This document shows, one piece after another, positions 1 through 64,000 of a stretch of 64,000 nucleotides of DNA (the first letter of the stretch is position 1; the number at the start of each line of letters is the position of its first letter). Source of the stretch: Streptomyces sp. ICBB 8177 (GTDB taxonomy: Bacteria; Actinomycetota; Actinomycetes; Streptomycetales; Streptomycetaceae); assembly GCF_003144095.1 (NCBI RefSeq), contig NZ_NSKH01000018.1:689965-753964 (forward strand), given 5' to 3'. A model generated the notes under the pieces. It was not told the origin of the DNA, ran no database searches, and worked only from the letters and a program-made list of their open reading frames with translations. The position numbers were made by a program, and so were the translations under genes.

Positions 1-71
1 TCGGCCTTCCAGCCGTCCGCGCCACCGAGGTCGTAGCCGTAGGCGAGGAGGGCGTCCGTCGGGTTGCTCAC
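1..71 (-). CDS. 5' end of an unidentified gene, cut by the window edge
   Basis: Reading leftward from GTG at 71, the frame stays open to the edge and gives a 23-residue N-terminus starting MSNPTDALLAYGYDLGG. The Leu-Ala-Tyr-Gly-Tyr-Asp-Leu-Gly-Gly stretch and codon use look like real coding sequence. A purine-rich ribosome site is not obvious upstream. It would be divergent from the secreted-protein gene at 331. The product cannot be named from so little sequence. Confidence 0.5.
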   Translation of the reverse strand, partial: MSNPTDALLAYGYDLGGADGWKA

Positions 72-330
72 AGGCAGTGCTCCGTAGCGGAAGGCCCGCG
101 AGCGGCTCCCGCGGGCGTGTGGTGCCGGCGCGTCCTCTTCGTGCAACGCCACCGTGCGGTCGTGTCGTTGCGGATCGGAGCCGACTCGAACCGCTTACCC
201 CGGACCGGACGGGCTGACGCGTGGCGGTCCCGCGTGTAGCGGATCGGCCCCCGGGTAGCCGCAGCCCCACGCACGACCGACCATCGCGCGCCGCGGCCCG
301 CCCGCGGGGCGCCCGACGGGAAGGACCTCC

Positions 331-1032
331 ATGACTGCCCGGCAGCACACCAGCACCGCCCGGCACAAGGCATACCGTCGTCGCACCCCCGCACTGCGCG
401 CCGCGCTCACGGCCGCCGCGGGATCGGTCCTGGTGACCACGGCCGCCGCCGGTGCGCCGGCCCAGGCGGCGGCCCCGACCGCACCGCACCGGGCGGCCCC
501 GGCGTCCACGGCCGCCCAGCGGGCGCCGGCCGACCTGCGCCGCGCCGTCGACGACCTCACCGTGCGCACCCCGGACGGTTCCGCCCTCGGCCAGGCCCGG
601 CTCTTCGCGGTCTACCGGGACCTGCGCGCGGCGGGTGTCGACGACTGGACCGTCGTGGGCGCGGAGGACCCGGGACGGCCCGAGGTGGTGCTGCGGCTGT
701 GGCACACGGATCCTGCGAAGGTGCGCGCCGTGCGACAGTCGATCGCGTCGGCGCTGCGGGTGACCTCGCGGGCGCACGAGGTCTACAGCGTGGGGCTGCT
801 GGCGCCGGTCCACCCCGGCTCGGCCGCCGCACGCGGCGACGTGGCCGAGCTGACCCGGGTGGCACGCGAGGCGGGCGGTCCGGGCGCGCTGGTGGACCCG
901 CAGCCCGATGTCGTCCACGTCCACCTGGAGGCCGACCGGCTGAGCGAGTCCGCGCTGAACGCGGTGCGGGCTCAGGCCGCCCGCACGGCCGGTTCACCGG
1001 TCGGCGCGGTCCGCGTGATCGGGGAACCGTAA
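331..1032 (+). CDS. secreted protein of unknown function
   Basis: The 233-residue product has a clear export signal: a basic N-region (residues 1-23), a hydrophobic Ala-rich stretch (about 24-45) and an AQA-A type cleavage region near 46-48. The mature part is Ala/Arg/Val-rich with no cysteines and no motif I can assign; two stretches around residues 105-160 and 170-230 may be ferredoxin-like alpha/beta repeats. A GAAGGAC ribosome site lies six to seven bases before ATG 331. It stands alone, followed by the promoter of the DHA2 exporter. Function unknown. Confidence 0.8.
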   Translation: MTARQHTSTARHKAYRRRTPALRAALTAAAGSVLVTTAAAGAPAQAAAPTAPHRAAPASTAAQRAPADLRRAVDDLTVRTPDGSALGQARLFAVYRDLRAAGVDDWTVVGAEDPGRPEVVLRLWHTDPAKVRAVRQSIASALRVTSRAHEVYSVGLLAPVHPGSAAARGDVAELTRVAREAGGPGALVDPQPDVVHVHLEADRLSESALNAVRAQAARTAGSPVGAVRVIGEP

Positions 1033-1112
1033 GCCCCGGCGCGCCTCGCTCGCGACCCTCACCGGAGGACAGCCGCGGTCCTCGGACATACGGATGTCAT
1101 ATGAACGCGATA

Positions 1113-1140
1113 AAGTTAGTTAGCCTCAAGCAACTAACTT
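1113..1140. promoter_or_regulatory. MarR-type operator, 9-bp inverted repeat
   Basis: AAGTTAGTT (1113-1121) and AACTAACTT (1132-1140) are perfect inverted copies separated by AGCCTCAAGC. The element sits 49 bases before the exporter start at 1189, so a repressor bound here would control that gene. The arms carry the half-site GTTAGT, which also occurs in the palindrome at 33803-33836. The spacer 10-mer recurs at 13118-13127. No regulator gene is adjacent. Confidence 0.65.
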
Positions 1141-1188
1141 CCTCGCGGTCGGCGCGTACGCGACGCGAAGGGGACGGGAATCACAGAA

Positions 1189-3018
1189 GTGGGCATAGCC
1201 AGGAGAACAACCCCAGCACCGGCGACGCCGGGCGGGTCCCCGGACGCGTCGGCGCTGGGCCCGCACTACAAGTGGATCGCGCTGTCGAACACCACCCTCG
1301 GTGTGCTGATGGTGATGATCAACCAGTCGATCGTGCTGATCGCGCTGCCCGACATCTTCCGGGGCATCCACCTCAACCCCCTCGACCCCTCCAACACCAG
1401 CTACCTGCTGTGGATGCTGATGGGGTTCATGGTGGTCACCGCGGTGCTGGTGGTCACCTTCGGCAGGCTCGGCGACATGTTCGGCCGGGTCCGCATGTAC
1501 AACATGGGCTTCGCGGTCTTCACCGCCTGCTCGATCATGCTCTCGCTGACCTGGTTGCACGGCAGCGCGGGCGCGCTGTGGCTGATCGGCTGGCGCATCG
1601 TGCAGGGCATCGGCGGCGCGCTGCTGTTCGCCAACTCCACGGCGATCCTCACCGACGCCTTCCCGGCCAAGCAGCGCGGGACGGCGCTGGGCATCAACTC
1701 CATCGCCGCCATCGCGGGCTCGTTCCTCGGCCTGATCCTCGGCGGCGTGCTCGCCCCGGTCAACTGGAAGATGATCTTCCTGGTCTCGGTGCCGTTCGGC
1801 GTCTTCGGCACGATCTGGGCGTACGTGAAACTGCACGACACCGGTGTGCGCCGCAAGGCGAAGATGGACTGGTGGGGCAACGTCACCTTCGCCGTCGGCC
1901 TGATCTCGGTGCTGGTCGGCATCACCTACGGCATCCAGCCGTACGGCTCGAGCAGCATGGGCTGGGGCAACCCCTGGGTGCTCACCGCGCTCATCGGCGG
2001 GGCCATCGTGCTGGTCGGCTTTGTGGTGATCGAGAACCGGGTGGCCGAACCGCTCTTCCGCCTGTCGCTGTTCAAACTGCGGGCGTTCACCGCGGGCAAC
2101 ATCGCCAGCCTGCTGACCGCGCTCGGCCGCGGTGGCCTGCAGTTCATGCTGATCATCTGGTTGCAGGGCATCTGGCTGCCGCTGCACGGCTACAGCTTCG
2201 AGCAGACCCCGCTGTGGGCGGGTATCTACATGATCCCGCTGACCATCGGCTTCCTGTTGTCGGCGCCGGTCTCCGGCTGGCTGTCGGACCACTTCGGCTC
2301 ACGGGCCTTCACGGTGGGCGGCGCGCTGCTGACCGCGGCGAGCTTCGTGGCGCTGATGGAGCTGCCGACCGACTTCAGCTACTGGGTCTTCGCCCTGCTG
2401 ATCCTGGTCAACGGCCTGGGCTCCGGCCTGTTCGCCTCGCCGAACCGCGCCGAGATCATGAACGCCGTCCCCGCCGACGCGCGCGGCGCGGGCGCGGGCA
2501 TGACCGCCACGTTCCAGAACTCCTCGATGGTGCTGTCCATCGGCATCTTCTTCAGCCTGATGATCGCGGGCCTGTCCCACACCCTGCCGCACACGATGCA
2601 CGACGGCCTGGTCGCGCAGGGCGTGCCGAACGCCGAGGCCACCCAGATCTCCCAACTGCCGCCGATCGCCGTGCTGTTCGCGGCCTTCCTGGGCTACAAC
2701 CCGTTCCAGCAGCTGCTCGCAGGCCACCTGGGCGGGCTGCCGCACGGCGGCGCGACCATCACCGGCAAGGAGTTCTTCCCGCACCTGATCTCCGGTCCGT
2801 TCCACCACGGCCTGGTGATCGCCTTCTGGTTCGCGGTTGCCGCCTGCGTGGTCGCCGCGTTCTCCTCGCTGCTGACCGGCCGCCTCGGCCGTCGGCACGA
2901 GCAGCGCACCGAGCCGCTGGGCGAGGAGCTGGCCGCGGTCTCCGGTGAGGCCGGCATCGCGATGAGCGAGCTGGTCGTCCCCGACGAGGGCGGACGCCCG
3001 GAGGACCGCAGGGCCTGA
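1189..3018 (+). CDS. DHA2-family MFS exporter, 14 membrane helices
   Basis: This 609-residue protein is a proton-driven efflux pump of the 14-helix DHA2 group. The N-terminal cytosolic segment is followed by GRLGDMFGRVRMYN (about residues 97-110), the family A motif after helix 2, and the C-motif region near GINSIAAIAGSFLGLILGG. The start is GTG 1189; an alternative cannot be excluded because the purine-rich GAAGGGGACGGGA is rather far upstream. It is a close paralogue of 34286-36037: long identical stretches include the segment beginning GLQFMLIIWLQGIW. Unlike that copy it has no adjacent regulator gene, only the palindrome at 1113-1140. The substrate is unknown; drugs or natural products are usual for the family. 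Confidence 0.92.
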   Translation: MGIARRTTPAPATPGGSPDASALGPHYKWIALSNTTLGVLMVMINQSIVLIALPDIFRGIHLNPLDPSNTSYLLWMLMGFMVVTAVLVVTFGRLGDMFGRVRMYNMGFAVFTACSIMLSLTWLHGSAGALWLIGWRIVQGIGGALLFANSTAILTDAFPAKQRGTALGINSIAAIAGSFLGLILGGVLAPVNWKMIFLVSVPFGVFGTIWAYVKLHDTGVRRKAKMDWWGNVTFAVGLISVLVGITYGIQPYGSSSMGWGNPWVLTALIGGAIVLVGFVVIENRVAEPLFRLSLFKLRAFTAGNIASLLTALGRGGLQFMLIIWLQGIWLPLHGYSFEQTPLWAGIYMIPLTIGFLLSAPVSGWLSDHFGSRAFTVGGALLTAASFVALMELPTDFSYWVFALLILVNGLGSGLFASPNRAEIMNAVPADARGAGAGMTATFQNSSMVLSIGIFFSLMIAGLSHTLPHTMHDGLVAQGVPNAEATQISQLPPIAVLFAAFLGYNPFQQLLAGHLGGLPHGGATITGKEFFPHLISGPFHHGLVIAFWFAVAACVVAAFSSLLTGRLGRRHEQRTEPLGEELAAVSGEAGIAMSELVVPDEGGRPEDRRA

Positions 3019-3037
3019 CACCCGCACGAGCGAACGA

Positions 3038-3083
3038 CGCGGCGCCCGCCCCTTCGGCCTGGTCGGAAGGGGCGGGCGCCGCG
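3038..3083. terminator. bidirectional hairpin terminator
   Basis: A perfect 18-bp stem (3038-3055 with 3066-3083) and 10-base loop lies between the convergent exporter gene (ends 3018) and the glycosidase gene (ends 3094). It lacks a long U-tract, as is common in high-GC actinomycetes. Confidence 0.85.
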
Positions 3084-3093
3084 CTGTCGAGGG

Positions 3094-4395
3094 TCAGCCG
3101 GTGGTGTGGAGGCGGTACATCACGGTGCCGTGCGCGGGCACCGTCGCCGACACCGACGAGGTGAACGGCGTGGTGGTCTTGCTGATCAGGTCCTTGGCGG
3201 CGAGCTTGGCTCCGGCCGAGTAGCCCAGCTCCTGGCTGCCGATGGTGAAGGTCTGCTGCTTGGCGCTCTTGTTGAGGAAGACGACCGCCTTGTCACCATT
3301 GGCCAGCGGCTTGACCAGCACGTCGTAGGTGGCGTCGCTGTAGACCTGGTGGCCCTGCACGCCGGCCGGATCCTGGTCGACGGCGATGACGTCGGTGTTG
3401 CCCAGGATCGCCAGCGCGGAGGGACTGAGCTTGGTCAGGTCGGTGCTGCTGATCAGCGGCGCCGCCATCTCGGCCCACAGCACCACCTGCGACTGCGTCT
3501 CGTCGGCGGTCAGGCCCGAGTCACCGGCGAGCAGGAAGTCCGGGTCGTTCCAGTGACCGGGGCCGGAGTAGGCGCCCAGCGGCACGTTGTAGCCGTAGTT
3601 GGCCATGATGCTCGACCACTTGTCGCTGTCCTGGCCCAGCGCGATGTCCCACCCCTCGCGCCACAGGTTGCCGTACTTCGGCGTCCACTGGAGGATCTTG
3701 TACCAGTCGGCGGTGCCCTGGAAGTACGCGGGCGCCGACTCCGAGAAGACGATCTTGCGGCCGCTGTCCAGCAGCGCCTGGCTCATCTTCTGGTACTCCT
3801 TGCGGTACGTCTCCTCGTCCGACTGCCCCTGCACACTGGGTACGTTGCAGCCGTCGAGTTTGAGGTAGTCCACGCCCCAGGAGGCGAAGCGCCTGGCGTC
3901 GGCGGCCTCGTGCCCCCAACTGCCCGGGTAGCCGCCGCAGGTCTCGGTGCCGGCGTCCTCGTAGATGCCGAACTTCAGCCCCATCTTGTGCAGTTGGCTG
4001 CCGACGTAGGCCATGCCGTCGGGGAACTTGGTGGAGTCGCCCACCAGGTTCCCGTTGCGGTCACGGCTCTTGGCCATCCAGCAGTCGTCGATGGTGACGG
4101 TGTTGTAGCCCTTCTTCGCCAGGCCGGTGCCGACCAGCGCCTTGGCCTGGTCGAGGATGAGCTGCTCGGAGATGTTGCACTGGTAGTACGACCAGTCGTT
4201 CCAGCCCATCGGCGGGGTGAGCGCCAGGCCGTTGTAGGCGGGGGAGGTGTTGCCCGCCTTCGGCGGCGCGGTGTGGGCGGCGGGCGTGGCCGGGGCGGCC
4301 TGGGCGGGCAGCGCCGCAGTGAGCGCGAGGGCGCCGCCGATGGCCAGGGCGGTGGTGATCGCGTGGACGAGGCGCTTGCGGGACGGGTGTATCAA
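3094..4395 (-). CDS. secreted GH27 glycosidase (alpha-galactosidase or alpha-N-acetylgalactosaminidase)
   Basis: The 433-residue enzyme has a signal peptide (about 1-34, ending AQA) followed by a GH27 barrel beginning LALTPPMGWNDWSYYQC. It should release terminal alpha-D-galactosyl or alpha-GalNAc residues outside the cell. The nucleophile is Asp181 in YLKLDGCN and the acid/base is Asp284 in GHWNDPDF; Asp103-Asp104 contact the sugar in this family. The loop reads SESAPAY: the Ser and Ala positions match the Ser/Ala pair of alpha-N-acetylgalactosaminidases rather than the Glu/Leu pair of animal alpha-galactosidases. That specificity call is inference by eye. A beta-sandwich domain follows (about 345-433). 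It is in the same direction as, and downstream of, the sugar porter gene. Confidence 0.9.
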   Translation of the reverse strand: MIHPSRKRLVHAITTALAIGGALALTAALPAQAAPATPAAHTAPPKAGNTSPAYNGLALTPPMGWNDWSYYQCNISEQLILDQAKALVGTGLAKKGYNTVTIDDCWMAKSRDRNGNLVGDSTKFPDGMAYVGSQLHKMGLKFGIYEDAGTETCGGYPGSWGHEAADARRFASWGVDYLKLDGCNVPSVQGQSDEETYRKEYQKMSQALLDSGRKIVFSESAPAYFQGTADWYKILQWTPKYGNLWREGWDIALGQDSDKWSSIMANYGYNVPLGAYSGPGHWNDPDFLLAGDSGLTADETQSQVVLWAEMAAPLISSTDLTKLSPSALAILGNTDVIAVDQDPAGVQGHQVYSDATYDVLVKPLANGDKAVVFLNKSAKQQTFTIGSQELGYSAGAKLAAKDLISKTTTPFTSSVSATVPAHGTVMYRLHTTG

Positions 4396-4570
4396 CGTGT
4401 CGACCTCACTCGGCTCAGGGCCGGACCGGGAGCCGGCCGCTGGGGGATACCGGACTGTGCGGACGTGCGGTGGTGCGGTCGTGCGGTGTCGCGTGTTACG
4501 TGGTGCGGTCGTGCGGTCCTGGGGCGGGCGCCCTGCCGGGGCACCCGCGGTCGGGGTCGGGGGGCCGGTT

Positions 4571-6070
4571 TCAGGCGGAGCGGTCGTGCGGTCCCGGGCC
4601 CGCGTCCTGGACCGGCTGGGCCAGCGCGGGGGAGTCCAGGAGCGAACGCGGCTCGCGCACTCCGGGGGCCGGGGCGGCCTGGGGGTCGGGCCAGTGGCCG
4701 CTGTTCTGCCAGTAGGCGCGGATCTCCTCCAGCTGGCGGCCCTTGGTCTCCGGCGCCATCACGGCGATGAACGTGATCGCGAGCAGCGCCAGCACCGCGA
4801 ACCCGCCGAACGTCCAGGACGCGCCGACGTGCGCGAGCAGCGAGGGGAAGAACTGGGCGACCAGCAGGTTGGCCACCAGGTCGGCGGCGAGCATCACCGA
4901 GGCGCCCAGCGACCGCAGTTGGGCCGGGAACGCCTCGCTCGCGTAGACCCAGATCAGCGAGCCGAAGCCGAAGTTGAACGCGGCGGTGAACAGCGTGATG
5001 GCGGCGAAGCCGACCCAGGTGCCGCCGCCGTGCACGGCACCGGTGCCGAACACCGCGCTGAGCACGACGAGAGTGGCGAGCATCGTGCCGATGCCGCTGA
5101 GCAGCACGACGCGGCGGCCGAACCGGTCGACGATGAACAGCGCGCAGACGGTGGCGACCAGGGAGACCAGTTCGACCAGCGAGGGCAGGAAGAAGTTCTG
5201 CCCGCTGCCGGTGAAGCCCATGGTCTGGAAGATCTCCGGGCTGTAGTAGGTGACCGCGTTGATGCCGGTGATCTGGCAGAAGAAGCCCATGCCGACGACG
5301 AACACCGTGGCCCGGGCGAACGGCTTGCGCACCAGCTGCCCGAGCGATCCCCCGTTGCGCCGCTCGGCCCGCAGCTCGCGGTCGATCGCCGCCGTCTCGG
5401 CGACCGGGTCGACGTCCGGGTCGGTGTCGGCCATCACGCGGGCGGCCTCGTCCAGGCGCCCCTTGAGGATGTACCAGCGCGGGGTGTCGGGCAGCCGCAG
5501 CAGCGGGACCACCACCAGCGCCGCCGGGATCGCGGACAGGCCGAGCATCAGCCGCCAGTGACCGCCGCCCGACAGGCCCCAGTTGACGAAGTAGGTGATG
5601 GTGATGCCGGCGACGCAGGCCACCTGGTAGGTGGCGACGGCGGCGCCGCGGATGCGGGCCGGGGTCGACTCGGCGATGAACAGCGGCGCCGCCACGATCG
5701 ACACGCCGATCGCCACCCCGAGCAGGAAGCGGAACGCGTACAGGACCCCGACGCCCGGTGAGGCGGCGGACAGTGCCACGAAGACCGCGTAGCAGGCGGC
5801 CACCAGCACCATGGTCATCCGGCGGCCGATCGCGTCGGCGAGCCGTCCCGCGGCCAGCGCGCCGAGGATGGAACCGAACACCAGGATGCTGTTGACCAGG
5901 CCCTTCTGCCCCGAGTTGAGGTGGAAGTCGCGGGCGAGGAAGACCAGCGCGCCGGAGATGCTCCCGGTGTCGTACCCGTAGATCACCCCGACGACGGCAC
6001 CGGTGAACGCGATCCGGTGACCCGTGTCGAAGCGGCGCCGCGCGGGGGGTGCGGCGGTCTGTGACGCCAT
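4571..6070 (-). CDS. sugar porter (MFS, SP family)
   Basis: This 12-helix proton-sugar symporter of 499 residues has the SP signatures GRLADAIGRRM after helix 2, PDTPRWYILKGR at the end of helix 6, PETKGRQLEE after helix 12 and the QITGINAVTYYSPEIF motif of helix 7. I use ATG 6070, which has AAGGA upstream; a longer reading from 6136 lacks a ribosome site and runs through the promoter region. It is divergent from the isomerase-kinase-aldolase-DeoR operon and upstream of the GH27 gene, so it probably imports the sugar that the secreted glycosidase releases. Being an MFS rather than a PTS permease fits the kinase in the operon. Confidence 0.9.
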   Translation of the reverse strand: MASQTAAPPARRRFDTGHRIAFTGAVVGVIYGYDTGSISGALVFLARDFHLNSGQKGLVNSILVFGSILGALAAGRLADAIGRRMTMVLVAACYAVFVALSAASPGVGVLYAFRFLLGVAIGVSIVAAPLFIAESTPARIRGAAVATYQVACVAGITITYFVNWGLSGGGHWRLMLGLSAIPAALVVVPLLRLPDTPRWYILKGRLDEAARVMADTDPDVDPVAETAAIDRELRAERRNGGSLGQLVRKPFARATVFVVGMGFFCQITGINAVTYYSPEIFQTMGFTGSGQNFFLPSLVELVSLVATVCALFIVDRFGRRVVLLSGIGTMLATLVVLSAVFGTGAVHGGGTWVGFAAITLFTAAFNFGFGSLIWVYASEAFPAQLRSLGASVMLAADLVANLLVAQFFPSLLAHVGASWTFGGFAVLALLAITFIAVMAPETKGRQLEEIRAYWQNSGHWPDPQAAPAPGVREPRSLLDSPALAQPVQDAGPGPHDRSA

Positions 6071-6322
6071 GGTGCGGTCCTTAGAACAGGGCAAGCGGCT
6101 GATTGATTGTGCGAGTGTCGCGACCGTTTCGCTCAACTGTCAACAGTCACGGGCGCCTCTGTAGTGCCGAACAAAATACATGAATGGTGAAAAATGGCTC
6201 GTATTGAAGAGACGGTGCTGTCGAAGCGCGCGAATCAAGGTGCACAATGCTGATGCGAGTACCGCACTTCACGTCACGAGGTGTCATCAGCGCTTCCGTG
6301 ACAGCCGACGACAGGGGAGCCC
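6071..6322. promoter_or_regulatory. divergent promoter region of the sugar locus
   Basis: These 252 bases separate the porter gene and the isomerase operon. ACTGT-CA-ACAGT (6136-6147) is a 12-bp palindrome, and an AT-rich block (about 6168-6205) contains the near-direct repeats GAATGG and AAATGG. Both are candidate sites for the DeoR regulator encoded at 9250-10044. I cannot place -35/-10 boxes with confidence. Confidence 0.5.
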
Positions 6323-7219
6323 GTGAGCCAGCTCGAATTCATGGCCCAGGAGATCGAGTCGCAGCCGGAGACCTGGCGCGCCGCCGCCCGCCTGGCCACC
6401 GCCGCCGACTGCCCGCTGCCCGCGCCGGGCCTGAAGGTGGCGGTGATCGGCTGCGGGACGTCGTGGTTCATGGCGCAGTCCTACGCCGCCCTGCGCGAAG
6501 CCGTGGGGCTGGGCGTCACCGACGCCTTCGCCGCCTCCGAGGCGCCGCTCGCCGGCCGGGACTACGACGCGGTGGTCGCCATCACCCGCTCGGGCACCAC
6601 CACCGAGGTGCTGCGGCTGCTGGCCGAGGTGCGCGGCCGGGTCCGCACCGTCGCCGTGGTCGGCGACCCGGACACCCCGGTCCGGGAGAGCGCCGACGAG
6701 GTGATCGCGCTGCCGTTCGCCGACGAGCGCTCCGTCGTCCAGACCCGCTTCGCCACCACCGCCCTCACCCTGCTGCGGGCCCACCTGGGCCAGGACGTCG
6801 GGCCCGCAGCCGCCGACGCCCAGGCCGCGCTGCGGCAGCCGGTCGCGCAGGAGTGGATCGACGCCGAGCAGTTCACGTTCCTCGGTCGCGGCTGGACCTA
6901 CGGGCTGGCCAACGAGGCCGCGCTGAAGATGCGTGAGGCGTCGCAGAGCTGGACCGAGTCCTATCCGGCCATGGAGTACCGGCACGGGCCCATCGCCATC
7001 GCCGCCCCGGGCCGGGTCACCTGGATGTTCGGCGACGCGCCCGAGGGGCTGGCCGAGCAGGTCGCCGCCACCGGGGCGGCGTTCGTCGACCACCCGCTGG
7101 AGCCGCTGGCCGACCTCGTCCTGCTCCAGCGCGTCGCCCTGGAAAGGGCCAGGGCCCGGGGCCTCGACCCGGACGCCCCGCGCAACCTCACCCGTTCCGT
7201 CATCCTCGCCCCGCGGTGA
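6323..7219 (+). CDS. SIS-domain sugar-phosphate isomerase/deaminase (AgaS/GlmS-C type)
   Basis: The 298-residue cytosolic protein holds two SIS domains (about residues 30-150 and 170-290). GCGTSWFMAQSYA and the Ser/Thr-rich ITRSGTTTEV are the sugar-phosphate loops; the second domain has FLGRGWTYGLANEAALK and the ESYPAMEYRHGP motif found in the GlmS isomerase domain and AgaS. It lacks the N-terminal glutaminase of GlmS, so it should isomerise or deaminate an amino-sugar phosphate rather than make one. GTG 6323 follows AGGGGAG and its end overlaps the kinase gene by 4 nt. In this operon galactosamine-6-phosphate deaminase (AgaS-like) is the most coherent role, though glucosamine-type substrates are possible. 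Confidence 0.82.
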   Translation: MSQLEFMAQEIESQPETWRAAARLATAADCPLPAPGLKVAVIGCGTSWFMAQSYAALREAVGLGVTDAFAASEAPLAGRDYDAVVAITRSGTTTEVLRLLAEVRGRVRTVAVVGDPDTPVRESADEVIALPFADERSVVQTRFATTALTLLRAHLGQDVGPAAADAQAALRQPVAQEWIDAEQFTFLGRGWTYGLANEAALKMREASQSWTESYPAMEYRHGPIAIAAPGRVTWMFGDAPEGLAEQVAATGAAFVDHPLEPLADLVLLQRVALERARARGLDPDAPRNLTRSVILAPR

Positions 7220-8244
7220 CCAGCGGTCCCGAGGGCTCCGACGGCGTCGAGGACCTGGTCGTGGCCTGCGACGTCGGCGGCACCGCCATCAAGGCCGGAC
7301 TGGTCGACGCGTGCGGATCCGTCCGCCACGACGACGGCCTGCCGACGCCGGTCGTGGCGGGCGACGGGGCGGCCACGGCGGACGCCGTGCTGGCCGAGGT
7401 GGTCCGCATCACCGCGCGGCTGCGCGAGTCGGCCGCCGAACGGGACGCGCGGGTGGTCGCACTCGGCGTGATCGTGCCAGGGCTGGTCGACGCCGAGGCG
7501 GGCCTCGCCCGCTACTCGGAGAACCTCGGCTGGCGCGACGTGCCGTTCGTGCGCAGGCTGGCCAGGGCCACCGGGCTCCCGGTCGGCTTCGACCACGACG
7601 TGCGGGCGGCGGGCGCCGCGGAGCAGCGGCTCGGCGCGGGCCGCGGCAGGCGCGACGTGGCCTTCGTGCCCGTCGGCACCGGCATCTCCGCCTCCCTCGT
7701 GCTCGACGGCCGCCCCTACGCGGGTGGCGGCTGGGCCGGGGAGATCGGCCACCTGGACGCCGGCAGCGGACTGCCCTGCCCCTGCGGCGGCACCGGCTGC
7801 CTGGAGACCGTCGCGTCCGCCTCCGCCATCCGCCGCCGCTACGAGGAGCGCACCGGCCGGGCGGTCTCCGGCGCGGTCGACGTGGCCGCCCGGCTGGAGC
7901 GGGGCGATCCCGACGCCCGGGCGGTCTGGGACGCGGCGATCGACGCGCTGGCGGCCTCCCTGACCGGGCTCGCCGCGATCGCCGCACCCGAACTGGTGCT
8001 GATCGGCGGTGGGTTGTCGGGCGCGGGCGACGCGCTGCTCGCGCCGCTGCGCCGGGCCCTGGACGCCCGGCTGACCCTGCAACGCCGCCCCGAACTGCGC
8101 CTGGCCGGCCTCGGCGACCGGGCCGGGCTGCTGGGCGCGGCGCTGCTGGCCTGGGAACGCGTCGGCGTACGGGTCGCGGAGCCGGAGCCGCACACCTCCC
8201 GGCCCGACGCCCACCGGACACCGGCCGCGGACCCGGCCACATAA
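7216..8244 (+). CDS. ROK-family sugar kinase
   Basis: The 342-residue protein is an ATP-dependent hexose kinase. It starts with the phosphate loop DVGGTAIKAGLVD, has the catalytic Asp in GFDHDVRAA, the ROK signature AGGGWAGEIGHLD and the zinc ligands CPCGGTGCLE. There is no N-terminal helix-turn-helix, so it is an enzyme, not a ROK repressor. GTG 7216 overlaps the stop of the isomerase gene. With an MFS sugar importer opposite, a kinase is needed to trap the sugar; the substrate is probably GalNAc, galactosamine or a related hexose. The tail from about residue 315 is Pro/Glu-rich. A palindrome GTCCCGCGCGGGAC lies just downstream (8256-8269). Confidence 0.88.
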   Translation: MTSGPEGSDGVEDLVVACDVGGTAIKAGLVDACGSVRHDDGLPTPVVAGDGAATADAVLAEVVRITARLRESAAERDARVVALGVIVPGLVDAEAGLARYSENLGWRDVPFVRRLARATGLPVGFDHDVRAAGAAEQRLGAGRGRRDVAFVPVGTGISASLVLDGRPYAGGGWAGEIGHLDAGSGLPCPCGGTGCLETVASASAIRRRYEERTGRAVSGAVDVAARLERGDPDARAVWDAAIDALAASLTGLAAIAAPELVLIGGGLSGAGDALLAPLRRALDARLTLQRRPELRLAGLGDRAGLLGAALLAWERVGVRVAEPEPHTSRPDAHRTPAADPAT

Positions 8245-8368
8245 CCGCCGGACCCGTCCCGCGCGGGACCGCCGACCACGCGGCCCCGCACGAAGCCCGC
8301 CCCCTTCCAGCTGCCCGTGTTCCGCCCGTGCCCTCCGCCCCGCCTTCCGTTCCCGACCGGAGACCGCC

Positions 8369-9253
8369 ATGACCCTCGTCCCCACCTCGTCCATCGTCGA
8401 GTCCGCGCGGAGCCGGGGCGTCGGCGCCGCCGCGTTCAACGTCATCCACCTGGAGACGGCGGAGGCGCTGGTCACCGCCGCGGAACGCACCGGCCTGCCG
8501 GTGATCCTCCAGATCAGCGAGAACTGCGTGCGCTACCACGGCTCGCTCGCGCCGATCACCCGTGCCACCCTCGCGCTCGCCGAGGCCTCGTCCGCCGACC
8601 TTTCGGTCCACCTCGACCACGTCACCGACCCGGACCTGATCCGCGAGGGGGTGGCCGCCGGAGTCCGGTCGGTCATGGTGGACGCCTCCGCGCTGCCGTA
8701 CCAGGAGAACGTCGCGCTCACCGCCGAGCTGACCGCCTGGTGCCACGAACGCGACGTCTTCGTCGAGGCCGAACTCGGCGAGGTGGGCGGCAAGGACGGG
8801 GTGCACGCCCCCGGCGCGCGCACCGACCCGGCCGAGGCCGCCGCGTTCGTGGCGGCCACCGGGGTGGACGCGCTGGCGGTGGCGGTCGGCTCCTCGCACG
8901 CGATGCTGGAACGCACCGCCGAGCTGGACAAGACGCTCATCGCACAACTGCGCGCGAAGGTGCCCGTACCGCTGGTGCTGCACGGTTCCTCCGGGGTGCC
9001 GGACGAGGAACTGCTGCGCGCGGTCGCCGCGGGCCTGACGAAGATCAACATCTCGACCCATCTGGTCTCGGTCTTCACCGCCCGGGTCCGCGAGAAGCTC
9101 GCGGCGGACACGGGCCTGGTGGACTCGCGCAAGTACCTGCGGCCGGCCCGCGACGCGGTGGCCGAAGAGGCGGCCCGGCTGCTGCGGTTGCTCGGCCGAA
9201 CGGGGGGCGACGCCGGCTGCTACGGTTCACGCGAACCGGGAGATGGACGATGA
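8369..9253 (+). CDS. class II fructose/tagatose-bisphosphate aldolase
   Basis: The 294-residue zinc aldolase has the N-terminal AAFNVIHLE, the Zn-binding SVHLDHVTDPD with the class II HxDH motif, a second acidic loop EAELGEVGGKDG, VGSSHAM and the phosphate/Zn segment LVLHGSSGVPDE, then LTKINISTHL. It would split a ketose-1,6-bisphosphate into dihydroxyacetone phosphate and glyceraldehyde-3-phosphate. In an Aga/Gat-type pathway the substrate is tagatose-1,6-bisphosphate. It follows the kinase gene after a 124-base gap and overlaps the DeoR gene by 4 nt. No tagatose-6-phosphate kinase or deacetylase gene is seen here, so those steps must be encoded elsewhere or the route differs. Confidence 0.87.
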   Translation: MTLVPTSSIVESARSRGVGAAAFNVIHLETAEALVTAAERTGLPVILQISENCVRYHGSLAPITRATLALAEASSADLSVHLDHVTDPDLIREGVAAGVRSVMVDASALPYQENVALTAELTAWCHERDVFVEAELGEVGGKDGVHAPGARTDPAEAAAFVAATGVDALAVAVGSSHAMLERTAELDKTLIAQLRAKVPVPLVLHGSSGVPDEELLRAVAAGLTKINISTHLVSVFTARVREKLAADTGLVDSRKYLRPARDAVAEEAARLLRLLGRTGGDAGCYGSREPGDGR

Positions 9254-10044
9254 CGCGACACGAGCGGCTCAACGCCCTGCTCGAACTCCTGGCCGAGCGC
9301 GGCCAGGTACAGGTGGACGAGGCCGCCGAGGCGCTGGAGGTCTCCGCCGCCACCGTGCGGCGCGACATGGACGCGCTCGCCGAGCAGCGCCTGCTGACCC
9401 GCACCCGGGGAGGCGCGGTGCTCAGCTCCGTCGCGTACGACCTGCCGGTGCGCTACCGCGCGGCGCACCGCCCGCAGGAGAAGCGGCACATCGCCGAGGC
9501 GGCCAGCGCGCTGGTCAGCCGAGGCAGCGTGATCGGCCTGAGCGGCGGCACCACCACCACCGAGATCGCCCGCACCCTGGCGGCCCGTCCCGACCTGGAC
9601 GAGGCGGGGCCCCGGCCCAACCTCACGGTGGTCACCAACGCCCTGAACATCGCCTACGAGTTGTCGGTGCGGCCGACCGTCAAGATCGTGCTGACCGGTG
9701 GCGTCGCGCACAGCCGCAGCTTCGAACTGGTCGGCCCCTACAGCGACCTGGTGCTGAGCCGGATCACCATGGACGTCGCGTTCATCGGCGTCAACGGCGT
9801 CGACCCGGTGGTCGGCGCGACGGTGCACGACGAGGCCGAGGCGCGGGTCAACCGGCTGATGGCGGAGCGGGCGGGCCGCGCGATCCTGGTCGCCGACTCC
9901 TCCAAGATCGGCACGCGCGCGTTCGCCACCATAGGCGGACCCGAACTGTTCGACACCCTCATCACGGACCCCGCACTGCCCTCCGACTCCCGCAAGGCGT
10001 TCGAGGAGGCGGGCTGGCAGGTGGCCACGGCACCGCAGGAGTGA
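9250..10044 (+). CDS. DeoR-family transcriptional regulator
   Basis: The 264-residue protein has an N-terminal winged helix (residues 1-57) with the DeoR signature around VSAATVRRDMDALAEQRLLTRTRGGAVL, and a C-terminal DeoRC sensor domain (about 75-245) with GLSGGTTTTEIAR and the phosphosugar-binding VADSSKIG. ATG 9250 overlaps the aldolase stop. Such proteins usually repress their own sugar operon and are released by a phosphorylated intermediate. The likely targets are the divergent promoters at 6071-6322. Confidence 0.92.
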   Translation: MTRHERLNALLELLAERGQVQVDEAAEALEVSAATVRRDMDALAEQRLLTRTRGGAVLSSVAYDLPVRYRAAHRPQEKRHIAEAASALVSRGSVIGLSGGTTTTEIARTLAARPDLDEAGPRPNLTVVTNALNIAYELSVRPTVKIVLTGGVAHSRSFELVGPYSDLVLSRITMDVAFIGVNGVDPVVGATVHDEAEARVNRLMAERAGRAILVADSSKIGTRAFATIGGPELFDTLITDPALPSDSRKAFEEAGWQVATAPQE

Positions 10045-10076
10045 GGAGGGCGACGGAAACCGCGAGCGGCCGCGGC

Positions 10077-10097
10077 CCCCGCGGGTGAGCCGCGGGG
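10077..10097. terminator. possible hairpin terminator of the sugar operon
   Basis: CCCCGCGG (10077-10084) and CCGCGGGG (10090-10097) form an 8-bp perfect stem with a 5-base loop shortly after the DeoR stop at 10044. A CATAAT sequence directly downstream (10108-10113) may be the -10 box of the next gene. Confidence 0.5.
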
Positions 10098-10149
10098 AAG
10101 CGGGCTCATAATGGGCGCCCGAACCTCCGCCGCGACCCCGGGAGCACCG

Positions 10150-10788
10150 ATGCCCGCGCCCGCACTCCCCGCCGAGTACGACGAACGGCCTGCGCAGGCG
10201 CCGCGCGGCCGGGTCGTCTTCCTCAACGGCACTTCGAGCGCGGGCAAGTCGAGCATCGCCGCGGAACTGCTGCGCGTGCTGGACGGCACCTGGTTCCATG
10301 TCCCGCTCGACGCCTTCCACCGCATGCGCAGCGACCGCGACATCGCCCCGCAGGACCTCCAGGCCGAGATCGACCGCACCGCCCGGGGCTTCCACCGCGC
10401 CGCGGCGGGTATGGCAGCGGCCGGCAACAACATCGTCGTGGACCACGTGCTGACCAGGCGGTGGCGGCTGCTGGAGTGCCTGGAGCTGTTCACCGCCCGG
10501 GACGTGACGTTGGTCGGCGTGCACTGCCCACTGCCCGAGCTGGAGCGGCGCGAACGCGAGCGCGGTGACCGCGGGAGCGTGGCGGCGCGTCAGTTTCCGC
10601 TGGTGCACGCGCACGGCGTGTACGACATCGAGTGCGACACGAGCGTCTCCGGCCCGGCCGAGTGCGCCCGCGAGATCGCCAGGTTCCTGCCGGTGCGGCC
10701 GCTGCCCACCGCGTTCCAGCGGCTCAGGCGGGAGTACGCAGTGGGGGCATCCGCCATCCCCCGGCCAGCCGCGACGAGCGGACGTTGA
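10150..10788 (+). CDS. chloramphenicol phosphotransferase-like P-loop kinase
   Basis: The 212-residue protein matches the CPT-like family: a Walker A loop FLNGTSSAGKSSIA near residue 25, then PLDAFHRMR and NNIVVDHVL, followed by VHCPLPELERRERERGDR. CPT proteins transfer phosphate from ATP to small hydroxylated molecules; most homologues have unknown substrates, so resistance should not be assumed. ATG 10150 has GGGAGC upstream; ATG 10111 would be an alternative but overlaps a probable -10 box. Its last 65 bases overlap the convergent flavin reductase gene, so both C-termini come from the same DNA. Confidence 0.78.
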   Translation: MPAPALPAEYDERPAQAPRGRVVFLNGTSSAGKSSIAAELLRVLDGTWFHVPLDAFHRMRSDRDIAPQDLQAEIDRTARGFHRAAAGMAAAGNNIVVDHVLTRRWRLLECLELFTARDVTLVGVHCPLPELERRERERGDRGSVAARQFPLVHAHGVYDIECDTSVSGPAECAREIARFLPVRPLPTAFQRLRREYAVGASAIPRPAATSGR

Positions 10789-11356
10789 CGCCCGCGCCGA
10801 AGAACTCGCAGAACTTCATGATCAGCGGATCCCAGGCGACCGGGTCGACGTGGTGGGTGCCGGGCACGATCAGCTCCTCCTCGACATGGGTGCGCACCAC
10901 CTCGACCTGGAAGGCGGTCGCGTTCACCTCCTGCCCCGCGATGTCGTGGGCCGTGACCAGACGGCACTCCATCTGGATCGGGCACTCCAGCGCCCGCGGC
11001 GCGGCGACCAGTTGGGACGGCTGCTCGGTGAGCCCGGCGGTGGCGAACTTGTCCGGCTCGAACCGGTAGCCCTGCGCCCGCTTGCGGTCGGAGAACTCCG
11101 GCTCGCCGGTGGTGAGCGCGATGCGGTCGACAGCGTCGGCCATGGCGGCGGACGGCAGGTTGAGCACGCACTCGCCCTCGCGCAGCAGGTTGCGCGTGGT
11201 GCGGCTGGCGCTGCCCATGCCGAGCATCGCGTACGGCCCGAGCCACCAGGCGGACGACATCGGGGCGAGGTTGGCGGTGCCGTCCTCGTTACGGGTGCTG
11301 ATCAGGACGACGGGGGTGCCGAAGTAGAGCACCTCGACTCCGGGGACCTGGTGCAT
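10724..11356 (-). CDS. flavin reductase-like (DIM6/NTAB) protein
   Basis: The 210-residue protein has the FMN-binding split-barrel fold of flavin reductase-like proteins: TPVVLISTRNEDGTANLAPMSSAWW, then GSASRTTRNLLREGECVLNLP. It probably binds FMN and acts as an NAD(P)H:flavin or substrate reductase; the family is broad. ATG 11356 has AAGGCGGC upstream. The gene runs against the CPT-like gene with a 65-base overlap of 3' ends. A longer reading from 11440 would have no ribosome site. Confidence 0.8.
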   Translation of the reverse strand: MHQVPGVEVLYFGTPVVLISTRNEDGTANLAPMSSAWWLGPYAMLGMGSASRTTRNLLREGECVLNLPSAAMADAVDRIALTTGEPEFSDRKRAQGYRFEPDKFATAGLTEQPSQLVAAPRALECPIQMECRLVTAHDIAGQEVNATAFQVEVVRTHVEEELIVPGTHHVDPVAWDPLIMKFCEFFGAGVNVRSSRLAGGWRMPPLRTPA

Positions 11357-11521
11357 CGCTGCCGCCTTTCGCGGAACGTGGGGAAGGGCCGGGACGAGCA
11401 CGCCGTGGATGGCGTACCGGTCCCGACCCTTTCCGATCACGGTCCCGCATGCTGGCGGGGATCGGACGTCGCGTCCGGGACGGCGGTCGGTCCTACGGGA
11501 CCGCCCGGTCTCGTCGGCCGG

Positions 11522-13009
11522 TCAGACCGCCGCGCCCGTCTCGCTCGCCGGCTGCGCGGTGTGCTCGGCGACCGGCGCGGTGCGCGGGCCGTGGATCCGG
11601 CGCAGGCCGAGCCCGGCGACCGCGGAGACCAGCAGCAGGGCCACGCCCGCGATGACGAACGTGAGGGTGAACTGGCTCTCGGCGGGCAGCGCGGGCGCGC
11701 CCGGCGGCAGGTGCGCGATGGACTTGGAGGCCAGCACGGTGGTGATGGTCGCGCTGCCGATGGCGCTGCCGGTCGAGCGCGAGATGGAGTTGATGCCGTT
11801 GGCGATGCCGGTCTGGTGGTGCGGGACGCTGGCCACGATGACGGCGGGCATCGCCGCGTAGCCGAAGCTGATCGCCGCGCCCACCAGCATCGCGCCGACG
11901 ATGACCGACGCGCTGTGCTGGTGGTCCAGCGCGATCCAGCCGAAGCCCGCGGTCCCGGCGACCGACGCGAGGACCAGCACCAGGCGCGGACCGTGGTGGC
12001 GCACCAGCTGGCCCCCGACCGGGGCGGCGAGCAGCGAGACGATGGTGCCCGGCAGCAGGTACTCGACGGAGGCCCGCAGCACGCTGGCGTCGAACCCGTA
12101 CCCGGCGATCGCCGACGGCATCTGCACCAGGTACGAGACGCCGATGAACAGGGCGAAGGAACCGAAGCCGACCAGCAGCCCGGCCAGGTTGGAGAAGAGC
12201 ACCGGGCGGTGCACGAACATCCCCATGTCCACCAGTGGTTCGCGCACCCGCTTCTCCACCATGACCCATACGACGGCCATCACGACCGCGCCGGTGAAGC
12301 AGGCCAGCGTGCGCGCCGAGGACCAGCCCCAGTCGTGGCCCTGGGTGATCGGCAGCAGCAGGAGCACCAGCGCCGCGGCGAGGGTGAGCGCGCCCAGCAC
12401 GTCGGTGCGTCCACCGGTGGTCTGACGGGTCGCCGGAACGAGGAAGACCACGGCCAGCAGCGCGAGCGCGGCGAGACCGGTGGCCAGCCAGAAGGCGCTG
12501 CGGTAGTCGGGGTGGCTGCCGGAGGTCAGCAGACCGGTGGAGACCAGCGCCAGACCGCTGCCGAAGGCGAGGGTGCCGCTGACCATGGCCATGGCGCCGG
12601 GCAGCTTGGCGGGCCTGATCTCCTCACGCAGCACGGACAGCGCGAGCGGGAAGATCGCGGTGGCCGCGCCCTGCAGCACCCGGCCGACGATCAGCCACAG
12701 CAGCGAGTGGGTGACGGCGGCCAGCACCGATCCGGCCACCATCACGACGAGCACGGCGACCAGGGTGCGCTTCTTGCCGTGCTGGTCGCCGAAGCGCCCG
12801 AGCAGCGGGGTGAAGACCGCGGCGGACAGCAGGGTGGCGGTCGTCACCCAACTGGTGTTGGCGGTCGTGGTGTGCAGGTCGGTCTGGATGAGTCCCAGGA
12901 TCGGGATGACCAGGGTCTGCATCATCGACACGACCATGGCGGCCAGGCTCAGGGCGAAGACGACGGCCGTCTCGCTCCGCGGCGCCCGCGGGGAAGGGGT
13001 GTTGCTCAT
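11522..13009 (-). CDS. MFS drug exporter (DHA2-type)
   Basis: The 495-residue membrane protein has about 14 helices. The family A motif is seen as LLGRFGDQHGKKRTL (about residues 69-83), and GRVLQGAATAIFPLALSVLREE is the helix 4-5 region of drug:proton antiporters. It is divergent from a MarR-family gene at 13148, the classic layout of a self-regulated multidrug exporter. The start ATG 13009 lies 139 bases from the regulator start, and that gap contains several palindromes. It belongs to a different subgroup from the two paralogues at 1189 and 34286. The substrate is unknown. Confidence 0.9.
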   Translation of the reverse strand: MSNTPSPRAPRSETAVVFALSLAAMVVSMMQTLVIPILGLIQTDLHTTTANTSWVTTATLLSAAVFTPLLGRFGDQHGKKRTLVAVLVVMVAGSVLAAVTHSLLWLIVGRVLQGAATAIFPLALSVLREEIRPAKLPGAMAMVSGTLAFGSGLALVSTGLLTSGSHPDYRSAFWLATGLAALALLAVVFLVPATRQTTGGRTDVLGALTLAAALVLLLLPITQGHDWGWSSARTLACFTGAVVMAVVWVMVEKRVREPLVDMGMFVHRPVLFSNLAGLLVGFGSFALFIGVSYLVQMPSAIAGYGFDASVLRASVEYLLPGTIVSLLAAPVGGQLVRHHGPRLVLVLASVAGTAGFGWIALDHQHSASVIVGAMLVGAAISFGYAAMPAVIVASVPHHQTGIANGINSISRSTGSAIGSATITTVLASKSIAHLPPGAPALPAESQFTLTFVIAGVALLLVSAVAGLGLRRIHGPRTAPVAEHTAQPASETGAAV

Positions 13010-13043
13010 GGCGGTGGGTGTCCTCGATTTACTTCACAACATG

Positions 13044-13130
13044 GATGCTTAAGAGCATCAAGTATTTGTCCGTGACTCTAGCCCGGGATACTTGAGGTAG
13101 TCAAGTTAATGATTGAGAGCCTCAAGCTCT
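13044..13130. promoter_or_regulatory. divergent MarR operator region
   Basis: Three inverted repeats lie between exporter and regulator: GATGCT-TAAG-AGCATC (13044-13059), ACTTGA-GGTAG-TCAAGT (13090-13106) and AGAGC-CTCAA-GCTCT (13116-13130). The middle one has the TTGA/TCAA arms usual for MarR proteins. CTTGAGG occurs at 13091-13097 and inverted at 13120-13126. The third repeat would lie inside the coding region if the regulator began at ATG 13109, which favours the ATG 13148 start. Confidence 0.7.
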
Positions 13131-13147
13131 TCAGTAGACTCGCGGAC

Positions 13148-13603
13148 ATGACCGCCGCGACCGACCCGACGCCTTCCGCGTCCTCCGCCGTCAAGAGCCG
13201 CCTGCTCGACCTGATGGTCGCCCTCGGCACCGCGCACTGGAAGGACTACGCGGCGACGGCCGCGCAGCACGGACTCACCTCGGTGCAGGCCAGACTGCTG
13301 GCGCAGGTGACCGAGCCGGTGCCGATGCGCGGTCTGGCCGAACAGCTCGGGTGCGACGCGTCCAACGTCACCGGCGTCGTCGACCGGCTCCAGGCGCGCG
13401 GGCTCGTGCTGCGCGAGAGCGACGCGCGCGACCGCCGGGTCAAGAACGTGGTCGCCACCGCCGAGGGGCTGGCCACCATCCAGCGCATCCGTGCCGAGAT
13501 GCAGGCGACCCACACCGCTCTCGACTCGCTGACCGAGGACGAGCGGGCCACTTTGTACACGTTGCTGGAACGGCTGCGGCCGGGGCTGGAGAACCGCGAC
13601 TGA
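13148..13603 (+). CDS. MarR-family regulator
   Basis: The 151-residue protein is a winged-helix repressor: helix-turn-helix at PMRGLAEQLGCDASNVTGVVDRLQ (start about residue 60), then the wing motif ESDARDRRVKNVVAT with the conserved DxRxxR pattern. It is divergent from the exporter gene at 11522-13009 and probably represses it, with an exported or related ligand as inducer. ATG 13148 is preferred over 13109 because the longer version would add residues encoded by the operator repeats; neither has a strong ribosome site. Confidence 0.9.
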   Translation: MTAATDPTPSASSAVKSRLLDLMVALGTAHWKDYAATAAQHGLTSVQARLLAQVTEPVPMRGLAEQLGCDASNVTGVVDRLQARGLVLRESDARDRRVKNVVATAEGLATIQRIRAEMQATHTALDSLTEDERATLYTLLERLRPGLENRD

Positions 13604-13880
13604 GGCGCGGGCGCCGGACCGCCCGGCGTGCGGCCCCGGAGTGCGCCCCCGCCTGTGGGCGACTCCGGCTCGGGCGGCTTCGCGTCCGAGCGGCTTCGTC
13701 TCCGGGCCGCTCCCGAGGGGTGCGCGCATGGTCGTGCCCGCACCTGGGGAAGGATGCGGGCGCGAAAGGAACGGGCACCGGACGCGGGGAGGGGGTGCGT
13801 CCGGTGCCCTTGCGGTTGTTCCGAACCGGTACCGGGACAACGACCGTCGGGCCGTCAGGTCACGGTTCGCCGTCCGTGGT
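13604..13880. terminator. gene-free gap with a 13-bp hairpin terminator (13773-13809)
   Basis: This 277-base gap between convergent genes holds one clear structure: GGGCACCGGACGC (13773-13785) pairs perfectly with 13797-13809 around an 11-base G-rich loop. It should terminate the histidine-rich protein gene from the right and perhaps the MarR gene from the left. I see no gene in the remainder. Confidence 0.75.
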
Positions 13881-14309
13881 TCAGACGTTGGTCCGACGAC
13901 GACGGCTCGCCAGCAGCACGCCGGCGGCGGCGGTGGCGATCAGGCCGGCGCCCGCCGCGGTCTCGACGGTGCTGCCGCTCACCACGGAACCGCCCAGGCC
14001 GGTGTGCGGGCCACCGTGCGGACGGTGGTGGTGGCCGTGGTGGTGCTTGTGGCAGTCGTCACCGCCGTGCTTCCAGCTGTTGTCGCCGGAGTGGTCGCCC
14101 TGGCCCTGGTCCATGCCCTGGCCCTGGTCCATGCCCGAGTCGTCCGACTGACCCTGGTTCCAGCCGCCGTCGTGGCCGCAGTCCCAGGTGACCGCGCCGG
14201 TGCGCGCCGAGTCGCCGGGCAGCGAAGCGGCGGAAGCGGTCGGCAGGGCCATGAACAGGGCCGTGGTCGCGATCGAGGCGACGGCGAGGGTGTTGCGCAT
14301 ACCGCGCAT
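13881..14309 (-). CDS. secreted histidine-rich protein with C-terminal membrane anchor
   Basis: The 142-residue protein has a signal peptide (1-27, ending TASA-A), a hydrophilic middle with two MDQGQG repeats and Gly/Asp/Trp-rich sequence, a His cluster reading CHKHHHGHHHRPHGGPH, and a C-terminal hydrophobic helix followed by SRRRRTNV, i.e. a surface protein anchored by its tail. No sortase motif is seen. Two cysteines flank the middle region. A strong AGGAGG precedes ATG 14309; an upstream in-frame start at 14414 is less likely. The His cluster suggests binding of zinc, copper or nickel, but this is inference. Not a named family that I recognise. Confidence 0.8.
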   Translation of the reverse strand: MRGMRNTLAVASIATTALFMALPTASAASLPGDSARTGAVTWDCGHDGGWNQGQSDDSGMDQGQGMDQGQGDHSGDNSWKHGGDDCHKHHHGHHHRPHGGPHTGLGGSVVSGSTVETAAGAGLIATAAAGVLLASRRRRTNV

Positions 14310-14662
14310 GTCTTCTACCTCCTGTGCGGACGGCGCGACGGCGGGGAGATTGACCCCCGCAAGGGAACGGCGCGCTGCCCGTAACAGGAACATAAATGTC
14401 GCATAATCAGACAAATAGTGGAGCTAGGCCGAAGGGGGCAGGGAGGGGCCGACATTCACCGGGTTGGCTCCCACCGGCGCCGGGCGGGCCCTCAATTCCC
14501 TTGTCCCGCAAGCCCTCTGCGCTCCGGCCGAAGAGCCCCCTGCCGACTCCCTGCGACCTTCCAGGGCCCTCCCCGGCCTCCTTCAGCCCCCTTCGGCTTG
14601 CCCCGGGCCACCGCGCCTGGCGCCGGATCAGCACCGCGCCTGGCGCCGGACCTGGCGTGGGA
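14310..14662. repeat. 353-base gene-free gap with inverted and direct repeats
   Basis: GCCGAAGGGGGC (14428-14439) returns as a perfect 12-bp inverted copy at 14586-14597, enclosing a 146-base pyrimidine-skewed stretch. A 19-base direct repeat beginning CACCGCGCCTGGCG occurs at 14609-14627 and 14632-14650, 23 bases apart, with a decayed third copy entering the oxidoreductase stop. The A/T-rich start (about 14390-14420) is the promoter side of the His-rich gene. No open frame with a credible ribosome site is seen. Confidence 0.6.
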
Positions 14663-15730
14663 TCAGCGCAGGCTCGCCCGCACACCCATGACGATCGCCG
14701 CCTTGGCCAGCCGCCCGGCCGTGCCCGTGAACACCCGCGGCCGCATGGAGTCGTCCGGGCCCACGACCTGCAACAGGCCGTCACGGCGCCCCAGGCTGAG
14801 GCACTGCGCGACGTAGCGGTAGGAGAACGGCCCCGAGTCGCCACGCAACAGCCGCTTGCCCACGTACTGGCCCATCGGCAAAGCGGTGGCGCAGCCCATT
14901 CGCAGCGTCCCCACCTCCGGCACGGTCACCGACGCGGCGTCACCGATCGCGTGGACCTCGGGATGCGAGACAGAGCGCAGGTACGCGTCGACGACCACCT
15001 GGCCGCGCCCCGTCACCGTCAGCCCGGACTCGGCCGCCAGCGGATGGGGTCTCATGGACGCGGCCCACACCACGACGTCGGCGGCCAGCGGCCCGGCCTC
15101 GGTCTCAAGACCCGCCGGGCCGACCGCGGTGACCCGGGTGTGCTCGTGGCGCCGCACCCCGAGGCGGTCCAGCACCCGTAGCACGTGCTGCCGTCCCCTG
15201 GGTGACAGCCAGCCGCCGACCTCGCCGCTCGCCGGCAGCTCCACCCGCCACGCCGGATGGGCCTCGGCCAGCTCGGCCGCCAGCTCGATGCCGGTCGCAC
15301 CGCCGCCCACCACCGCGACCGTGCCGGGTGCCGGGGCCGCGGCGATCCGGCGCCGCAACTCCTCGGCCCGCGCCGCGTCCCACGCGTGCTCCCGCGCGCC
15401 CGGCACGTCCTGCCACGCGGTGCGGCTGCCCAACGCGTACACCAGGGTGTCGTACGAGACCGCGTCCCCGGTGTCGGTGAAGACCTTGCCCGCCGTCAGG
15501 TCGAGCCGGGTCACGGACGCCTGAAGGTGCGTCACGCTCCGCCCGCGCAGCAGGTGGGCCAGGGCGGGGCGGTGGCCGGGCCGGCCCGCCGCCGTCTCGT
15601 GCTGACGCACCCGGTGCAGGAAGCGCGACTCCGGCGCGATCAGCGTGACGTTGCTGCCCTTGCCCGCGCGGGTCGCCGCGGTGATCCCCGCGTAGCCCGC
15701 GCCCAGCACCACGATCCGTGTCCCGGTCAT
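14663..15730 (-). CDS. FAD-dependent NAD(P)H oxidoreductase (Ndh/AIF-like)
   Basis: The 355-residue flavoprotein starts with a Rossmann FAD motif (VVLGAGYAGITAATRAG, about residues 7-23), has a second dinucleotide motif VAVVGGGATGIELAAELA (about 135-152) for NAD(P)H, and the FAD-ribityl segment VHAIGDAASV near residue 270. It lacks a redox-active CxxxxC pair, so it resembles type II NADH dehydrogenases and AIF-like enzymes, not thioredoxin reductases. AGGAGGGCGAC precedes ATG 15730. The gene lies downstream of an ECF41 sigma factor, whose promoter sequence is found in the 82-base gap, so it is the probable sigma target; ECF41 genes are typically paired with such oxidoreductases. Confidence 0.9.
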   Translation of the reverse strand: MTGTRIVVLGAGYAGITAATRAGKGSNVTLIAPESRFLHRVRQHETAAGRPGHRPALAHLLRGRSVTHLQASVTRLDLTAGKVFTDTGDAVSYDTLVYALGSRTAWQDVPGAREHAWDAARAEELRRRIAAAPAPGTVAVVGGGATGIELAAELAEAHPAWRVELPASGEVGGWLSPRGRQHVLRVLDRLGVRRHEHTRVTAVGPAGLETEAGPLAADVVVWAASMRPHPLAAESGLTVTGRGQVVVDAYLRSVSHPEVHAIGDAASVTVPEVGTLRMGCATALPMGQYVGKRLLRGDSGPFSYRYVAQCLSLGRRDGLLQVVGPDDSMRPRVFTGTAGRLAKAAIVMGVRASLR

Positions 15731-15775
15731 GTCGCCCTCCTGGTGTCCCGGCTCGCGCCGCACTGTCGCAAGGGG

Positions 15776-15802
15776 GACGGGACGGCCCGCCAAGGTGTGA
15801 CA
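15776..15802 (-). promoter_or_regulatory. ECF41-type promoter with overlapping inverted repeat
   Basis: On the minus strand TGTCACA (15802-15796), exactly 16 bases, then CGTC (15779-15776) matches the ECF41 promoter pattern known for this sigma group (TGTCACA-N16-CGTC). It lies just upstream of the oxidoreductase. The -35 element is also one arm of an 8-bp inverted repeat, GGTGTGAC (15794-15801) and GTCACACC (15812-15819), which overlaps the sigma gene stop codon and may be an operator or short terminator. Confidence 0.8.
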
Positions 15803-15812
15803 GTGAACCACG

Positions 15813-16703
15813 TCACACCAGGTGGCGGAGCTTGTCCGGGTTGACGACCACGTACGCCTCGGTGATCCGGCCCTCGTGGATCGCGAACCCCACCACGCCG
15901 CCGACCACGCCGGGGGAGGGGTACCAGAGCAGCCCCGGCTCGCCGTTGACCAGGCCGAAGCCCATGGTGCCGGGGGCCGGACCGCGCAGTTCCCTGCCCA
16001 GCAGCCCGGCCACCAGACGGGCGACCCGGTCGGCGCCCAGGACCGGACGGGCGCCCGCGCTGACCACGCCGCCGCCGTCGGAGTGCCAGACCACGTCCGG
16101 GTCGAGTACGGCCAGCAGCCCACCCAGATCGCCCCGCGACGCGGCGGCCGCGAAGGCGCTCACCACCTGCCGGTGCTCGGCCGGGTCGACCGGCGCGCCG
16201 CGCCGGCCGCCGTCGCGCACCCGGCGCCGGGCCCGCGAGGCGAGCTGCCGGGCCGCCTGCGGGGACCGCTCCAGGACCGCGCCGACCTCGTCGAAGCCGA
16301 CCGCGAACAGGTCGTGCAGCACGAACGCCACCCGCTCGGCGGGGGTGAGCTGCTCCATGACCGCCAGCATCGCCAGCGACACCGACTCCCCGGTCTCCGC
16401 GCGGGCGGCGGGCGAGTCGGCGTCGTCCACCAGGGGCTCCGGCAGCCACTCGCCGTAGTACGCCTCGCGGCGGCTGCGCGCCGAGCCCAGCGCGTCGTAG
16501 CACAGCCGGGTCACCACGGTGGTCAGGAAGGCGCGGGCGTCCGAGACCGCGGACCGGTCCGCGCCCTGCCAGCGCAGCCACGCCTCCTGCAGGACGTCCT
16601 CGGCGTCGCTGACCGACCCCATCAGGCGGTACGCCACCGAACCCAGGTAGCGCCGGTGCGACTCGAAGACGTCCACGGCGGCGGTCCGCTCGGCATCGCT
16701 CAC
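15813..16703 (-). CDS. ECF41-group RNA polymerase sigma factor with SnoaL-like tail (SigJ-like)
   Basis: The 296-residue protein has sigma region 2 (residues 10-75, DAEDVLQEAWLRW), region 4 (about 105-160) and a C-terminal NTF2/SnoaL-like domain (about 170-296). Two hallmarks of ECF41 are present: the linker motif WLPEP (residues 86-90) and NPDKL near the C-terminus (288-292). In this group the tail regulates activity and no anti-sigma factor is needed; none is encoded here. GTG 16703 starts just before the first conserved helix; a longer frame to 17354 is opposite the phosphatase gene and not real. Its likely target is the adjacent oxidoreductase. Confidence 0.93.
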   Translation of the reverse strand: MSDAERTAAVDVFESHRRYLGSVAYRLMGSVSDAEDVLQEAWLRWQGADRSAVSDARAFLTTVVTRLCYDALGSARSRREAYYGEWLPEPLVDDADSPAARAETGESVSLAMLAVMEQLTPAERVAFVLHDLFAVGFDEVGAVLERSPQAARQLASRARRRVRDGGRRGAPVDPAEHRQVVSAFAAAASRGDLGGLLAVLDPDVVWHSDGGGVVSAGARPVLGADRVARLVAGLLGRELRGPAPGTMGFGLVNGEPGLLWYPSPGVVGGVVGFAIHEGRITEAYVVVNPDKLRHLV

Positions 16704-16917
16704 CCGGTCACCGTAGCGTGACGCCCGGCACGCACGGCGGGCCGGGAGTTCGGGCGCCGTGGGGCGGCAGGGCCGGCCGCGGCGAAATAGCATGGTCGCC
16801 GAGGCATCCGGCGAAGGGCCGGGGCCGTCACGGCCCGCGCGCCGGGGCCGGACGGGAGGCCACGAGGACGGGCGCCCGAGTGCGGTACGAAGGCCCTGAT
16901 CCAGTGCGGAGCGGTCC

Positions 16918-17769
16918 ATGACATGGCGTCGTCCCACGCGGTCGGCGAGCGCAGACGACCTGCTCGCCAAGCTCGGGCGGCTCACCGCCCAGGCGCGCGA
17001 CCGCGCGGAGATGCACCGGGCCCGGGTCGAACTGGCCGAGGCGCTGCAACGCGAGATGCTGCCGAGCGCCCTGCCCGCCCTGCCCGGACTGCGTACCGCC
17101 GCCGGGTACCAGCCCGCCCGCGACGGCCTGGACATCGGCGGCGACTGGTACGACGGCTTCCGGCTGCCGGACGGCACGCTGGGCTTCTCCATCGGCGACG
17201 CCCAGGGGCACGACGTCGAGGCGGCCGCGTTCATGGGCCAGGTGCGCATCGCGCTGCGGGCGCTCGCCGGAGCCGTCGCCGACCCGGGCGAGGTGCTCAG
17301 CCGGCTCAACGACCTGCTGTTCTCCATGGACACCGACCTGTTCGCCACCTGCACCTTCCTGCGCTACGACCCCGGCACCCAGGTGCTGGCCAGCACCCGC
17401 GCCGGTCACATCCCCACCGTCTTCGCCACCGCCGGCGGCGGCTGCCTAATCGACGACGCGGACTGCGGCATCCCGCTCGGCGTCCTGCCGGGGCAGCACT
17501 ACCCGGTCGCCCGGCAGCGGCTGTCCGGCACCGGCGCGGTCGTCCTCGTCACGGACGGCGTGGTGGAAGGGCCGACCTTCGCCCTGGACGACGGACTGCG
17601 CGAGGTGGCCCGGGTGGCGGTCTCCGGCGCCGCCGATCCGCCGGAGCGGCTGGCCGCCCGGGTGCTCGGGGTCTCCACGCACACCGGGCACGCCGACGAC
17701 GCGGCCGTCCTCGTCCTGCGGCACGGCGGACCCCAGGACGGCCCCCGGCGGCTGCGGGCGGGCGGCTGA
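16918..17769 (+). CDS. PP2C-type (SpoIIE/RsbU) serine phosphatase
   Basis: The 283-residue soluble protein has a short N-terminal helix with LAEALQREMLPSALP, the usual linker before an RsbU/SpoIIE phosphatase domain. Metal-binding motifs are IGGDWYDGF, IGDAQGHDVEAA and LVTDGVVEG, ending with HADDAAVLVL. Such enzymes dephosphorylate anti-sigma antagonists in partner-switching pathways. There is no sensor domain (PAS, GAF or membrane) in front, so input must come from the short N-terminal part or a partner. The start ATG 16918 has GGAG upstream. No anti-sigma/antagonist pair is adjacent. Confidence 0.9.
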   Translation: MTWRRPTRSASADDLLAKLGRLTAQARDRAEMHRARVELAEALQREMLPSALPALPGLRTAAGYQPARDGLDIGGDWYDGFRLPDGTLGFSIGDAQGHDVEAAAFMGQVRIALRALAGAVADPGEVLSRLNDLLFSMDTDLFATCTFLRYDPGTQVLASTRAGHIPTVFATAGGGCLIDDADCGIPLGVLPGQHYPVARQRLSGTGAVVLVTDGVVEGPTFALDDGLREVARVAVSGAADPPERLAARVLGVSTHTGHADDAAVLVLRHGGPQDGPRRLRAGG

Positions 17770-17911
17770 CGCGGCGGTCACCGGGGCGGCCGACGGCCCG
17801 GGGCCTACGCGCGACGAGGCAGGGCGACGGTCGCGGGGCCCACCGGGGACGGGGCCGCCCGGGCGCCTCACCGGCGATGCCGGTCCCGGCCCGGTGCCCG
17901 ATGCTGAGGGG

Positions 17912-18910
17912 GTGGGCAGACCTGGGATCCGGCGCGGCGCGCTCGCGCTCGCGCGGGTACTCGCCGTCGCGGCCGTCTACTACGGCGCCGGACGGCTCGG
18001 TCTGCTGCGTCAGGTCGTGCTCGAGGGGACCCGGGTCACCCCGCTGTGGCCGCCCACCGGGATCGCGGTCGTCTGCCTGCTCTTCCTGGGTCCGGCCGTC
18101 TGGCCCGGCATCGCGCTGGGCACGCTCGCCGTCACCGCGTCGCTCTCCCCGCTGGACCTGGCCGACATCGGCGTCATCGTCGGCAACACCATGGCCCCGG
18201 TCTGTGCCTGTCTGCTGCTGCGCTGGGCGGGGTTCCGCACCGAACTGGACCGGTTGTGGGACGGCGTCGCGCTCGTCTTCCTCGGCGCGCTCGCGCCCAT
18301 GACCGTCAGCGCCACCCTGGGCACCGTGTCGCTGCTGCTCGACGGCGCCCTGCCGGGCAGCGGCTACTGGGCCGCGTGGTCGGCGTGGTGGGCAGGGGAC
18401 GCCATGGGCGTGCTGGTCGTGGCACCGGTGCTGCTGGCGCTCGCCAAGGCGCGGGTCCCCAGCGGCGTGCCGATCAGCCGCTGGGCCGAGGCCGCCGTGC
18501 TCGCGGTGTGCGCCGTCGTGGTGGTCCTGGTGGCCACCCGAAGCTCGCTCGCCCTGCTGTTCCTGCCCTTCCCGGTGCTGATCTGGGCGGCGCTGCGCTT
18601 CCAGTTGTCCGGCGCGGCCCCCTGCACGCTGCTGCTCTCGGTGGCCGCGATCGTCGCCGCCACCGACCACACGGGCCCCTTCGACCACCACGGCCTGGCC
18701 TCGACCATGGTCAACCTCCAGGCCCTCAACGGCTCCGCGGCGCTGACCGGCCTGCTGCTGTCGGCCATCGTCACCGAGCAGCGCGCGGTGCGCCACCGCA
18801 TCGAGGAAGCGTGCCAGGAACTCGCCGAGGTGGTCGACCGCCTGGCCCCCGGCACCGCCACCCCGCGCATTCCCCCGGTCGGAGCAGACCGGCGCCGCCG
18901 CGGCTCCTGA
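17912..18910 (+). CDS. MASE1-domain membrane protein
   Basis: The protein (332 residues from GTG 17912) is almost entirely membrane-embedded with 8-9 predicted helices. The MASE1 core is recognisable in TPLWPPTGIAVVCLLFLGP and the WWAGDAMGVLVVAPVLLALA stretch. MASE1 is a sensory membrane domain usually fused to kinase, phosphatase or GGDEF domains; here only a short cytosolic helix and a Pro-rich tail follow, so it is a stand-alone sensor or transports something. GTG 17912 has GAGGG before it; GTG 17894 is an alternative. It follows the PP2C phosphatase by about 140 bases and could supply the missing sensor for it (inference). Confidence 0.85.
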   Translation: MGRPGIRRGALALARVLAVAAVYYGAGRLGLLRQVVLEGTRVTPLWPPTGIAVVCLLFLGPAVWPGIALGTLAVTASLSPLDLADIGVIVGNTMAPVCACLLLRWAGFRTELDRLWDGVALVFLGALAPMTVSATLGTVSLLLDGALPGSGYWAAWSAWWAGDAMGVLVVAPVLLALAKARVPSGVPISRWAEAAVLAVCAVVVVLVATRSSLALLFLPFPVLIWAALRFQLSGAAPCTLLLSVAAIVAATDHTGPFDHHGLASTMVNLQALNGSAALTGLLLSAIVTEQRAVRHRIEEACQELAEVVDRLAPGTATPRIPPVGADRRRRGS

Positions 18911-19019
18911 CGGCGGACCGAATCGCCTGATTGGCGGGTGTCGGACCGGTCGGCATGTGGATAAACACCTTCAGGCCCGAAAACGGCGGCCGTCCCTCCC
19001 GGTAGCGCCTGGGGTGAAC

Positions 19020-20399
19020 GTGGCACGACGTGCGTACCGATACCGTTGCCGCGCCCGGACGGCGCTGGTGCTCGCCACCGGCCTGCTGGTGGCGACCGGG
19101 GGCACCGCCCGGGCCATCGACGACGCGTCGCTGCGCTGGACCGACGGCTTCCAGGTGGCACCCGGCGTGCGCTACCGCGAGTTCACCGTGCACGCCGTGC
19201 AGGGGGACGTCCACGGCCACGTGCTCATCGCCGACCTGACCGACCGCGCGGTCTCCGCCGACCTGCTGCGCTCCCGCCGCCCCGGCGAGCCGCTCACCGT
19301 CTCCGCCATGGCAGACGAACGCGGCGCGGTCGCCGGAATCAACGGCGACTTCTTCGACGTGGACGAGAGCCAGCACCCGGGCGTGACCGCCACCGACTCA
19401 GCGGTCGGTCCCGCGATCTCCGCCGGCATCGGGCTGAAGGCGGCCGTGCCGCGCAGGCAGCGCTTCGGGCCCGCGCTGCCGCCGGGCACCTCCGTGGACG
19501 ACGTGCTCGGCGTCGACCGCTACGGCGTCGCCCGCATCGACCGCCTCACCGTGACCGGCCGCGTGCGGACCCCGTACGGCAGCGTGCCGGTGGCGGGCCT
19601 CAACCAGTACGCACTGCCGGAGAACGGCGTCGGCGTCTACACCCCGCAGTGGGGCAGCGCCTCACGGCTGCGCGCGGTGTGCGGCTCCGACCACCGCCGC
19701 GCCGCGTCGTGCAGCACGGCGACGCGCGAGGTGACCGTGCGCGGCGGACGGGTCACCGCCGTACGCACGACGCCGGGCGGCGGACCCGTCGCGGCGGGGA
19801 CGGTCGTGCTGGTCGGCCGCGAGGGCGGGGCGCGCGCCCTCGCCCCGCTGCGGCCCGGCGACCGGGTCCGGGTGACCGACGCGCTGAACGAGGCCAGCGA
19901 GCAGCCGCCCGCGCCCTCCGGTCTCGTCCCCGTGGGCTACGAGACGCGGTCGGCGGTGCGGGCGGCGAACACACCGCTGAGCGACACGTTGCGCGGCCTG
20001 AACGACGAGGTGGCCGCCGACCTGCGCCGCCAGGCCCAGGAGGAGTTGTTCCCGCCGCTGCGCTTCGCGGTCGGCGGCTTCCCGGTGCTGCGGCACGGGC
20101 AACCGCTCGACGGCCTCGACGAGCAGGACGACGCGCTGCGCGCCTCCGCGGGCTATGGCCCCGGAGGCCACCGGCTGTACCTGATGGCGCTCGACGGCGC
20201 CGACTCCTGCGGGGTGACGCTGCGCCAGCTCGCCGAGATCATGTCAGACCTGGGCGCCGTCGACGCGGTCAACGTGGACGGCGGCGGCTCCGCTACCCTC
20301 GTCGCCCGCGAGCCCGGGGACGACCGGGTGAGCGTGCTGAACCACCCGTCGGACGGCAGCGAACGGCAGGTCGCGTACGGGATCGGGCTGTTCGGCTGA
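19020..20399 (+). CDS. secreted phosphodiester glycosidase (NAGPA-domain) protein
   Basis: About 459 residues: a basic N-terminus and hydrophobic segment ending TARA form a signal peptide, followed by an NAGPA-like domain. Signatures are AGINGDFFDVD and, near the C-terminus, DAVNVDGGGSATLV, typical of exopolysaccharide-related phosphodiester glycosidases. In other bacteria the fold removes GlcNAc from phosphodiesters; many actinomycete copies are uncharacterised. The start is uncertain: GTG 19020 or 19014 place the signal peptide correctly, while GTG 18957 would add a long basic extension. The AI-2E-type permease gene follows after about 30 bases, suggesting one transcript. Confidence 0.85.
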   Translation: MARRAYRYRCRARTALVLATGLLVATGGTARAIDDASLRWTDGFQVAPGVRYREFTVHAVQGDVHGHVLIADLTDRAVSADLLRSRRPGEPLTVSAMADERGAVAGINGDFFDVDESQHPGVTATDSAVGPAISAGIGLKAAVPRRQRFGPALPPGTSVDDVLGVDRYGVARIDRLTVTGRVRTPYGSVPVAGLNQYALPENGVGVYTPQWGSASRLRAVCGSDHRRAASCSTATREVTVRGGRVTAVRTTPGGGPVAAGTVVLVGREGGARALAPLRPGDRVRVTDALNEASEQPPAPSGLVPVGYETRSAVRAANTPLSDTLRGLNDEVAADLRRQAQEELFPPLRFAVGGFPVLRHGQPLDGLDEQDDALRASAGYGPGGHRLYLMALDGADSCGVTLRQLAEIMSDLGAVDAVNVDGGGSATLVAREPGDDRVSVLNHPSDGSERQVAYGIGLFG

Positions 20400-20432
20400 G
20401 CGCGGGAGCGGCGGCGCAGGGGAGGAGTGACG

Positions 20433-21641
20433 GTGGACAGCGCAACACCCCCGCCTCGTAGGCGCCGCGGGGCCGCGGGCCGCCTCCGGCGGTCCGTGGC
20501 GGGCCGCGCTCGCCCGCGCCCCCGGCCGCGCCGCGTCCACCCGGCCGGACCGCCCAACCCGGACACCGCCGCGCGGGCCGCGGGAGTGCCGCGCGGACTG
20601 CGGCGCGCGGCGGGCTACGCCTGGCGGCTGCTCGCGCTCGGTGTGGTGGTCTACGAGGCGTTCACCGTACTGGCCCGTTTCCAGCTGGTCGCCATCGCGC
20701 TCTTCCTCGCGCTGATCCTGACCGCCCTGCTGCGGCCGCTCACCGACCTGATCGCCCGGTGGCTTCCCAAGCCCCTGGCGGTGACCGCCGCGTTCCTGCT
20801 GAGCCTGCTGCTCCTGCTGTCGCTGTTCTCGCTCGTCGGCTACACGGTGGCGGCCCAGTCGGGGCAGCTCGGCGACGAGTTCAGGGGTGGCGCCGACCGC
20901 ATCGAGCGCTGGCTGGAGGGCGCCCCCTTCCACGTGGCCCGGCACACCCTCACCTCCCTGCGCGACAAGGGCGTCGCCTACCTCCAGGCCCACCGCTCCG
21001 GCCTGTTGTCCAGCGCGCTCAGCGGTGCCGGGCGCGTGGTGGACGTGGTGACCGGCGCCGCCCTCGCCGTCTTCTGCGCCATCTTCTTCATCCACTCGGG
21101 CGAACGCATGTGGCTGTGGTTCCACCGGCAGCTCCCGGCACGCTCACAGGCCGGCTGGGACCGCGCCGGCCGGGCCGCATGGCACACCTTCGCCGGGTAC
21201 ACCCGGGGCATCCTGATCGTCTCCTCGACCAACGCCGCCCTGGTGGGCGTCGCGCTGTTCCTGCTGCGGGTGCCGCTCGCCCTGCCGTTGACGCTTCTGG
21301 AGTTCTTCGCCGCGTTCGTGCCGCTGATCGGCTCGCCCATCGCGCTGGCGGTGGCGACCGTCGTGGCGCTGGCCGGACGGGGCGTGACCACGGCGGCCCT
21401 GGTGCTGGTGCTGATCGTGGTGATCGGCGAGCTGGAGGGCCACGTCCTGCACCCGCTGGTGATGGGCTGGTCGGTGCGGCTGCACCCGGTGGTCATCGCG
21501 GTCTCGGTCATCGGCGGCAGCGTCGTCGGCGGCGTCATCGGGGCCGTGGTCGCCGTGCCGATGGTGTCGGTCGCCTGGGCGGTCTTCGAGGCGCTTCGCC
21601 CGCGCCGGGACCCCGCGGTCAGTCGGCGCGCAGCTCCCTGA
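20433..21641 (+). CDS. AI-2E-family permease
   Basis: The 402-residue membrane protein has a basic, Pro/Arg-rich cytosolic N-terminus (1-60), paired helices, a long central periplasmic/cytosolic section (about 140-210) and the C-terminal set with GYTRGILIVSSTNAALVGVALFLL and FVPLIGSPIALAVA, characteristic of the AI-2E transporter family (TqsA/YdbI-like). Functions in the family range from autoinducer export to Na+/H+ antiport, so the name is only a family label. GTG 20433 has GGAGGA six bases upstream; GTG 20427 would touch it. The gene end overlaps the convergent 21619-22149 gene by 23 bases. Confidence 0.85.
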   Translation: MDSATPPPRRRRGAAGRLRRSVAGRARPRPRPRRVHPAGPPNPDTAARAAGVPRGLRRAAGYAWRLLALGVVVYEAFTVLARFQLVAIALFLALILTALLRPLTDLIARWLPKPLAVTAAFLLSLLLLLSLFSLVGYTVAAQSGQLGDEFRGGADRIERWLEGAPFHVARHTLTSLRDKGVAYLQAHRSGLLSSALSGAGRVVDVVTGAALAVFCAIFFIHSGERMWLWFHRQLPARSQAGWDRAGRAAWHTFAGYTRGILIVSSTNAALVGVALFLLRVPLALPLTLLEFFAAFVPLIGSPIALAVATVVALAGRGVTTAALVLVLIVVIGELEGHVLHPLVMGWSVRLHPVVIAVSVIGGSVVGGVIGAVVAVPMVSVAWAVFEALRPRRDPAVSRRAAP

Positions 21642-22149
21642 CGTGGTCGCGGGTGGCCCTGGTGATCCCGTGCCAGAACGGCACCGCCGTCAGGTACACC
21701 CCGAGCGCGCTCAGGATGCCCAGCGAGACGTCCACGCTGATGCGGCCCTGCTTGGCCCAGTACACGTCCTTCAGGTCGAGCAGCAGCGCGAACTCGTCGG
21801 CGATCAGCGCCGCCCCCGCGCCGTACGCCGCGCCGACCCCCGGATGGCCCACGTACGCCTCGTCGCCGCGCACCGCCACCAGCCCGACGCCCGCCAGCGT
21901 GGCGATGCCGAAGTTGTAGTGGTGCAGGTGGGTGCCGCCGGCCGAGACGTTGCCCCACGGCAGCCAGTTCCCCCTGATGCCGTGGGTGATCAGCCGCGCT
22001 GCACCGAAGGTGCAGCCGAACGACAGCCACGTCGCCATCAGCGAACGCTGCGTGGGCGAGGTGTGTTCGTCCAGCACCTCGCGCCAGCGGTCGCGCAGCC
22101 TGGGCCGCCGCTCGTCGCCGGAACGCCGGGGCGTGGGGTCACCGGTCAT
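21619..22149 (-). CDS. small integral membrane protein of unknown function
   Basis: The 176-residue protein has a charged N-terminus (about 1-40) and four to five hydrophobic helices. The motif GTHLHHYNFGIA with three histidines lies between helices and is the most distinctive feature; DEFALLLDLKDVYWAKQGR follows. His/Asp in membrane context could bind a metal or haem, but no family function is known to me. ATG 22149 has GAGGAGCG upstream; a start at 22200 lacks one. It is downstream of the lux-like operon on the same strand but 131 bases apart. Confidence 0.75.
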   Translation of the reverse strand: MTGDPTPRRSGDERRPRLRDRWREVLDEHTSPTQRSLMATWLSFGCTFGAARLITHGIRGNWLPWGNVSAGGTHLHHYNFGIATLAGVGLVAVRGDEAYVGHPGVGAAYGAGAALIADEFALLLDLKDVYWAKQGRISVDVSLGILSALGVYLTAVPFWHGITRATRDHVRELRAD

Positions 22150-22263
22150 GCGCGCTCCTCGGTCGGTGGGCCGGTGCGCGGGCGGTCGCTCGCCGCGCAC
22201 CGGCCATCCGTACCCCGTACGGACCCGGCGATACCGGTCGTACGGAACACCGTGCCGCGAGGG

Positions 22264-22293
22264 GCGCCGGTCAGCGCCGGTCAGCGCCGATCA
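22264..22293. repeat. triple 10-bp tandem repeat at the 3' end of the LuxC fusion gene
   Basis: GCGCCGGTCA (22264-22273), an identical copy (22274-22283) and GCGCCGATCA (22284-22293) lie head to tail. On the coding strand the repeat unit contains TGA, and the gene stop (22283-22281) falls in it. Slippage here would mostly change the 3' untranslated length. Confidence 0.7.
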
Positions 22294-24782
22294 ATGACGG
22301 TGCGCAGCTTGCCGCTGGTCGCGGTGCGCTCGAACGCGTCGGTGGCCGCCGTCACCACCTCGAACGCCAGCAGCCCCTCCGCCTCGGCCGCCGCCAGCTC
22401 CTCCACGTCACCGGTGAACGCCTCCCGCGCGGCGGACGGATCCGGCGCGTACCGCTCGTCGAGGCGCACCGTCAGGCGCTCGCGGCCGGCGTCCGCGTCC
22501 AGCAGCAGCTGCACCTCGCCGTGGTAGCCGAGCCGCTCCTGCGCCGCCCTCACGAACCGCCGGTAGTTGAAGAAGTACGTGCCGACGCGCACCACGTCGC
22601 CGTAGCGCCCGAGCAGTTCCAGACGCGGGGTGTGGCTGCCGCAGGCGCACCGGCCCGCGATCTCGCGGCCCAGGTCGCCGATCTCGTACCGCTCCAGGCG
22701 CTGGCCGGAGCGCGCGCGTGAGGTGAACACCAGCCTGCCCGGCTCGCCTGCCGGCACCGGGCGGTCCTCGTGGCGGTCGAGGACCTCCAGCGTGTGCAGA
22801 TCGGTCAGCACGTGGTGGACACTGCCCTCGGCCGCCTCGCACTGGTAGCCGAGCGGGCCGAGGTCGGTGCTGCCGTAGGCGGCCGAGCGGATCACCTCGA
22901 CGCCGAACTCCTCGGTCAGCACCCGGCGCTGCTCGGCGGTGAAGTGCTCGCCGCCGTAGAACACCTTGCGCACCCCGCCGTACGCCCGCAGCCGCTCGCC
23001 CTCGGCGTGGAAGAGCTGCCACAGGTAGGAGGGCATGCCGAAGACGGTGTCCGCCCGGTACGCCACCAGCGCCTCGGCCACCACGGCGTGGTCGGGCCCG
23101 GCGGCCATCGGGATCTGCGTCGCGTTCAGCCGCTCCAGGATGGAGAAGAAGCTGATGAAGCTGCCGTACATCCCGCCGCAGAAGAACAGGTTGGCGGCCC
23201 GGTCGCGGGCGGGGTCGAACCCGGCGGCTACCAGCCCGAGCGCCGCCGCCCGCATCTGGTTGTCGTAGTCGTCGCAAGTGAAGACCGACAGCGCGGGCGC
23301 CCCCGTGGTGCCGCCGCTGCGGAAGTACAGGTGGGCCTGCTCGGCGTCGAGCGTCTCCAGCGCCCGCTGCACACCTGCCTTGCCCAGCAGCGGCCCGGAC
23401 GGCGCCGGGGGCAGCACCGGCGGTGCCACCAGGTCGTCCAGGCAGGCCACCGCGCGGAACGCCGGGTCCTCGACGCGCACGCTCACCCGGCGGCTGTAGC
23501 GCTGCAACGCGTAGACGCCGTCGTGCGGTTCGCCCGCGTAGCCGTCGAGCATCCCGCCGACCGGCGTCACCCGGGTGACGCCCGCGGCGAACACCGCGCG
23601 GCTCAGCTCGGCCACGTCCGCCCGTCCGCCGCCGATCGCCGCCGTCTGCAGATAGCGGCGCATCGGCCGCAGCGTGCTCGTGACCGCGTGCCGGGGCAGC
23701 GGCTTGACCAGGACGCTGCGGTGCAGCGGCGAGGCGGCGGGGGCGGGCCGGACGTCGGCCAGCACCCGCCAGGAGCCGTCCTCGGCGGCGATCACCCTCG
23801 TCAGGCCCACGTGGCCCTCCAGCCGGGCCACCAGCTCGGTGGCCGTCACCTCGGCGCGCGCGGCGGGGTCGGCGGGCGGCGCGGGACGCGCGTCGGAGAC
23901 CTTCGCCAGGCGCTCGGCGAAGCGGTCGGCGAACGCGAACACCTCCGCGTCCTGCTCGGTGTCGAGGTAGACGATCTGTGGGCTGGAGCACGCCTGCTGC
24001 TCGAGGCGGCAGACGTCCTCGGCGAGCGCGTCCAGCACCGCGTCGTCGGCCGCCGCGTCCCGGGTCAGGTAGGCGAAGGAGATCCGGTGGCCCCACTCGA
24101 CGACCCGGCACCCGGGTGGCGCCAGGCGGGTGATCGCGGCCACCGCGTCGTCGCCGCCCCACACGGCCACCGCGTCCGCGTGCTCGCACAGCGCCCGCAG
24201 CCACTCCTCGCGCGAGGACGGGAAGCGCAACGCGATCACCCGTTCGGCGATAAGGCCGGATGGGTCGGCGGCGCCGAGCGCGGCCAGCAGGTCCACGGCG
24301 AGCGCGGTGTCGGAGCCGCTGGTCTTGAGCACGTTGACGTTCCCGGCCAGCAGGCCCTCGACCACGCTCAGCGGGGCCACCGCGGCGGCGTTGCCGGGCG
24401 CGATGTGAACGAGCAGGCCGACCGGCGCCCACGCCTCGTAGACCGTCTGCCGGGCGTCCGGCCGGGTCAGCCGCTCCGGCCGCGGGCCGCCCAGCTCGCG
24501 GCGCAGCTTGCGCTCCAGCACGGGCCGGGCCAGGGCCGCCGCCAGCTCACCGAGCGTCATGGCGTCGTCGGCGGGCAGGTGCGCCGCCAGCCGGACGCGC
24601 AGCGGATCGGCCGGATCGGCGAGCGCCGTGGCGATCGTCTCGCAGGCGCCGAGCACGACGTCGGTGGGCAGCGGCCGGGGAGACACCCGCCCGGCCAGGT
24701 CCGCGAGGCGGGCGAGCCGCCGTCCGGCCTCCTCGTCGTCGACGAACTCGCCCTGCCACAGGTGGAGTCGGGAAGTGGTCAC
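22281..24782 (-). CDS. fusion of LuxC-type acyl reductase and PaaK/LuxE-like adenylating domain
   Basis: This 833-residue protein joins two enzymes. Residues about 1-430 are a LuxC acyl-CoA/acyl-protein reductase of the aldehyde dehydrogenase fold: HIAPGNAAAVAP, the nucleotide-binding NVLKTSGSD and the nucleophile Cys265 in EQQACSSPQ. Residues about 440-833 resemble phenylacetate-CoA ligase/LuxE adenylating enzymes: FRSGGTTGAPA (P-loop), AYGSTDLGPLGYQC, and a C-terminal subdomain with RTATSGKLRTVI containing the catalytic-lysine region. It should activate a carboxylate and reduce an acyl group to an aldehyde with NADPH. GTG 24782 overlaps the LuxE-like gene by 4 nt. An upstream extension to 25883 is a false frame. 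I know of no characterised protein with this exact order. Confidence 0.85.
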   Translation of the reverse strand: MTTSRLHLWQGEFVDDEEAGRRLARLADLAGRVSPRPLPTDVVLGACETIATALADPADPLRVRLAAHLPADDAMTLGELAAALARPVLERKLRRELGGPRPERLTRPDARQTVYEAWAPVGLLVHIAPGNAAAVAPLSVVEGLLAGNVNVLKTSGSDTALAVDLLAALGAADPSGLIAERVIALRFPSSREEWLRALCEHADAVAVWGGDDAVAAITRLAPPGCRVVEWGHRISFAYLTRDAAADDAVLDALAEDVCRLEQQACSSPQIVYLDTEQDAEVFAFADRFAERLAKVSDARPAPPADPAARAEVTATELVARLEGHVGLTRVIAAEDGSWRVLADVRPAPAASPLHRSVLVKPLPRHAVTSTLRPMRRYLQTAAIGGGRADVAELSRAVFAAGVTRVTPVGGMLDGYAGEPHDGVYALQRYSRRVSVRVEDPAFRAVACLDDLVAPPVLPPAPSGPLLGKAGVQRALETLDAEQAHLYFRSGGTTGAPALSVFTCDDYDNQMRAAALGLVAAGFDPARDRAANLFFCGGMYGSFISFFSILERLNATQIPMAAGPDHAVVAEALVAYRADTVFGMPSYLWQLFHAEGERLRAYGGVRKVFYGGEHFTAEQRRVLTEEFGVEVIRSAAYGSTDLGPLGYQCEAAEGSVHHVLTDLHTLEVLDRHEDRPVPAGEPGRLVFTSRARSGQRLERYEIGDLGREIAGRCACGSHTPRLELLGRYGDVVRVGTYFFNYRRFVRAAQERLGYHGEVQLLLDADAGRERLTVRLDERYAPDPSAAREAFTGDVEELAAAEAEGLLAFEVVTAATDAFERTATSGKLRTVIDRR

Positions 24783-25948
24783 GACAGTCCCTTCAGAAGT
24801 TCGGCGGCGGCCACCGCGCAACTGCGGTTCCGGCTCACCCCGGCCCGGCCGTGCACGGTGAACCAGTCGGTCTCCAGCGGACACGGGCACTCGGCGCCCG
24901 GGTGCAGCGAGGCCAGGTCGCCCATCACAACGCTGTGCGCCGGGACGGACGTGATGTACGGGCTGATCAGATGGAGGAAGCCGGGCTCCCCGTAGGGCAG
25001 CGGGCGCAGCGTCGCGGTGTCGCGGATCGCCGCCCGCGACCACACCGGCACGTGCAGCCGGTGGTGCGCGCACTCGACGTAGGGCACGCAGTGCTCGACC
25101 GAGCCGAAGGTGTCGCGGATCCGCTCGCCCGGGACGCCGAGGCGTTCGGTGACCTCGGCGTAGAACTCCTCCTTGCCGATGCGCCGGTCGGCGTGGCCCT
25201 TCCAGCCGCCGCCCAGCACCACCAGGGACCCTTCCGGCAGCCGCAGCGGCGGCAGGCCCACGGCCCGCATCCGCTCCAGGGTGAAGTGCAGGAACGCCGG
25301 GAAGCCCAGGATGCGCACCGGCACGTTCTGTTCGGCGTACCGCTGGAGCGCGGCGACGCAGCCGTGCACGTCGAACTCGTGGCCCGCCCCGGTGTGCCGC
25401 AGCGCGTGCGTGGTGTGCCGGGCGGGGGCGAAGTCGCACAGGTAGTTGTCGGTGAACGAGGTGCCCAGCCGCACCGACGGCGCCGGTTCGTAGCTGTAGA
25501 GCAGGTAGTTGACCGGCTGCCCGGGGGTGATCCAGCCGTAGTGGTCGAAGACGCGGGCGACCATGCGCTGCGCCGAGCGGATGGTCCACTCGTCGAAGAA
25601 CATCTGCGACTTCTGGCCGGTCGTCCCGGAGGAGGTCAGGTGCAGGAACACCTCCTCGCTCGGGATGGAGAGCACCTCGTGGCGCTTGAAGAAGTTGGCG
25701 TGCACCAGCGGCGCGCGCACGTGCGGGCCCGGACCCGGCACGGGTTCCTCCTCGGCCGGGTCCGCCAGCAGCGAGCGGAAGAACCGGGAGCGCTCGGCGT
25801 GCCAGGAGTTCGCCTCGGCCATCGCCGCGGCGAACAGCGTGTCCACCGCGGGACCGGTCGCGTACGGCGACGGAAGGTCGCACAGCCGCTGGACCTGGCC
25901 GAGCGCCGCCGGGTCGGGGACCGTGACGGGAGCGAGATGGGGGTTCAT
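24779..25948 (-). CDS. LuxE-like acyl-protein synthetase
   Basis: The 389-residue enzyme belongs to the LuxE family, which adenylates a fatty acid and moves the acyl group to its own cysteine before passing it to LuxC. The N-terminal half is helical; the ATP loop is FLHLTSSGTTGQKSQM, followed by GGGWKGHADRRIGKEEFY and DTFGSVEHCVPY. Cys377, twelve residues from the C-terminus in NRSCAVAA, is placed like the acyl-accepting cysteine of Vibrio LuxE (inference). ATG 25948 overlaps the stop of the acetyltransferase gene. With the LuxC fusion it forms a complete fatty-acid reductase; no luciferase genes are nearby. Confidence 0.88.
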   Translation of the reverse strand: MNPHLAPVTVPDPAALGQVQRLCDLPSPYATGPAVDTLFAAAMAEANSWHAERSRFFRSLLADPAEEEPVPGPGPHVRAPLVHANFFKRHEVLSIPSEEVFLHLTSSGTTGQKSQMFFDEWTIRSAQRMVARVFDHYGWITPGQPVNYLLYSYEPAPSVRLGTSFTDNYLCDFAPARHTTHALRHTGAGHEFDVHGCVAALQRYAEQNVPVRILGFPAFLHFTLERMRAVGLPPLRLPEGSLVVLGGGWKGHADRRIGKEEFYAEVTERLGVPGERIRDTFGSVEHCVPYVECAHHRLHVPVWSRAAIRDTATLRPLPYGEPGFLHLISPYITSVPAHSVVMGDLASLHPGAECPCPLETDWFTVHGRAGVSRNRSCAVAAAELLKGLS

Positions 25949-27084
25949 CGGGACACCTCGTGAAGGGGCAGGTAGGTGGCCGTCCACGCGGCCAGGTAGG
26001 CGCTCAGGTACGGCTGGAGCAAGGGGCTGACGGCCGCGGAGCGGAAGTCGATCTGACGGCTGGTCCTGGACAGCACGACGTAGTCGTGGAACCGGTCGCC
26101 GATCCGGCGCATGGCGGGGTAGAGCGCGCTGGGCACGAAGCCGGAGGCGAGGAAGACCTCCAGGGCCTCGGTGTCGGCCAGCGGCAGCAGCGTCTCGACG
26201 TAGTCCGCGCCGGCCCGGGTGACCGCGGACATCAGCGCCTCCAGCGCGCCGCTGACCGCCGCCGGGCGCGGGTGCACCGCGACCAGCGCGCAACTGGCCG
26301 CCACCGGGTCGAGGTCGGCGTACGCCTCGAAGCCGCCGTCGTGCGCGACCAGCACCGCGTTCGGCGCGTGCAGCGGGAAGAAGCGGTCGCCCGCGTCGGG
26401 GAAGCGCTCCAGGAAGCGGCGGCGCACGAACGCGGGGGCCGCGACCAGCTCGATCGGCTCGGCGCCCGGCACCGCGCGGGTCCGGCCGCGCGCCGCGACC
26501 CGTGCCACGTCCGCGTAGTCGATGCCGACGCCGAGGGCGGCCGCGTCCAGCAGCGCGGCGAGCCGTTCCGGCACGCGTTCCACCGCCGCCCGCCGCTCCA
26601 GCACGCCGTCGGCGTACCGGGCGAACAGCGCGAGGCTCTCGCAGCCCTCCACCTCGACGGCGTTGGGCATCAGGCCCAGCGGCCGGAATCCGTTGCGCAC
26701 GACGACGTGCTGCGGGCCCTCGGTGACGACGCGGACGGTGGCGTAGACCGAGTCCAGGCGGCCGGTGGCGAACGCGTCCGCGCAGACGGCCGCCGTCAGC
26801 CGGGAGGCCAGCCCGCCCTCGCGGTGACCGGGGTGCACGGCGAGTCCGACCAGCTTGCCGATGCGGCTGCCGGGCTCGGTCTGCACCACGGCCGAGGCGA
26901 TCAGTTCACCCGTCCCGGCGGTGCGGGCGGTCAGCCAGTGGGCGTGGCCGCCGGTCATCAGCCGGCGCATGACCGCGGGGTCGCTGCCGAGCGGCACCGG
27001 GTAGCCGTGGCCGTAGACGTCGAAGTACAACTGGCGCAGCGCGGCGACGTCCTGGACGCCCGCCGGGGACAGGACGGCGGTCAC
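25945..27084 (-). CDS. GNAT-type acyltransferase, two-domain
   Basis: The 379-residue protein begins with a GNAT domain (about 1-150); the acyl-CoA pyrophosphate loop is VGLAVHPGHREGGLASRL. The remaining 220 residues have no clear motif but show alternating alpha/beta pattern (LVAVHPRPAAVSGALEALM, YVETLLPLADTEALEVFLASGF) that may be a second, degenerate GNAT fold. It sits between MFS and LuxE-like genes with 4-nt overlaps on both sides, so it is an integral pathway member, perhaps acylating an amine or a carrier-linked intermediate. GTG 27084 is fixed by the overlap. Confidence 0.8.
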   Translation of the reverse strand: MTAVLSPAGVQDVAALRQLYFDVYGHGYPVPLGSDPAVMRRLMTGGHAHWLTARTAGTGELIASAVVQTEPGSRIGKLVGLAVHPGHREGGLASRLTAAVCADAFATGRLDSVYATVRVVTEGPQHVVVRNGFRPLGLMPNAVEVEGCESLALFARYADGVLERRAAVERVPERLAALLDAAALGVGIDYADVARVAARGRTRAVPGAEPIELVAAPAFVRRRFLERFPDAGDRFFPLHAPNAVLVAHDGGFEAYADLDPVAASCALVAVHPRPAAVSGALEALMSAVTRAGADYVETLLPLADTEALEVFLASGFVPSALYPAMRRIGDRFHDYVVLSRTSRQIDFRSAAVSPLLQPYLSAYLAAWTATYLPLHEVSR

Positions 27085-28394
27085 GACGCGTCACCCGCCG
27101 CCGCGAGGGACTCCGGGACGGGGCGCGCGGACGCGGCGGGCCCCCGGCCGTCGCGGGTGCGCAGCCCCCACAGCGCCAGCGCGACCGGCACCAGCCCGAT
27201 GCCCTGCGCCAGGCACAGCACCCGGGCCGACAGGTGGTCGCCGAGCGCGCCGAAGACCAGCGAGGACAGGGGGAAGGTCGCGCCCAGCAGCGCCTGCATG
27301 ACGGCGAAGAACCCGGGCTTGTCCGCGGCGGGTACCAGGCGCTGGAAGAGCGCCACGAACCGGACGCCGATCACGCCCACGCACCAGCCCACGACCACCA
27401 GCGAGCCGAGCGCGGTGGCGTGCCCGGCGGCCAGCCCCGGCAGCGCCAGGGCCGCCGCGGTCAGCGCGAGGCAGCCCGCGCCCACGTCGGTCGGACGGCC
27501 GGGCAGGCGCCCGCCGGTGAAGGACCCGACGAGCGTGCCGACGCCGAGCGCGGCTTCGAAGGACGCGACGGTCGACCCGCTGGAGTGCAGGACACTACGC
27601 GTGTAGAGCGGCATGACGACGTAGATGGCGGTGGTGAAGACGTTGGCCGCGGCGAAGCAGACCAGGACGTTGCGGATGAACGGGAGACCGGCGAGCACGG
27701 CGCGCAGACTCCGGCCCTGCGGGACGGCCTCCCGCGCCCGATCGCCCGGCTCGGCGGATCGCGCCACGGCCGTCGCGGTGCCGTAGGGGAAGCGGGCCGA
27801 GGCGACCAGGGCGCAGGCCAGCAGGTACGCGCCCGCGCAGCCGGCGACGACGCCCGGCAGGCCCCGGGCGTCCACGACCAGCGGGCCCAGCAGGCCGCCG
27901 GCGAGCCCGGCGAGGGACTGGGTGGACAGCTCGAAGCCGGTCGCCGCCTCGATGTCGGCGTCCTCGACCAGTTCGGGCACGGACGTCGTCAGACAAGGGT
28001 CGAAGACCGCCTGGCAACTGGCCAGCGCCAGCGCGGCGGCGTAGGCGGCCGCCATCGGCAGGGACGCGGCGCAGGCCCAGGCCGCGGTGGCCACGGCGAC
28101 GACCCCCGCGACACCGGCCGCTGTCGACAGCACCGTGCGGTGCGCGTGGCGCGCGACGATACGGGCCACGACCGGGGCGAGGGCGACGGCGGGCAGCGTG
28201 CTGACGGTCAGGAACAGGCCGGACTCCAGGCCGCGGTGGCCGCCGCCCGCGAAACCGACCAGCCACCAGACCGCGCCCACCTGGAACATCCGGTTGGCCG
28301 CCTGGGTGAGGACCTGGGCGGCCCACACCGCGCCGAAGGAACGGTTGCGCAGCACGACGGGCAGACGGCGCCCCCGGCTCACGGTGCCGGTCAC
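27081..28394 (-). CDS. MFS transporter of the lux-like operon
   Basis: The 437-residue protein has 12 membrane helices and resembles the MefA/EntS type of MFS exporters: VLRNRSFGAVWAAQVLTQAANRMFQVGAVWW at the start of helix 1 (paraphrased by position, residues about 14-44) and the loop ARIVARHAHRTVL. It is coupled to the adenylating-enzyme gene upstream and the GNAT gene downstream, so it most likely exports the aldehyde-derived product. GTG 28394 is set by the GTGA overlap; the longer frame to 29150 runs through the upstream gene. Confidence 0.86.
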   Translation of the reverse strand: MTGTVSRGRRLPVVLRNRSFGAVWAAQVLTQAANRMFQVGAVWWLVGFAGGGHRGLESGLFLTVSTLPAVALAPVVARIVARHAHRTVLSTAAGVAGVVAVATAAWACAASLPMAAAYAAALALASCQAVFDPCLTTSVPELVEDADIEAATGFELSTQSLAGLAGGLLGPLVVDARGLPGVVAGCAGAYLLACALVASARFPYGTATAVARSAEPGDRAREAVPQGRSLRAVLAGLPFIRNVLVCFAAANVFTTAIYVVMPLYTRSVLHSSGSTVASFEAALGVGTLVGSFTGGRLPGRPTDVGAGCLALTAAALALPGLAAGHATALGSLVVVGWCVGVIGVRFVALFQRLVPAADKPGFFAVMQALLGATFPLSSLVFGALGDHLSARVLCLAQGIGLVPVALALWGLRTRDGRGPAASARPVPESLAAAGDAS

Positions 28395-29653
28395 GCGTGC
28401 GGCCGTTCGTCGACCACGCGGATCAGCTTGCCCGAGCGCGCGTTGACCGCGAGGTCCTCGTGGCGCACCCACTCCACGGCGAGCGGGTTGACGTGGCCCG
28501 CGTCCACCGCAGCCTCGTACAGCGGGCGTTCGGCGAGCACCGCCTTGATCACGAGATCGGTCAGCTCGCCGCCCGCGCGCGCCGGTTCGTGGGACGCCAG
28601 ACGCAGCACGAGCCCGTCCCTGCCGTCTTCGCGGCGCACCACCAGCTGGAGCGCGGTCACCACGCCGGCCGCGTCCACCGCCGTCACGATGTCGTGCACG
28701 TCCTGGGTGTAGAGCGAGACCGGCCCGACCCGCACGCCCTCCTCGGCGCGGCCGAGGATGCGGAAGACGCCTGCGGCCCGGTCGACCCATTCGGCCCGGT
28801 CGCCCGCCGGATAGCGCAACACCGGCATCAGGCGCCTGCGCAGGTCGGTGACGACCAGCCGCCCGGCCACCCCCTCCCCCTCGACAGGCCGATCCGCCTC
28901 GTCGTGGAGGATCTCGACGACGGTGTGCGGGGTGAACGCGCGGTGCACCCGGGGATCGTCCCCCGGCACCGCCTCGCCGAGCAGACCCGCGTCGACGCTC
29001 GCGTACCCCAGGGAGCGGGCCACGGCGTTGGGGAACGCGGCCTGAAGCAGCGGGAGTTGGTCGCCGAAGAGGCACTCGCCGCCGAAGAACAGCAGCTCGA
29101 CGTGGGGCATGGAGCGGCCCGCCGCGGTCAGCCGCGCCGCCAGGGCGCACAGCGTGGTGGGCGTGCCCGCCACCACCTGGACCGCGAATTCCTCCAGTGT
29201 GGCGGCTGTCGACTCGAAAGGCGCGGCCCCGCCGATCGGCAGTCGCACATTCGCGACGGGGGAGCGGTGCAGGGAGTCCAGAATGAAGCTGAAACTGGCG
29301 TAGAGGTCACCCGCGTAGAACAGATCGGCGACCCGGTGACCCGGCCTGAGGCCGGCCGCGACGAGTCCGGAACCGAAAGCCGTGGTGAACTCACGCCATT
29401 CCGTTCGGGTGTAGTAGGAGAATTTCGGCGACCCGGTCGTACCGCCGCTCCTGAACACCACCGCCTCGTCGAGCGGCGCGGTCAGCAGCCTGTTGTGGCG
29501 GGGTGAGTTCGCCCGCCAGAAATCGGCTTGCGGGACCACCGGGAGTTCGGCGACGTGGGCCACCTCGTCCGGGAGATGCGCGTAAAGCTCCTGATAGAAG
29601 GGCGAGTTGCGGCGCGCGAAGCGTATCAGCTCCGCGAATGACTGAACGGGCAT
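28391..29653 (-). CDS. PaaK/LuxE-like adenylate-forming enzyme
   Basis: About 420 residues of the phenylacetate-CoA ligase-like fold: helix with RFARRNSPFYQELY, ATP loop FRSGGTTGSPKFSYY, substrate-region FFGGECLFGDQLPLL, SLGYASVDAGLLG and C-terminal NARSGKLIRVVDERPHA with the catalytic lysine. It is the first gene of the five-gene lux-like operon and is related to the C-terminal half of the LuxC fusion, so the operon has three acid-activating domains. ATG 29653 has AGGAA upstream; TTG 29698 would add 15 residues and cannot be excluded since the added residues look helical. Confidence 0.85.
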   Translation of the reverse strand: MPVQSFAELIRFARRNSPFYQELYAHLPDEVAHVAELPVVPQADFWRANSPRHNRLLTAPLDEAVVFRSGGTTGSPKFSYYTRTEWREFTTAFGSGLVAAGLRPGHRVADLFYAGDLYASFSFILDSLHRSPVANVRLPIGGAAPFESTAATLEEFAVQVVAGTPTTLCALAARLTAAGRSMPHVELLFFGGECLFGDQLPLLQAAFPNAVARSLGYASVDAGLLGEAVPGDDPRVHRAFTPHTVVEILHDEADRPVEGEGVAGRLVVTDLRRRLMPVLRYPAGDRAEWVDRAAGVFRILGRAEEGVRVGPVSLYTQDVHDIVTAVDAAGVVTALQLVVRREDGRDGLVLRLASHEPARAGGELTDLVIKAVLAERPLYEAAVDAGHVNPLAVEWVRHEDLAVNARSGKLIRVVDERPHA

Positions 29654-29698
29654 CAATTCCTGCTCGACTGCGTGCTCGGCGAACCGCTGGTAACCCAA

Positions 29699-30139
29699 AG
29701 GTGACTGCGGCGCGACGGAAGGTGTCGTTCACTCCGATACGGCGGAGGAAACCTGGCACTGGGTGCGATGACTCGCTGGGAGTGGCCCCGGGAAGCCGGG
29801 GCGTCCGAGCGGAAATGATATCTCATCATTCGGGACGCGCTTGCGCCAACTTGCCGACCGGGTAACGGGATTCGTTGAAGGATGGACGAAACGGCGGAGT
29901 TCGCGCTGGTGGCGGCCGGAAGGGGAGACGGGCGTCACATTTGACGGGCAATCGGTCGCATAAGGAATCGTTGAGCATCCTGCAACAAGCCTTTATGGGC
30001 CGCGTTTCCTTCGGATGGCCGGTCGGCTCCTCGGCTCCGTGCAGGGGGAGGCTTCGGGCCGCGCGCGGCCGGCGTCGCCCCGGGGCCCCGACGCGGACGC
30101 GATGGGCCGAAACCCGCCTGGCGCGGGCGTACGGGTGCG
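29699..30139. promoter_or_regulatory. gene-free upstream region of the lux-like operon with a 17-bp palindrome
   Basis: About 440 bases carry no convincing gene. AATGAT-ATCTC-ATCATT (29814-29830) is a perfect 6-bp inverted repeat in an AT-rich patch and is the best operator or promoter candidate, about 160 bases before ATG 29653. A second lower-GC stretch lies at about 29935-30005. Neither has clear -35/-10 boxes. The right part is GC-rich with short self-complementary runs. Confidence 0.5.
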
Positions 30140-30189
30140 GACATGGTGGTGGGGTCGGTGCTCGTCCGCACCGACCCCACCACCATGTC
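30140..30189. terminator. very long perfect hairpin terminator downstream of csbD
   Basis: A perfect 22-bp stem (30140-30161 with 30168-30189) and 6-base loop lies 31 bases after the CsbD stop. It would stop csbD transcription before the lux-like promoter region. The perfect pairing over 22 bp is unusual for an intrinsic terminator. Confidence 0.8.
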
Positions 30190-30219
30190 GATCGCCCTGG
30201 GGCGATCCTTTGCGTAGGA

Positions 30220-30393
30220 CTACCGCTGCACGGCGTCCTTGCCCTTCTCCTTCGCCTGACGCAGATCGCCCTTGGCGCGCTCCGCCTCGCCCTCTGCGGT
30301 CATCCTCTCGTTGCCGACCGTGCGGCCCGCCGCTTCCTTGGCGGCGCCCTTCATCTGCTCGGCCTTGGCCTTCGCCTTCTGCTCGGCACTCAT
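30220..30393 (-). CDS. CsbD-family stress protein
   Basis: The 57-residue, highly charged helical protein matches CsbD: MSAEQKAKAKAEQMKGAAKEA at the start (residues 1-21, written in part), then GRTVGNERMTAEGEAERAKGDLRQA. CsbD-like proteins are general-stress genes of unknown mechanism. GGAGG lies about ten bases before ATG 30393; GTG 30402 is too close to it. It is divergent from the APC permease. Confidence 0.88.
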   Translation of the reverse strand: MSAEQKAKAKAEQMKGAAKEAAGRTVGNERMTAEGEAERAKGDLRQAKEKGKDAVQR

Positions 30394-30537
30394 GTGCGTC
30401 ACGCCTCCTTCGAGCGGGCTGTGCGTTGACGTCGGATCGCCTCACCGCTTCCGGTCGGCGTAAACCACGTCGCCCATGGCGTGCATCAACGGGGACTTCC
30501 GGGTGCGTCCGGCGGCCGAGTGGGGTAGTGGGATGGG

Positions 30538-32148
30538 ATGACAATCGAAGCCGCGGACGAGCGGGAGGTGCCGGAGGACCGGCACCTTCGTCGTCATCTT
30601 GGGTTCTGGCACCTCACGGCTGTCGCGTTCGGCGGCGTGATCGGATCGGGCTGGCTCCTCAGCCCGATGCACGCCGCGGCCACCGCGGGGCCCGCCTCGA
30701 TGATCACCTGGGTGGTCGGCGGGCTGGCCCTGGTACTGATCGCCCTGGTCATGGTGGAGATGGGCGCCACCATGCCGGAGGCGGGCGGCCTGGTGCGGTG
30801 GCCGCTCTACACCTCCGGGCGGCTGGTCGCCAGCCTGGTGGGCTGGGGTATCTGGGTGGCCTACGCGACCAATCCGCCGAGCGAGTCGGCGGCCATGCTC
30901 CAGTACATGAGCAAATACGTCCCCGGGCTGTTCTCCGGGGGACGCCTCACCCCGCTCGGGGTGATCCTCGGACTCGCGTTCATGGCCGTCTTCGTGGCCA
31001 TCAACTGGTTCGGGGTGCGGTTGTTCGCCCACGTCAACCTGGCGGTGACGATCGCGAAGTTCGCCGTCCCGGCGATCACCGTGGTCGCCCTGCTCGCCTC
31101 CGGATTCCAGTCGCACAACCTCAGCTCCCACGGGGGCTTCGCCCCCTACGGCTACGCGGCGCCGCTCTCGGCCATCGCGACCGCGGGCATCATCTACGCC
31201 TACACCGGCTTCCAGGGCCCCATCGACCTGGCCGCCGAGGCCCGTGATCCGCGCCGGGACATCCCGCGGGCCGTCATCACCGCGCTGGTGCTGTCGATGC
31301 TGGTCTACCTCGGGCTGCAACTGGCGTTCATCGGCGCCGTGCCGGGGGCCGACCTGCTGCACGGCTGGCACGGCATCGACTTCGACTCGCCCTTCGCCCA
31401 GCTGGCCACCGCGCTCAACCTGACCTGGCTGTCCTGGGTGCTCTACGGCGACGCCATCGCCTCCCCGGGCGGCTCGGCGATGGTCTTCACCGCCGAGACC
31501 AGCCGCGAGGTGTACGCGCTCGGCAAGAACCGGCTGCTGCCGGAGTGGGTCGCCCACGTGCACCGCGGCTCCGGCGTGCCGCGCCGGGCCCTGGTGGTCA
31601 ACTACCTGGTCGGCGTCGCGTTCCTGCTGCCGTTCGGCAACTGGCAGTCCATCGTCGCCGCCACCAGCGTGCTGGGCCTGTTCGCCTACTCCCTGACCGT
31701 CGTCGCCGAGGCCTCGGTCCGGCACGCCGACCCCGAACGGATGGCCAACTGGGTACGCGGGACCCGGCTGATCGCCCCGGTCAGCTTCGCCATCGCCACG
31801 TTGATCTTCTACTGGGCGGGCTGGCACGAGCTGAGGATCGCACTGCCGGTGCTGCTGGTCTCCGTCGTGCTCTACGCGTACCAGCAGATCCGGCACGACC
31901 AGGATCCGGCCGACCTGGTCAACGGAGTGTGGCTGGTGGGCTACCTGCTGGCCCTCGGGGTCTTCTCCGCCGTCGGGACCTTCGACGGGCAGGGCTGGCT
32001 GCCCGCGCCCTGGGACTCGGTGGCGGTCGCCGCGATGAGCCTGGTGGCCTACGTGTCCGGCATCCGCTGTGCCGCACGCCACCTGGCCGCCCACCCGCTG
32101 CCCCGGCGATGGCGCCCGCTGGACGACGAGGAGCCCGCGCCCGCCTGA
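30538..32148 (+). CDS. APC-superfamily amino acid permease
   Basis: The 536-residue protein has 12-14 membrane helices. The N-terminal motif FGGVIGSGWLLSPMHAAATAGP is the APC substrate-binding helix 1 region (GxG), and YAYTGFQGPIDLAAEARDPRRDIPRAV is the helix 6 to loop region (cited in part). It should be a proton-coupled amino acid or amine importer. The N- and C-termini are charged and cytosolic. ATG 30538 has only a weak GGGATGGG upstream. A long terminator follows directly. Confidence 0.88.
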   Translation: MTIEAADEREVPEDRHLRRHLGFWHLTAVAFGGVIGSGWLLSPMHAAATAGPASMITWVVGGLALVLIALVMVEMGATMPEAGGLVRWPLYTSGRLVASLVGWGIWVAYATNPPSESAAMLQYMSKYVPGLFSGGRLTPLGVILGLAFMAVFVAINWFGVRLFAHVNLAVTIAKFAVPAITVVALLASGFQSHNLSSHGGFAPYGYAAPLSAIATAGIIYAYTGFQGPIDLAAEARDPRRDIPRAVITALVLSMLVYLGLQLAFIGAVPGADLLHGWHGIDFDSPFAQLATALNLTWLSWVLYGDAIASPGGSAMVFTAETSREVYALGKNRLLPEWVAHVHRGSGVPRRALVVNYLVGVAFLLPFGNWQSIVAATSVLGLFAYSLTVVAEASVRHADPERMANWVRGTRLIAPVSFAIATLIFYWAGWHELRIALPVLLVSVVLYAYQQIRHDQDPADLVNGVWLVGYLLALGVFSAVGTFDGQGWLPAPWDSVAVAAMSLVAYVSGIRCAARHLAAHPLPRRWRPLDDEEPAPA

Positions 32149-32175
32149 GACCCGCGAACGTCCACCCCCCGGGCC

Positions 32176-32223
32176 CCCGGGCCCCCGGCCGCCTGAAGCC
32201 CGTCAGGCGGCCGGGGGCCCGGG
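32176..32223. terminator. bidirectional terminator overlapping the 3' end of a coding region
   Basis: A perfect 21-bp stem (32176-32196 with 32203-32223) and 6-base loop separates the convergent permease and phosphatase genes. The right arm includes the stop codon and last codons (VPGPPAA) of the phosphatase, so coding and termination share DNA. Confidence 0.85.
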
Positions 32224-33300
32224 CACGCGGGTGACGGCGAGCAGCGCCATGTCGTCGTCGCGCGGCCCGCCGGTCCAGCGCCGCACCCCTGAGAGCACCG
32301 CGTCCAGCGCGTCGCCGGGGGAGCGGAACGGGCCGGCGCCGGCCAGCTCGGTCATCGGGTCGTAGAAGACGCCAGCCCCGTTCCTGGCCTCCGTGACCCC
32401 GTCGGTCACCAGCAGCAGCGTGTCGCCGACCGCCACCGGCCAGCAGTCCGGGGCGGGCCGCGCGACGCCCAGGACGCTCATCCCCAACGGCAGTCCCGGG
32501 TCCGCCGACTCCAGCGCCTTCAGGCCCCCGTCGCCGAACAGGTACGCCGCGGGGTGGCCGCAGTCCAGCAGGCGCAGGGTGTCGCCGCGTGGGCTGAACT
32601 CGCCGAGCAGCGCGGTGACGAACCCCTCGAGGCCCACCTCGTCCCGCTCCCGCCCGACCAGCTCACGCAGCAGCGACTGCTCCAGCCGGTCGGCCAGGGT
32701 GACCAGGTCGGGCGCGCGGTCGGCGTTCTCCCGGAACGCGCCCAGCAGCACCGAGACCGCCCGGACCGCCCCCAGCCCCTTGCCGCGTACGTCCGCGATC
32801 AGCAGCCGGGGCCCGTACCTGCTGGGCTGCACGGCATAGGCGTCGCCGCCGATCAGGGCCTCGGTCTGGGCCGCCTGGTAGCAGGCCGCCACCGCCAGCG
32901 GGCCGACCCGGGCCGGTGGTGCCGGCAGGACCGCGGCCTGCGCCGCCTCGGCGACGGACCGCACGACCGCGAGCCGGTGGCCGTGCCGGGCGATGATCAG
33001 GTTGACGGCGACCCCCACCAGGGCCGCGAAGACGGTGTTGGCCAGCTCCAGCGAGCCGGAGGTGTGGCCCACGTAGCCGTCCCTGGCGATCAGGGCGATG
33101 ATCCCCAGCGTGATCACGGTGCCGACCAGCACCGTGTACCGCAGCGAGGTCAGCGCCCCGGCCACCACGCACGCCGCCGCGACCATGCCGTCCCCCCAGT
33201 ACTCGCTCGGCGACAGGGCGTTCCACACCAGTCCGCCCGCGGCCAGCGCGGCCGGAACGAATCCCACGTACCGCGGCCATCGTCCGGGGAAGGTTGCCAT
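32203..33300 (-). CDS. membrane-bound PP2C-type (SpoIIE/RsbU) phosphatase
   Basis: The 365-residue protein has four N-terminal membrane helices (about residues 8-115) and a cytosolic SpoIIE-type phosphatase (about 140-365). Metal-site motifs: LIGGDAYAV, LIADVRGKGLGAVRA, LDCGHPAAYLF, LLVTDGVTEARNG and DDDMALLAV. One usual WYD is replaced by AYA after GGD, as in several actinomycete members. It probably signals through partner switching to a sigma factor. ATG 33300 lacks a strong ribosome site. The divergent neighbour is the small MT0933-like gene, with a 23-bp palindrome in the shared promoter. Confidence 0.88.
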   Translation of the reverse strand: MATFPGRWPRYVGFVPAALAAGGLVWNALSPSEYWGDGMVAAACVVAGALTSLRYTVLVGTVITLGIIALIARDGYVGHTSGSLELANTVFAALVGVAVNLIIARHGHRLAVVRSVAEAAQAAVLPAPPARVGPLAVAACYQAAQTEALIGGDAYAVQPSRYGPRLLIADVRGKGLGAVRAVSVLLGAFRENADRAPDLVTLADRLEQSLLRELVGRERDEVGLEGFVTALLGEFSPRGDTLRLLDCGHPAAYLFGDGGLKALESADPGLPLGMSVLGVARPAPDCWPVAVGDTLLLVTDGVTEARNGAGVFYDPMTELAGAGPFRSPGDALDAVLSGVRRWTGGPRDDDMALLAVTRVPGPPAA

Positions 33301-33359
33301 AGGCGCGGGTCCCGTTCGCGGCGTCGAGGACTGGTCGGCGGGAGGACTTGTGGATGATT

Positions 33360-33382
33360 GGGCGAAACATGCTGTTTCGCCC
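33360..33382. promoter_or_regulatory. 23-bp palindrome between phosphatase and MT0933-like genes
   Basis: GGGCGAAACA (33360-33369) and TGTTTCGCCC (33373-33382) are perfect inverted copies around TGC. The site lies 60 bases before the phosphatase start and 104 before the small-protein start, so one dimeric regulator could act on both. TTGACG on the minus strand (33387-33382) may be a -35 box overlapping it. Confidence 0.65.
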
Positions 33383-33485
33383 GTCAATTCTAGTCGTCGC
33401 CCCCGGCCCCCGCGCTCGCGGATGCGGAAGCCGCTGGGTGCGGTGATGCTGGGACGTGGGGGACCTAGGCGAAGGAGGCTTTCCC

Positions 33486-33668
33486 ATGTCCATGCTGGAC
33501 AAGCTCAAGAACATGCTGAAGGGCCACGAGTCGCAGGTGGACAAGGGCGTCGAGAAGGGCGGCGACATGGTGGACGACAAGACCGGGCGCAAGTACAGCG
33601 ACCAGGTCGACACGGCGCAGGACCGCCTCAAGAACGAGTTCGGCGACGACAGCGGGAACCAGCGCTGA
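33486..33668 (+). CDS. MT0933-like small protein (annotated as antitoxin family)
   Basis: The 60-residue hydrophilic protein matches the MT0933/Rv0909 family: LDKLKNMLKGHESQVDKG, then VDDKTGRKYSDQVDTAQDRL. The family is labelled antitoxin from a mycobacterial toxin pair, but no toxin gene follows here, so a stress-related role is as likely. AAGGAGG sits seven bases before ATG 33486. It is a stand-alone gene. Confidence 0.85.
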   Translation: MSMLDKLKNMLKGHESQVDKGVEKGGDMVDDKTGRKYSDQVDTAQDRLKNEFGDDSGNQR

Positions 33669-33802
33669 GCGAGCCGCACACCACCGGACCCCCTCACGCT
33701 CTCCGCTGACCCGCGGGCAGGACGACGCCCGGCGCCGCACCGCGCCGGGCGTCGGCTCGTCCCGCGCGCGGACCGGGCGCCGGTTCCTTTCCGCCCTGGG
33801 GT

Positions 33803-33836
33803 TACTAACATCAGGCTGATAAGCCTATTGTTAGTA
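33803..33836. promoter_or_regulatory. 34-bp nested palindrome at the marR-exporter promoter
   Basis: TACTAACA (33803-33810) pairs with TGTTAGTA (33829-33836), and inside them AGGCT (33813-33817) pairs with AGCCT (33822-33826) around GATA. The only mismatch in symmetry is the TC/AT pair between arms. It ends four bases before ATG 33840, so the regulator would occlude its own transcription start; the mRNA may be leaderless. Confidence 0.75.
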
Positions 33837-33839
33837 CCT

Positions 33840-34289
33840 ATGGGTGAAGGAACGGAAGCGACAGACGACGCCGCTCGGGCGGCCAACGGGCTGCGGCTCG
33901 CGGTCGGCCGCATCGCGCGGCGCCTGCGTCAGCAGCACGCCGTGGGTGACCTGGCACTCTCCGAGGTCTCGGTGCTCTCGCGGCTCAGCCAGGACGGCCC
34001 GGAGTCCCCGAGCGTGCTGGCCGAGCTGGAACGGGTGCGCCCGCAGGCCATGGCCAACACGCTCGCGGTGCTGGAGGAACGCGGCCTGGTGCGGCGGCGC
34101 CCGGACACCGCGGACGGCCGCCGGGTCGTGCTGACCGCCACCGAGGAAGCGGAGCGCGTGCTGCTCGACCGCCGCTCGGAGAGCGTCCAGCGCCTGACCA
34201 CGGTGCTGCGGGAGGACTTCGACGAGGACGAACGCGGCCGCCTGCTCGCCCTGCTGCCGCTGCTGGAGAGGCTGGCTGAGCGACTGTGA
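33840..34289 (+). CDS. MarR-family regulator
   Basis: The 149-residue winged-helix protein has HTH residues PSVLAELERVRPQAMANTLAVLEERGLV and the wing RRRPDTADGRRVVLTATE (cited in part). ATG 33840 has no ribosome site and follows the palindrome directly, suggesting leaderless translation; TTG 33828 would put the operator inside the gene. It overlaps the DHA2 exporter by 4 nt, so the pair is co-expressed and probably autorepressed until a ligand binds. Confidence 0.9.
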   Translation: MGEGTEATDDAARAANGLRLAVGRIARRLRQQHAVGDLALSEVSVLSRLSQDGPESPSVLAELERVRPQAMANTLAVLEERGLVRRRPDTADGRRVVLTATEEAERVLLDRRSESVQRLTTVLREDFDEDERGRLLALLPLLERLAERL

Positions 34290-36037
34290 AGGCCACCGAC
34301 CGCCCCAATGACGCCACCGCCGGCGGCGACCGCTACAAGTGGGTCGCCCTGTCCAACACCACCCTCGGCGTCCTGATCTTCACGGTGGACTCCTCCATCG
34401 TGATCATCTCGCTGCCCGCGATCTTCCGCGGCATCGGCCTGGACCCGCTGGCCCCCGGCAACATCGGCTACCTGCTGTGGATGATCCTCGGCTACCTGCT
34501 GGTCTCCGCCGTGCTGGTGGTCGTCCTCGGCAGACTCGGCGACATGTTCGGCCGGGTCAGGATGTACAACCTGGGCTTCGCGATCTTCGCCTGCGCCTCA
34601 CTGGCGCTGTCCCTGGACCCGTTCAAGGGCGGCAGCGGCGCGCTGTGGCTGATCGGCTGGCGCGTCGTGCAGGCCTTCGGCGGCTCGATGCTCACCGCCA
34701 ACTCGGCCGCCATCCTCACCGACGCGTTCCCCGCGAGACAACGCGGCCTGGCTCTCGGCATCAACCAGATCACCGCGCTGGCCGGACAGTTCCTCGGCCT
34801 GCTGGCGGGCGGCCTGCTCGCCGCGATCGACTGGCGCGCGGTGTTCTGGGTGAGCGTGCCCATCGGCGTGGTCGGCACGATCTGGTCGTACCGCAGCCTG
34901 CGCGAGACGGGCAGCCGCAAGCCCGGACGCATCGACTGGGTGGGCAACCTGACCTTCACCGCCGGCGCCGGCCTGCTGCTCGCGGCGATCACCTACGGCA
35001 TCCAGCCGTATGGCGGCGCGCCGACCGGCTGGGGCAGTCCGAAGGTGCTGGGCGGGCTGTTCGGCGGCATCGCGTTGCTGGTCGTCTTCTGCTTCGTGGA
35101 GACCCGCGTCAAGGAGCCGATGTTCCGGCTCGCTCTCTTTCGCAACCGGGCGTTCGCGGCGGGCAACCTCGCCGCGCTGCTGACCGCCATCGCCCGCGGT
35201 GGCCTGCAGTTCATGCTGATCATCTGGTTGCAGGGCATCTGGCTGCCGCTGCACGGCTACAACTTCGAGGACACCCCGCTGTGGGCGGGCATCTTCATGC
35301 TGCCGCTCACCGCGGGCTTCCTGATCGCCGGCCCCACTTCCGGCTACCTGTCGGACCGCTTCGGCGCCCGGTTGTTCTCGACCACCGGGCTGGTGCTGGT
35401 GGCGTTGTCGTTCGGCGGGCTGCTGATGCTGCCGGTGGACTTCAACTACTTCGCCTTCGCCGGTCTGCTGCTGCTCAGCGGCATCGGGCAGGGGATGTTC
35501 TCCGCGCCCAACACCTCCGCGATCATGGGCAGTGTGGCGCCGGAGCAGCGCGGTGTGGCGTCCGGGATGCGCTCCACCTTCCAGAACTCCGGTACGGCGC
35601 TGTCCATCGGCGTGTTCTTCTCGCTGATGATCTCCGGTCTCGCGTCCAAGCTGCCGCACACCCTGACCAGCGGGCTGATGGCTCAGGGCGTGCCCGCGGG
35701 CACCGCCCACCAGGTGGCGTCACTGCCTCCGGTGAGCACGTTGTTCGCCACCTTCCTGGGCAACAACCCGATCGCCCACCTGCTGGAGCCCAGCGGCGTG
35801 CTGCACAAGGTCACGACCGCCCAGGCCAACACCCTGACCGGGCACGAGTTCTTCCCCCGGCTGGTGTCCGGGCCGTTCCACCACGGGCTGGTGACGGTCT
35901 TCTCGGTGGCCGCGCTGATGGCCGTGGTCTCCGCGGTCGCCTCGCTCTCGCGCGGCCGGCACCAGCCCGCGCCGCCGGTGTCCGCGGCCACGACGGGTGA
36001 GCGGGAGCGGCCGCAGACGCCGTCGTCCTCCTCGTGA
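34286..36037 (+). CDS. DHA2-family MFS exporter, paralogue of 1189-3018
   Basis: The 583-residue 14-helix drug:proton antiporter carries GRLGDMFGRVRMYN (motif A) and ALGINQITALAGQFLGLLAGG (motif C region). GTG 34286 overlaps the MarR stop. It shares the opening YKWxALSNTTLGVL and several near-identical membrane segments with the exporter at 1189, but the C-terminal cytosolic tail differs. The pair look like an old duplication, here with its regulator retained. Substrate unknown. Confidence 0.92.
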   Translation: MKATDRPNDATAGGDRYKWVALSNTTLGVLIFTVDSSIVIISLPAIFRGIGLDPLAPGNIGYLLWMILGYLLVSAVLVVVLGRLGDMFGRVRMYNLGFAIFACASLALSLDPFKGGSGALWLIGWRVVQAFGGSMLTANSAAILTDAFPARQRGLALGINQITALAGQFLGLLAGGLLAAIDWRAVFWVSVPIGVVGTIWSYRSLRETGSRKPGRIDWVGNLTFTAGAGLLLAAITYGIQPYGGAPTGWGSPKVLGGLFGGIALLVVFCFVETRVKEPMFRLALFRNRAFAAGNLAALLTAIARGGLQFMLIIWLQGIWLPLHGYNFEDTPLWAGIFMLPLTAGFLIAGPTSGYLSDRFGARLFSTTGLVLVALSFGGLLMLPVDFNYFAFAGLLLLSGIGQGMFSAPNTSAIMGSVAPEQRGVASGMRSTFQNSGTALSIGVFFSLMISGLASKLPHTLTSGLMAQGVPAGTAHQVASLPPVSTLFATFLGNNPIAHLLEPSGVLHKVTTAQANTLTGHEFFPRLVSGPFHHGLVTVFSVAALMAVVSAVASLSRGRHQPAPPVSAATTGERERPQTPSSSS

Positions 36038-36079
36038 CGGCCCGCCCCGCGTGATCGCCCGCCCGGCGCTGCCGGGTCC

Positions 36080-36952
36080 CTACCCGCGCAGCGCCGAGCG
36101 GGCCGCCGCGACCGCCTGCGCCGCGTAACCGCCGCCGAACAGGACGGTGTGCACCAGCAGCGGGAACAACTGGTGCAGCGCCACGCGCCCGCGCCAGCCG
36201 TCGTCCAGCGGGTCCGCCCGGTCGTAGGCGTCCAGCACGCGCTCCAGGTGCGGGCAGCCGAAGAGCCGCAGCATCGCCAGATCGGTTTCCCGGTGACCGC
36301 CGTGCGCGGCAGGGTCGATCAGCCGGACGTGGCCGTCGGCGCCCCACAGCACGTTGCCGTTCCACAGGTCGCCGTGGAGCCGCGCGGGCGGCCGGTCAGG
36401 ACCGGCCAGCTCCGGCAGGCGGTCGCAGACCCGCTCGACCACAGCGGCGTCGCCGGTGCTCAGCGCGCCCTGGTCCACGGCGTCGCGCAGGTACGGCAGC
36501 ACGCGGTACTCGGCGTACCACCGGGGCCAGCTCTGGCCCGTGCGGTTGGCCATCGGGGCCCGCCCGATCCACGCGTCGGCCGGACCGCCCGGAGGCGGCG
36601 CGCCGAACGCGGGAGCTCCCGCGGCGTGCAGCGCGGCCAGCCCCCGCCCGAACTCCTCGGCCGCCTCGGGCGTCGCGGCCGCGGTCTCCACCCGGTCCAC
36701 GACCAGCCAGTCGTCGTCCGCACCGCGCACCTCGGGGAGCCGTACGGCGCCCGCCCGGGCCAGCCAGCGCAGCCCCGCCGCCTCCGCGCGGGCCGAACGG
36801 GGGTCGCTCCCGCGTTTGACCACCACCGTGCCCACGCCGTCCAGCGTCACCTCCGCCGGCCCGGATCCGCCGTGCGCGGACAGGCTCCGGCTCACGCGGC
36901 GGCTGGTCAGCCGGGCGGCCACGTCGGCGGGATCCTCAGCGCCGCCGGTCAT
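36080..36952 (-). CDS. fructosamine kinase-family protein
   Basis: The 290-residue protein has the aminoglycoside-phosphotransferase-like kinase fold of the fructosamine-3-kinase family: TVVVKRG (ATP-binding lysine), WLVVDRVE hinge, catalytic LHGDLWNGNVLW and the metal-binding LIDPAAHGGHRETDLAML. The family repairs glycated proteins by phosphorylating the sugar. ATG 36952 overlaps the stop of the upstream tyrosine-phosphatase gene. That pairing with an LMW phosphatase is common in actinomycetes and fits a deglycation unit. Confidence 0.9.
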   Translation of the reverse strand: MTGGAEDPADVAARLTSRRVSRSLSAHGGSGPAEVTLDGVGTVVVKRGSDPRSARAEAAGLRWLARAGAVRLPEVRGADDDWLVVDRVETAAATPEAAEEFGRGLAALHAAGAPAFGAPPPGGPADAWIGRAPMANRTGQSWPRWYAEYRVLPYLRDAVDQGALSTGDAAVVERVCDRLPELAGPDRPPARLHGDLWNGNVLWGADGHVRLIDPAAHGGHRETDLAMLRLFGCPHLERVLDAYDRADPLDDGWRGRVALHQLFPLLVHTVLFGGGYAAQAVAAARSALRG

Positions 36953-37413
36953 GCCGGAAGCCGGACGCGTACCCAGGCCAGCAGGCCGGGCATCGCCGCC
37001 TCGATCATCGCCAGCACGTCGTCGAAGCCGTCCGCGCCGCCGTAGTACGGATCGGGCACGTCGAGATCACCGCCCGCCCCAGGATCGAACGACCGCAGCA
37101 GGCGCACCCGGCCGCGGTCGCCTACCCTGCGCAGCAGCGCCTCCTCGTGGCCGCGGTCCATGGCCACCAGCAGATCCGCGTCCAGGTGCTCCGGGCCGAA
37201 CTGCGCCGCGACGTGACCGGTGGGGTAGCCGTTGCGGTCCAGCACCTCGGCGGAGCGCACGTCCATGGGCTCGCCGACGTGCCACGGGCCGATGCCGCAG
37301 CTGCTGACCCGCACCTCACCGGCGAGACCGGCCTCGCGCAGCCGCTCGCCGAAGACCACGGCGGCGCTGGGGGAGCGGCAGATGTTCCCGCTGCACACGA
37401 ACGACACATGCAC
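36949..37413 (-). CDS. low-molecular-weight protein tyrosine phosphatase
   Basis: The 154-residue enzyme starts with the signature VCSGNICRSP: the nucleophile is Cys7 and Arg13 binds phosphate (CX5R). The general acid is Asp121 in DVPDPYYGG. Length and motif order match the LMW-PTP family (PtpA-like). GTG 37413 begins right before the first strand; no better start exists in frame. It overlaps the fructosamine-kinase gene. Confidence 0.93.
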   Translation of the reverse strand: MHVSFVCSGNICRSPSAAVVFGERLREAGLAGEVRVSSCGIGPWHVGEPMDVRSAEVLDRNGYPTGHVAAQFGPEHLDADLLVAMDRGHEEALLRRVGDRGRVRLLRSFDPGAGGDLDVPDPYYGGADGFDDVLAMIEAAMPGLLAWVRVRLPA

Positions 37414-37439
37414 GCGGCCCAGGGTATCGGCCGTCCCGG

Positions 37440-37832
37440 TCACCGCGGGTCCTCGCCGTCCGCGTGCTCCCCCGGCCAGTCCAGCAGGAGGCGCCGGTGA
37501 CGGGGGAGGGCGGCGACGATCAGGTCGTAGGAGTCCTCGATCATCTCCTCGACCATGCGGTCGGGCAGCGAGCCGTCGAGCGTCACGGTGTTCCAGTGCC
37601 TCTTGTTGAGGTGGTAGCCGCCCACGATGCACGGGTGCTCGGCGCGCAGACGGAGGGCGAGTTCGGGCTCGCACTTGAGGCTCACCGAGAGCGGCGTGAC
37701 GGGCAGCGCGCTGAGCGCGAAGATCTTGCCCCCGACCTTGTAGACGGCCACGTCGGGGTTGCGGGGGAACGGGTACTCCTCCACGGCGCCGTTCAACGCG
37801 AGGCAGGCGGCCCTGAGCTCGTCCGGGGTCAT
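37440..37832 (-). CDS. MmcQ/YjbR-family protein
   Basis: The 130-residue protein has the family pattern: MTPDELRAACLALNGAVEEYPF, DVAVYKVGGKIFALSAL, SLKCEPELALRL, GYHLNKRHWNTVTLDG and a final SYDLIVAALPRHRR (parts cited). The fold resembles a CyaY-like/double-wing DNA-binding module; function is not established. ATG 37832 lies without a strong ribosome site. It is upstream of the LMW-PTP and fructosamine kinase genes on the same strand with a 26-base gap, so may join that operon. Confidence 0.87.
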   Translation of the reverse strand: MTPDELRAACLALNGAVEEYPFPRNPDVAVYKVGGKIFALSALPVTPLSVSLKCEPELALRLRAEHPCIVGGYHLNKRHWNTVTLDGSLPDRMVEEMIEDSYDLIVAALPRHRRLLLDWPGEHADGEDPR

Positions 37833-37945
37833 GCCCACAGTCTGCGCGATCACCACCCCACCGTGCCACCGATCACCGTCCGACGGCGCCCATCCGCCCG
37901 GCGGTGACCGAACAGGGCGGGCGGCGAGGCGAGTTGGGGTGCGCG

Positions 37946-38479
37946 TCAGCCGCGGACCGCAGTCGCCCACTGGGGGGTGTCCATCACCGGGAGTTTGCGC
38001 AACGCCCTTGCCGGCAGGCTCAGTTCACGCATCAGGTCCGGCGGCGGGACGGCGATGACGGGGCACGTCGCGTGCGCCAGCACGTAACGGCTGACCGAGC
38101 GGTGCACCAGGCGGCGCAGCCTGCCCCGCCGGCCGGTGCCCACGACCAGGACGTCGTCGTGCTGATCGGCGAGCTGGACGAGCGCGGGGCCCGCCGCGTA
38201 CTGCACCGGCAGCGGGTGGACGTCCACGTCGGACGGGTAGCCGCCGAAGGCCTGCTCGAACGCGGTGTCCAGGCGGCGGCGGGCCTCCTGCTCCCAGCGG
38301 GAGCGCAGCTGCGGGACGGGGTGGCTGCGGTAGGCCCGCTCGCCGCCGGGCGGCATCCACGCGAGGACCGGCACCAGCAGCGCGTCCGTGCGGCGCGCCT
38401 CGGCGACCGCCCGTCGCAGCGCCGCCAGGCTCGCGGGTGACTCACTCACACCGACGATGACTCGCTTGCCCCCGGCCAT
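37946..38479 (-). CDS. universal stress protein (Usp), ATP-binding type
   Basis: The 177-residue single Usp domain begins KRVIVGVSESPASLAALRRA; the ATP-binding pattern G-2X-G-9X-G(S/T) is seen in VVGTGRRGRLRRLVHRSVSRYVL (cited by pattern), followed by CPVIAVPPP. A 35-residue tail follows. AGGGGAC precedes ATG 38479. The 290-base upstream gap contains an AT-rich stretch (38510-38590) likely to hold its promoter; I see no gene there. Confidence 0.92.
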   Translation of the reverse strand: MAGGKRVIVGVSESPASLAALRRAVAEARRTDALLVPVLAWMPPGGERAYRSHPVPQLRSRWEQEARRRLDTAFEQAFGGYPSDVDVHPLPVQYAAGPALVQLADQHDDVLVVGTGRRGRLRRLVHRSVSRYVLAHATCPVIAVPPPDLMRELSLPARALRKLPVMDTPQWATAVRG

Positions 38480-38773
38480 GACTATCCGTCCCCTTCCAAA
38501 GAACGACTACGCAACCTCTTGAACTTTCGATTCATGGGAAGAATATCATCTGGATAGGTTGATTCTTAGGTCAGTTGGGGTGACTTTCCATACAATCCCC
38601 GGCAACGCGCAGGTGGCGACAGGCTGCGCGCGGTCACCCGGGGGCGGGCCCGGGACGGGTGGGCCGGCGAGCGCCCCGGCTCCGGAGGCTCCGGCGGCAC
38701 CTCGGGGCGCCTGAGCGGCGGCAGGATCGGCCCGCCGTCCCAACTGGCCCCGGTCTACGGCAGGATGACGCCC

Positions 38774-40489
38774 ATGGGTCGTACTACCGTTCTCCCCGCC
38801 GGCACCGTGCCGCGCCGCCTCGGCCGGCTCAGCGAGACCGAACACCGGGTCTGGCGCGCCTTCCCCCGCGGCGAGCTGGTCGACCTGCGCACCGGCGACC
38901 CGGAGGCGGACGACCCCGAGCGGGCCGACGTCTGGACCGCCGACCGCACGGTGCGGGCCGAGGTCATCGCCGCCCTGCTGCTCGGCGCCTGCTCCGCCTC
39001 GGCGGGCGCGGTCGCGGCGGTCCGTGTCGCGGGCGCCCGCGTCACCGGGGAGCTGCGCGTCGACCACGGGCGTGTCTCCTCCCTGCTCCAGCTGCGGCAG
39101 TGCCGCTTCGACGCGGCGGTCGACCTGGAGGGCGCCGTCACCGAGTCGGTCGACCTCAGCGGATCACGGCTGCTGCGCCTGAGCGCGTACGGCGCCCACA
39201 TACGCGGCACGCTCGATCTGCGGGACACCGTGGTGGCCGGGCCCGGGCGCTCGGTCCACGCGGACGGCCTGCGGGTCGACGGCAGCCTGTTCGCCTCCCG
39301 GACCCGGGTCGCCGGCTCGTTCTGCCTGATCAACGCGCAGATCACCGGCCAGGTCACCCTCGCCGACGCGGTCATCGGCCACGCCAACACCAGTGGCAAG
39401 TCGCTCAACGCGGGCGGCATGCACGTCGGCCGCAGCCTGCTGGCCCAACGGCTGCGCACCCACGGCGAGTTGCGGCTGCCCGGCGCGCGCATCGGCAGCT
39501 CGCTGCTGCTGGCGGGGGCCACCCTCGACGGCCTCGGTGACACGGCGCTGTACGGCGACGCGCTGACGGTGGCCGGTGACACGCGCCTGTGGCCCGACGG
39601 CTCACGCGACGGCCGCCCGTTCAGCGCACGGGGGCAGATCAGAGTGCCGGGGGCGAAGTTCGGCAACGGCCTCGACCTCAGCGGCGCCCACCTGGAACCC
39701 GCGCCGGGTCGCGCCGTCGCGCTGCACGCCATGCGCATGACCGTCGACAGCGCGCTCAAGCTCGGCGACGGATTCCGGGCCGACGGTGAGGTCCACCTGA
39801 CCGGATCGAGGATCACCGGTCACCTCGACCTCGTCGGCATGGCGAGTCCCGACGCGTACCTGAGCGTGTACTCGGTCACCGTCGACGGCGGCATCCGGGA
39901 CGAGCCCGGCTGCTGGCCGAAGCGTCTCAACCTCGACGGCCTGAAGTACGGGCCGTTCTCCGACTACCGCGACGCGCGGGAACGCCTGGACCTGATCAGG
40001 CGTCAGGTCACGCGCTCCGACTCCACGGTCACCGGCGGCTTCCGGGCCCAGCCCTACGAGCAACTCGCCGCGTACTACCGTTCGTTGGGCATCGACGGCG
40101 AGGCCAGGACCGTCCTGCTGGCCAAGCAGCGCGCCCAGCGCGCCCGGCTGCCCTGGTGGCGCCGGGTCCCCGGCCACCTGCTCGACGTGCTGGTCGGCTA
40201 CGGGTACCGGCCACTGCGCGCGATCGGCTGGGCGGCCGTGCTGCTGGTGGCCGGCAGTGCCTACTTCGACCAGGTCCGCCCGCAGCACGTGGCCACCGAC
40301 GACACCTCCTCGTTCAACCCCGTGCTCTACACGGCCGACCACCTGATCCCGGTGATCCGCTTCGGCGAGCCGGACGTCTGGCAGTACCACGGCGTCCCTG
40401 AAGCGGTCACGGTGGTGCTCACGGTGCTCGGCTGGACCCTGGGCATCGCGATCGCGGCGGCCGCCTCCCGCACCCTCACCCGCAACTGA
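38774..40489 (+). CDS. beta-helix repeat membrane protein of unknown function
   Basis: The 571-residue protein has an N-terminal charged region with a hydrophobic patch (about 60-85), then some 330 residues of imperfect 20-22-residue repeats with the beat LRVDGSLFASRTRVAGSF, LHAxxxTVDSALKLGDGF, VHLTGSRITGHLDLVG, suggesting a right-handed beta-helix as in bactofilin or polymer-forming proteins. Two C-terminal membrane helices (about 468-487 and 538-560) flank an extracytoplasmic loop. Streptomyces homologues are often labelled membrane-associated oxidoreductase without redox motifs; none is seen here. The end resembles two-helix channel-like tails of some pentapeptide proteins. Start chosen for AGGA eight bases upstream. 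Confidence 0.8.
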   Translation: MGRTTVLPAGTVPRRLGRLSETEHRVWRAFPRGELVDLRTGDPEADDPERADVWTADRTVRAEVIAALLLGACSASAGAVAAVRVAGARVTGELRVDHGRVSSLLQLRQCRFDAAVDLEGAVTESVDLSGSRLLRLSAYGAHIRGTLDLRDTVVAGPGRSVHADGLRVDGSLFASRTRVAGSFCLINAQITGQVTLADAVIGHANTSGKSLNAGGMHVGRSLLAQRLRTHGELRLPGARIGSSLLLAGATLDGLGDTALYGDALTVAGDTRLWPDGSRDGRPFSARGQIRVPGAKFGNGLDLSGAHLEPAPGRAVALHAMRMTVDSALKLGDGFRADGEVHLTGSRITGHLDLVGMASPDAYLSVYSVTVDGGIRDEPGCWPKRLNLDGLKYGPFSDYRDARERLDLIRRQVTRSDSTVTGGFRAQPYEQLAAYYRSLGIDGEARTVLLAKQRAQRARLPWWRRVPGHLLDVLVGYGYRPLRAIGWAAVLLVAGSAYFDQVRPQHVATDDTSSFNPVLYTADHLIPVIRFGEPDVWQYHGVPEAVTVVLTVLGWTLGIAIAAAASRTLTRN

Positions 40490-40643
40490 CCCCGCCGGAA
40501 GCCACGCAATCCCGTTCGTGTCGTGAGGCAGGCGATCGGGGCCGGCTGGGATGCATGCGCCCGTCCGGGGTACCCGTCACGCCGAGGCAGCGCGTGGGCC
40601 GCGGTGAGGCGCGCGCGACGAACGGGATCGCGGAGGTGGTGAC

Positions 40644-41336
40644 ATGGCCGGACGGGACGCTTCCCGGGCCGTGCTGTTCGACGTGGACGGCACACTGATG
40701 GACACCGTCCACCTCCACACCGTCGCCTGGTGGGAGGCGCTGCGGCAGAACGGGCACACCGTGCCGATGGCCGCGATCCACCGTGCCATCGGCATGGGCA
40801 GCGACCACCTGCTGGAGCACCTGCTCGGGTCCGGCCGCGACACCTCGCGCGACGACGACATCAGCGGCGCCCACGGCGTGCTCTACGCGCAGTACTGGTC
40901 CCGGCTCGCTCCGCTCGACGGCGCGTCCGACCTGCTGCGCGCCTGCTCCGACCGGGGCTGGACGGTGGTGCTGGCGAGTTCGGCGAAACCGGCGGAGTTC
41001 CAGGTCATGCGGGACGCGCTGGACGCGGACGACGTCATCGACGCGGTGACCAAGTCCGACGACGTGGAGGCCAGCAAGCCCGCCCCCGACCTGGTCGAGC
41101 GGGCCTTGGAACGCGCGGGAGTGCCCGGCCGCCACGCGGTCTTCGTCGGCGACGCGGTGTGGGACGCGCAAGCCGCGGGACGGGCCGGGGTGCGCAGCGT
41201 CGGCGTGCTGTCCGGCGGCTTCCCGCGGCAGGACCTGCTGGACGCGGGCGCGGAAGAGGTCTACGACGGACCGCGCGACCTGCTGGCGCACCTCGACGAC
41301 AGCCTGCTGGGAAAGCCGTCCGCACTGGGCGGCTGA
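40644..41336 (+). CDS. HAD-superfamily hydrolase, phosphoglycolate/beta-PGM type
   Basis: The 230-residue enzyme has HAD motif I as LFDVDGTLMDT (nucleophile and acid/base Asp), a helical cap after residue 20, motif II VVLASSAK, the lysine of motif III in EASKPAPDLV and motif IV VFVGDAVWDAQAA. It is a small-molecule phosphatase or phosphomutase; substrate unknown. GGAGGTGGTGAC precedes ATG 40644. The 154-base gap upstream contains an 11-bp inverted repeat (40509-40519 with 40618-40628). Confidence 0.88.
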   Translation: MAGRDASRAVLFDVDGTLMDTVHLHTVAWWEALRQNGHTVPMAAIHRAIGMGSDHLLEHLLGSGRDTSRDDDISGAHGVLYAQYWSRLAPLDGASDLLRACSDRGWTVVLASSAKPAEFQVMRDALDADDVIDAVTKSDDVEASKPAPDLVERALERAGVPGRHAVFVGDAVWDAQAAGRAGVRSVGVLSGGFPRQDLLDAGAEEVYDGPRDLLAHLDDSLLGKPSALGG

Positions 41337-41402
41337 CGAGCGGGCGGTACGGGACCAGGTGCCCCGGCGGCATCGGGTGCCCTGCCGGCGGCGTCGGCCG
41401 CC

Positions 41403-42008
41403 TCACCCGCCGCCGAGCAGCCCCCCGATCAGGTGGACGACGGCCCCCACGCCGTTCACCACACCGTCCACGGCCGTGGTGAGGACACCACCGCCGCCCG
41501 AGCCCTTCCCGCCTCCGCCTCCGCCCCCGCTCGTGGGCGCCGGTCCCGGCGTCGTGGGACTGGAGGACGGTGCGGTTCCGCCGGGGTCCGTCGGCAGGGC
41601 CGTAGGACTCGGCCGGCCGGATCCGGTCCCTGGGCCCGATGCCGTGGCGCCCCCGCCTCCGGATCCCGGCCCGCTCGCGGTGCCCGGCGACGTGACGCCC
41701 CCGGTCGCGAGGGGCGCGGACGAGGCCAGCGCGAGCCGGGGCGCCACGGCGTCCTGCGTGGCGGTGCCGCTCGGCACCGTCCGCCCGGCCCCCGCCGCGG
41801 CGGAGCCCGACGGCGTCGCCACGGCGGCCGGGGCGAGCGACCGCAGCGGCACCCGGTACGGCTCCGGCGCCGCCTGCGCGCCGGTCGGGCCGTCGACCAC
41901 CGCGGTCACCCCGGTCGCGATGGCGGTCGCCACCCCCATGGCGGCGGCCGCCTTCACCATCGTCGATCGCGTGCACAACTCGCCCACCGGCCGCCGGTGT
42001 CTGCCCAT
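41403..42008 (-). CDS. low-complexity secreted or membrane-tethered protein
   Basis: About 201 residues: a basic N-terminus, hydrophobic segment near 18-38 ending GAQAAP (signal peptide), then Ala/Pro/Ser/Gly/Thr-rich low-complexity sequence with Gly and Ser-Gly runs, and a hydrophobic C-terminus GVVNGVGAVVHLIGGLLGGG. It resembles chaplin-less cell-surface spacer proteins; no domain recognised. ATG 42008 has GGAG about ten bases upstream; GTG 42050 is an alternative start. Confidence 0.65.
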   Translation of the reverse strand: MGRHRRPVGELCTRSTMVKAAAAMGVATAIATGVTAVVDGPTGAQAAPEPYRVPLRSLAPAAVATPSGSAAAGAGRTVPSGTATQDAVAPRLALASSAPLATGGVTSPGTASGPGSGGGGATASGPGTGSGRPSPTALPTDPGGTAPSSSPTTPGPAPTSGGGGGGGKGSGGGGVLTTAVDGVVNGVGAVVHLIGGLLGGG

Positions 42009-42199
42009 CGGCGTCACCACTCCGTTCGCTGTCTGGATGGTTGGAGTCACGCTGCGCAGCGAGAGGGCTCACGGTATCCATGACAGCGCTGGATCGGGAC
42101 AGTTCCCCGGGAAGGCCCACGCGGTGCGGGCGCGAACGGTAGACTTCCCCGTTCGACCGATGGCCGTGTGGCTTCCCGTTCAAGGGACATGACGCCCCG

Positions 42200-42427
42200 T
42201 CAGTCTGGTCGCGGCCCTACGATCTCACCCGCCGCGCGCACGGTGATGGCCTGCGCCGGGCACACGTCGGCGGCGTCCAGCACGCTCTCGTCCGGTGCCG
42301 TCTCGTCCGCCACCGGCCGCGCGTGCACACCGTCCAGCGTCAGCGCGTCCGGCGCGATGGCGGCGCACATGCCCGATCCCATGCAGCGGGTGCGGTCGAC
42401 CCGTACCTCCCAGCTCACCGGCCTCAC
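42200..42427 (-). CDS. 3Fe-4S-type ferredoxin partner of P450
   Basis: The 75-residue protein reads VRVDRTRCMGSGMCAAIAPDA ... DVCPAQAI: three cysteines with C-X5-C and a distant C-P, the pattern of actinomycete 3Fe-4S (or 4Fe-4S) ferredoxins that feed electrons to P450s. GTG 42427 overlaps the P450 stop by 4 nt, so the two are translated together. No ferredoxin reductase gene is nearby. Confidence 0.9.
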   Translation of the reverse strand: MRPVSWEVRVDRTRCMGSGMCAAIAPDALTLDGVHARPVADETAPDESVLDAADVCPAQAITVRAAGEIVGPRPD

Positions 42428-43611
42428 CACGCCACCGGCATGAACCGCGGGCCGCGGACCAGCATCTCGGACTTCCACACCACGTCCCCCGCCGTGCGCA
42501 GCCCCGGCATCCGGCCGATGAGGGCGGCGAGCGCCTCCTGGAGTTCCAGCCGGGCCAGCGGGGCGCCGAGGCAGTGGTGGACCCCGTGACCGAAACCGAG
42601 GTGCTGGTTCGTCTCGCGGGTGATGTCCAGCGTGCCGGGCGCGGTGAAGCGCAGCGCGTCGCGGTTGGCGGCGCCGGTCGCCACCAGGACCGGGCTTCCG
42701 GCGCGTACCAGCGTGCCGCCGACCTCGATGTCCTCGGTGGCGTACCGCGGCTGCGCGGCGCCGCTGCCCAGCGGCACGAAGCGCAGCAACTCCTCGACGG
42801 CGGCCGGGATCAGCGTGGGGTCCTCGCGCAGCGCGGCGAGCTGGTCGGGGTGGTCGAGCAGGGTGAGGACGAAGTTGGGGATCTGGGTCGCCGTCGTCTC
42901 GTGCCCGGCGACCAGGATGCCGACGCACAGGTCGACCAGTTCGAGTTCGCTGAGTCGGTCGCCGTTGTCGCGGGCGTCGATCAACGCCGTCATCAGGTCG
43001 TCGCGCGGCTCGTCGCGGTGGAGGTCGATCAACTTGCGCATGTAGGCGCGCAGTTCCTCGCGGTTGGCCTCGAACTCCGCGGCGGTCAGCGAACTCGTCG
43101 AGAGGGCGGCGTCGCTCCACACCCGGAACTGCGGGCGGTCCTCGGCGGGCACCCCCAGCATCCGGCAGATCACGGCGACGGGCAGCGGCAGCGCGAAGCG
43201 GTCCACCAGGTCGGCGGGCGGACCGGCCGCCTCCATCTCGTCCAGCAGCTCCGCGCACAACTGCCGTACCTGCGGCCGCAGTTTCTCCGCCTGGTGCACG
43301 GTGAAGGCCTTGGCCACCAGCGACCGCAGCCGGGTGTGGTCCGGCGGGTCCATGCTCAGGATGCCGCTGCCGAGTCTGCCCTCGGACTGCCGGGGCTCGT
43401 CGTGGTCGGCGCCGGCGGCCCGGCTGAAGCGGCGGTCGCGCAGGACGAGCCGGGCGTCCTCGTAGCGGGTGACGAGCCACGCGGGCTCGCCGTAGGGGAG
43501 CTGGACGCGTAACAGGCCCGGTTGTCCCTGTGCCTTCTCGTACGCGTCCGAAAGGGCCAGTCCTTCCGCGGAGTTGAAGGGGTACGCCAGTGCGGTGTCG
43601 TTCACGGTCAC
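42424..43611 (-). CDS. cytochrome P450 (bacterial class I)
   Basis: The 395-residue haem monooxygenase has the I-helix AGHETTATQ, the K-helix ExxR in EELLR, and the haem loop FGHGVHHCLGAPLAR with the axial cysteine near residue 347. It resembles the CYP105/107-like soluble P450s of Streptomyces that act on drugs, steroids or natural products; substrate unknown. GTG 43611 lies five bases after GGAGG; GTG 43605 is an alternative. A TetR-family gene is divergent, and the ferredoxin is coupled downstream. Confidence 0.93.
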   Translation of the reverse strand: MTVNDTALAYPFNSAEGLALSDAYEKAQGQPGLLRVQLPYGEPAWLVTRYEDARLVLRDRRFSRAAGADHDEPRQSEGRLGSGILSMDPPDHTRLRSLVAKAFTVHQAEKLRPQVRQLCAELLDEMEAAGPPADLVDRFALPLPVAVICRMLGVPAEDRPQFRVWSDAALSTSSLTAAEFEANREELRAYMRKLIDLHRDEPRDDLMTALIDARDNGDRLSELELVDLCVGILVAGHETTATQIPNFVLTLLDHPDQLAALREDPTLIPAAVEELLRFVPLGSGAAQPRYATEDIEVGGTLVRAGSPVLVATGAANRDALRFTAPGTLDITRETNQHLGFGHGVHHCLGAPLARLELQEALAALIGRMPGLRTAGDVVWKSEMLVRGPRFMPVAW

Positions 43612-43735
43612 CGTTTCCTCCGGTGGGAATCCGTTAAGTAAGCACGCGTTGACAACCGTAGGCGGGGCCGGTGGGGCGGTCAACGACGCCGTCCGGCCGT
43701 TATCCTGGGCGGCCGCGTCCCAGGAGGTCAGCACC
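43612..43735. promoter_or_regulatory. P450/TetR divergent promoter region
   Basis: Two inverted heptamers CGTTGAC (43647-43653) and GTCAACG (43679-43685) lie 25 bases apart, and GTTG-A-CAAC (43648-43656) is a short palindrome. They are candidate TetR sites positioned between both starts. AGGAGG (43722-43727) serves the TetR gene. Confidence 0.5.
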
Positions 43736-44299
43736 ATGGAGAACCCGGCCCAGCGGCACCGCAGGGACGCGCCCAGGACGCGGGCGCGGCTGCTGGCCGC
43801 CGCGGCGGAGCTGTTCGCCGAACGCGGCTACGAGGCGGCGACGGTCCGGGACATCGCGGAGCGCGCGGGCGTCAACCAGGCGCTGGTCTACCGCTACTTC
43901 GGCTCGAAGAAAGGCCTGCTGGTCGAGGCGATGGCTCGCGGCGGGCACGAACAGGTCCGCGCCACGCCCGCGGACAAGCTCTTCGAGACCGCGCTGCGCG
44001 GCCTGCTGGAGACCGGCTCCACCGCGCCCGGCGACCGCTCGCTTGAGGTCTACCTGCGCTCGGTCGGCGGCCGGGACGAGGCGGCCGACACCCTCCAGGC
44101 GCTCGGCACGCGCTACGCCGAGGCCCTGGCGTCCCTGTCCGGCGCCCCGGACGCGGCCCTGCGGGCGGAACTGGCGATGGCCTGGCTCCTGGGCATCGGC
44201 CTGCTCCGTGTCGTCGAACCCCGCGAGCCGCTGTCCGAAGCGGCACCGGAGGAGATCTGCGCGCTGGTCCTGCGCGCGGTGGAACGGCTGTGGGAGTAG
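43736..44299 (+). CDS. TetR-family regulator
   Basis: The 187-residue protein has an N-terminal TetR helix-turn-helix (residues 12-58): RARLLAAAAELFAERGYEAA, VRDIAERAGVNQALVYRYF (cited in parts). The C-terminal ligand domain is variable. ATG 43736 follows AGGAGG. Divergence from the P450-ferredoxin pair suggests it represses them, with the P450 substrate as a possible inducer. Confidence 0.92.
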   Translation: MENPAQRHRRDAPRTRARLLAAAAELFAERGYEAATVRDIAERAGVNQALVYRYFGSKKGLLVEAMARGGHEQVRATPADKLFETALRGLLETGSTAPGDRSLEVYLRSVGGRDEAADTLQALGTRYAEALASLSGAPDAALRAELAMAWLLGIGLLRVVEPREPLSEAAPEEICALVLRAVERLWE

Positions 44300-44398
44300 G
44301 CGCGCGCTCCGGTGCCGAGGCCCGGATGGCCGCCGGTGCGTGTTTCGTCCCGGCCCGGGTGGGATACCCCGGAAACCGGGGACGAAGGAGGACGCGGC

Positions 44399-44913
44399 AT
44401 GGACGGGACGAGTCGGGTCGGGCTGCGGATCAACGGGGAACCGTTCTCCCGGGTGATCGACAACCGGACGACGCTGCTGGACCTGCTGCGCGAGCAGGCC
44501 GGGGTGACCGGGCCGAAGAAGGGGTGCGACCACGGCCAGTGCGGCGCCTGCACCGTGCTGCTCGACGGCGACCGGCGGGTCAACGCCTGCCTGCTGCTCG
44601 CGGTCTCGCTGGACGGCGCTGACGTCACCACCGTCGAGGGGCTCGCGGACGGCGACCGGCTCCACCCCGTGCAGCAGGCCTTCGTCGACCACGACGGCTT
44701 CCAGTGCGGATTCTGCACACCGGGCCAGATCTGCTCCGCCGTCGCCGCGATCGCCGAGGCGAGGGCCGGCTGGCCCAGCGTCGTCACCCCGCCGGACACC
44801 CCACCTGGTCCCGTCGAGCCGACCGCGCCGGAGATCCGCGAACGGATGAGCGGCAACCTGTGCCGCTGCGGTGCCTACGTCAACATCGTCGCCGCCGTGC
44901 GGGAGGTGGCCCG

Positions 44914-44917
<4 letters not shown>
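44399..44917 (+). CDS. aldehyde/xanthine oxidoreductase, 2Fe-2S subunit (PaoA/YagT-like)
   Basis: The 172-residue protein carries two [2Fe-2S] clusters: a plant-ferredoxin type in [16 protein letters not shown] with a fourth Cys in NACLL, and the helical C-terminal cluster in CGFCTPGQ and NLCRCGAY. It passes electrons from the molybdenum site to FAD. Unlike E. coli PaoA it begins directly at the ferredoxin domain with no Tat signal, so the complex is cytosolic. GAAGGAGG precedes ATG 44399; the FAD-subunit gene overlaps its stop. Confidence 0.93.
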
Positions 44918-45911
<994 letters not shown>

Positions 45912-45915
<4 letters not shown>

Positions 45916-48005
45916 CCACCCTTCCCCGCGTCACCGGCGACGCCGTCGCCCGTATCGAGGCCTTCGACAAGGTCACCGGCGCCGCCCGGTACGCCGCCGA
46001 CCACCCGTTGGACGGCCTCACCTACGCCTGGCCCGTCACCTCGGCCGTCGCCCGCGGCGAGATCACGGCCGTCGACGACGGCGAAGCGCTCCGCGACCCC
46101 GCGGTGCTCGCCGTCCTCACCCACGCCAACGCGCCCCGGCTCGCGGACGCGGGCGACCCGATGGTGGACGTCCTGCGCTCCCCGCACGTGGCCCACCACG
46201 GCCAGATCGTCGCGCTCGCGGTCGCCGAGACGCTCGAGGCCGCCCGGGCCGCCGCGGGCGCGGTGCGAGTCACCTACGACGAGCAGCCGCACGACGTGGT
46301 CCTGACGGCCGACCACCCCGGGCTCTACACCCCCGACGAGGTGAACGCGGGCCACCCGGCGGACCGGCGGCGCGGCGACTTCGACACCGCCTACGCCGCG
46401 AGCGAGGTCACCGTGGACGCCGTCTACGAGATCACGCCGCTGCACAACCACCCCATGGAGCCGCACGCCGCGACCGCCGTGTGGGACGGCGAGGCTCTCA
46501 CCGTCTTCGACTCCAACCAGGGCTCGACCGTCGTGCGCTCGACCCTGGCCACGCTGTTCGAGGTGGACGAGGACGACGTGCACGTCGTCAGCGAGCACGT
46601 CGGCGGCGGCTTCGGCTCCAAGGGCACCCCGCGTCCGCACGTCGCGCTCGCCGCCCTCGCGGCGAGGGCCGTGGGCCGCCCGGTGCGCCTCGCGCTGCCG
46701 CGCAACCGGATCGCCGCCGTCACCGGCCACCGCGCACCCACCATCCAGCGGGTGCGGCTGGGCGCCGACGCCGACGGCCACATCGACGCGCTGGCCCACG
46801 AGACGGTCACCCAGACCTCGACGCTCACCGAGTTCGTCGAGCAGGCCTCCGTCTCCAGCCGGATGATGTACGCCTCCCCGCACAGCCTCACCACGCACCG
46901 GGTGGCCCGGCTCGACGTGCCGAGCCCCTCGTGGATGCGGGCGCCGGGGGAGTGCCCGGGGATGTTCGCGCTGGAGTCGGCGATGGACGAACTCGCCGTC
47001 GCCTGCGGCCTCGATCCGGTGGAACTGCGCATCCGCAACGAGCCGCCGGTGGAGCCGGACTCCGGGCGGCCGTACAGCAGCCGCCACCTCGTGGACTGCC
47101 TGCGGGAGGGCGCCCGGCGCTTCGGCTGGCACGACCGCGACCCGCGCCCGGCCGTGCGCCGTGACGGCCCGCTGCTGATCGGCAGCGGTGTCGCCGCCTC
47201 GACGTACCCGGTGTGGGTGTCGCCCTCGCAGGCCGAGGCGTACGCGGGCGCGGACGGCCGCTACGAGGTACGGGTCAACGCCACCGACATCGGCACCGGC
47301 GCCCGCACCGTGCTCACTCAGATCGCCGCCGACGCCCTCGGCGTACCGCTGGACCGGGTACGGGTGAGCGTCGGCCGCAGCGACCTGCCCGCCGGATCGG
47401 TCGCCGGCGGCTCGTCCGGCACCGCCTCGTGGGGCTGGCCGGTGCACAAGGCCTGCACCGACCTGCGGCGGCGGATGAGCGACGCGGGCGGTCGTGTGCC
47501 CGATGAGGGCCTGCTCGTGCGGGCGGACACCGAGCGGGAGGCGGGCAGCGGAAAGGAGTACTCCCGGCACGCCTTCGGGGCGCAGTTCGCGGAGGTCCAG
47601 GTGGACACCGTGACCGGCGAGGTGCGGGTGCGCAGGATGCTCGGTGTCTTCGCGGCGGGGCACATCCTCAACCCCCGGACCGCGCGGTCGCAGTTCATCG
47701 GCGGGATGACGATGGGGCTCGGCATGGCGCTGACCGAAGGCAGCTTCCTGGACCCGCAGTTCGGCGACTTCACCGAACGGGATCTGGCCTCATACCACGT
47801 CGCCGCCTGTGCCGACGTTCCGGAGATCGACGTGCACTGGATCGACGAGGACGATCCGCACCTGAATCCGATGGGATCCAAGGGTATCGGCGAAATCGGC
47901 ATCGTCGGCGCGGCGGCAGCTTTGGCCAATGCTGTGCGCCATGCCACGGGTATTCGCGTAAGGCGGCTTCCGATCCATCCGGACGCGATTCGCCTCGACC
48001 TCTGA
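45912..48005 (+). CDS. aldehyde/xanthine oxidoreductase, molybdenum-binding subunit (PaoC/YagR-like)
   Basis: The 697-residue catalytic subunit binds molybdenum cytosine dinucleotide. Recognisable are [31 protein letters not shown] (Mo-cofactor loop), [20 protein letters not shown] and, near the C-terminus, [12 protein letters not shown] with the catalytic base Glu661. The order FeS-FAD-Mo and the PaoB-type insertion point to broad aromatic-aldehyde oxidation to acids rather than xanthine oxidation, but the substrate is not provable here. No PaoD/XdhC-type maturation factor follows; a strong terminator does. Confidence 0.92.
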
Positions 48006-48054
48006 AGCGGGATCTGACCGGGCCCCTGAACCAGCGTGCCGAACAAGGTGATTG

Positions 48055-48095
48055 ACGGCACGTCACTGTTGTGACGTGCCGTTCTCTCGTGTTCT
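48055..48095 (+). terminator. intrinsic terminator of the oxidoreductase operon
   Basis: ACGGCACGTCAC (48055-48066) pairs with GTGACGTGCCGT (48071-48082) over a TGTT loop, followed by a T-rich run (48083-48098). This is a textbook Rho-independent terminator, and it isolates the peptide operon that starts at 48267. Confidence 0.92.
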
Positions 48096-48098
48096 TTT

Positions 48099-48266
48099 CC
48101 GTTGCGCTTTCAATTGAGCGGGTATTTACGTCACTTGCCGACCGGTAAATGAACGTCAAACAACAATTTTTTCCCGGCCGCCCGCTGGACCGTTTGCGGG
48201 ATGGGTCGTTGTGCGTTCCACTGGACAGGTAAGCGAAACCGCACTTCCCACTTAGGGGATGGTTGC
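48099..48266 (+). promoter_or_regulatory. low-GC promoter region of the peptide operon
   Basis: This stretch is clearly richer in A/T than its surroundings. ACGTCA occurs twice in direct orientation (48128-48133 and 48153-48158), TTTAC (48125-48129) and GTAAA (48145-48149) are inverted, and an A/T run follows (about 48160-48172). These look like activator sites ahead of a regulated gene. AGGGGA (48254-48259) is the ribosome site for ATG 48267. I cannot fix the -10 box. Confidence 0.55.
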
Positions 48267-48458
48267 ATGTTCTCCGAGGAATCCGTCGTCCGGGACGTCG
48301 CACAAGGCATCGACACCGACCTCGAAGCCGCCCTGAACCCCGCGGAAGCGGAAGGGACCTTCCGGGACACCCGTGAGTGCGCCGCACTGGCGCTGGCCGG
48401 TGGCGCAGGCCAGGTTCTGCTGTCGCCCCCGACTCCTCGGCCCAAGAAGAAGGGCTGA
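48267..48458 (+). CDS. 63-residue peptide, candidate ribosomal-peptide precursor
   Basis: The peptide has an acidic, leader-like N-terminal half (residues 1-37; many Glu/Asp, no signal peptide) and a different C-terminal part from Cys38: CAALALAGGAGQVLL followed by SPPTPRPKKKG. There is one cysteine, a hydrophobic Gly/Ala core and a Pro/Lys tail. A good ribosome site lies eight bases before ATG 48267. It heads an operon of four unrecognised or hydrolase genes. The bipartite composition suggests a precursor peptide, but I cannot assign it to a known RiPP class; it could also be a small subunit or regulator. Confidence 0.7.
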   Translation: MFSEESVVRDVAQGIDTDLEAALNPAEAEGTFRDTRECAALALAGGAGQVLLSPPTPRPKKKG

Positions 48459-48470
48459 CGGGGGACCCGC

Positions 48471-49178
48471 ATGAGTCAGTCAGGCCTGCCCCCGCTGACG
48501 GGCGCGGTGCGTGACCTGGCACACGAGGTGGTCTCCGCCCTTCGGGGCGGGGGCCACCTCGCTGGGAGCACGGCCCTCGCGGACGACGAACTCGCACTCG
48601 CCGCCGTACGGGTCCTCGGCGCCGACGTGCTGCTGCCCGCCACCCTCGCCGGCTGCCCGCTGCCCCCCGAGCGGGTGGCCGCCTTCCGCACCGCGACCCT
48701 GGCCTTCCCCGCCGCCCCGGGAGCCGCGCCGGTCACCGCCTGGAGCCACTGGGGCATGCGGCGCGCGCTGCGCGCCCTGGGCGGCCCCGAGGAGGACCCG
48801 GCGCTCCCCGACACCGGCGAGCCCGGCGCCTCCTGGCTGCAATCGCTGCCCTGGCAGCGGTTCACCCATCAGCTGGCTGTCCTCAGCGCCCTCGCGCTGC
48901 CGGGTATGCCCAGCGAGGTCGCCACGACCGCGGCGCTGCGGCCGGTGGACCTCGCCCGCGGCTTCGTGCGCGCGGTGCGCCGCAGGGACTGGCTGCAGGC
49001 CGCCGGTGCCGCCCGATGGCTGGCGCTGCTCGACGGCGTCCCCGACACCCTCGGCCTCGACACCGGCCTCGACTTCGTGCTGCTGATGAGCGACGACGAC
49101 CCCCGCGTCGCCCTCCAGGCGCACGTCGCCCGGCACATCCGCGACGAACGCCTGCTGGACGAAGGACTGCGCGCGTGA
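48471..49178 (+). CDS. unknown helical protein of the peptide operon
   Basis: The 235-residue soluble protein is Ala/Leu-rich and appears all-helical, with no signal peptide and no motif I recognise. Segments such as WSHWGMRRALRALGG and LPWQRFTHQLAVLSALALPGMP are the most distinctive; Trp and His residues cluster in the middle. ATG 48471 lies 12 bases after the peptide stop with GGGGGAC upstream, and its end overlaps the next gene by 4 nt. Its place next to the peptide suggests a binding or modifying role. Confidence 0.75.
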   Translation: MSQSGLPPLTGAVRDLAHEVVSALRGGGHLAGSTALADDELALAAVRVLGADVLLPATLAGCPLPPERVAAFRTATLAFPAAPGAAPVTAWSHWGMRRALRALGGPEEDPALPDTGEPGASWLQSLPWQRFTHQLAVLSALALPGMPSEVATTAALRPVDLARGFVRAVRRRDWLQAAGAARWLALLDGVPDTLGLDTGLDFVLLMSDDDPRVALQAHVARHIRDERLLDEGLRA

Positions 49179-50140
49179 CCACGCCGTACGCCACCGCGGT
49201 GGCCCGCCACGCCCTGCGCTGGATCGACGGCCACCGCGACGGGTTCGCCCTGCCCGCCGACGTGACCGACCCGGGCGTCCCGGTGGACCGCACCCTCAAA
49301 CCGCTGGGCGAACTGGCCCAGTTCAGCCTGTCGATCCGCCGTGCCACCCACACGGCCGACGAACGGCACCGGATCGCGGCCGGGTTGCTGGACTTCGCCT
49401 GGCGGCAGACCGACGGCGGGACGCTCTTTCTCGATCTGCTGCGCGCCGAACCGTTCGCCACCTACCCACTGGAGATCTACGCGGCCTTCGCCGAAGCGGG
49501 GCTGCGTCACGAGGAGTTCGAGCGGTTGAGCGCCGTGGTCCTGCGCACCCGCAACTGGCGGGCCACCGAGCAGGACCCCAACCGGCGGCTCGGCATCCTC
49601 AACTCCGAATGCCGCAGCAGCTTCCCGCGGTCCGCCGACACCGCCGCCGCGCTGGACCGCACCTGGCTCGCCGCCCTGCCCGAACCGTGGGCCTTCGAGC
49701 GGCCCAGCGGCTACGCCCTCACCCACACCGTCTTCCACCTCACCAACTGGGGCGCCGCGCCGCACGCCGTGCCCGGCGACCTCGCGCGCTACCTCGGCAC
49801 CTGGCTGCCCGCCTGGACGGACGGCTGCCTGGAGGACCGGCAGTGGGACCTGGGCTGCGAACTGCTCGCCGTGGCCGCGGCCCTGCCCGAGCCGTCCGAC
49901 CCGGAACCGGACACCGCGGCGGGCCGGGACTCCGACGAGAGCGTGTGGGCCAGGATCGCCGACGCCCAGGACGAGGAGGGCGGCCTGCCCGAAGTCGGCG
50001 GCAGGCCGAGGAACTTCGCCAACTGCTACCACTCCACCCTGGTCGCCGCCTTCGCCGCGACCCTGACCACCGAGCGGGCGGCCTCGCCGCCGCGGACGGC
50101 TCCGCTCGCCACCGAACCGCTGGACGGAGCACGCACATGA
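49175..50140 (+). CDS. HxxxH helical protein A (probably DUF6895-like)
   Basis: The 321-residue protein is related to the next gene product. Shared landmarks are LKPLGELA (about residue 45), a DGGTLFLDLLRAEPF block (about 87-101), THTVFHLTNWG with His184 and His188 spaced as HxxxH, and a C-terminal YHSTLVAAFAATL. The repeated helix pairs suggest an alpha/alpha-toroid-like fold. I believe this matches an actinomycete family of unknown function (DUF6895-like), from memory. GTG 49175 and ATG 50137 junctions overlap by 4 nt. The paired histidines could bind a metal or act in catalysis. Confidence 0.75.
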   Translation: MTTPYATAVARHALRWIDGHRDGFALPADVTDPGVPVDRTLKPLGELAQFSLSIRRATHTADERHRIAAGLLDFAWRQTDGGTLFLDLLRAEPFATYPLEIYAAFAEAGLRHEEFERLSAVVLRTRNWRATEQDPNRRLGILNSECRSSFPRSADTAAALDRTWLAALPEPWAFERPSGYALTHTVFHLTNWGAAPHAVPGDLARYLGTWLPAWTDGCLEDRQWDLGCELLAVAAALPEPSDPEPDTAAGRDSDESVWARIADAQDEEGGLPEVGGRPRNFANCYHSTLVAAFAATLTTERAASPPRTAPLATEPLDGART

Positions 50141-51057
50141 CCAGCACCCGGCTCATCCACGGCGTGGGTCTGCGGGCCCTGGAATGGCTGCACGCCCACC
50201 GCGACGGCTTCCGGCTGGAGCTCGACGCCGACCCCGAGATCGGCCTGATGGACCGCTTCAAGCCCGTCGGTGAACTCGCCCTCATCTGCGGGGTCATCTT
50301 CCGCGAGGGAGTGGCCGGCTCACGGCAGACGCAGCTCGCCCGCCAACTGCTCGACCACGTCTGGCGCGACACCCTCGACGGCGGCCGGATGCTGGTGGAG
50401 GGAGCCCGCACCGAACCCATCTCGCCGATCCCCTTCGAGGTCTACCTGCCGCTGCGTGAACTCGGCTACGAGCAGCCCGACATCGAGCGGTTCACCCGGC
50501 TCAACCACCGCCTCGCCAGCTGGTCGGCGTTCGAGGTGACCCCGGTACGGCGGCTGAGCCTGTCCGCCTTCCAGCGCCGCTTCGGCCTGCGCCCCGAGCC
50601 GTCCGTCGACGAGGCCGCCGCGCGGACCTGGCTGGCCCGCACCCCGGAGCCGTGGACGGTCGAGGGCCACATCGCGTACGACATCACCCACGCCGTCTTC
50701 CATCTCACCGAGTGGGGTGAGCGGCCCGACCGCCTGCCGCCGCACATCGCCGGCTACCTGGCCGACTGGCTGCCGGTGTGGCTGGACGACTGGCTCGAAC
50801 TGCGGCGCTGGGACCTGCTCGGCGAACTGCTCGTGGTCGACGCCTGCCTGCCGCGCCCCACCTTCGACGAGGCCGCGTGGGAGGGCTTCGCCGCCGCCCA
50901 GCAGCCGGACGGTGCCATGCCCGTGGTGCGCGAGATGCCCGAGGGCGATCCGGACGACGTCTTCGACCTCGTCTACCACCCCACCCTCGTCGCCGCCTTC
51001 GCCTCCGCGCTGGCCCTGTCCCGCTCGCTGTCCGCGCTGACGCCCGAGCCGTCGTGA
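50137..51057 (+). CDS. HxxxH helical protein B, paralogue of the preceding gene
   Basis: The 306-residue protein aligns with its neighbour over the whole length: FKPVGELA, DGGRMLVEGARTEPI, THAVFHLTEWG with His185 and His189, and YHPTLVAAFASAL. Identity by eye is modest, so this is an old duplication kept in tandem, implying that both copies are needed, perhaps as a heterodimer or for two successive steps. No signal peptide or membrane helix. It overlaps the serine hydrolase gene by 4 nt. Confidence 0.75.
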   Translation: MTSTRLIHGVGLRALEWLHAHRDGFRLELDADPEIGLMDRFKPVGELALICGVIFREGVAGSRQTQLARQLLDHVWRDTLDGGRMLVEGARTEPISPIPFEVYLPLRELGYEQPDIERFTRLNHRLASWSAFEVTPVRRLSLSAFQRRFGLRPEPSVDEAAARTWLARTPEPWTVEGHIAYDITHAVFHLTEWGERPDRLPPHIAGYLADWLPVWLDDWLELRRWDLLGELLVVDACLPRPTFDEAAWEGFAAAQQPDGAMPVVREMPEGDPDDVFDLVYHPTLVAAFASALALSRSLSALTPEPS

Positions 51058-52127
51058 CCACGACGGCATCGCGGACCGAGGCCGAGCGGCCACGGCGGGC
51101 CGACGACCCGGACCTCCTGCTGGAGCGGGCGGTCGCCGCGGTCGAGGCGCCCGACGTCGTCTTCGCCCTGTCCGTCGACGGCACGCGCCGGGTCCGGCAC
51201 GGCGGCACCGGACCGGCCCCGCCCGGCGGACGCGACCGGCTGCGGTACGAACTCGGCTCCGCCTCCAAGCCGTTCGCCGGACTGCTGCTCGCCCGGCTGG
51301 TCGGCACCGGCCGCGTCGGCTACCACGACGGCGCCGCGGAGCTGCTCGACCCGGGAAGGCGGCACGGCGGGGTCGAGCGCGTCACGCTGACCCACCTGAT
51401 CACCCACACCTCGGGACTGCCCGCCCTGCCCGCCGACTTCTACCCGCAGGCGCTGCCGCGCTGGACGACCGACCCCTTCTCCGGCTACCCGGCGCACCGC
51501 GTCGTCGCCGCCTTCCTGCGCGCCCGGCCCCGGCACCGCCCCGGCACCCGGTGGCACTACTCCAACTTCGGCGCCTCCGTCCTCGGCCACACCCTGGCCG
51601 CCGCGACCGGCACCGCGTGGGAGGAGCTGCTGACCGCCGAGGTGCTCGCCCCGCTGGGCCTGCGCGACACCGCGCTGCGGCCGTCCGGCGCCGCGGGGAC
51701 GGACGCCGTGGGACACCGCAGGGACGGGACGACGCAGCTGCCGCCGCTGGACGTGGCCGGCTTCGCGGCCGCGGGCGCGGTACGGGCCACGCCGTACGAC
51801 ATGCTCGGCTTCCTCGAAGCCCACCTGCGGCCGGACACCACGGCGTTGGGCCCCGCGCTGCGGGCGGTGCGCCAACCGCTGCTGCGCCGCGGGTGGGGCC
51901 GCCGCGAGGTCCACACCCTCACCTGGTTCCAGCACTCCACCGAGCACGGGCCGGTGTACTTCCACTGCGGGGCGACCAGCGGGCAGCAGGCGTTCCTCGG
52001 CTTCTGCCCCGGCACCGGCGCCGCCCTCGCCGCGGCCTGCACCCGCCGCTTCCGCAAGAGCGACGCCTTCGTCCCGACCGCCTACGGGCTGCTGCTGGAC
52101 GTCGCGGGATCCGGCCCCACGGCGTGA
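51054..52127 (+). CDS. serine beta-lactamase/DD-peptidase-fold hydrolase, cytosolic
   Basis: The 357-residue protein has the three motifs of the class C beta-lactamase/DD-peptidase fold: SxxK as Ser69-Ala-Ser-Lys72 (GSASK), YxN as Tyr169-Ser-Asn171 (HYSNFG) and HxG in FHCGATSG. HTSGLPALP after the first motif is also typical. There is no signal peptide, so it is not a secreted beta-lactamase; cytosolic members include esterases, aminopeptidases and peptide cyclases. As last gene of the peptide operon it could cleave or cyclise the 63-residue peptide (inference). Confidence 0.88.
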   Translation: MTTTASRTEAERPRRADDPDLLLERAVAAVEAPDVVFALSVDGTRRVRHGGTGPAPPGGRDRLRYELGSASKPFAGLLLARLVGTGRVGYHDGAAELLDPGRRHGGVERVTLTHLITHTSGLPALPADFYPQALPRWTTDPFSGYPAHRVVAAFLRARPRHRPGTRWHYSNFGASVLGHTLAAATGTAWEELLTAEVLAPLGLRDTALRPSGAAGTDAVGHRRDGTTQLPPLDVAGFAAAGAVRATPYDMLGFLEAHLRPDTTALGPALRAVRQPLLRRGWGRREVHTLTWFQHSTEHGPVYFHCGATSGQQAFLGFCPGTGAALAAACTRRFRKSDAFVPTAYGLLLDVAGSGPTA

Positions 52128-52153
52128 GCCGCCGGGCGTCCGGGCGGGCGCTC

Positions 52154-53566
52154 TCAGGCGTCCAGCTTCAGTTCCGTCGAACGGCCCGTCAGCTTGCGGA
52201 TCACCAGGATCGCGATGCCGACCACAAGCCAGCACGAACCGCCGATCTGCGCCTTGGAGTCGGCGTTGTAGAGCACGTAGCCGATGATGGCGAAGCCGAT
52301 CAGCGGTACCACCAGGTGCATCCCGTAGGTGTGTTCACGCCTGCGCACCAGGAAGTAGAACATCACCGACAGGTGCAGCATCAGGAACGAGAAGAGCGCG
52401 CCGAAGTTCACCAGTGACGACAACAGGCCCACCTGCCCGACCAGTCCGAGCCCCAGGCCCAGGCTGATCACGGCGACCAGCAGCACCGCGCGCTCGGGCA
52501 CCTTCCGGGTGGGGTGCACGTGCGCGAGGAAACGCGGCAGCTGGCCGTCGCGTGCCATCGAGAACAGCAGTCGGGAGGTCGCGGCCTGCGCCGCCAGGGA
52601 GTTGGCGACGGCGGCGGCCAGGGCACTGGAGATCGCCACCACGTCCTTGAACCACACGCCACCCGCGATCCGCGCCACGTCGTAGAACGCGGTGTTCTCC
52701 GCCGCCTGGTTGGGCAGCGAGGTGCGGCCCGGCAGCAGCAACGCCGCCAGATAGGTCTGCACGACGAACAACGCGGCCACCAGGCACAGCGACAGCAGTG
52801 TCGCGCGCCCGACCACCTTCCGGCCCCCGCGGACCTCCTCGGCCAGGGTGGAGATGGCGTCGAAGCCGAGGAACGACAGGGCGGCCACCGACAGGGCGGA
52901 GAAGACCAGGCCCACCGAGAAGACGTGCGAGTCGTAGAACGGCGTGGTGCTCCAATGGGCGCCGTTCTTGCCTTCGTTGATCGCGATGACGCTGAGCACC
53001 ACGAACATCGCCAGGATGACCAGTTCCGCCAGGAGGAACAGCTTGTTCATCTGCGCCGTGGTCCGGATGCCCAGCATGTTCACACTGGTGTTGAACACCA
53101 CGAACACCACGATCCACAGCCACTGCGGCACCCCGCCGATCACCGACTGCAACGCCACCGCCCCGGTCACGTACAGCAGTGTCGGCACCAGCAGGTAGTC
53201 CAGCAGGATCGCCCACCCGGCGAGGAACCCCGCCTCCGGCCGCAGCCCGCGCCCGGCGTACGCGTAGACGGACCCGGCGATGGGAAAGGCCTGCGACATC
53301 TCCCGGTAGCTCAGCGCGGTGAACACCATCGCCACCAGCCCGATGACGTAGGTCAGCGGCACCATGCCCTTCGCCGTGTCGAAGACGACGCCGAAGATGG
53401 CGAAGGGCGCGATCGGCACCATGAAGACCATGCCGTACACCAGCAGGTCGCGCAGTCCCAGCGTTCTGCGCAACTCCTGCTCGTAGCCGAACCGCGACAG
53501 CGACTCGTCGCCGTCGGCGCCCTCCGGTCGTGGCCGGCCTGCCGTCTCGTGGTCTGACTCGCTCAT
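52154..53566 (-). CDS. APC-superfamily permease (amino acid/polyamine type)
   Basis: The 470-residue membrane protein has 12 helices: VYGMVFMVPIAPFAIFGVV in helix 1, ALSFLGFDAISTLAEEVRGG for helix 6 and the following loop, and AAQAATSRLLFSMARDGQLP for the helix 8 region. It resembles putrescine/amino-acid importers of the PuuP/YhdG kind. AGGGGAG precedes ATG 53566. It is convergent to the peptide operon with a 26-base gap; proximity may be chance, or it may move an amino acid or the peptide product. Confidence 0.88.
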   Translation of the reverse strand: MSESDHETAGRPRPEGADGDESLSRFGYEQELRRTLGLRDLLVYGMVFMVPIAPFAIFGVVFDTAKGMVPLTYVIGLVAMVFTALSYREMSQAFPIAGSVYAYAGRGLRPEAGFLAGWAILLDYLLVPTLLYVTGAVALQSVIGGVPQWLWIVVFVVFNTSVNMLGIRTTAQMNKLFLLAELVILAMFVVLSVIAINEGKNGAHWSTTPFYDSHVFSVGLVFSALSVAALSFLGFDAISTLAEEVRGGRKVVGRATLLSLCLVAALFVVQTYLAALLLPGRTSLPNQAAENTAFYDVARIAGGVWFKDVVAISSALAAAVANSLAAQAATSRLLFSMARDGQLPRFLAHVHPTRKVPERAVLLVAVISLGLGLGLVGQVGLLSSLVNFGALFSFLMLHLSVMFYFLVRRREHTYGMHLVVPLIGFAIIGYVLYNADSKAQIGGSCWLVVGIAILVIRKLTGRSTELKLDA

Positions 53567-53687
53567 GGGGCTCCCCTGGAACGCGCGTCCGACCAACGTA
53601 CCGCCGGGGAGCGGGCCCGCGCGGGAGCGCGCCGCGTGCGTCGAAAGACGTTGGCACGGCGGGGCGCCGCGCTGGCATGCTTGCCGT

Positions 53688-54437
53688 GTGGACAGGACTG
53701 CGATCCGGCTGACCTTCGCCCCTCACCTGCACGTCTTCGTGGCGGCGCGGTTGCGGGAGGACGGCGCGCAGGTGCGCACCGACGGTGTCTCCACGCTGGG
53801 GCACGTGGTCGAGTCCCTCGGCGTGCCGCTGACCGAGGTCGGCGCGCTGTACGTCGGCGGGCGCGAGGTCGCGCCCCGCTACGTCCCCGTCCAGGGGGAC
53901 GAGGTACGGGTGCGCGAGGTGACGCGCCCTCAGCGGCTGCCCGCACCGCCCCGCTTCCTGCTCGACGTCCACCTCGGCACGCTCGCCCGAAGGCTGCGGC
54001 TGCTGGGCGTGGACACCGCGTACGAGAGCGTGGACATCGGCGACGCGGCGCTGGCCGCGCGCTCGGCCGCCGAGCGGCGGGTCATGCTCTCCCGCGACCG
54101 GGGCCTGCTGCACCGCCGCGAGCTGTGGGCGGGCGGCTACGTCTACAGCCACCGGCCCCCGGAGCAGCTCAAGGACGTGCTGTCGCGCTTCGCGCCGCCC
54201 CTGCGGCCGTGGACCAGGTGCACCGCGTGCAACGGACTGCTGCGCGACGCGGGCAAGGAGGCCGTGAGGGAACGGCTGCACGGCGGTACCGAACGCAGCT
54301 ACGACGTGTACGCGCAGTGCGCCGACTGCGGCCAGGTCTACTGGCGCGGCGCCCACCACGAGCGGTTGAACGCCATCGTGGAGGAAGCGGTGCGGGAGTT
54401 CGGGACCCCCGGGCAGGGCGCGGTCGCCGGCCGGTGA
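53688..54437 (+). CDS. Mut7-C RNase-domain protein with ubiquitin-like N-terminus
   Basis: The 249-residue protein joins a ubiquitin-like/MoaD-fold N-terminus (1-78; IRLTFAPHLHVFVA, LYVGGREVAP) to a Mut7-C domain (about 85-240): FLLDVHLGTLARRLRLLGVDT, VMLSRDRGLLHRRE and a zinc ribbon of CTAC and CADC pairs. Mut7-C is a PIN-like putative RNase. GTG 53688 fits the first strand; there is no ribosome site, so the transcript may be leaderless. Known in many Streptomyces; substrate unknown. Confidence 0.87.
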   Translation: MDRTAIRLTFAPHLHVFVAARLREDGAQVRTDGVSTLGHVVESLGVPLTEVGALYVGGREVAPRYVPVQGDEVRVREVTRPQRLPAPPRFLLDVHLGTLARRLRLLGVDTAYESVDIGDAALAARSAAERRVMLSRDRGLLHRRELWAGGYVYSHRPPEQLKDVLSRFAPPLRPWTRCTACNGLLRDAGKEAVRERLHGGTERSYDVYAQCADCGQVYWRGAHHERLNAIVEEAVREFGTPGQGAVAGR

Positions 54438-54447
54438 GCGATGCCGG

Positions 54448-54526
54448 ACGGCCGGGCCGACGGCCCGGCCGTACGAGCGTCGCCACGCGGGGCCGCGGCA
54501 CGACGCGCGCTGACGACGCTCGTACG
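54448..54526. terminator. two hairpins between convergent genes
   Basis: An 11-bp perfect stem with a 3-base loop (54448-54472) follows the Mut7-C stop at 54437. Partly overlapping it, CGTACGAGCGTCG (54470-54482) pairs with 54514-54526 over 13 bp, spacing 31. The two structures share bases 54470-54472 and may be alternatives; together they can end transcription from both sides. Confidence 0.7.
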
Positions 54527-54564
54527 AGCGGCACCGCGCCGGAGCAACCGGTACCGCGCCGGGA

Positions 54565-54795
54565 TCAGAAGAAGTCGCGCTCGACGATCTCCTCGCGCTC
54601 GATGACCTCTTCGCCACCGAAGAGGCCGCCGAGGAAGCCGCCGCGCTCCTCCACAATGGTCTCCCGCTCGATGACCTCATCGCGGCCGAAGAACCCGCCG
54701 CGGTGCTCGACGACCGTCTCGCGTTCGATGATCTCCTCCCCGCCGAAGAACCCGTCCCGCTCGATGATCTCTTCGCGCTCGTAGTACTCACGCAC
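54565..54795 (-). CDS. Glu-rich repeat protein
   Basis: The 76-residue protein is built of repeated EEIIERE-like heptads separated by GFFGG-like turns: EEIIERDGFFGG, EEIIERETVVEH, DEVIERETIVEE, EEVIEREEIVERDFF. It is strongly acidic, with no signal peptide. AGGAAG precedes GTG 54795. The DNA shows matching near-direct repeats of about 42 bases. It may assemble into amyloid-like or coiled structures, but I know of no function. It is conserved-looking rather than random because codon choice varies while residues persist. Confidence 0.78.
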   Translation of the reverse strand: MREYYEREEIIERDGFFGGEEIIERETVVEHRGGFFGRDEVIERETIVEERGGFLGGLFGGEEVIEREEIVERDFF

Positions 54796-55067
54796 GGCGC
54801 TTCCTCATTTCCCTCGGTACGACCCGTCGCGGCGCCACCGCCGTACGGGCGGATCAACGCGGGCCGCCGGACCGGCCGTTCGAGACGGGACCGGCGAACC
54901 CGGGCTGATCATAGAGGCGGGGGCCAGGTACGCCGGCCGGGTGGTGGTCAACCGGCAAGCGGAGCAATGTCGTTCACTACGCGTCAAAGCTCTTGTCGAA
55001 CGTGGTTCACCGGTGCCCATAATCGGCCGCGCGCGGGCGGTGGAGCCCGGCCGGAAGGAGCCGCACC

Positions 55068-56009
55068 ATGCTGTCCGACGTGCTCAACCGCTCGTGGAGG
55101 ACCGGGGGCCGGACCCGCCGCGGGCCGCGCACCGGGCCGGGCGGGCTCGCCGCCGCTGCCGCCGTCACCGCCGCGCTGCTGCCCGCGGCCGTGTGCGCCA
55201 CTCCCGCCTCCGCGGCGCCCGTCCCCCCGGCGCACGCCCGCACGCACTACTACCTCTCGCTCGGCGACTCGCTCGCCGCCGGGTACCAGCCCGACGCCAG
55301 GACCGACGTACCGGGCGTGTCCTACACCGACCAGCTCTACCAGCGGCTGAAGAAGAGCGACCCGGATTTGGTGCACGTCCAGCTCGGGTGCAGCGGCGAG
55401 ACCACGACCACCATGATCGACGGCGGCATCTGCTCCTACTCCGGCGCCCGCTCCCAACTCGACGCCGCCACCGCGTTCCTGAGGCGGCACCGGGGCCAGG
55501 TCACCACGGTCACCCTGGACATCGGGGCCAACGACGTCGACGGCTGCTTCTCGGCCTCCGGCATCGACACCGGCTGCGTGGCCGAGGGCCTGGCCACGGT
55601 GACGAAGGACGTGCCCCGCATCGCTGCCGAGCTGCGCGCCGCGGGCGGGGGCGGACCGCGCTACGCGGGCATGACGTACTACGACCCCTTCCTCGCCACC
55701 TGGCTGCTGGGGGCGAGCGGCCACACCCTGGCGGACCTGTCGGTGCCGCTGGCCGACACGCTCAACGTCGTCCTGAGCACCGCGTTCCGGATCAACGGCT
55801 TCCGCGTCGCCGACGCCTCCGCCGCCTTCGAGACCAACGACTTCGCCCCGGTCGACGCCCCCGGCCTCGGCAGCGTCCCGGAGAACGTCGCGCGGATCTG
55901 CGCCCTGACGTGGATGTGCACACCCTACGAGGACATCCACGCCACCCGGCAGGGCCACGCGCTGCTGGCCGACGTCTTCCAGCGGGCGCTGGAGGCCCGG
56001 GGCCGCTGA
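55068..56009 (+). CDS. secreted SGNH/GDSL hydrolase (lipase/esterase-like)
   Basis: The 313-residue enzyme has a twin-arginine-like basic N-terminus and signal peptide (1-49, ending ASAA), then block [12 protein letters not shown] with nucleophile Ser68, oxyanion Gly in [11 protein letters not shown], block [12 protein letters not shown] and block V with Asp289 and His291 in EDIHAT. Cysteine pairs suggest disulfides, as in Streptomyces extracellular lipases. Ester substrate unknown. GAAGGAG precedes ATG 55068; a hairpin follows the stop. Confidence 0.92.
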
Positions 56010-56016
56010 CAGCGGC

Positions 56017-56044
56017 GGGGCCCGGCGCCCGCCTGCCGGGCCCC
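56017..56044. terminator. hairpin terminator after the SGNH hydrolase
   Basis: GGGGCCCGGC (56017-56026) pairs with GCCGGGCCCC (56035-56044) over an 8-base loop, eight bases past the stop. It separates the hydrolase from the threonine operon. Confidence 0.8.
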
Positions 56045-56280
56045 AGGTGTCTCGCGGCGTGGGCCGAGTCCGGCGCCCCGGGCCCCTCCCGGACCCCGGC
56101 GACACGCCCGGGCCCGGGAGCCGCTCGGACCCCTCTCGCCCCTGGCGTGAAGCCGTTCTGTTGCCCTGCTTAAGAAATCCTCGATGGACGCGGCGGCGTT
56201 CCGGTCGGCACATTGATGATCGCCGCTGGTCAGCGCCTGATCGGTGGGCCCAGCTCTTCGTACGCCCAGGAGTCGCGCCG

Positions 56281-57309
56281 ATGAAGGCCCTTGTCAAGCA
56301 GCACGCGGAACCCGGTCTGTGGCTCATGGACGTGCCCGAACCCGACTACGGCGCCTCCGACGTGCTGATCAGGGTGAAGCGCACCGGCATCTGCGGCACC
56401 GACCTGCACATCCGGTCCTGGGACGGCTGGGCGCAGCAGGCCGTGCGCACGCCGCTCGTGCTGGGCCACGAGTTCGTCGGCGAGGTCGCCGCCGTGGGCG
56501 CGGACGTCGCCGACATCGCGGTCGGCGACCTGGTCAGCGGCGAGGGCCACCTGGTGTGCGGCAAGTGCCGCAACTGCCTGGCCGGCCGCCGCCACCTGTG
56601 CCGCTCCACGATCGGCCTCGGAGTGGGCCGTGACGGCGCGTTCGCCGAGTACGTCGCCCTGCCCGCGTCCAACGTCTGGGTGCACCGCACGCCGGTCGAC
56701 CTCGACGTCGCCGCGATCTTCGACCCGTTCGGCAACGCCGTGCACACCGCGCTGTCCTTCCCGCTGGTCGGCGAGGACGTGCTGATCACCGGCGCGGGTC
56801 CGATCGGCATCATGGCCGCCGCCGTCGCCCGGCACGCCGGCGCCCGCAACGTCGTGATCACCGACGTCAGCGAGCCCCGCCTGGAGCTGGCCCGCAAGGC
56901 CGGCGCCACCCTCGCGCTCAATGTCGCCGAGTCCACCATCGCCGACGCGCAGACCCGCCTCGGCCTCAAGGAGGGCTTCGACATCGGCCTGGAGATGTCC
57001 GGCCGTCCCGAGGCGATGCGCGAGATGGTCGCCAACATGACGCACGGCGGCCGCATCGCGATGCTGGGCCTGCCCGCGCAGGAGTTCGCGGTCGACTGGT
57101 CGAAGATCGTCACCTCGATGATCACCGTCAAGGGCATCTACGGCCGGGAGATGTTCGAGACCTGGTACGCGATGACCGTGCTGCTGGAGGGCGGTCTCGA
57201 CCTCACCCCCGTGATCACCGGCAGTTACGCCTGCACGGACTTCGACGCCGCCTTCGACGAGGCCGCCACCGCCCGCAGCGGCAAGATCATCCTCGACTGG
57301 ACCGTCTGA
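56281..57309 (+). CDS. tdh: L-threonine 3-dehydrogenase
   Basis: The 342-residue zinc enzyme oxidises L-threonine to 2-amino-3-ketobutyrate with NAD+. Catalytic zinc ligands are Cys38 (GICGTD), His63 and Glu64 (LGHEF), at the same positions as in the E. coli enzyme; the structural zinc site is [15 protein letters not shown]. The NAD fold shows [26 protein letters not shown] precedes ATG 56281. It is followed by kbl after 49 bases, forming the two-step threonine-to-glycine pathway; the lower-GC region upstream (about 56155-56225) likely holds the promoter. Confidence 0.95.
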
Positions 57310-57358
57310 GCGGCCCCCGGCCGCCACCCCCGCGCCGCCCGACCCTAGGAGAACCCTG

Positions 57359-58552
57359 ATGTACGCGTCCGTACGCGACGACCTGCGCGCCACCCTCGAC
57401 GAGATCCGGGACGCCGGCCTGTTCAAGCCCGAGCGCGTCATCGGCACCCCGCAGTCCGCGTCGGTGGCCGTCACCGCGGGCGGCGCCCCCGGTGAGGTGC
57501 TGAACTTCTGCGCCAACAACTACCTGGGTCTGGCCGACCACCCCGAGGTGATCGCGGCCGCCAAGGAGGCGCTGGACCGCTGGGGCTACGGCATGGCCTC
57601 GGTGCGCTTCATCTGCGGCACCCAGGACGTGCACAAGGAGCTGGAGGCCAGGCTCTCGGCGTTCCTCGGCCAGGAGGACACGATCCTGTACTCCTCCTGC
57701 TTCGACGCCAACGGCGGTGTGTTCGAGACGCTGCTGGACGCCGAGGACGCGGTGATCTCCGACGCCCTCAACCACGCCTCCATCATCGACGGCATCCGCC
57801 TGTCCAAGGCCCGGCGCCTGCGGTACGCCAACCGCGACATGGCCGACCTGGAGGCGAAGCTCAAGGAGGCGTCCGGCGCTCGGCGCCGCCTGATCGTCAC
57901 CGACGGCGTCTTCTCGATGGACGGCTACGTGGCGCCGCTGGACGAGATCTGCGACCTGGCCGACCGCTACGACGCCCTGGTCATGGTCGACGACTCGCAC
58001 GCCGTCGGCTTCACCGGCCCGAGCGGGCGCGGCACCCCTGAACTGCACGGCGTCACCGACCGCGTCGACATCGTCACCGGCACCCTCGGCAAGGCGCTCG
58101 GCGGGGCCTCCGGCGGCTACGTGGCCGCCCGCGCCGAGATCGTCGCCCTGCTGCGCCAGCGCTCCCGCCCGTACCTGTTCTCCAACTCGCTCGCCCCGGT
58201 GATCGCCGCCGCCTCCCTGAAGGTCCTCGACCTGCTGGAGACCGCCTCCGAGCTGCGCGACCGGCTCCAGGCCAACACCAAGCTGTTCCGCACGAAGATG
58301 ACCGAGGCGGGCTTCGAGATCCTGCCCGGCGACCACCCCATCGCCCCGGTGATGATCGGCGACGCGGCCGAGGCCGGACGGATGGCCGAACTGCTGCTGG
58401 AGCGCGGCGTCTACGTGATCGGCTTCTCCTACCCGGTGGTGCCGATGGGCCAGGCGCGCATCCGCGTCCAGCTGTCCGCCGCGCACTCCACGCAGGACGT
58501 CGAGCGGGCCGTGGCCGCGTTCGTCGACGCGCGAGCGACAATGGCTGGGTGA
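57359..58552 (+). CDS. kbl: glycine C-acetyltransferase (2-amino-3-ketobutyrate CoA ligase)
   Basis: The 397-residue PLP enzyme converts 2-amino-3-ketobutyrate and CoA to glycine and acetyl-CoA, completing the tdh route. Signatures: [35 protein letters not shown] (Asp/His contacting PLP) and Lys245 in GTLGKALGG, which forms the internal aldimine. Full family length. AGGAGAA precedes ATG 57359, and the LysR gene overlaps its stop by 4 nt. Confidence 0.95.
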
Positions 58553-59463
58553 TCGACCCACGCAGACTCCGGATACTGCGGGCCGCGGCGGACCACCGTA
58601 CGGTGACCGCCGCGGCCGCGGCCCTCTACCTCACGCCGTCCGCCGTGTCCCAGCAACTGGCCGCCCTGGAGCAGGAGACCGGCCACACGCTGCTGACCCG
58701 CAGCGGCAAGGGCGTGCGGCTGACCGCGGCCGGGGAGATCCTGCTGGCGCACGCCAACACCGTCGCCGCCCAGCTGGAGCGCGCCGAGGCCGAGCTGGCC
58801 GCCTACGCGGGCGGCACCGCGGGCGAGGTCACCGTGGCCGCCTTCGCCACCGGAATCGCCGAGGTGCTGGCCCCCGCCGTGGCCCGGCTCCGCGACGACC
58901 GGCCCTCCCTGCGGGTACGGGTCCGCGACGCCGAGGGCGACGAGAGCCTGCCGATGGTGCTGGACGGCGAGGCGGACGTGGCGCTCGCCGTCGAGTACCG
59001 CGGCGCCCCCCGCGAGGACGACCAGCGCCTGGCGCGCGTGCCGTTGTACGCCGAGCCGTTCGACGCGGTGCTGCCCGCCGCGCACCCGCTCGCCCAGGCG
59101 CCCGACGTGGCGTTGTCCGCGCTGGCCGCCGACGACTGGATCGGCCCGTACCCGGGCAACCCCTGCCACGAGGTGATGCTGCTCGCCTGCGAACTGGCCG
59201 GATTCCAGCCCGCGTTGACCCACTCGTCCGACGACTTCCGGGCGGTCGTGGCGCTGGCCGGGGCGGGCGCGGGGGTGGCGCTCGTGCCGCGCTCCGCGCT
59301 GCGCGGGATGGAGCTGAAGGACACCGTGGTGCGCCCGGTCACCGGCCCGGCCGCCACCCGCAGGGTGTTCGCCGCGGTACGCCGTGGCGCCGACCGCCAT
59401 CCGCTGATCCGGCCGGTGCTCGACGCGCTGGCCCTGGCGGCGGACGGGCTGTCGACGCGGTGA
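58549..59463 (+). CDS. LysR-family regulator
   Basis: The 304-residue protein has an N-terminal winged HTH (residues 1-60; [24 protein letters not shown]) and a periplasmic-binding-like sensor domain (about 88-295). GTG 58549 overlaps the kbl stop, so it is cotranscribed with tdh-kbl and is a natural candidate to regulate threonine catabolism, though a LysR gene is more often divergent from its target. Ligand unknown. Confidence 0.9.
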
Positions 59464-59610
59464 GGGGGCGGGGGCGCGAGCCGATACGCGGGCGCGGGCG
59501 CGAAGTACCTAAGCACGACTGATTCGGCGGTCCGAGCGCCCCGCATAGTTTCGTTCCCGTAAGCGAGAAGCCGTACCGGAGCACACGTCCGGGGAGCACA
59601 GGGAGCAGCC

Positions 59611-59934
59611 ATGACCGCCTTTGCCGTCGCCCACGTCCGCAGCGTCGAGTTCGGCCCCGACATCGTCGCGTACCTGGAGCGCATCGACGCCACGCTGGAC
59701 CCGTTCGGCGGGCGCTTCGTGGTGCACGGCGGCGACGTCGAGGTCGTCGAGGGCTCGTGGGGCAAGGACCTGATCATCATCGAGTTCCCCGACCTCGACC
59801 GGTTGCGCGCCTGGTACGACTCGCCCGCCTACCGCGCGATCCTTCCGCTGCGCACCGAGCACATGGAGGCGGACATCGTCTTCGCCCAGGGTGTCCCCGC
59901 GGACTACCGGGCGGCGAGCGCGCTGGAGCACTGA
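59611..59934 (+). CDS. DUF1330-family protein
   Basis: The 107-residue dimeric alpha/beta-barrel-like protein matches DUF1330: IVAYLERIDATLDPFGGRFVVHGG, then WGKDLIIIEFPDLDRLRAWYDSPAY (parts cited). The fold is ferredoxin-like; biochemical role unknown. AGGGAGC precedes ATG 59611. A CATAGTTT sequence near 59543-59550 may be its -10 box. Confidence 0.9.
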   Translation: MTAFAVAHVRSVEFGPDIVAYLERIDATLDPFGGRFVVHGGDVEVVEGSWGKDLIIIEFPDLDRLRAWYDSPAYRAILPLRTEHMEADIVFAQGVPADYRAASALEH

Positions 59935-60003
59935 AGGCGTCCGGACGGGCCACGGGCACGCCCCTGACCGATCACCGGGTCCCGTCGCTGCCCGGTGGGC
60001 CCG

Positions 60004-60897
60004 TTACTCCCCGGTGGGCGCGGTCGCCCGCGTCCTGGCCTCGATCGCCCGCAGCACGGAGACCATGTCCCCGTCCCCGTGCCCTAGGGCGACCGTCTCG
60101 GCGAACAGGGCATGGCAGACGTCCAGCAGCGGTGAAGCGGCCCCGGCGCCGCGGGCGGCCTCCGCGATGAGCCGGTTGTTCTTGAGCACGTCGGTCGCGG
60201 CGGCCTGCACGCCGAAGTCACCGGCCGTCAGTTTGGCCCCCTTGGTCCGCGAGACCGCGCTCGCCATCGGCCCGGCCGCCAGCACGGCCGCCAACCGCTC
60301 GGCGTCCAGGCCGTGTTCCGCGGCGAAGTGGAAGGCCTCGGTGAGCCCGGTGACCATGGTGATCAGGAAGAGGTTGACCGCGAGCTTCATCGCCATGGCG
60401 CCGGGAACCGCACCGCAGACGAACGTCTCGTGGCACAGCGGACGCAGCAGCGGGCGCACCGCCTCCACGGCCTCCGGCTCACCGGCGAGCATTCCCACCA
60501 GCCGCCCCTGGATTGCCGGTTCGCGGGAGCCGGAGACCGGCGCCTCGACGTAGCGGCCCTTCGCGGCGTGGATCGCGGCGCCGAGGTCGCGGGAGTAGCC
60601 GGGGGAGGTCGTGCCCATGTGCACGACCGTGCGGCCCGCGACCCGCTCGGCGAACCCCGGCGTGCCACGTGCGAGCACGGTGTCCATGGCCGCCTCGTCG
60701 GCCAGCATCAGGAGCACCGTGCGCGCTTCGGCGAAGACCTCGCCCGGCTCCTGAGCCACCTTCGCGCCCGCCTCCCGCAGCGGCGCACCGCGAGCGGCGG
60801 TGCGGTTCCAGACGACGAGGTCCGCGCCGGCGCGGACCAGGTTGAGGGCCATGGGCTGTCCCATCACGCCGAGGCCGATGAATCCGGCGTCCACCAC
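60004..60897 (-). CDS. NAD(P)-dependent 3-hydroxyisobutyrate dehydrogenase-family reductase
   Basis: The 297-residue enzyme begins with the Rossmann loop [20 protein letters not shown] and NRT after strand 2; the substrate motif [16 protein letters not shown] and the catalytic Lys region [17 protein letters not shown] place it in the 3-HIBDH/GLYR/imine-reductase-like family. Start uncertain: GTG 60897 fits the family N-terminus, whereas GTG 60909 would add four residues with a TTA codon, rare in Streptomyces. It is divergent from GNAT-TetR genes, sharing twin operators. Confidence 0.88.
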
Positions 60898-60938
60898 GGG
60901 TAACACCACCGCTCGCTGTGCCCTGGGCGTGCCAGGGC

Positions 60939-60989
60939 TTGCCGACTATGACGAGCGTCATAATAATAGCGATTATGACAGCTGTCATA
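60939..60989. promoter_or_regulatory. twin palindromic operators with promoter of the GNAT-TetR operon
   Basis: TATGAC-GAGC-GTCATA (60947-60962) and TATGAC-AGCT-GTCATA (60974-60989) have identical arms and 4-base spacers, centres 27 bp apart. For the rightward genes TTGCCG (60939-60944) and TAATAA (60961-60966) form a plausible -35/-10 pair with 16-bp spacing; one operator lies in the spacer, the other on the start point. ATG 60975 is inside the second palindrome. The TetR protein at 61657 is the likely ligand-controlled repressor. Confidence 0.8.
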
Positions 60990-61598
60990 GAGGGTGGTCC
61001 CAAGCGGTCGGACGCGGAGGCCGTCGCTGGTCAGGAGCGTGCGAGGGGTGTGCCGGCCGCGACGGCGAGGCCGAGTGGCGCGACCCGCGCGGCGAGCGGT
61101 CCGGTGGCGTCCGGCTGGTGCGTCGACGGGCTCCGGCCGGGCGACCGGGACGCGCTCGACACGCTGTTCGCGCGGTGCTCGCCCGAGACGGTGCGCCTGC
61201 GCTTCTTCGGGCGGCTCCACCGCTGGCCCGCGCCCTACCTGGACAGCGTGCTGGCGGGCCCGGCGGAGACGCACGACGCCGTAGTCGTCAGGAACCCGGA
61301 GGGCGACCAGGTCCTCGCACTGGCCGGACTCGTCGCCGTGTCGGACACGGTCGCGGGAGCGGCGGAGCTCGGTGTGCTGGTGGCCGACGCCTGGCAGCGG
61401 CAGGGACTGGGCAGCGCCATGCTGGAGGTCCTGCTGGACCGGGCCCGGCGGCGCGGGGTGCGGCGCGTCTGCGCGAACGCGCTGCCCGGTCGGCAGGCGC
61501 TGCTGGCCGCCCTTGCGCGCCGCCTGGAGCTGGAGCGGTCGGCGTGGACGGAGGGCGGTCTCGTCGGCGTCTATAAGCTGGCCGGAATCGTGGAGTGA
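60975..61598 (+). CDS. GNAT-family acetyltransferase
   Basis: The protein has a GNAT domain beginning near WCVDGLRPGDRDALDTLF; the CoA loop is seen in AELGVLVADAWQRQGLGSAML. In the typical R/Q-x-x-G-x-G/A motif, QRQGLGSAM, it is complete. The start is uncertain: ATG 60975 follows the putative -10 box by about eight bases (leaderless), but GTG 61050 would remove about 25 low-complexity residues. It precedes the TetR gene by 58 bases. Substrate unknown. Confidence 0.82.
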   Translation: MTAVIEGGPKRSDAEAVAGQERARGVPAATARPSGATRAASGPVASGWCVDGLRPGDRDALDTLFARCSPETVRLRFFGRLHRWPAPYLDSVLAGPAETHDAVVVRNPEGDQVLALAGLVAVSDTVAGAAELGVLVADAWQRQGLGSAMLEVLLDRARRRGVRRVCANALPGRQALLAALARRLELERSAWTEGGLVGVYKLAGIVE

Positions 61599-61656
61599 CG
61601 GCACCGCGGGATGTGGCAGTCGCCGCGCGCGGCGGTGAGCGGTTGGGAGGTCGGTG

Positions 61657-62256
61657 ATGGCGGAGTCCGTACGGGGGCCGCGCGAACGCATGGTCTTCAG
61701 CGCGGCCCAGCTCATCCGGCGTGACGGGGTCGCCGCCACGGGCCTGCGCGACGTGGTCGCCCACGCCGAGGCGCCTCGGGGCTCGCTGGGGCACTACTTC
61801 CCCGGTGGCAAGGAACAGTTGGTCAATGAGGCCGTCGAGTGGGCCGGGCGCTACGCGGCCGGGCGCGTGGCGCGCTTCCTCGCGGCGATGGGGGAGGAGC
61901 CGACGCCGAGCGGTCTGTTCGCCGCGATGGTCGGGCAGTGGGCCGACGAGTACCGAGCCGACGGGTTCGCGGCCGGTTGCCCGGTCGCCGCCGCGACGGT
62001 CGACTGCGCGCAGACCGCCGATTCCACCCGGTCCGCCGCGGCCGACGCGTTCGCCTGCTGGACCCGTCCGGTCGCCGACGCGCTGGCCGGCATGGGCGTT
62101 CCGCCCCAACGGGCCGCCGCGCTCGCGACGTTGATGATCAGCACCCTGGAGGGCGCGATCCTCATCGCGCGGGCCGAACGCGACGTGCGGGCGCTGGAGA
62201 CGGTGGTACGCGAGTTGGGGCCGCTGCTGGACGCGGCGGTCGTGGGAAGGGGCTGA
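61657..62256 (+). CDS. TetR-family regulator (LmrA/YxaF-like)
   Basis: The 199-residue protein has an N-terminal HTH with RERMVFSAAQLIRRDG and APRGSLGHYFPGGKEQLVNEAV, the LmrA/YxaF-type variant with a Pro-Gly-Gly loop. The C-terminal ligand domain includes GCPVAAATVD, usual in this subgroup. GGGAGGTCGGTG precedes ATG 61657. It likely controls itself, the GNAT gene and the divergent reductase through the operators at 60947-60989. Confidence 0.92.
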   Translation: MAESVRGPRERMVFSAAQLIRRDGVAATGLRDVVAHAEAPRGSLGHYFPGGKEQLVNEAVEWAGRYAAGRVARFLAAMGEEPTPSGLFAAMVGQWADEYRADGFAAGCPVAAATVDCAQTADSTRSAAADAFACWTRPVADALAGMGVPPQRAAALATLMISTLEGAILIARAERDVRALETVVRELGPLLDAAVVGRG

Positions 62257-62328
62257 AGTCCCCGGCGGGCGTCACGGCCGGCCCGAACCCGGACGAGGCC
62301 TCGTCCCCTCCTCCAAGGTATGTCGCCA

Positions 62329-62341
62329 TCAAGTATCTTGA
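62329..62341. promoter_or_regulatory. 13-bp palindrome upstream of an MFS gene
   Basis: TCAAG-TAT-CTTGA is a perfect inverted repeat 73 bases before ATG 62414. The 10-mer CATCAAGTAT that contains it (62327-62336) also occurs at 13056-13065 near the MarR/exporter divergon. Confidence 0.5.
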
Positions 62342-62413
62342 CGTCGAGATGAAGTCGCGGCAGGCTGCCTCCCGTACAGGCGATGCCATCGGTACGGACG
62401 GGGAGTGGAGCTC

Positions 62414-63790
62414 ATGCTGCGCGGTGCTGTGCGTTGGGGAGGCGGACGCGGAGGGACGGGGCTCGTGGCGCAGCTGCGTCACCCGCCGGGCGGACGCGAC
62501 GCACGGATCATGCTGTTCGCGCAGTTCCTCGACCGCACCGGATCCGGCATGTGGAACTCGGCGGCGGTGCTCTACTTCACCTTCGTCAGTCAGCTGACTC
62601 CACGTCAGGTCGGTTTGCTGCTGGGCGTGTCCGCGATCGCCGGTGTCGCGGGGGCGCCGCTGGCGGGACACCTCGCGAGCCGCTTTCCCGCCCGCTCCCT
62701 GCTGGTCGGCTGCCACCTGCTGCGCCTGGTCACCATGAGCCTGTTGCTGCTGTGCGGCAGCTTCGCCACGCTGCTGCCGGTGGTCGCCGTCACGTGTCTC
62801 GGCGACCGCGCGGCGAAGATGCTGGACATGCTCTTCGCCACTCTGGTGGCGGGCGAGCGGCACTCGACCTACCGGGGACTGTCGCGCAGCGTCACCAACG
62901 CCGGGTACGCGGTCGGCGCCGGCGTCGCCGCCCTCGGGCTCGCCGTGGGAACCGCCGGCGCCTACCGGGGCCTGGTGCTGGCGGATGCCGCGTCGTTCGT
63001 GGTCGCGGCCGTGCTCGTCGGCCGCCTGCGGGAATCGGCCCACCCGCGTGCGGCGGCGCGCGAGCACGAGGCGGTGAGGTCGCACGCCGTGGCACCGACC
63101 GGGTCGGCGACGGCGGCCGGGCGGAACCCCTGGCGGGACCGGGGCTACCTGCTGTTCGTCGCGCTCGACACCCCGCTCAACCTGGACGACTCCGTGCTCA
63201 ACGTGGGAATGCCGCTGTGGCTGGTCAGCCGCACCACCGCGCCGCACGCGATCGTCCCGGTCCTCCTCACCGTCAACACCGTGCTGGTCGTCGTCCTCCA
63301 GATGCGGGTGTCCGCCAGAGCGGAGGGCCCGCGGCGGGCGGCACGGGCCGTCGGCCTGTACGGCGCCTCGATGTTCGCCTGCTGTCTCGTGCTGGCGGTC
63401 TCGGCGACGGGCGGCACGTGGCCGGCGGTGTGCGTGATGCTGGCGGCGGCGGTCCTGGTGACCCTGGCGGAGCTGATGCGGACGGTGAGCTCGTGGGAAC
63501 TCGCGGTCTCCCTTGCGCCGCCCGCCCGGCGGCCCGCCTACCTTGGCGTTGCCGGAGTGTCGTCGGCGGTGCAGAAGTCCGCCGGGCCGCTACTGCTCAC
63601 CGGCGCGGTGTTGGCCGCTGGGCCCGCGGGCTGGATCGCGCTGGGGGCGGCCGTCGCCGGTGTCTCCCTGGTCCAACAGCGGGCCTGCGGAAGGCGGTTG
63701 GACGCGATGGAGAGTGCCGCCACCGCACCGGTCGCTGAACCGGTGCGCGCAGACGACGCCGAGAAGCTGCCGCTCACGACACGGAAGTGA
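62414..63790 (+). CDS. MFS transporter
   Basis: The 458-residue protein has about 12 helices with family motif A in AGHLASRFPARSLLVG and helices MLFAQFLDRTGSGMWNSAAVLYF (first 20 cited by position). It resembles EntS/MefA-like exporters and is distantly like the MFS of the lux-like operon. ATG 62414 has GGAG eight bases upstream; GTG 62465 is a shorter alternative that begins just before helix 1. A palindrome lies in front and a hairpin follows. Confidence 0.85.
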   Translation: MLRGAVRWGGGRGGTGLVAQLRHPPGGRDARIMLFAQFLDRTGSGMWNSAAVLYFTFVSQLTPRQVGLLLGVSAIAGVAGAPLAGHLASRFPARSLLVGCHLLRLVTMSLLLLCGSFATLLPVVAVTCLGDRAAKMLDMLFATLVAGERHSTYRGLSRSVTNAGYAVGAGVAALGLAVGTAGAYRGLVLADAASFVVAAVLVGRLRESAHPRAAAREHEAVRSHAVAPTGSATAAGRNPWRDRGYLLFVALDTPLNLDDSVLNVGMPLWLVSRTTAPHAIVPVLLTVNTVLVVVLQMRVSARAEGPRRAARAVGLYGASMFACCLVLAVSATGGTWPAVCVMLAAAVLVTLAELMRTVSSWELAVSLAPPARRPAYLGVAGVSSAVQKSAGPLLLTGAVLAAGPAGWIALGAAVAGVSLVQQRACGRRLDAMESAATAPVAEPVRADDAEKLPLTTRK

Positions 63791-63806
63791 CGTCCCGCCG
63801 GCGCGC

Positions 63807-63836
63807 GGTGGTCGGCACCGGAGAACGCCGACCACC
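63807..63836. terminator. hairpin terminator between convergent genes
   Basis: GGTGGTCGGC (63807-63816) pairs with GCCGACCACC (63827-63836) over a 10-base loop, 17 bases past the MFS stop and 54 before the SDR stop, and can serve both. Confidence 0.8.
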
Positions 63837-63889
63837 GGGCGCACCCAAGCGTCGCCCCGTCGCGCGAGCCGTACGGCCGACCCCGCGGA

Positions 63890-64000
63890 TCACCCCGCGT
63901 TGACGCGCGCCGTCAGCCGCAGCAGAGCGGGGGAGAGGCGGCCGACGAGCCGGGCCGCCTTGGCCTCGAACGTCACCGGGACGACCGCCTTGTTCCCGCT
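63890..64000 (-). CDS. 3' end of a short-chain dehydrogenase (SDR), cut by the window edge
   Basis: The frame open from the right edge gives the last 36 residues, SGNKAVVPVTFEAKAARLVG ... LLRLTARVNAG, ending at TGA 63892-63890. Gly-Lys-Ala-Val-Val-Pro followed by a basic helix is typical of the C-terminus of classical SDR enzymes. The Rossmann part is outside the window, so cofactor and substrate cannot be judged. Confidence 0.65.
   Translation of the reverse strand, partial: SGNKAVVPVTFEAKAARLVGRLSPALLRLTARVNAG

Follow-up and report, generated by a model that had tools for sequence, protein, structure and literature searches.

Does a 63-codon open reading frame at the head of a Streptomyces operon encode the precursor of a modified peptide and, if so, what would the enzymes encoded behind it do to it? 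The locus lies in a window of 64,000 nt from Streptomyces sp. ICBB 8177 (GCF_003144095.1, NZ_NSKH01000018.1, positions 689,965–753,964 of the forward strand), and its features are collected in Table 1. A 12-nt gap separates the peptide gene from g2, and 4-nt overlaps join g2/duf1, duf1/duf2 and duf2/bla, so that the coordinates bear out the gene order and junctions given in a preliminary description of this DNA. The answer that we favour, with a probability of roughly 0.6, is a RiPP-like cassette in which D-residues, installed in the peptide by the two DUF6895 proteins, become the site where the S12 enzyme cleaves the chain or closes a ring.

Table 1. Features of the cassette and its flanks, numbered by position in the window.
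Feature	Position	Strand	Description
Hairpin	48054..48083	+	13-bp stem, 4-nt loop; possible terminator, T-run not clear
AT-richer 5′ region of cassette	48084..48266	+	direct sequence reading
AGGGGA ribosome-binding site	48254–48259	+	7 nt upstream of peptide gene; read directly from sequence
Peptide gene	48267..48458	+	63 aa, type A; heads operon
Peptide variable codons 44–49	48396..48413	+	pN/pS 1.16
Peptide C-terminal tail, residues 50–63, VLLSPPTPRPKKKG	48414..48455	+	conservation among homologues
g2	48471..49178	+	235-aa helical protein; no family match
duf1	49175..50140	+	321 aa, DUF6895 (PF21836), candidate peptide epimerase 1
duf2	50137..51057	+	306 aa, DUF6895 (PF21836), candidate peptide epimerase 2; predicted helical barrel
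bla	51054..52127	+	357 aa, cytosolic PF00144/S12 serine hydrolase
APC permease	52154–53566	−	adjoins cassette

The hairpin (−25.5 kcal/mol, z −5.66) separates the cassette from a molybdenum hydroxylase operon upstream. It had been described, together with the AT-richer stretch, as an isolating terminator and promoter region; both elements can be seen, but a simple scan called neither a terminator nor a sigma-70-like promoter 5′ of the cassette, and both are therefore plausible only.

That the 63-codon frame is a real gene follows from its company and its conservation. At 39 of 41 named Streptomyces loci a homologue of the peptide comes first in the same operon, and 85 of the 297 Streptomycetaceae genomes sampled encode the type A peptide, each of them once. 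Asked whether the peptide co-occurs with the paralogues that the preliminary description had called HxxxH proteins, the genomes answer clearly: 84 of the 85 carry DUF6895 (Fisher p about 1e-26 across all 297, with no correction for relatedness), and of the 43 cassette loci to which DUF6895 led, from 43 genomes, 42 have a small upstream peptide gene – the remaining one is also without the hydrolase. This is the arrangement looked for in a RiPP system, a small precursor gene next to the modifying enzymes and inherited together with them. Type A peptides accompany all 30 cassettes with two DUF genes, and a small peptide 12 of the 13 with one (7 recognised by model, 5 read by eye); at two loci (L038 and L039) the peptide is kept without DUF6895. 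A sister peptide, type B, was found in 62 of the 297 genomes at E<=0.01, four of these being weak matches in type A genomes. The peptide has no Pfam or NCBIfam match at E<=1; a homologous gene is annotated by NCBI (WP_040905375.1, sequence checked).

The main lead to the chemistry comes from duf1 and duf2, both of which match PF21836 (E 2.2e-82 and 2.2e-84; 277 and 284 bits against a curated cut-off of 23.8), with H185 and H189 (duf2 numbering) invariant in 38 aligned sequences; the former HxxxH paralogues are thus both DUF6895 proteins. The title of Shi et al. 2026 (ACS Catal; cited in PMC13352647) names a DUF6895 lasso-peptide epimerase, which suggests epimerisation for the cassette as well. 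In a tree, the cassette proteins form a clade of their own, separate from those of DUF6895 proteins at LanB/LanC and radical-SAM loci, and may do something other than epimerise. The predicted duf2 model (pLDDT 93.7), a helical barrel, had no Foldseek match at E<=0.001 (best 0.011); it aligns with two sugar 2-epimerases (Z 14.5), at ranks 33–34, behind hydrolases, lyases and terpene cyclases. According to an excerpt of PMC6333288, N-acetylglucosamine 2-epimerases are (alpha/alpha)6 barrels with a deprotonation/reprotonation mechanism, whose catalytic pair, once thought to be histidines, was later assigned to glutamine and arginine; the comparison thus lends no support to a mechanism based on HxxxH.

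Elsewhere in Streptomycetaceae, DUF6895 is found at loci with LanB, LanC and an ABC transporter, and at loci with a radical SAM enzyme, an MFS protein and a tiny acidic peptide. No lasso context was seen in the hand-chosen loci opened, which left out six genomes (G078, G161, G228, G242, G257 and G264) that are positive for DUF6895 but have neither a type A nor a type B peptide. Of 396 genomes in a phylum-wide sample, 6 had DUF6895 above its cut-off, every one of them from Streptomycetaceae, and there was one further match below it. A distant match on a Cupriavidus plasmid, whose surroundings gave no clear reading when genes were called with a Streptomyces codon model, means that the family is not strictly confined to Streptomycetaceae.

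The last gene, bla, belongs to PF00144 (E 3e-44) and shows the motifs that mark S12 enzymes: S69xxK72, Y169-S-N171 and H304-x-G306, invariant in 18 aligned hydrolases, read SASK, YSN and HCG in the window, and inspection by eye shows no evident signal peptide, in keeping with its earlier description as a cytosolic SxxK hydrolase. Its solved relatives include alkaline D-peptidase and ClbP, the best matches among them being Flp and class C beta-lactamases. The hydrolase is the commonest family flanking the cassette loci (39 of 42), the next reaching 19 of 42; no other family exceeds that figure, and no exporter is common to the loci. The APC permease, which the preliminary description had noted facing the cassette, does adjoin it on the minus strand, but its membership in the system was dropped: by tblastn over L001–L074 it lies beside the cassette only in Streptomyces sp. 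ICBB 8177 and its one sampled congener (G001), and of the named loci, 41 in all, L041 alone carries a relative, about 3.9 kb away, a few loci ending sooner. A scan of the cassette and the permease, extended to ten more genes in the flanks, found no LanB/C, radical SAM or lasso-cyclase domain – an absence claimed earlier, also for YcaO, that holds over this span – and neither of the two enzymes that would define a lasso cluster, a leader peptidase and an asparagine-synthetase-like cyclase.

For g2, neither Pfam nor NCBIfam gave a match at E<=1, and its predicted model (pLDDT 82.1) has no clear fold match (Foldseek best E 0.86, VIA-align best Z 7.9). Homology to DUF6895 was ruled out (hhalign probability 0.2%), and a sequence search for solved relatives of DUF6895 and g2 returned best E values of 0.015 (a lectin) and 0.31 (a designed protein), neither convincing. 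The protein is a candidate peptide-binding or scaffold partner. A role of the cassette as a defence system was discarded, PADLOC giving no match; no model matched the peptide or g2 at E<=0.01.

Selection on the peptide is distributed in blocks: residues 1–17 are variable, 18–38 conserved and acidic (pN/pS 0.28), 39–43 constrained (0.15), 44–49 variable (1.16, over 55 peptides) and 50–61 near-invariant (0.03). In 70 unique peptides the SPPTP motif and P59 of the tail stay constant even as the codons for them differ; in one further homologue (L207) A replaces T56. A C-terminal half variable as a whole is not what is seen: 50–61 is the most conserved block; variation is confined to 44–49 and the N-terminal 17 residues. 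A RiPP precursor should combine a conserved region for recognition with a core that varies more, and this pattern is seen here, the fixed tail being unusual. The preliminary description would have abandoned the precursor if homologous operons usually lacked the peptide, or if it were conserved along its whole length as a structural subunit; it co-occurs, and it is not so conserved, so neither applies. Together, co-occurrence and block-wise selection mean that the gene is not there by chance, and the peptide is well supported as a precursor.

The same tail raises an alternative within the RiPP-like framework, in which the product would be the conserved short tail peptide itself (SPPTPRPKK...), a signal or cofactor-like molecule freed by the hydrolase, with 44–49 as a spacer. 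The contrast between a tightly held tail and the unconstrained 44–49, the single copy per genome (85 of 297 genomes) and the lack of a shared exporter all fit such a product; yet the tails of types A, B and C differ and two DUF6895 enzymes are not obviously needed, and we regard it as unlikely. Strong conservation of 18–43 and 50–61, and steady presence with the enzymes, would also suit a structural or regulatory subunit – an adaptor or membrane-binding peptide within a complex of g2, DUF6895 and hydrolase whose substrate is some other molecule – but this is rather improbable, as 44–49 are free to vary, peptides of unlike sequence head the same gene set and DUF6895 relatives adjoin RiPP enzymes. 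The last alternative, that the small frame is spurious and the operon an ordinary one of beta-lactamase, cell-wall or detoxification type, could draw on the breadth of PF00144 and on the matches of bla to models of class C beta-lactamases, none of which reached its cut-off. It is already contradicted by the conservation data, and the NCBI annotation in a relative, the near-constant co-occurrence and the hydrolase's lack of an evident signal peptide leave it next to no probability.

Under the favoured reading – D-residues installed by DUF6895 proteins and used by the hydrolase – residues up to about 43 would be the leader and a fixed start of the core, 44–52 the core, and the SPPTPRPKK tail a C-terminal recognition element (follower). 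With g2 binding or presenting the precursor, the DUF6895 barrels would remove and then return alpha-protons, and so invert selected residues from L to D in the segment rich in Ala, Gly and Leu. The hydrolase would then remove the tail or close a ring at a D-residue, for which the conserved Leu-Ser junction (52/53) is the likeliest place. Against this stand a tail whose conservation goes well beyond that of the usual RiPP core and the want of an exporter common to the cassette loci. With a peptide gene beside two enzymes of a reported epimerase family and a protease-like enzyme, there is probably a modified peptide product that has not been described. A bolder version would be a new RiPP class that joins epimerases of helical-barrel fold, encoded in tandem, to an S12 enzyme selective for D-residues, the new D-residue itself showing where to cut or to close the ring. 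This is possible but tentative; with several D-residues in the Gly/Ala/Leu-rich segment, its product could be a membrane-active D/L peptide.

Common as the cassette is in Streptomycetaceae, searches of open-access text found neither a description of the peptide nor its motif, and the name DUF6895 in one paper, within a reference title; the hits listed in further literature searches included nothing on the cassette. If the favoured reading is true, it would mean that D-residue peptides are commonly made by a set of five genes that includes none of the enzymes typical of the usual RiPP classes, and would link a newly reported epimerase family with a protease superfamily that uses D-residues.

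Among known systems, the DUF6895 lasso-peptide epimerase shares a Pfam family name with duf1 and duf2, a likeness drawn from its title; by contrast, no lasso enzymes were found with the cassette, which has tandem paralogues, an S12 hydrolase and g2. The LanB/LanC and radical-SAM/MFS loci share DUF6895 with it, and the latter also a tiny peptide gene, but neither g2 nor an S12 hydrolase was seen there. A candidate parallel to bla is offered by serine enzymes that use D-residues, namely S12 D-peptidases and the PBP-type thioesterases SurE, WolJ and Ulm16, all of the same broad superfamily as bla. Their substrates are non-ribosomal peptides or free D-peptides, whereas bla is proposed to act on a ribosomal one. 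PBP-type cyclases join a C-terminal D-residue, and WolJ and Ulm16 also accept a C-terminal Gly (excerpt of PMC11735501). The proposed outcome is shared with MslH, which, according to PMC10406935, epimerises the ribosomal precursor of the lasso peptide MS-271 by acid/base chemistry before later maturation. MslH has a calcineurin-like fold with a Ca(II) site and duf2 a predicted helical barrel; duf2 would therefore be a separate solution to precursor epimerisation.

The window comes from a genome of 6.3 Mb (G000), where it lies on contig C11, and the five genes of the cassette proposed in the preliminary description were confirmed at their coordinates, together with their junctions – one 12-nt gap and three 4-nt overlaps. 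The two HxxxH paralogues noted there are both DUF6895 proteins by Pfam, and the SxxK hydrolase belongs to PF00144. Of the terminator and promoter region thought to isolate the operon, a strong hairpin upstream of the cassette was recovered, although a pattern scan called neither a terminator nor a sigma-70 promoter there.

Genes of the cassette in the window and their domain assignments
Gene	Coordinates	Strand	Pfam match
peptide gene	48267-48458	+	none
g2	48471-49178	+	none
duf1	49175-50140	+	DUF6895
duf2	50137-51057	+	DUF6895
bla	51054-52127	+	PF00144

Ten flanking genes, scanned for domains, encode a P450, a TetR regulator, three molybdenum-hydroxylase subunits, a Mut7-C protein and a GDSL lipase, with a zinc-type dehydrogenase, an aminotransferase and a LysR regulator completing the list; none of these ten is a usual RiPP enzyme. 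A gene on the minus strand (54565-54795) encodes a 76-aa protein that consists of charged repeats such as EEIIERDGFFGG.

Scanning bacterial genomes with the window peptide (type A) returned at least 41 loci, and among the matches listed all are from Streptomyces; the order peptide, g2, duf1, duf2 is kept in 39 of 41, and a whole or partial hydrolase comes next in 38 of those 39; L043, the one without it, sits at the end of its contig. In one locus (L056) duf1 is split into two pieces, and the two exceptions to the gene order, L038 (peptide and shortened g2) and L039 (peptide with nothing else of the cassette), look like remnants. A profile built from 26 peptides (A1) matched in 85 of 297 sampled Streptomycetaceae, once in each, and 84 of these 85 genomes also carry DUF6895; in the 85th (G251), peptide and shortened g2 are both those seen in L038, an example of the overlap between the named and unnamed locus sets, which are not independent. 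DUF6895 itself matched in 163 of the 297 genomes, above the family cut-off in 161. On a plasmid of S. fungicidicus, a homologous peptide gene is an NCBI-annotated CDS, its sequence checked.

The reverse approach, through the best-scoring DUF6895 matches, gave 43 countable loci from 43 genomes (g2 present, at least 300 nt upstream), a non-random sample, as some came from hand-picked genomes mostly without peptides of types A and B. All 30 cassettes with two DUF6895 genes have the type A peptide. Of the 13 with one such gene, seven match the model of a second peptide, type B (...ISDAPLYVPED-GAGLLLLGLLLSPKPPKER), and five have other small peptides, which read by eye as four of a third type, C (e.g. 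...GAALLLLAGAVLLSADPRKDEPVEDAYVGMVQNLACAAAF), and one Gly-rich peptide ending LLLLSVGKPKK. The last (G027) has neither small peptide nor hydrolase; among these loci, homologous operons lacking the peptide, a possibility weighed in the preliminary description, are not usual (1/43). At E<=0.01 the type B model was found in 62 of 297 genomes, of which 60 carry DUF6895; in the four that are also positive for type A it scores weakly. Taking both types together, 140 of the 163 DUF6895 genomes contain a match to A or B, wherever in the genome it lies.

Twenty-three DUF6895 genomes have neither type A nor type B, and loci were examined in 17 of them: besides the five cassettes with other peptides and G027, these comprise three radical-SAM-type, three LanB/LanC-type and three DUF6895-fusion genomes, a lone DUF6895 remnant (G129) and G126, whose gene calls gave no match to our own DUF6895 profile, although Pfam scores one. 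Totals per context include extra loci in genomes already holding a cassette or another type, and Pfam domains were checked in one locus per type (L186, L195, L199), the others being assigned by gene order and size. Eight loci (L078, L186, L187, L188, L191, L192, L193, L194) are of the radical-SAM type, each with a 37–46-aa acidic peptide (...VVAH...) ending near C[IV]xN[NH]S, a glycosyltransferase-like gene, a radical SAM gene, an MFS exporter and, in most cases, two DUF6895 domains (Pfam-verified for L186); they are a candidate second RiPP type. In four loci (L190, L195, L196, L197), a DUF6895 protein of about 425–470 aa ends a LanB–LanC–ABC transporter gene row, a class I lanthipeptide-like arrangement with a candidate epimerase (domains verified for L195). 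Five fusion loci (L084, L189, L199, L203, L204) encode proteins of about 550–600 aa whose N-terminal domain is DUF6895; a conserved 65–70-aa gene (...GYVLAWxKYVLVV...) lies immediately before them, and no further RiPP gene is apparent. No small peptide was recognised in two related orphan loci (L076, L087). In a tree of 56 DUF6895 domains, a fully supported split sets the cassette proteins to one side; the one-DUF group is sister of duf2 (100/98), the G129 remnant falls inside the duf2 group and each of the other contexts makes a group of its own. The program warned of long branches meeting between the LanB/LanC and cassette rows.

Outside Actinomycetota, a Cupriavidus oxalaticus plasmid has a distant DUF6895 match (L206:7001-7738, 31% identity) with no clear RiPP context around it. 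Plasmids of Streptomyces and Kitasatospora bear whole or nearly whole cassettes, of type A (L207) and type B (L208, annotated hydrolase short), so the unit can travel.

Across the 70 unique peptides of type A, E27, C38, S53, P54, P55, T56, P57 and P59 are unchanged (a further homologue, at L207, has A for T56), and the codons of the fixed residues vary synonymously. Entropy is 2 to 3 bits at positions 44, 45 and 47–49 and likewise at many of residues 2–17; the stretch from Cys38 to the Leu block occurs as 47 different segments. For the longer kind of peptide (55 sequences, all pairs pooled without phylogenetic correction), pN/pS is 1.19 for residues 1–17 (start codon excluded), 0.28 for 18–38, 0.15 for 39–43, 1.16 for 44–49 and 0.03 for 50–61. 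Entropy and pN/pS by block thus describe a peptide that is not equally conserved throughout, nor one whose end is merely variable: two fixed blocks flank a short variable stretch, and the C-terminal half, which the preliminary description had left as either conserved or variable, is variable at 44–49 and fixed at 50–61. A hydrophobic, Leu-rich block is common to all peptide types, and in most of them Ser and a tail containing Pro/Lys come after it. In type C (L198, L200, L201, L101), the tail after this block, e.g. PVEDAYVGMVQNLACA, resembles by eye the type A pre-core motif, e.g. PAEADGVYRDSRECAA, in seemingly swapped order, which could be chance.

We regard the cassette as a candidate RiPP family. 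Against this reading, the product is not known, the tail is unusually fixed, the epimerase activity is assigned from one paper on a different kind of cluster and an exporter is not shared: besides the hydrolase, no family occurs in more than 19 of 42 loci (flanks up to about 8 kb, some shorter). The most likely alternatives are a signal peptide derived from the tail and a subunit that is not a precursor, and conservation along the whole peptide was not found. The family in 19 of the 42 loci (e.g. L207:6070-7440) is convergent to the hydrolase and annotated in S. fungicidicus as an alpha-lytic protease prodomain protein; its association is possibly one of synteny alone. The tail motif SPPTPRPKK was not found in open-access text, where DUF6895 is named solely in a reference-list title (PMC13352647).

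That title (Shi et al. 2026) names a DUF6895 lasso-peptide epimerase; epimerase activity in the cassette would be carried over from another cluster type. The duf2 structure model (pLDDT 93.7) is all helical and can be read as an (alpha/alpha)6 barrel, matching glycosyl hydrolases, terpene cyclases and sugar 2-epimerases at Z 16 to 13; N-acyl-D-glucosamine and cellobiose 2-epimerases rank 33–34 (Z 14.5; rmsd 4.3 and 4.2; 273 and 275 residues aligned), and the best Foldseek E is 0.011. As helical folds readily give such Z scores, these matches show fold at most, not function. Invariant residues capable of acid/base chemistry include K42, E46, E93, E101, H185, H189, D226, E230 and H281 in the alignment. 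The catalytic residues of sugar 2-epimerases were initially taken to be a pair of histidines and later reassigned, as described in PMC6333288.

The hydrolase bla keeps all three motifs of its family; its best matches among solved structures are Flp and class C beta-lactamases, while ClbP and alkaline D-peptidase rank lower. PBP-type cyclases are described as joining a C-terminal D-residue, required by SurE, to an N-terminal L-residue (PMC11735501). A candidate peptide epimerase pair and such a hydrolase in one operon suggest that a D-residue may direct cutting or ring closure by the S12 enzyme. The known lasso epimerase MslH differs, being described as having two His/Asp pairs in a calcineurin-like fold (PMC10406935).
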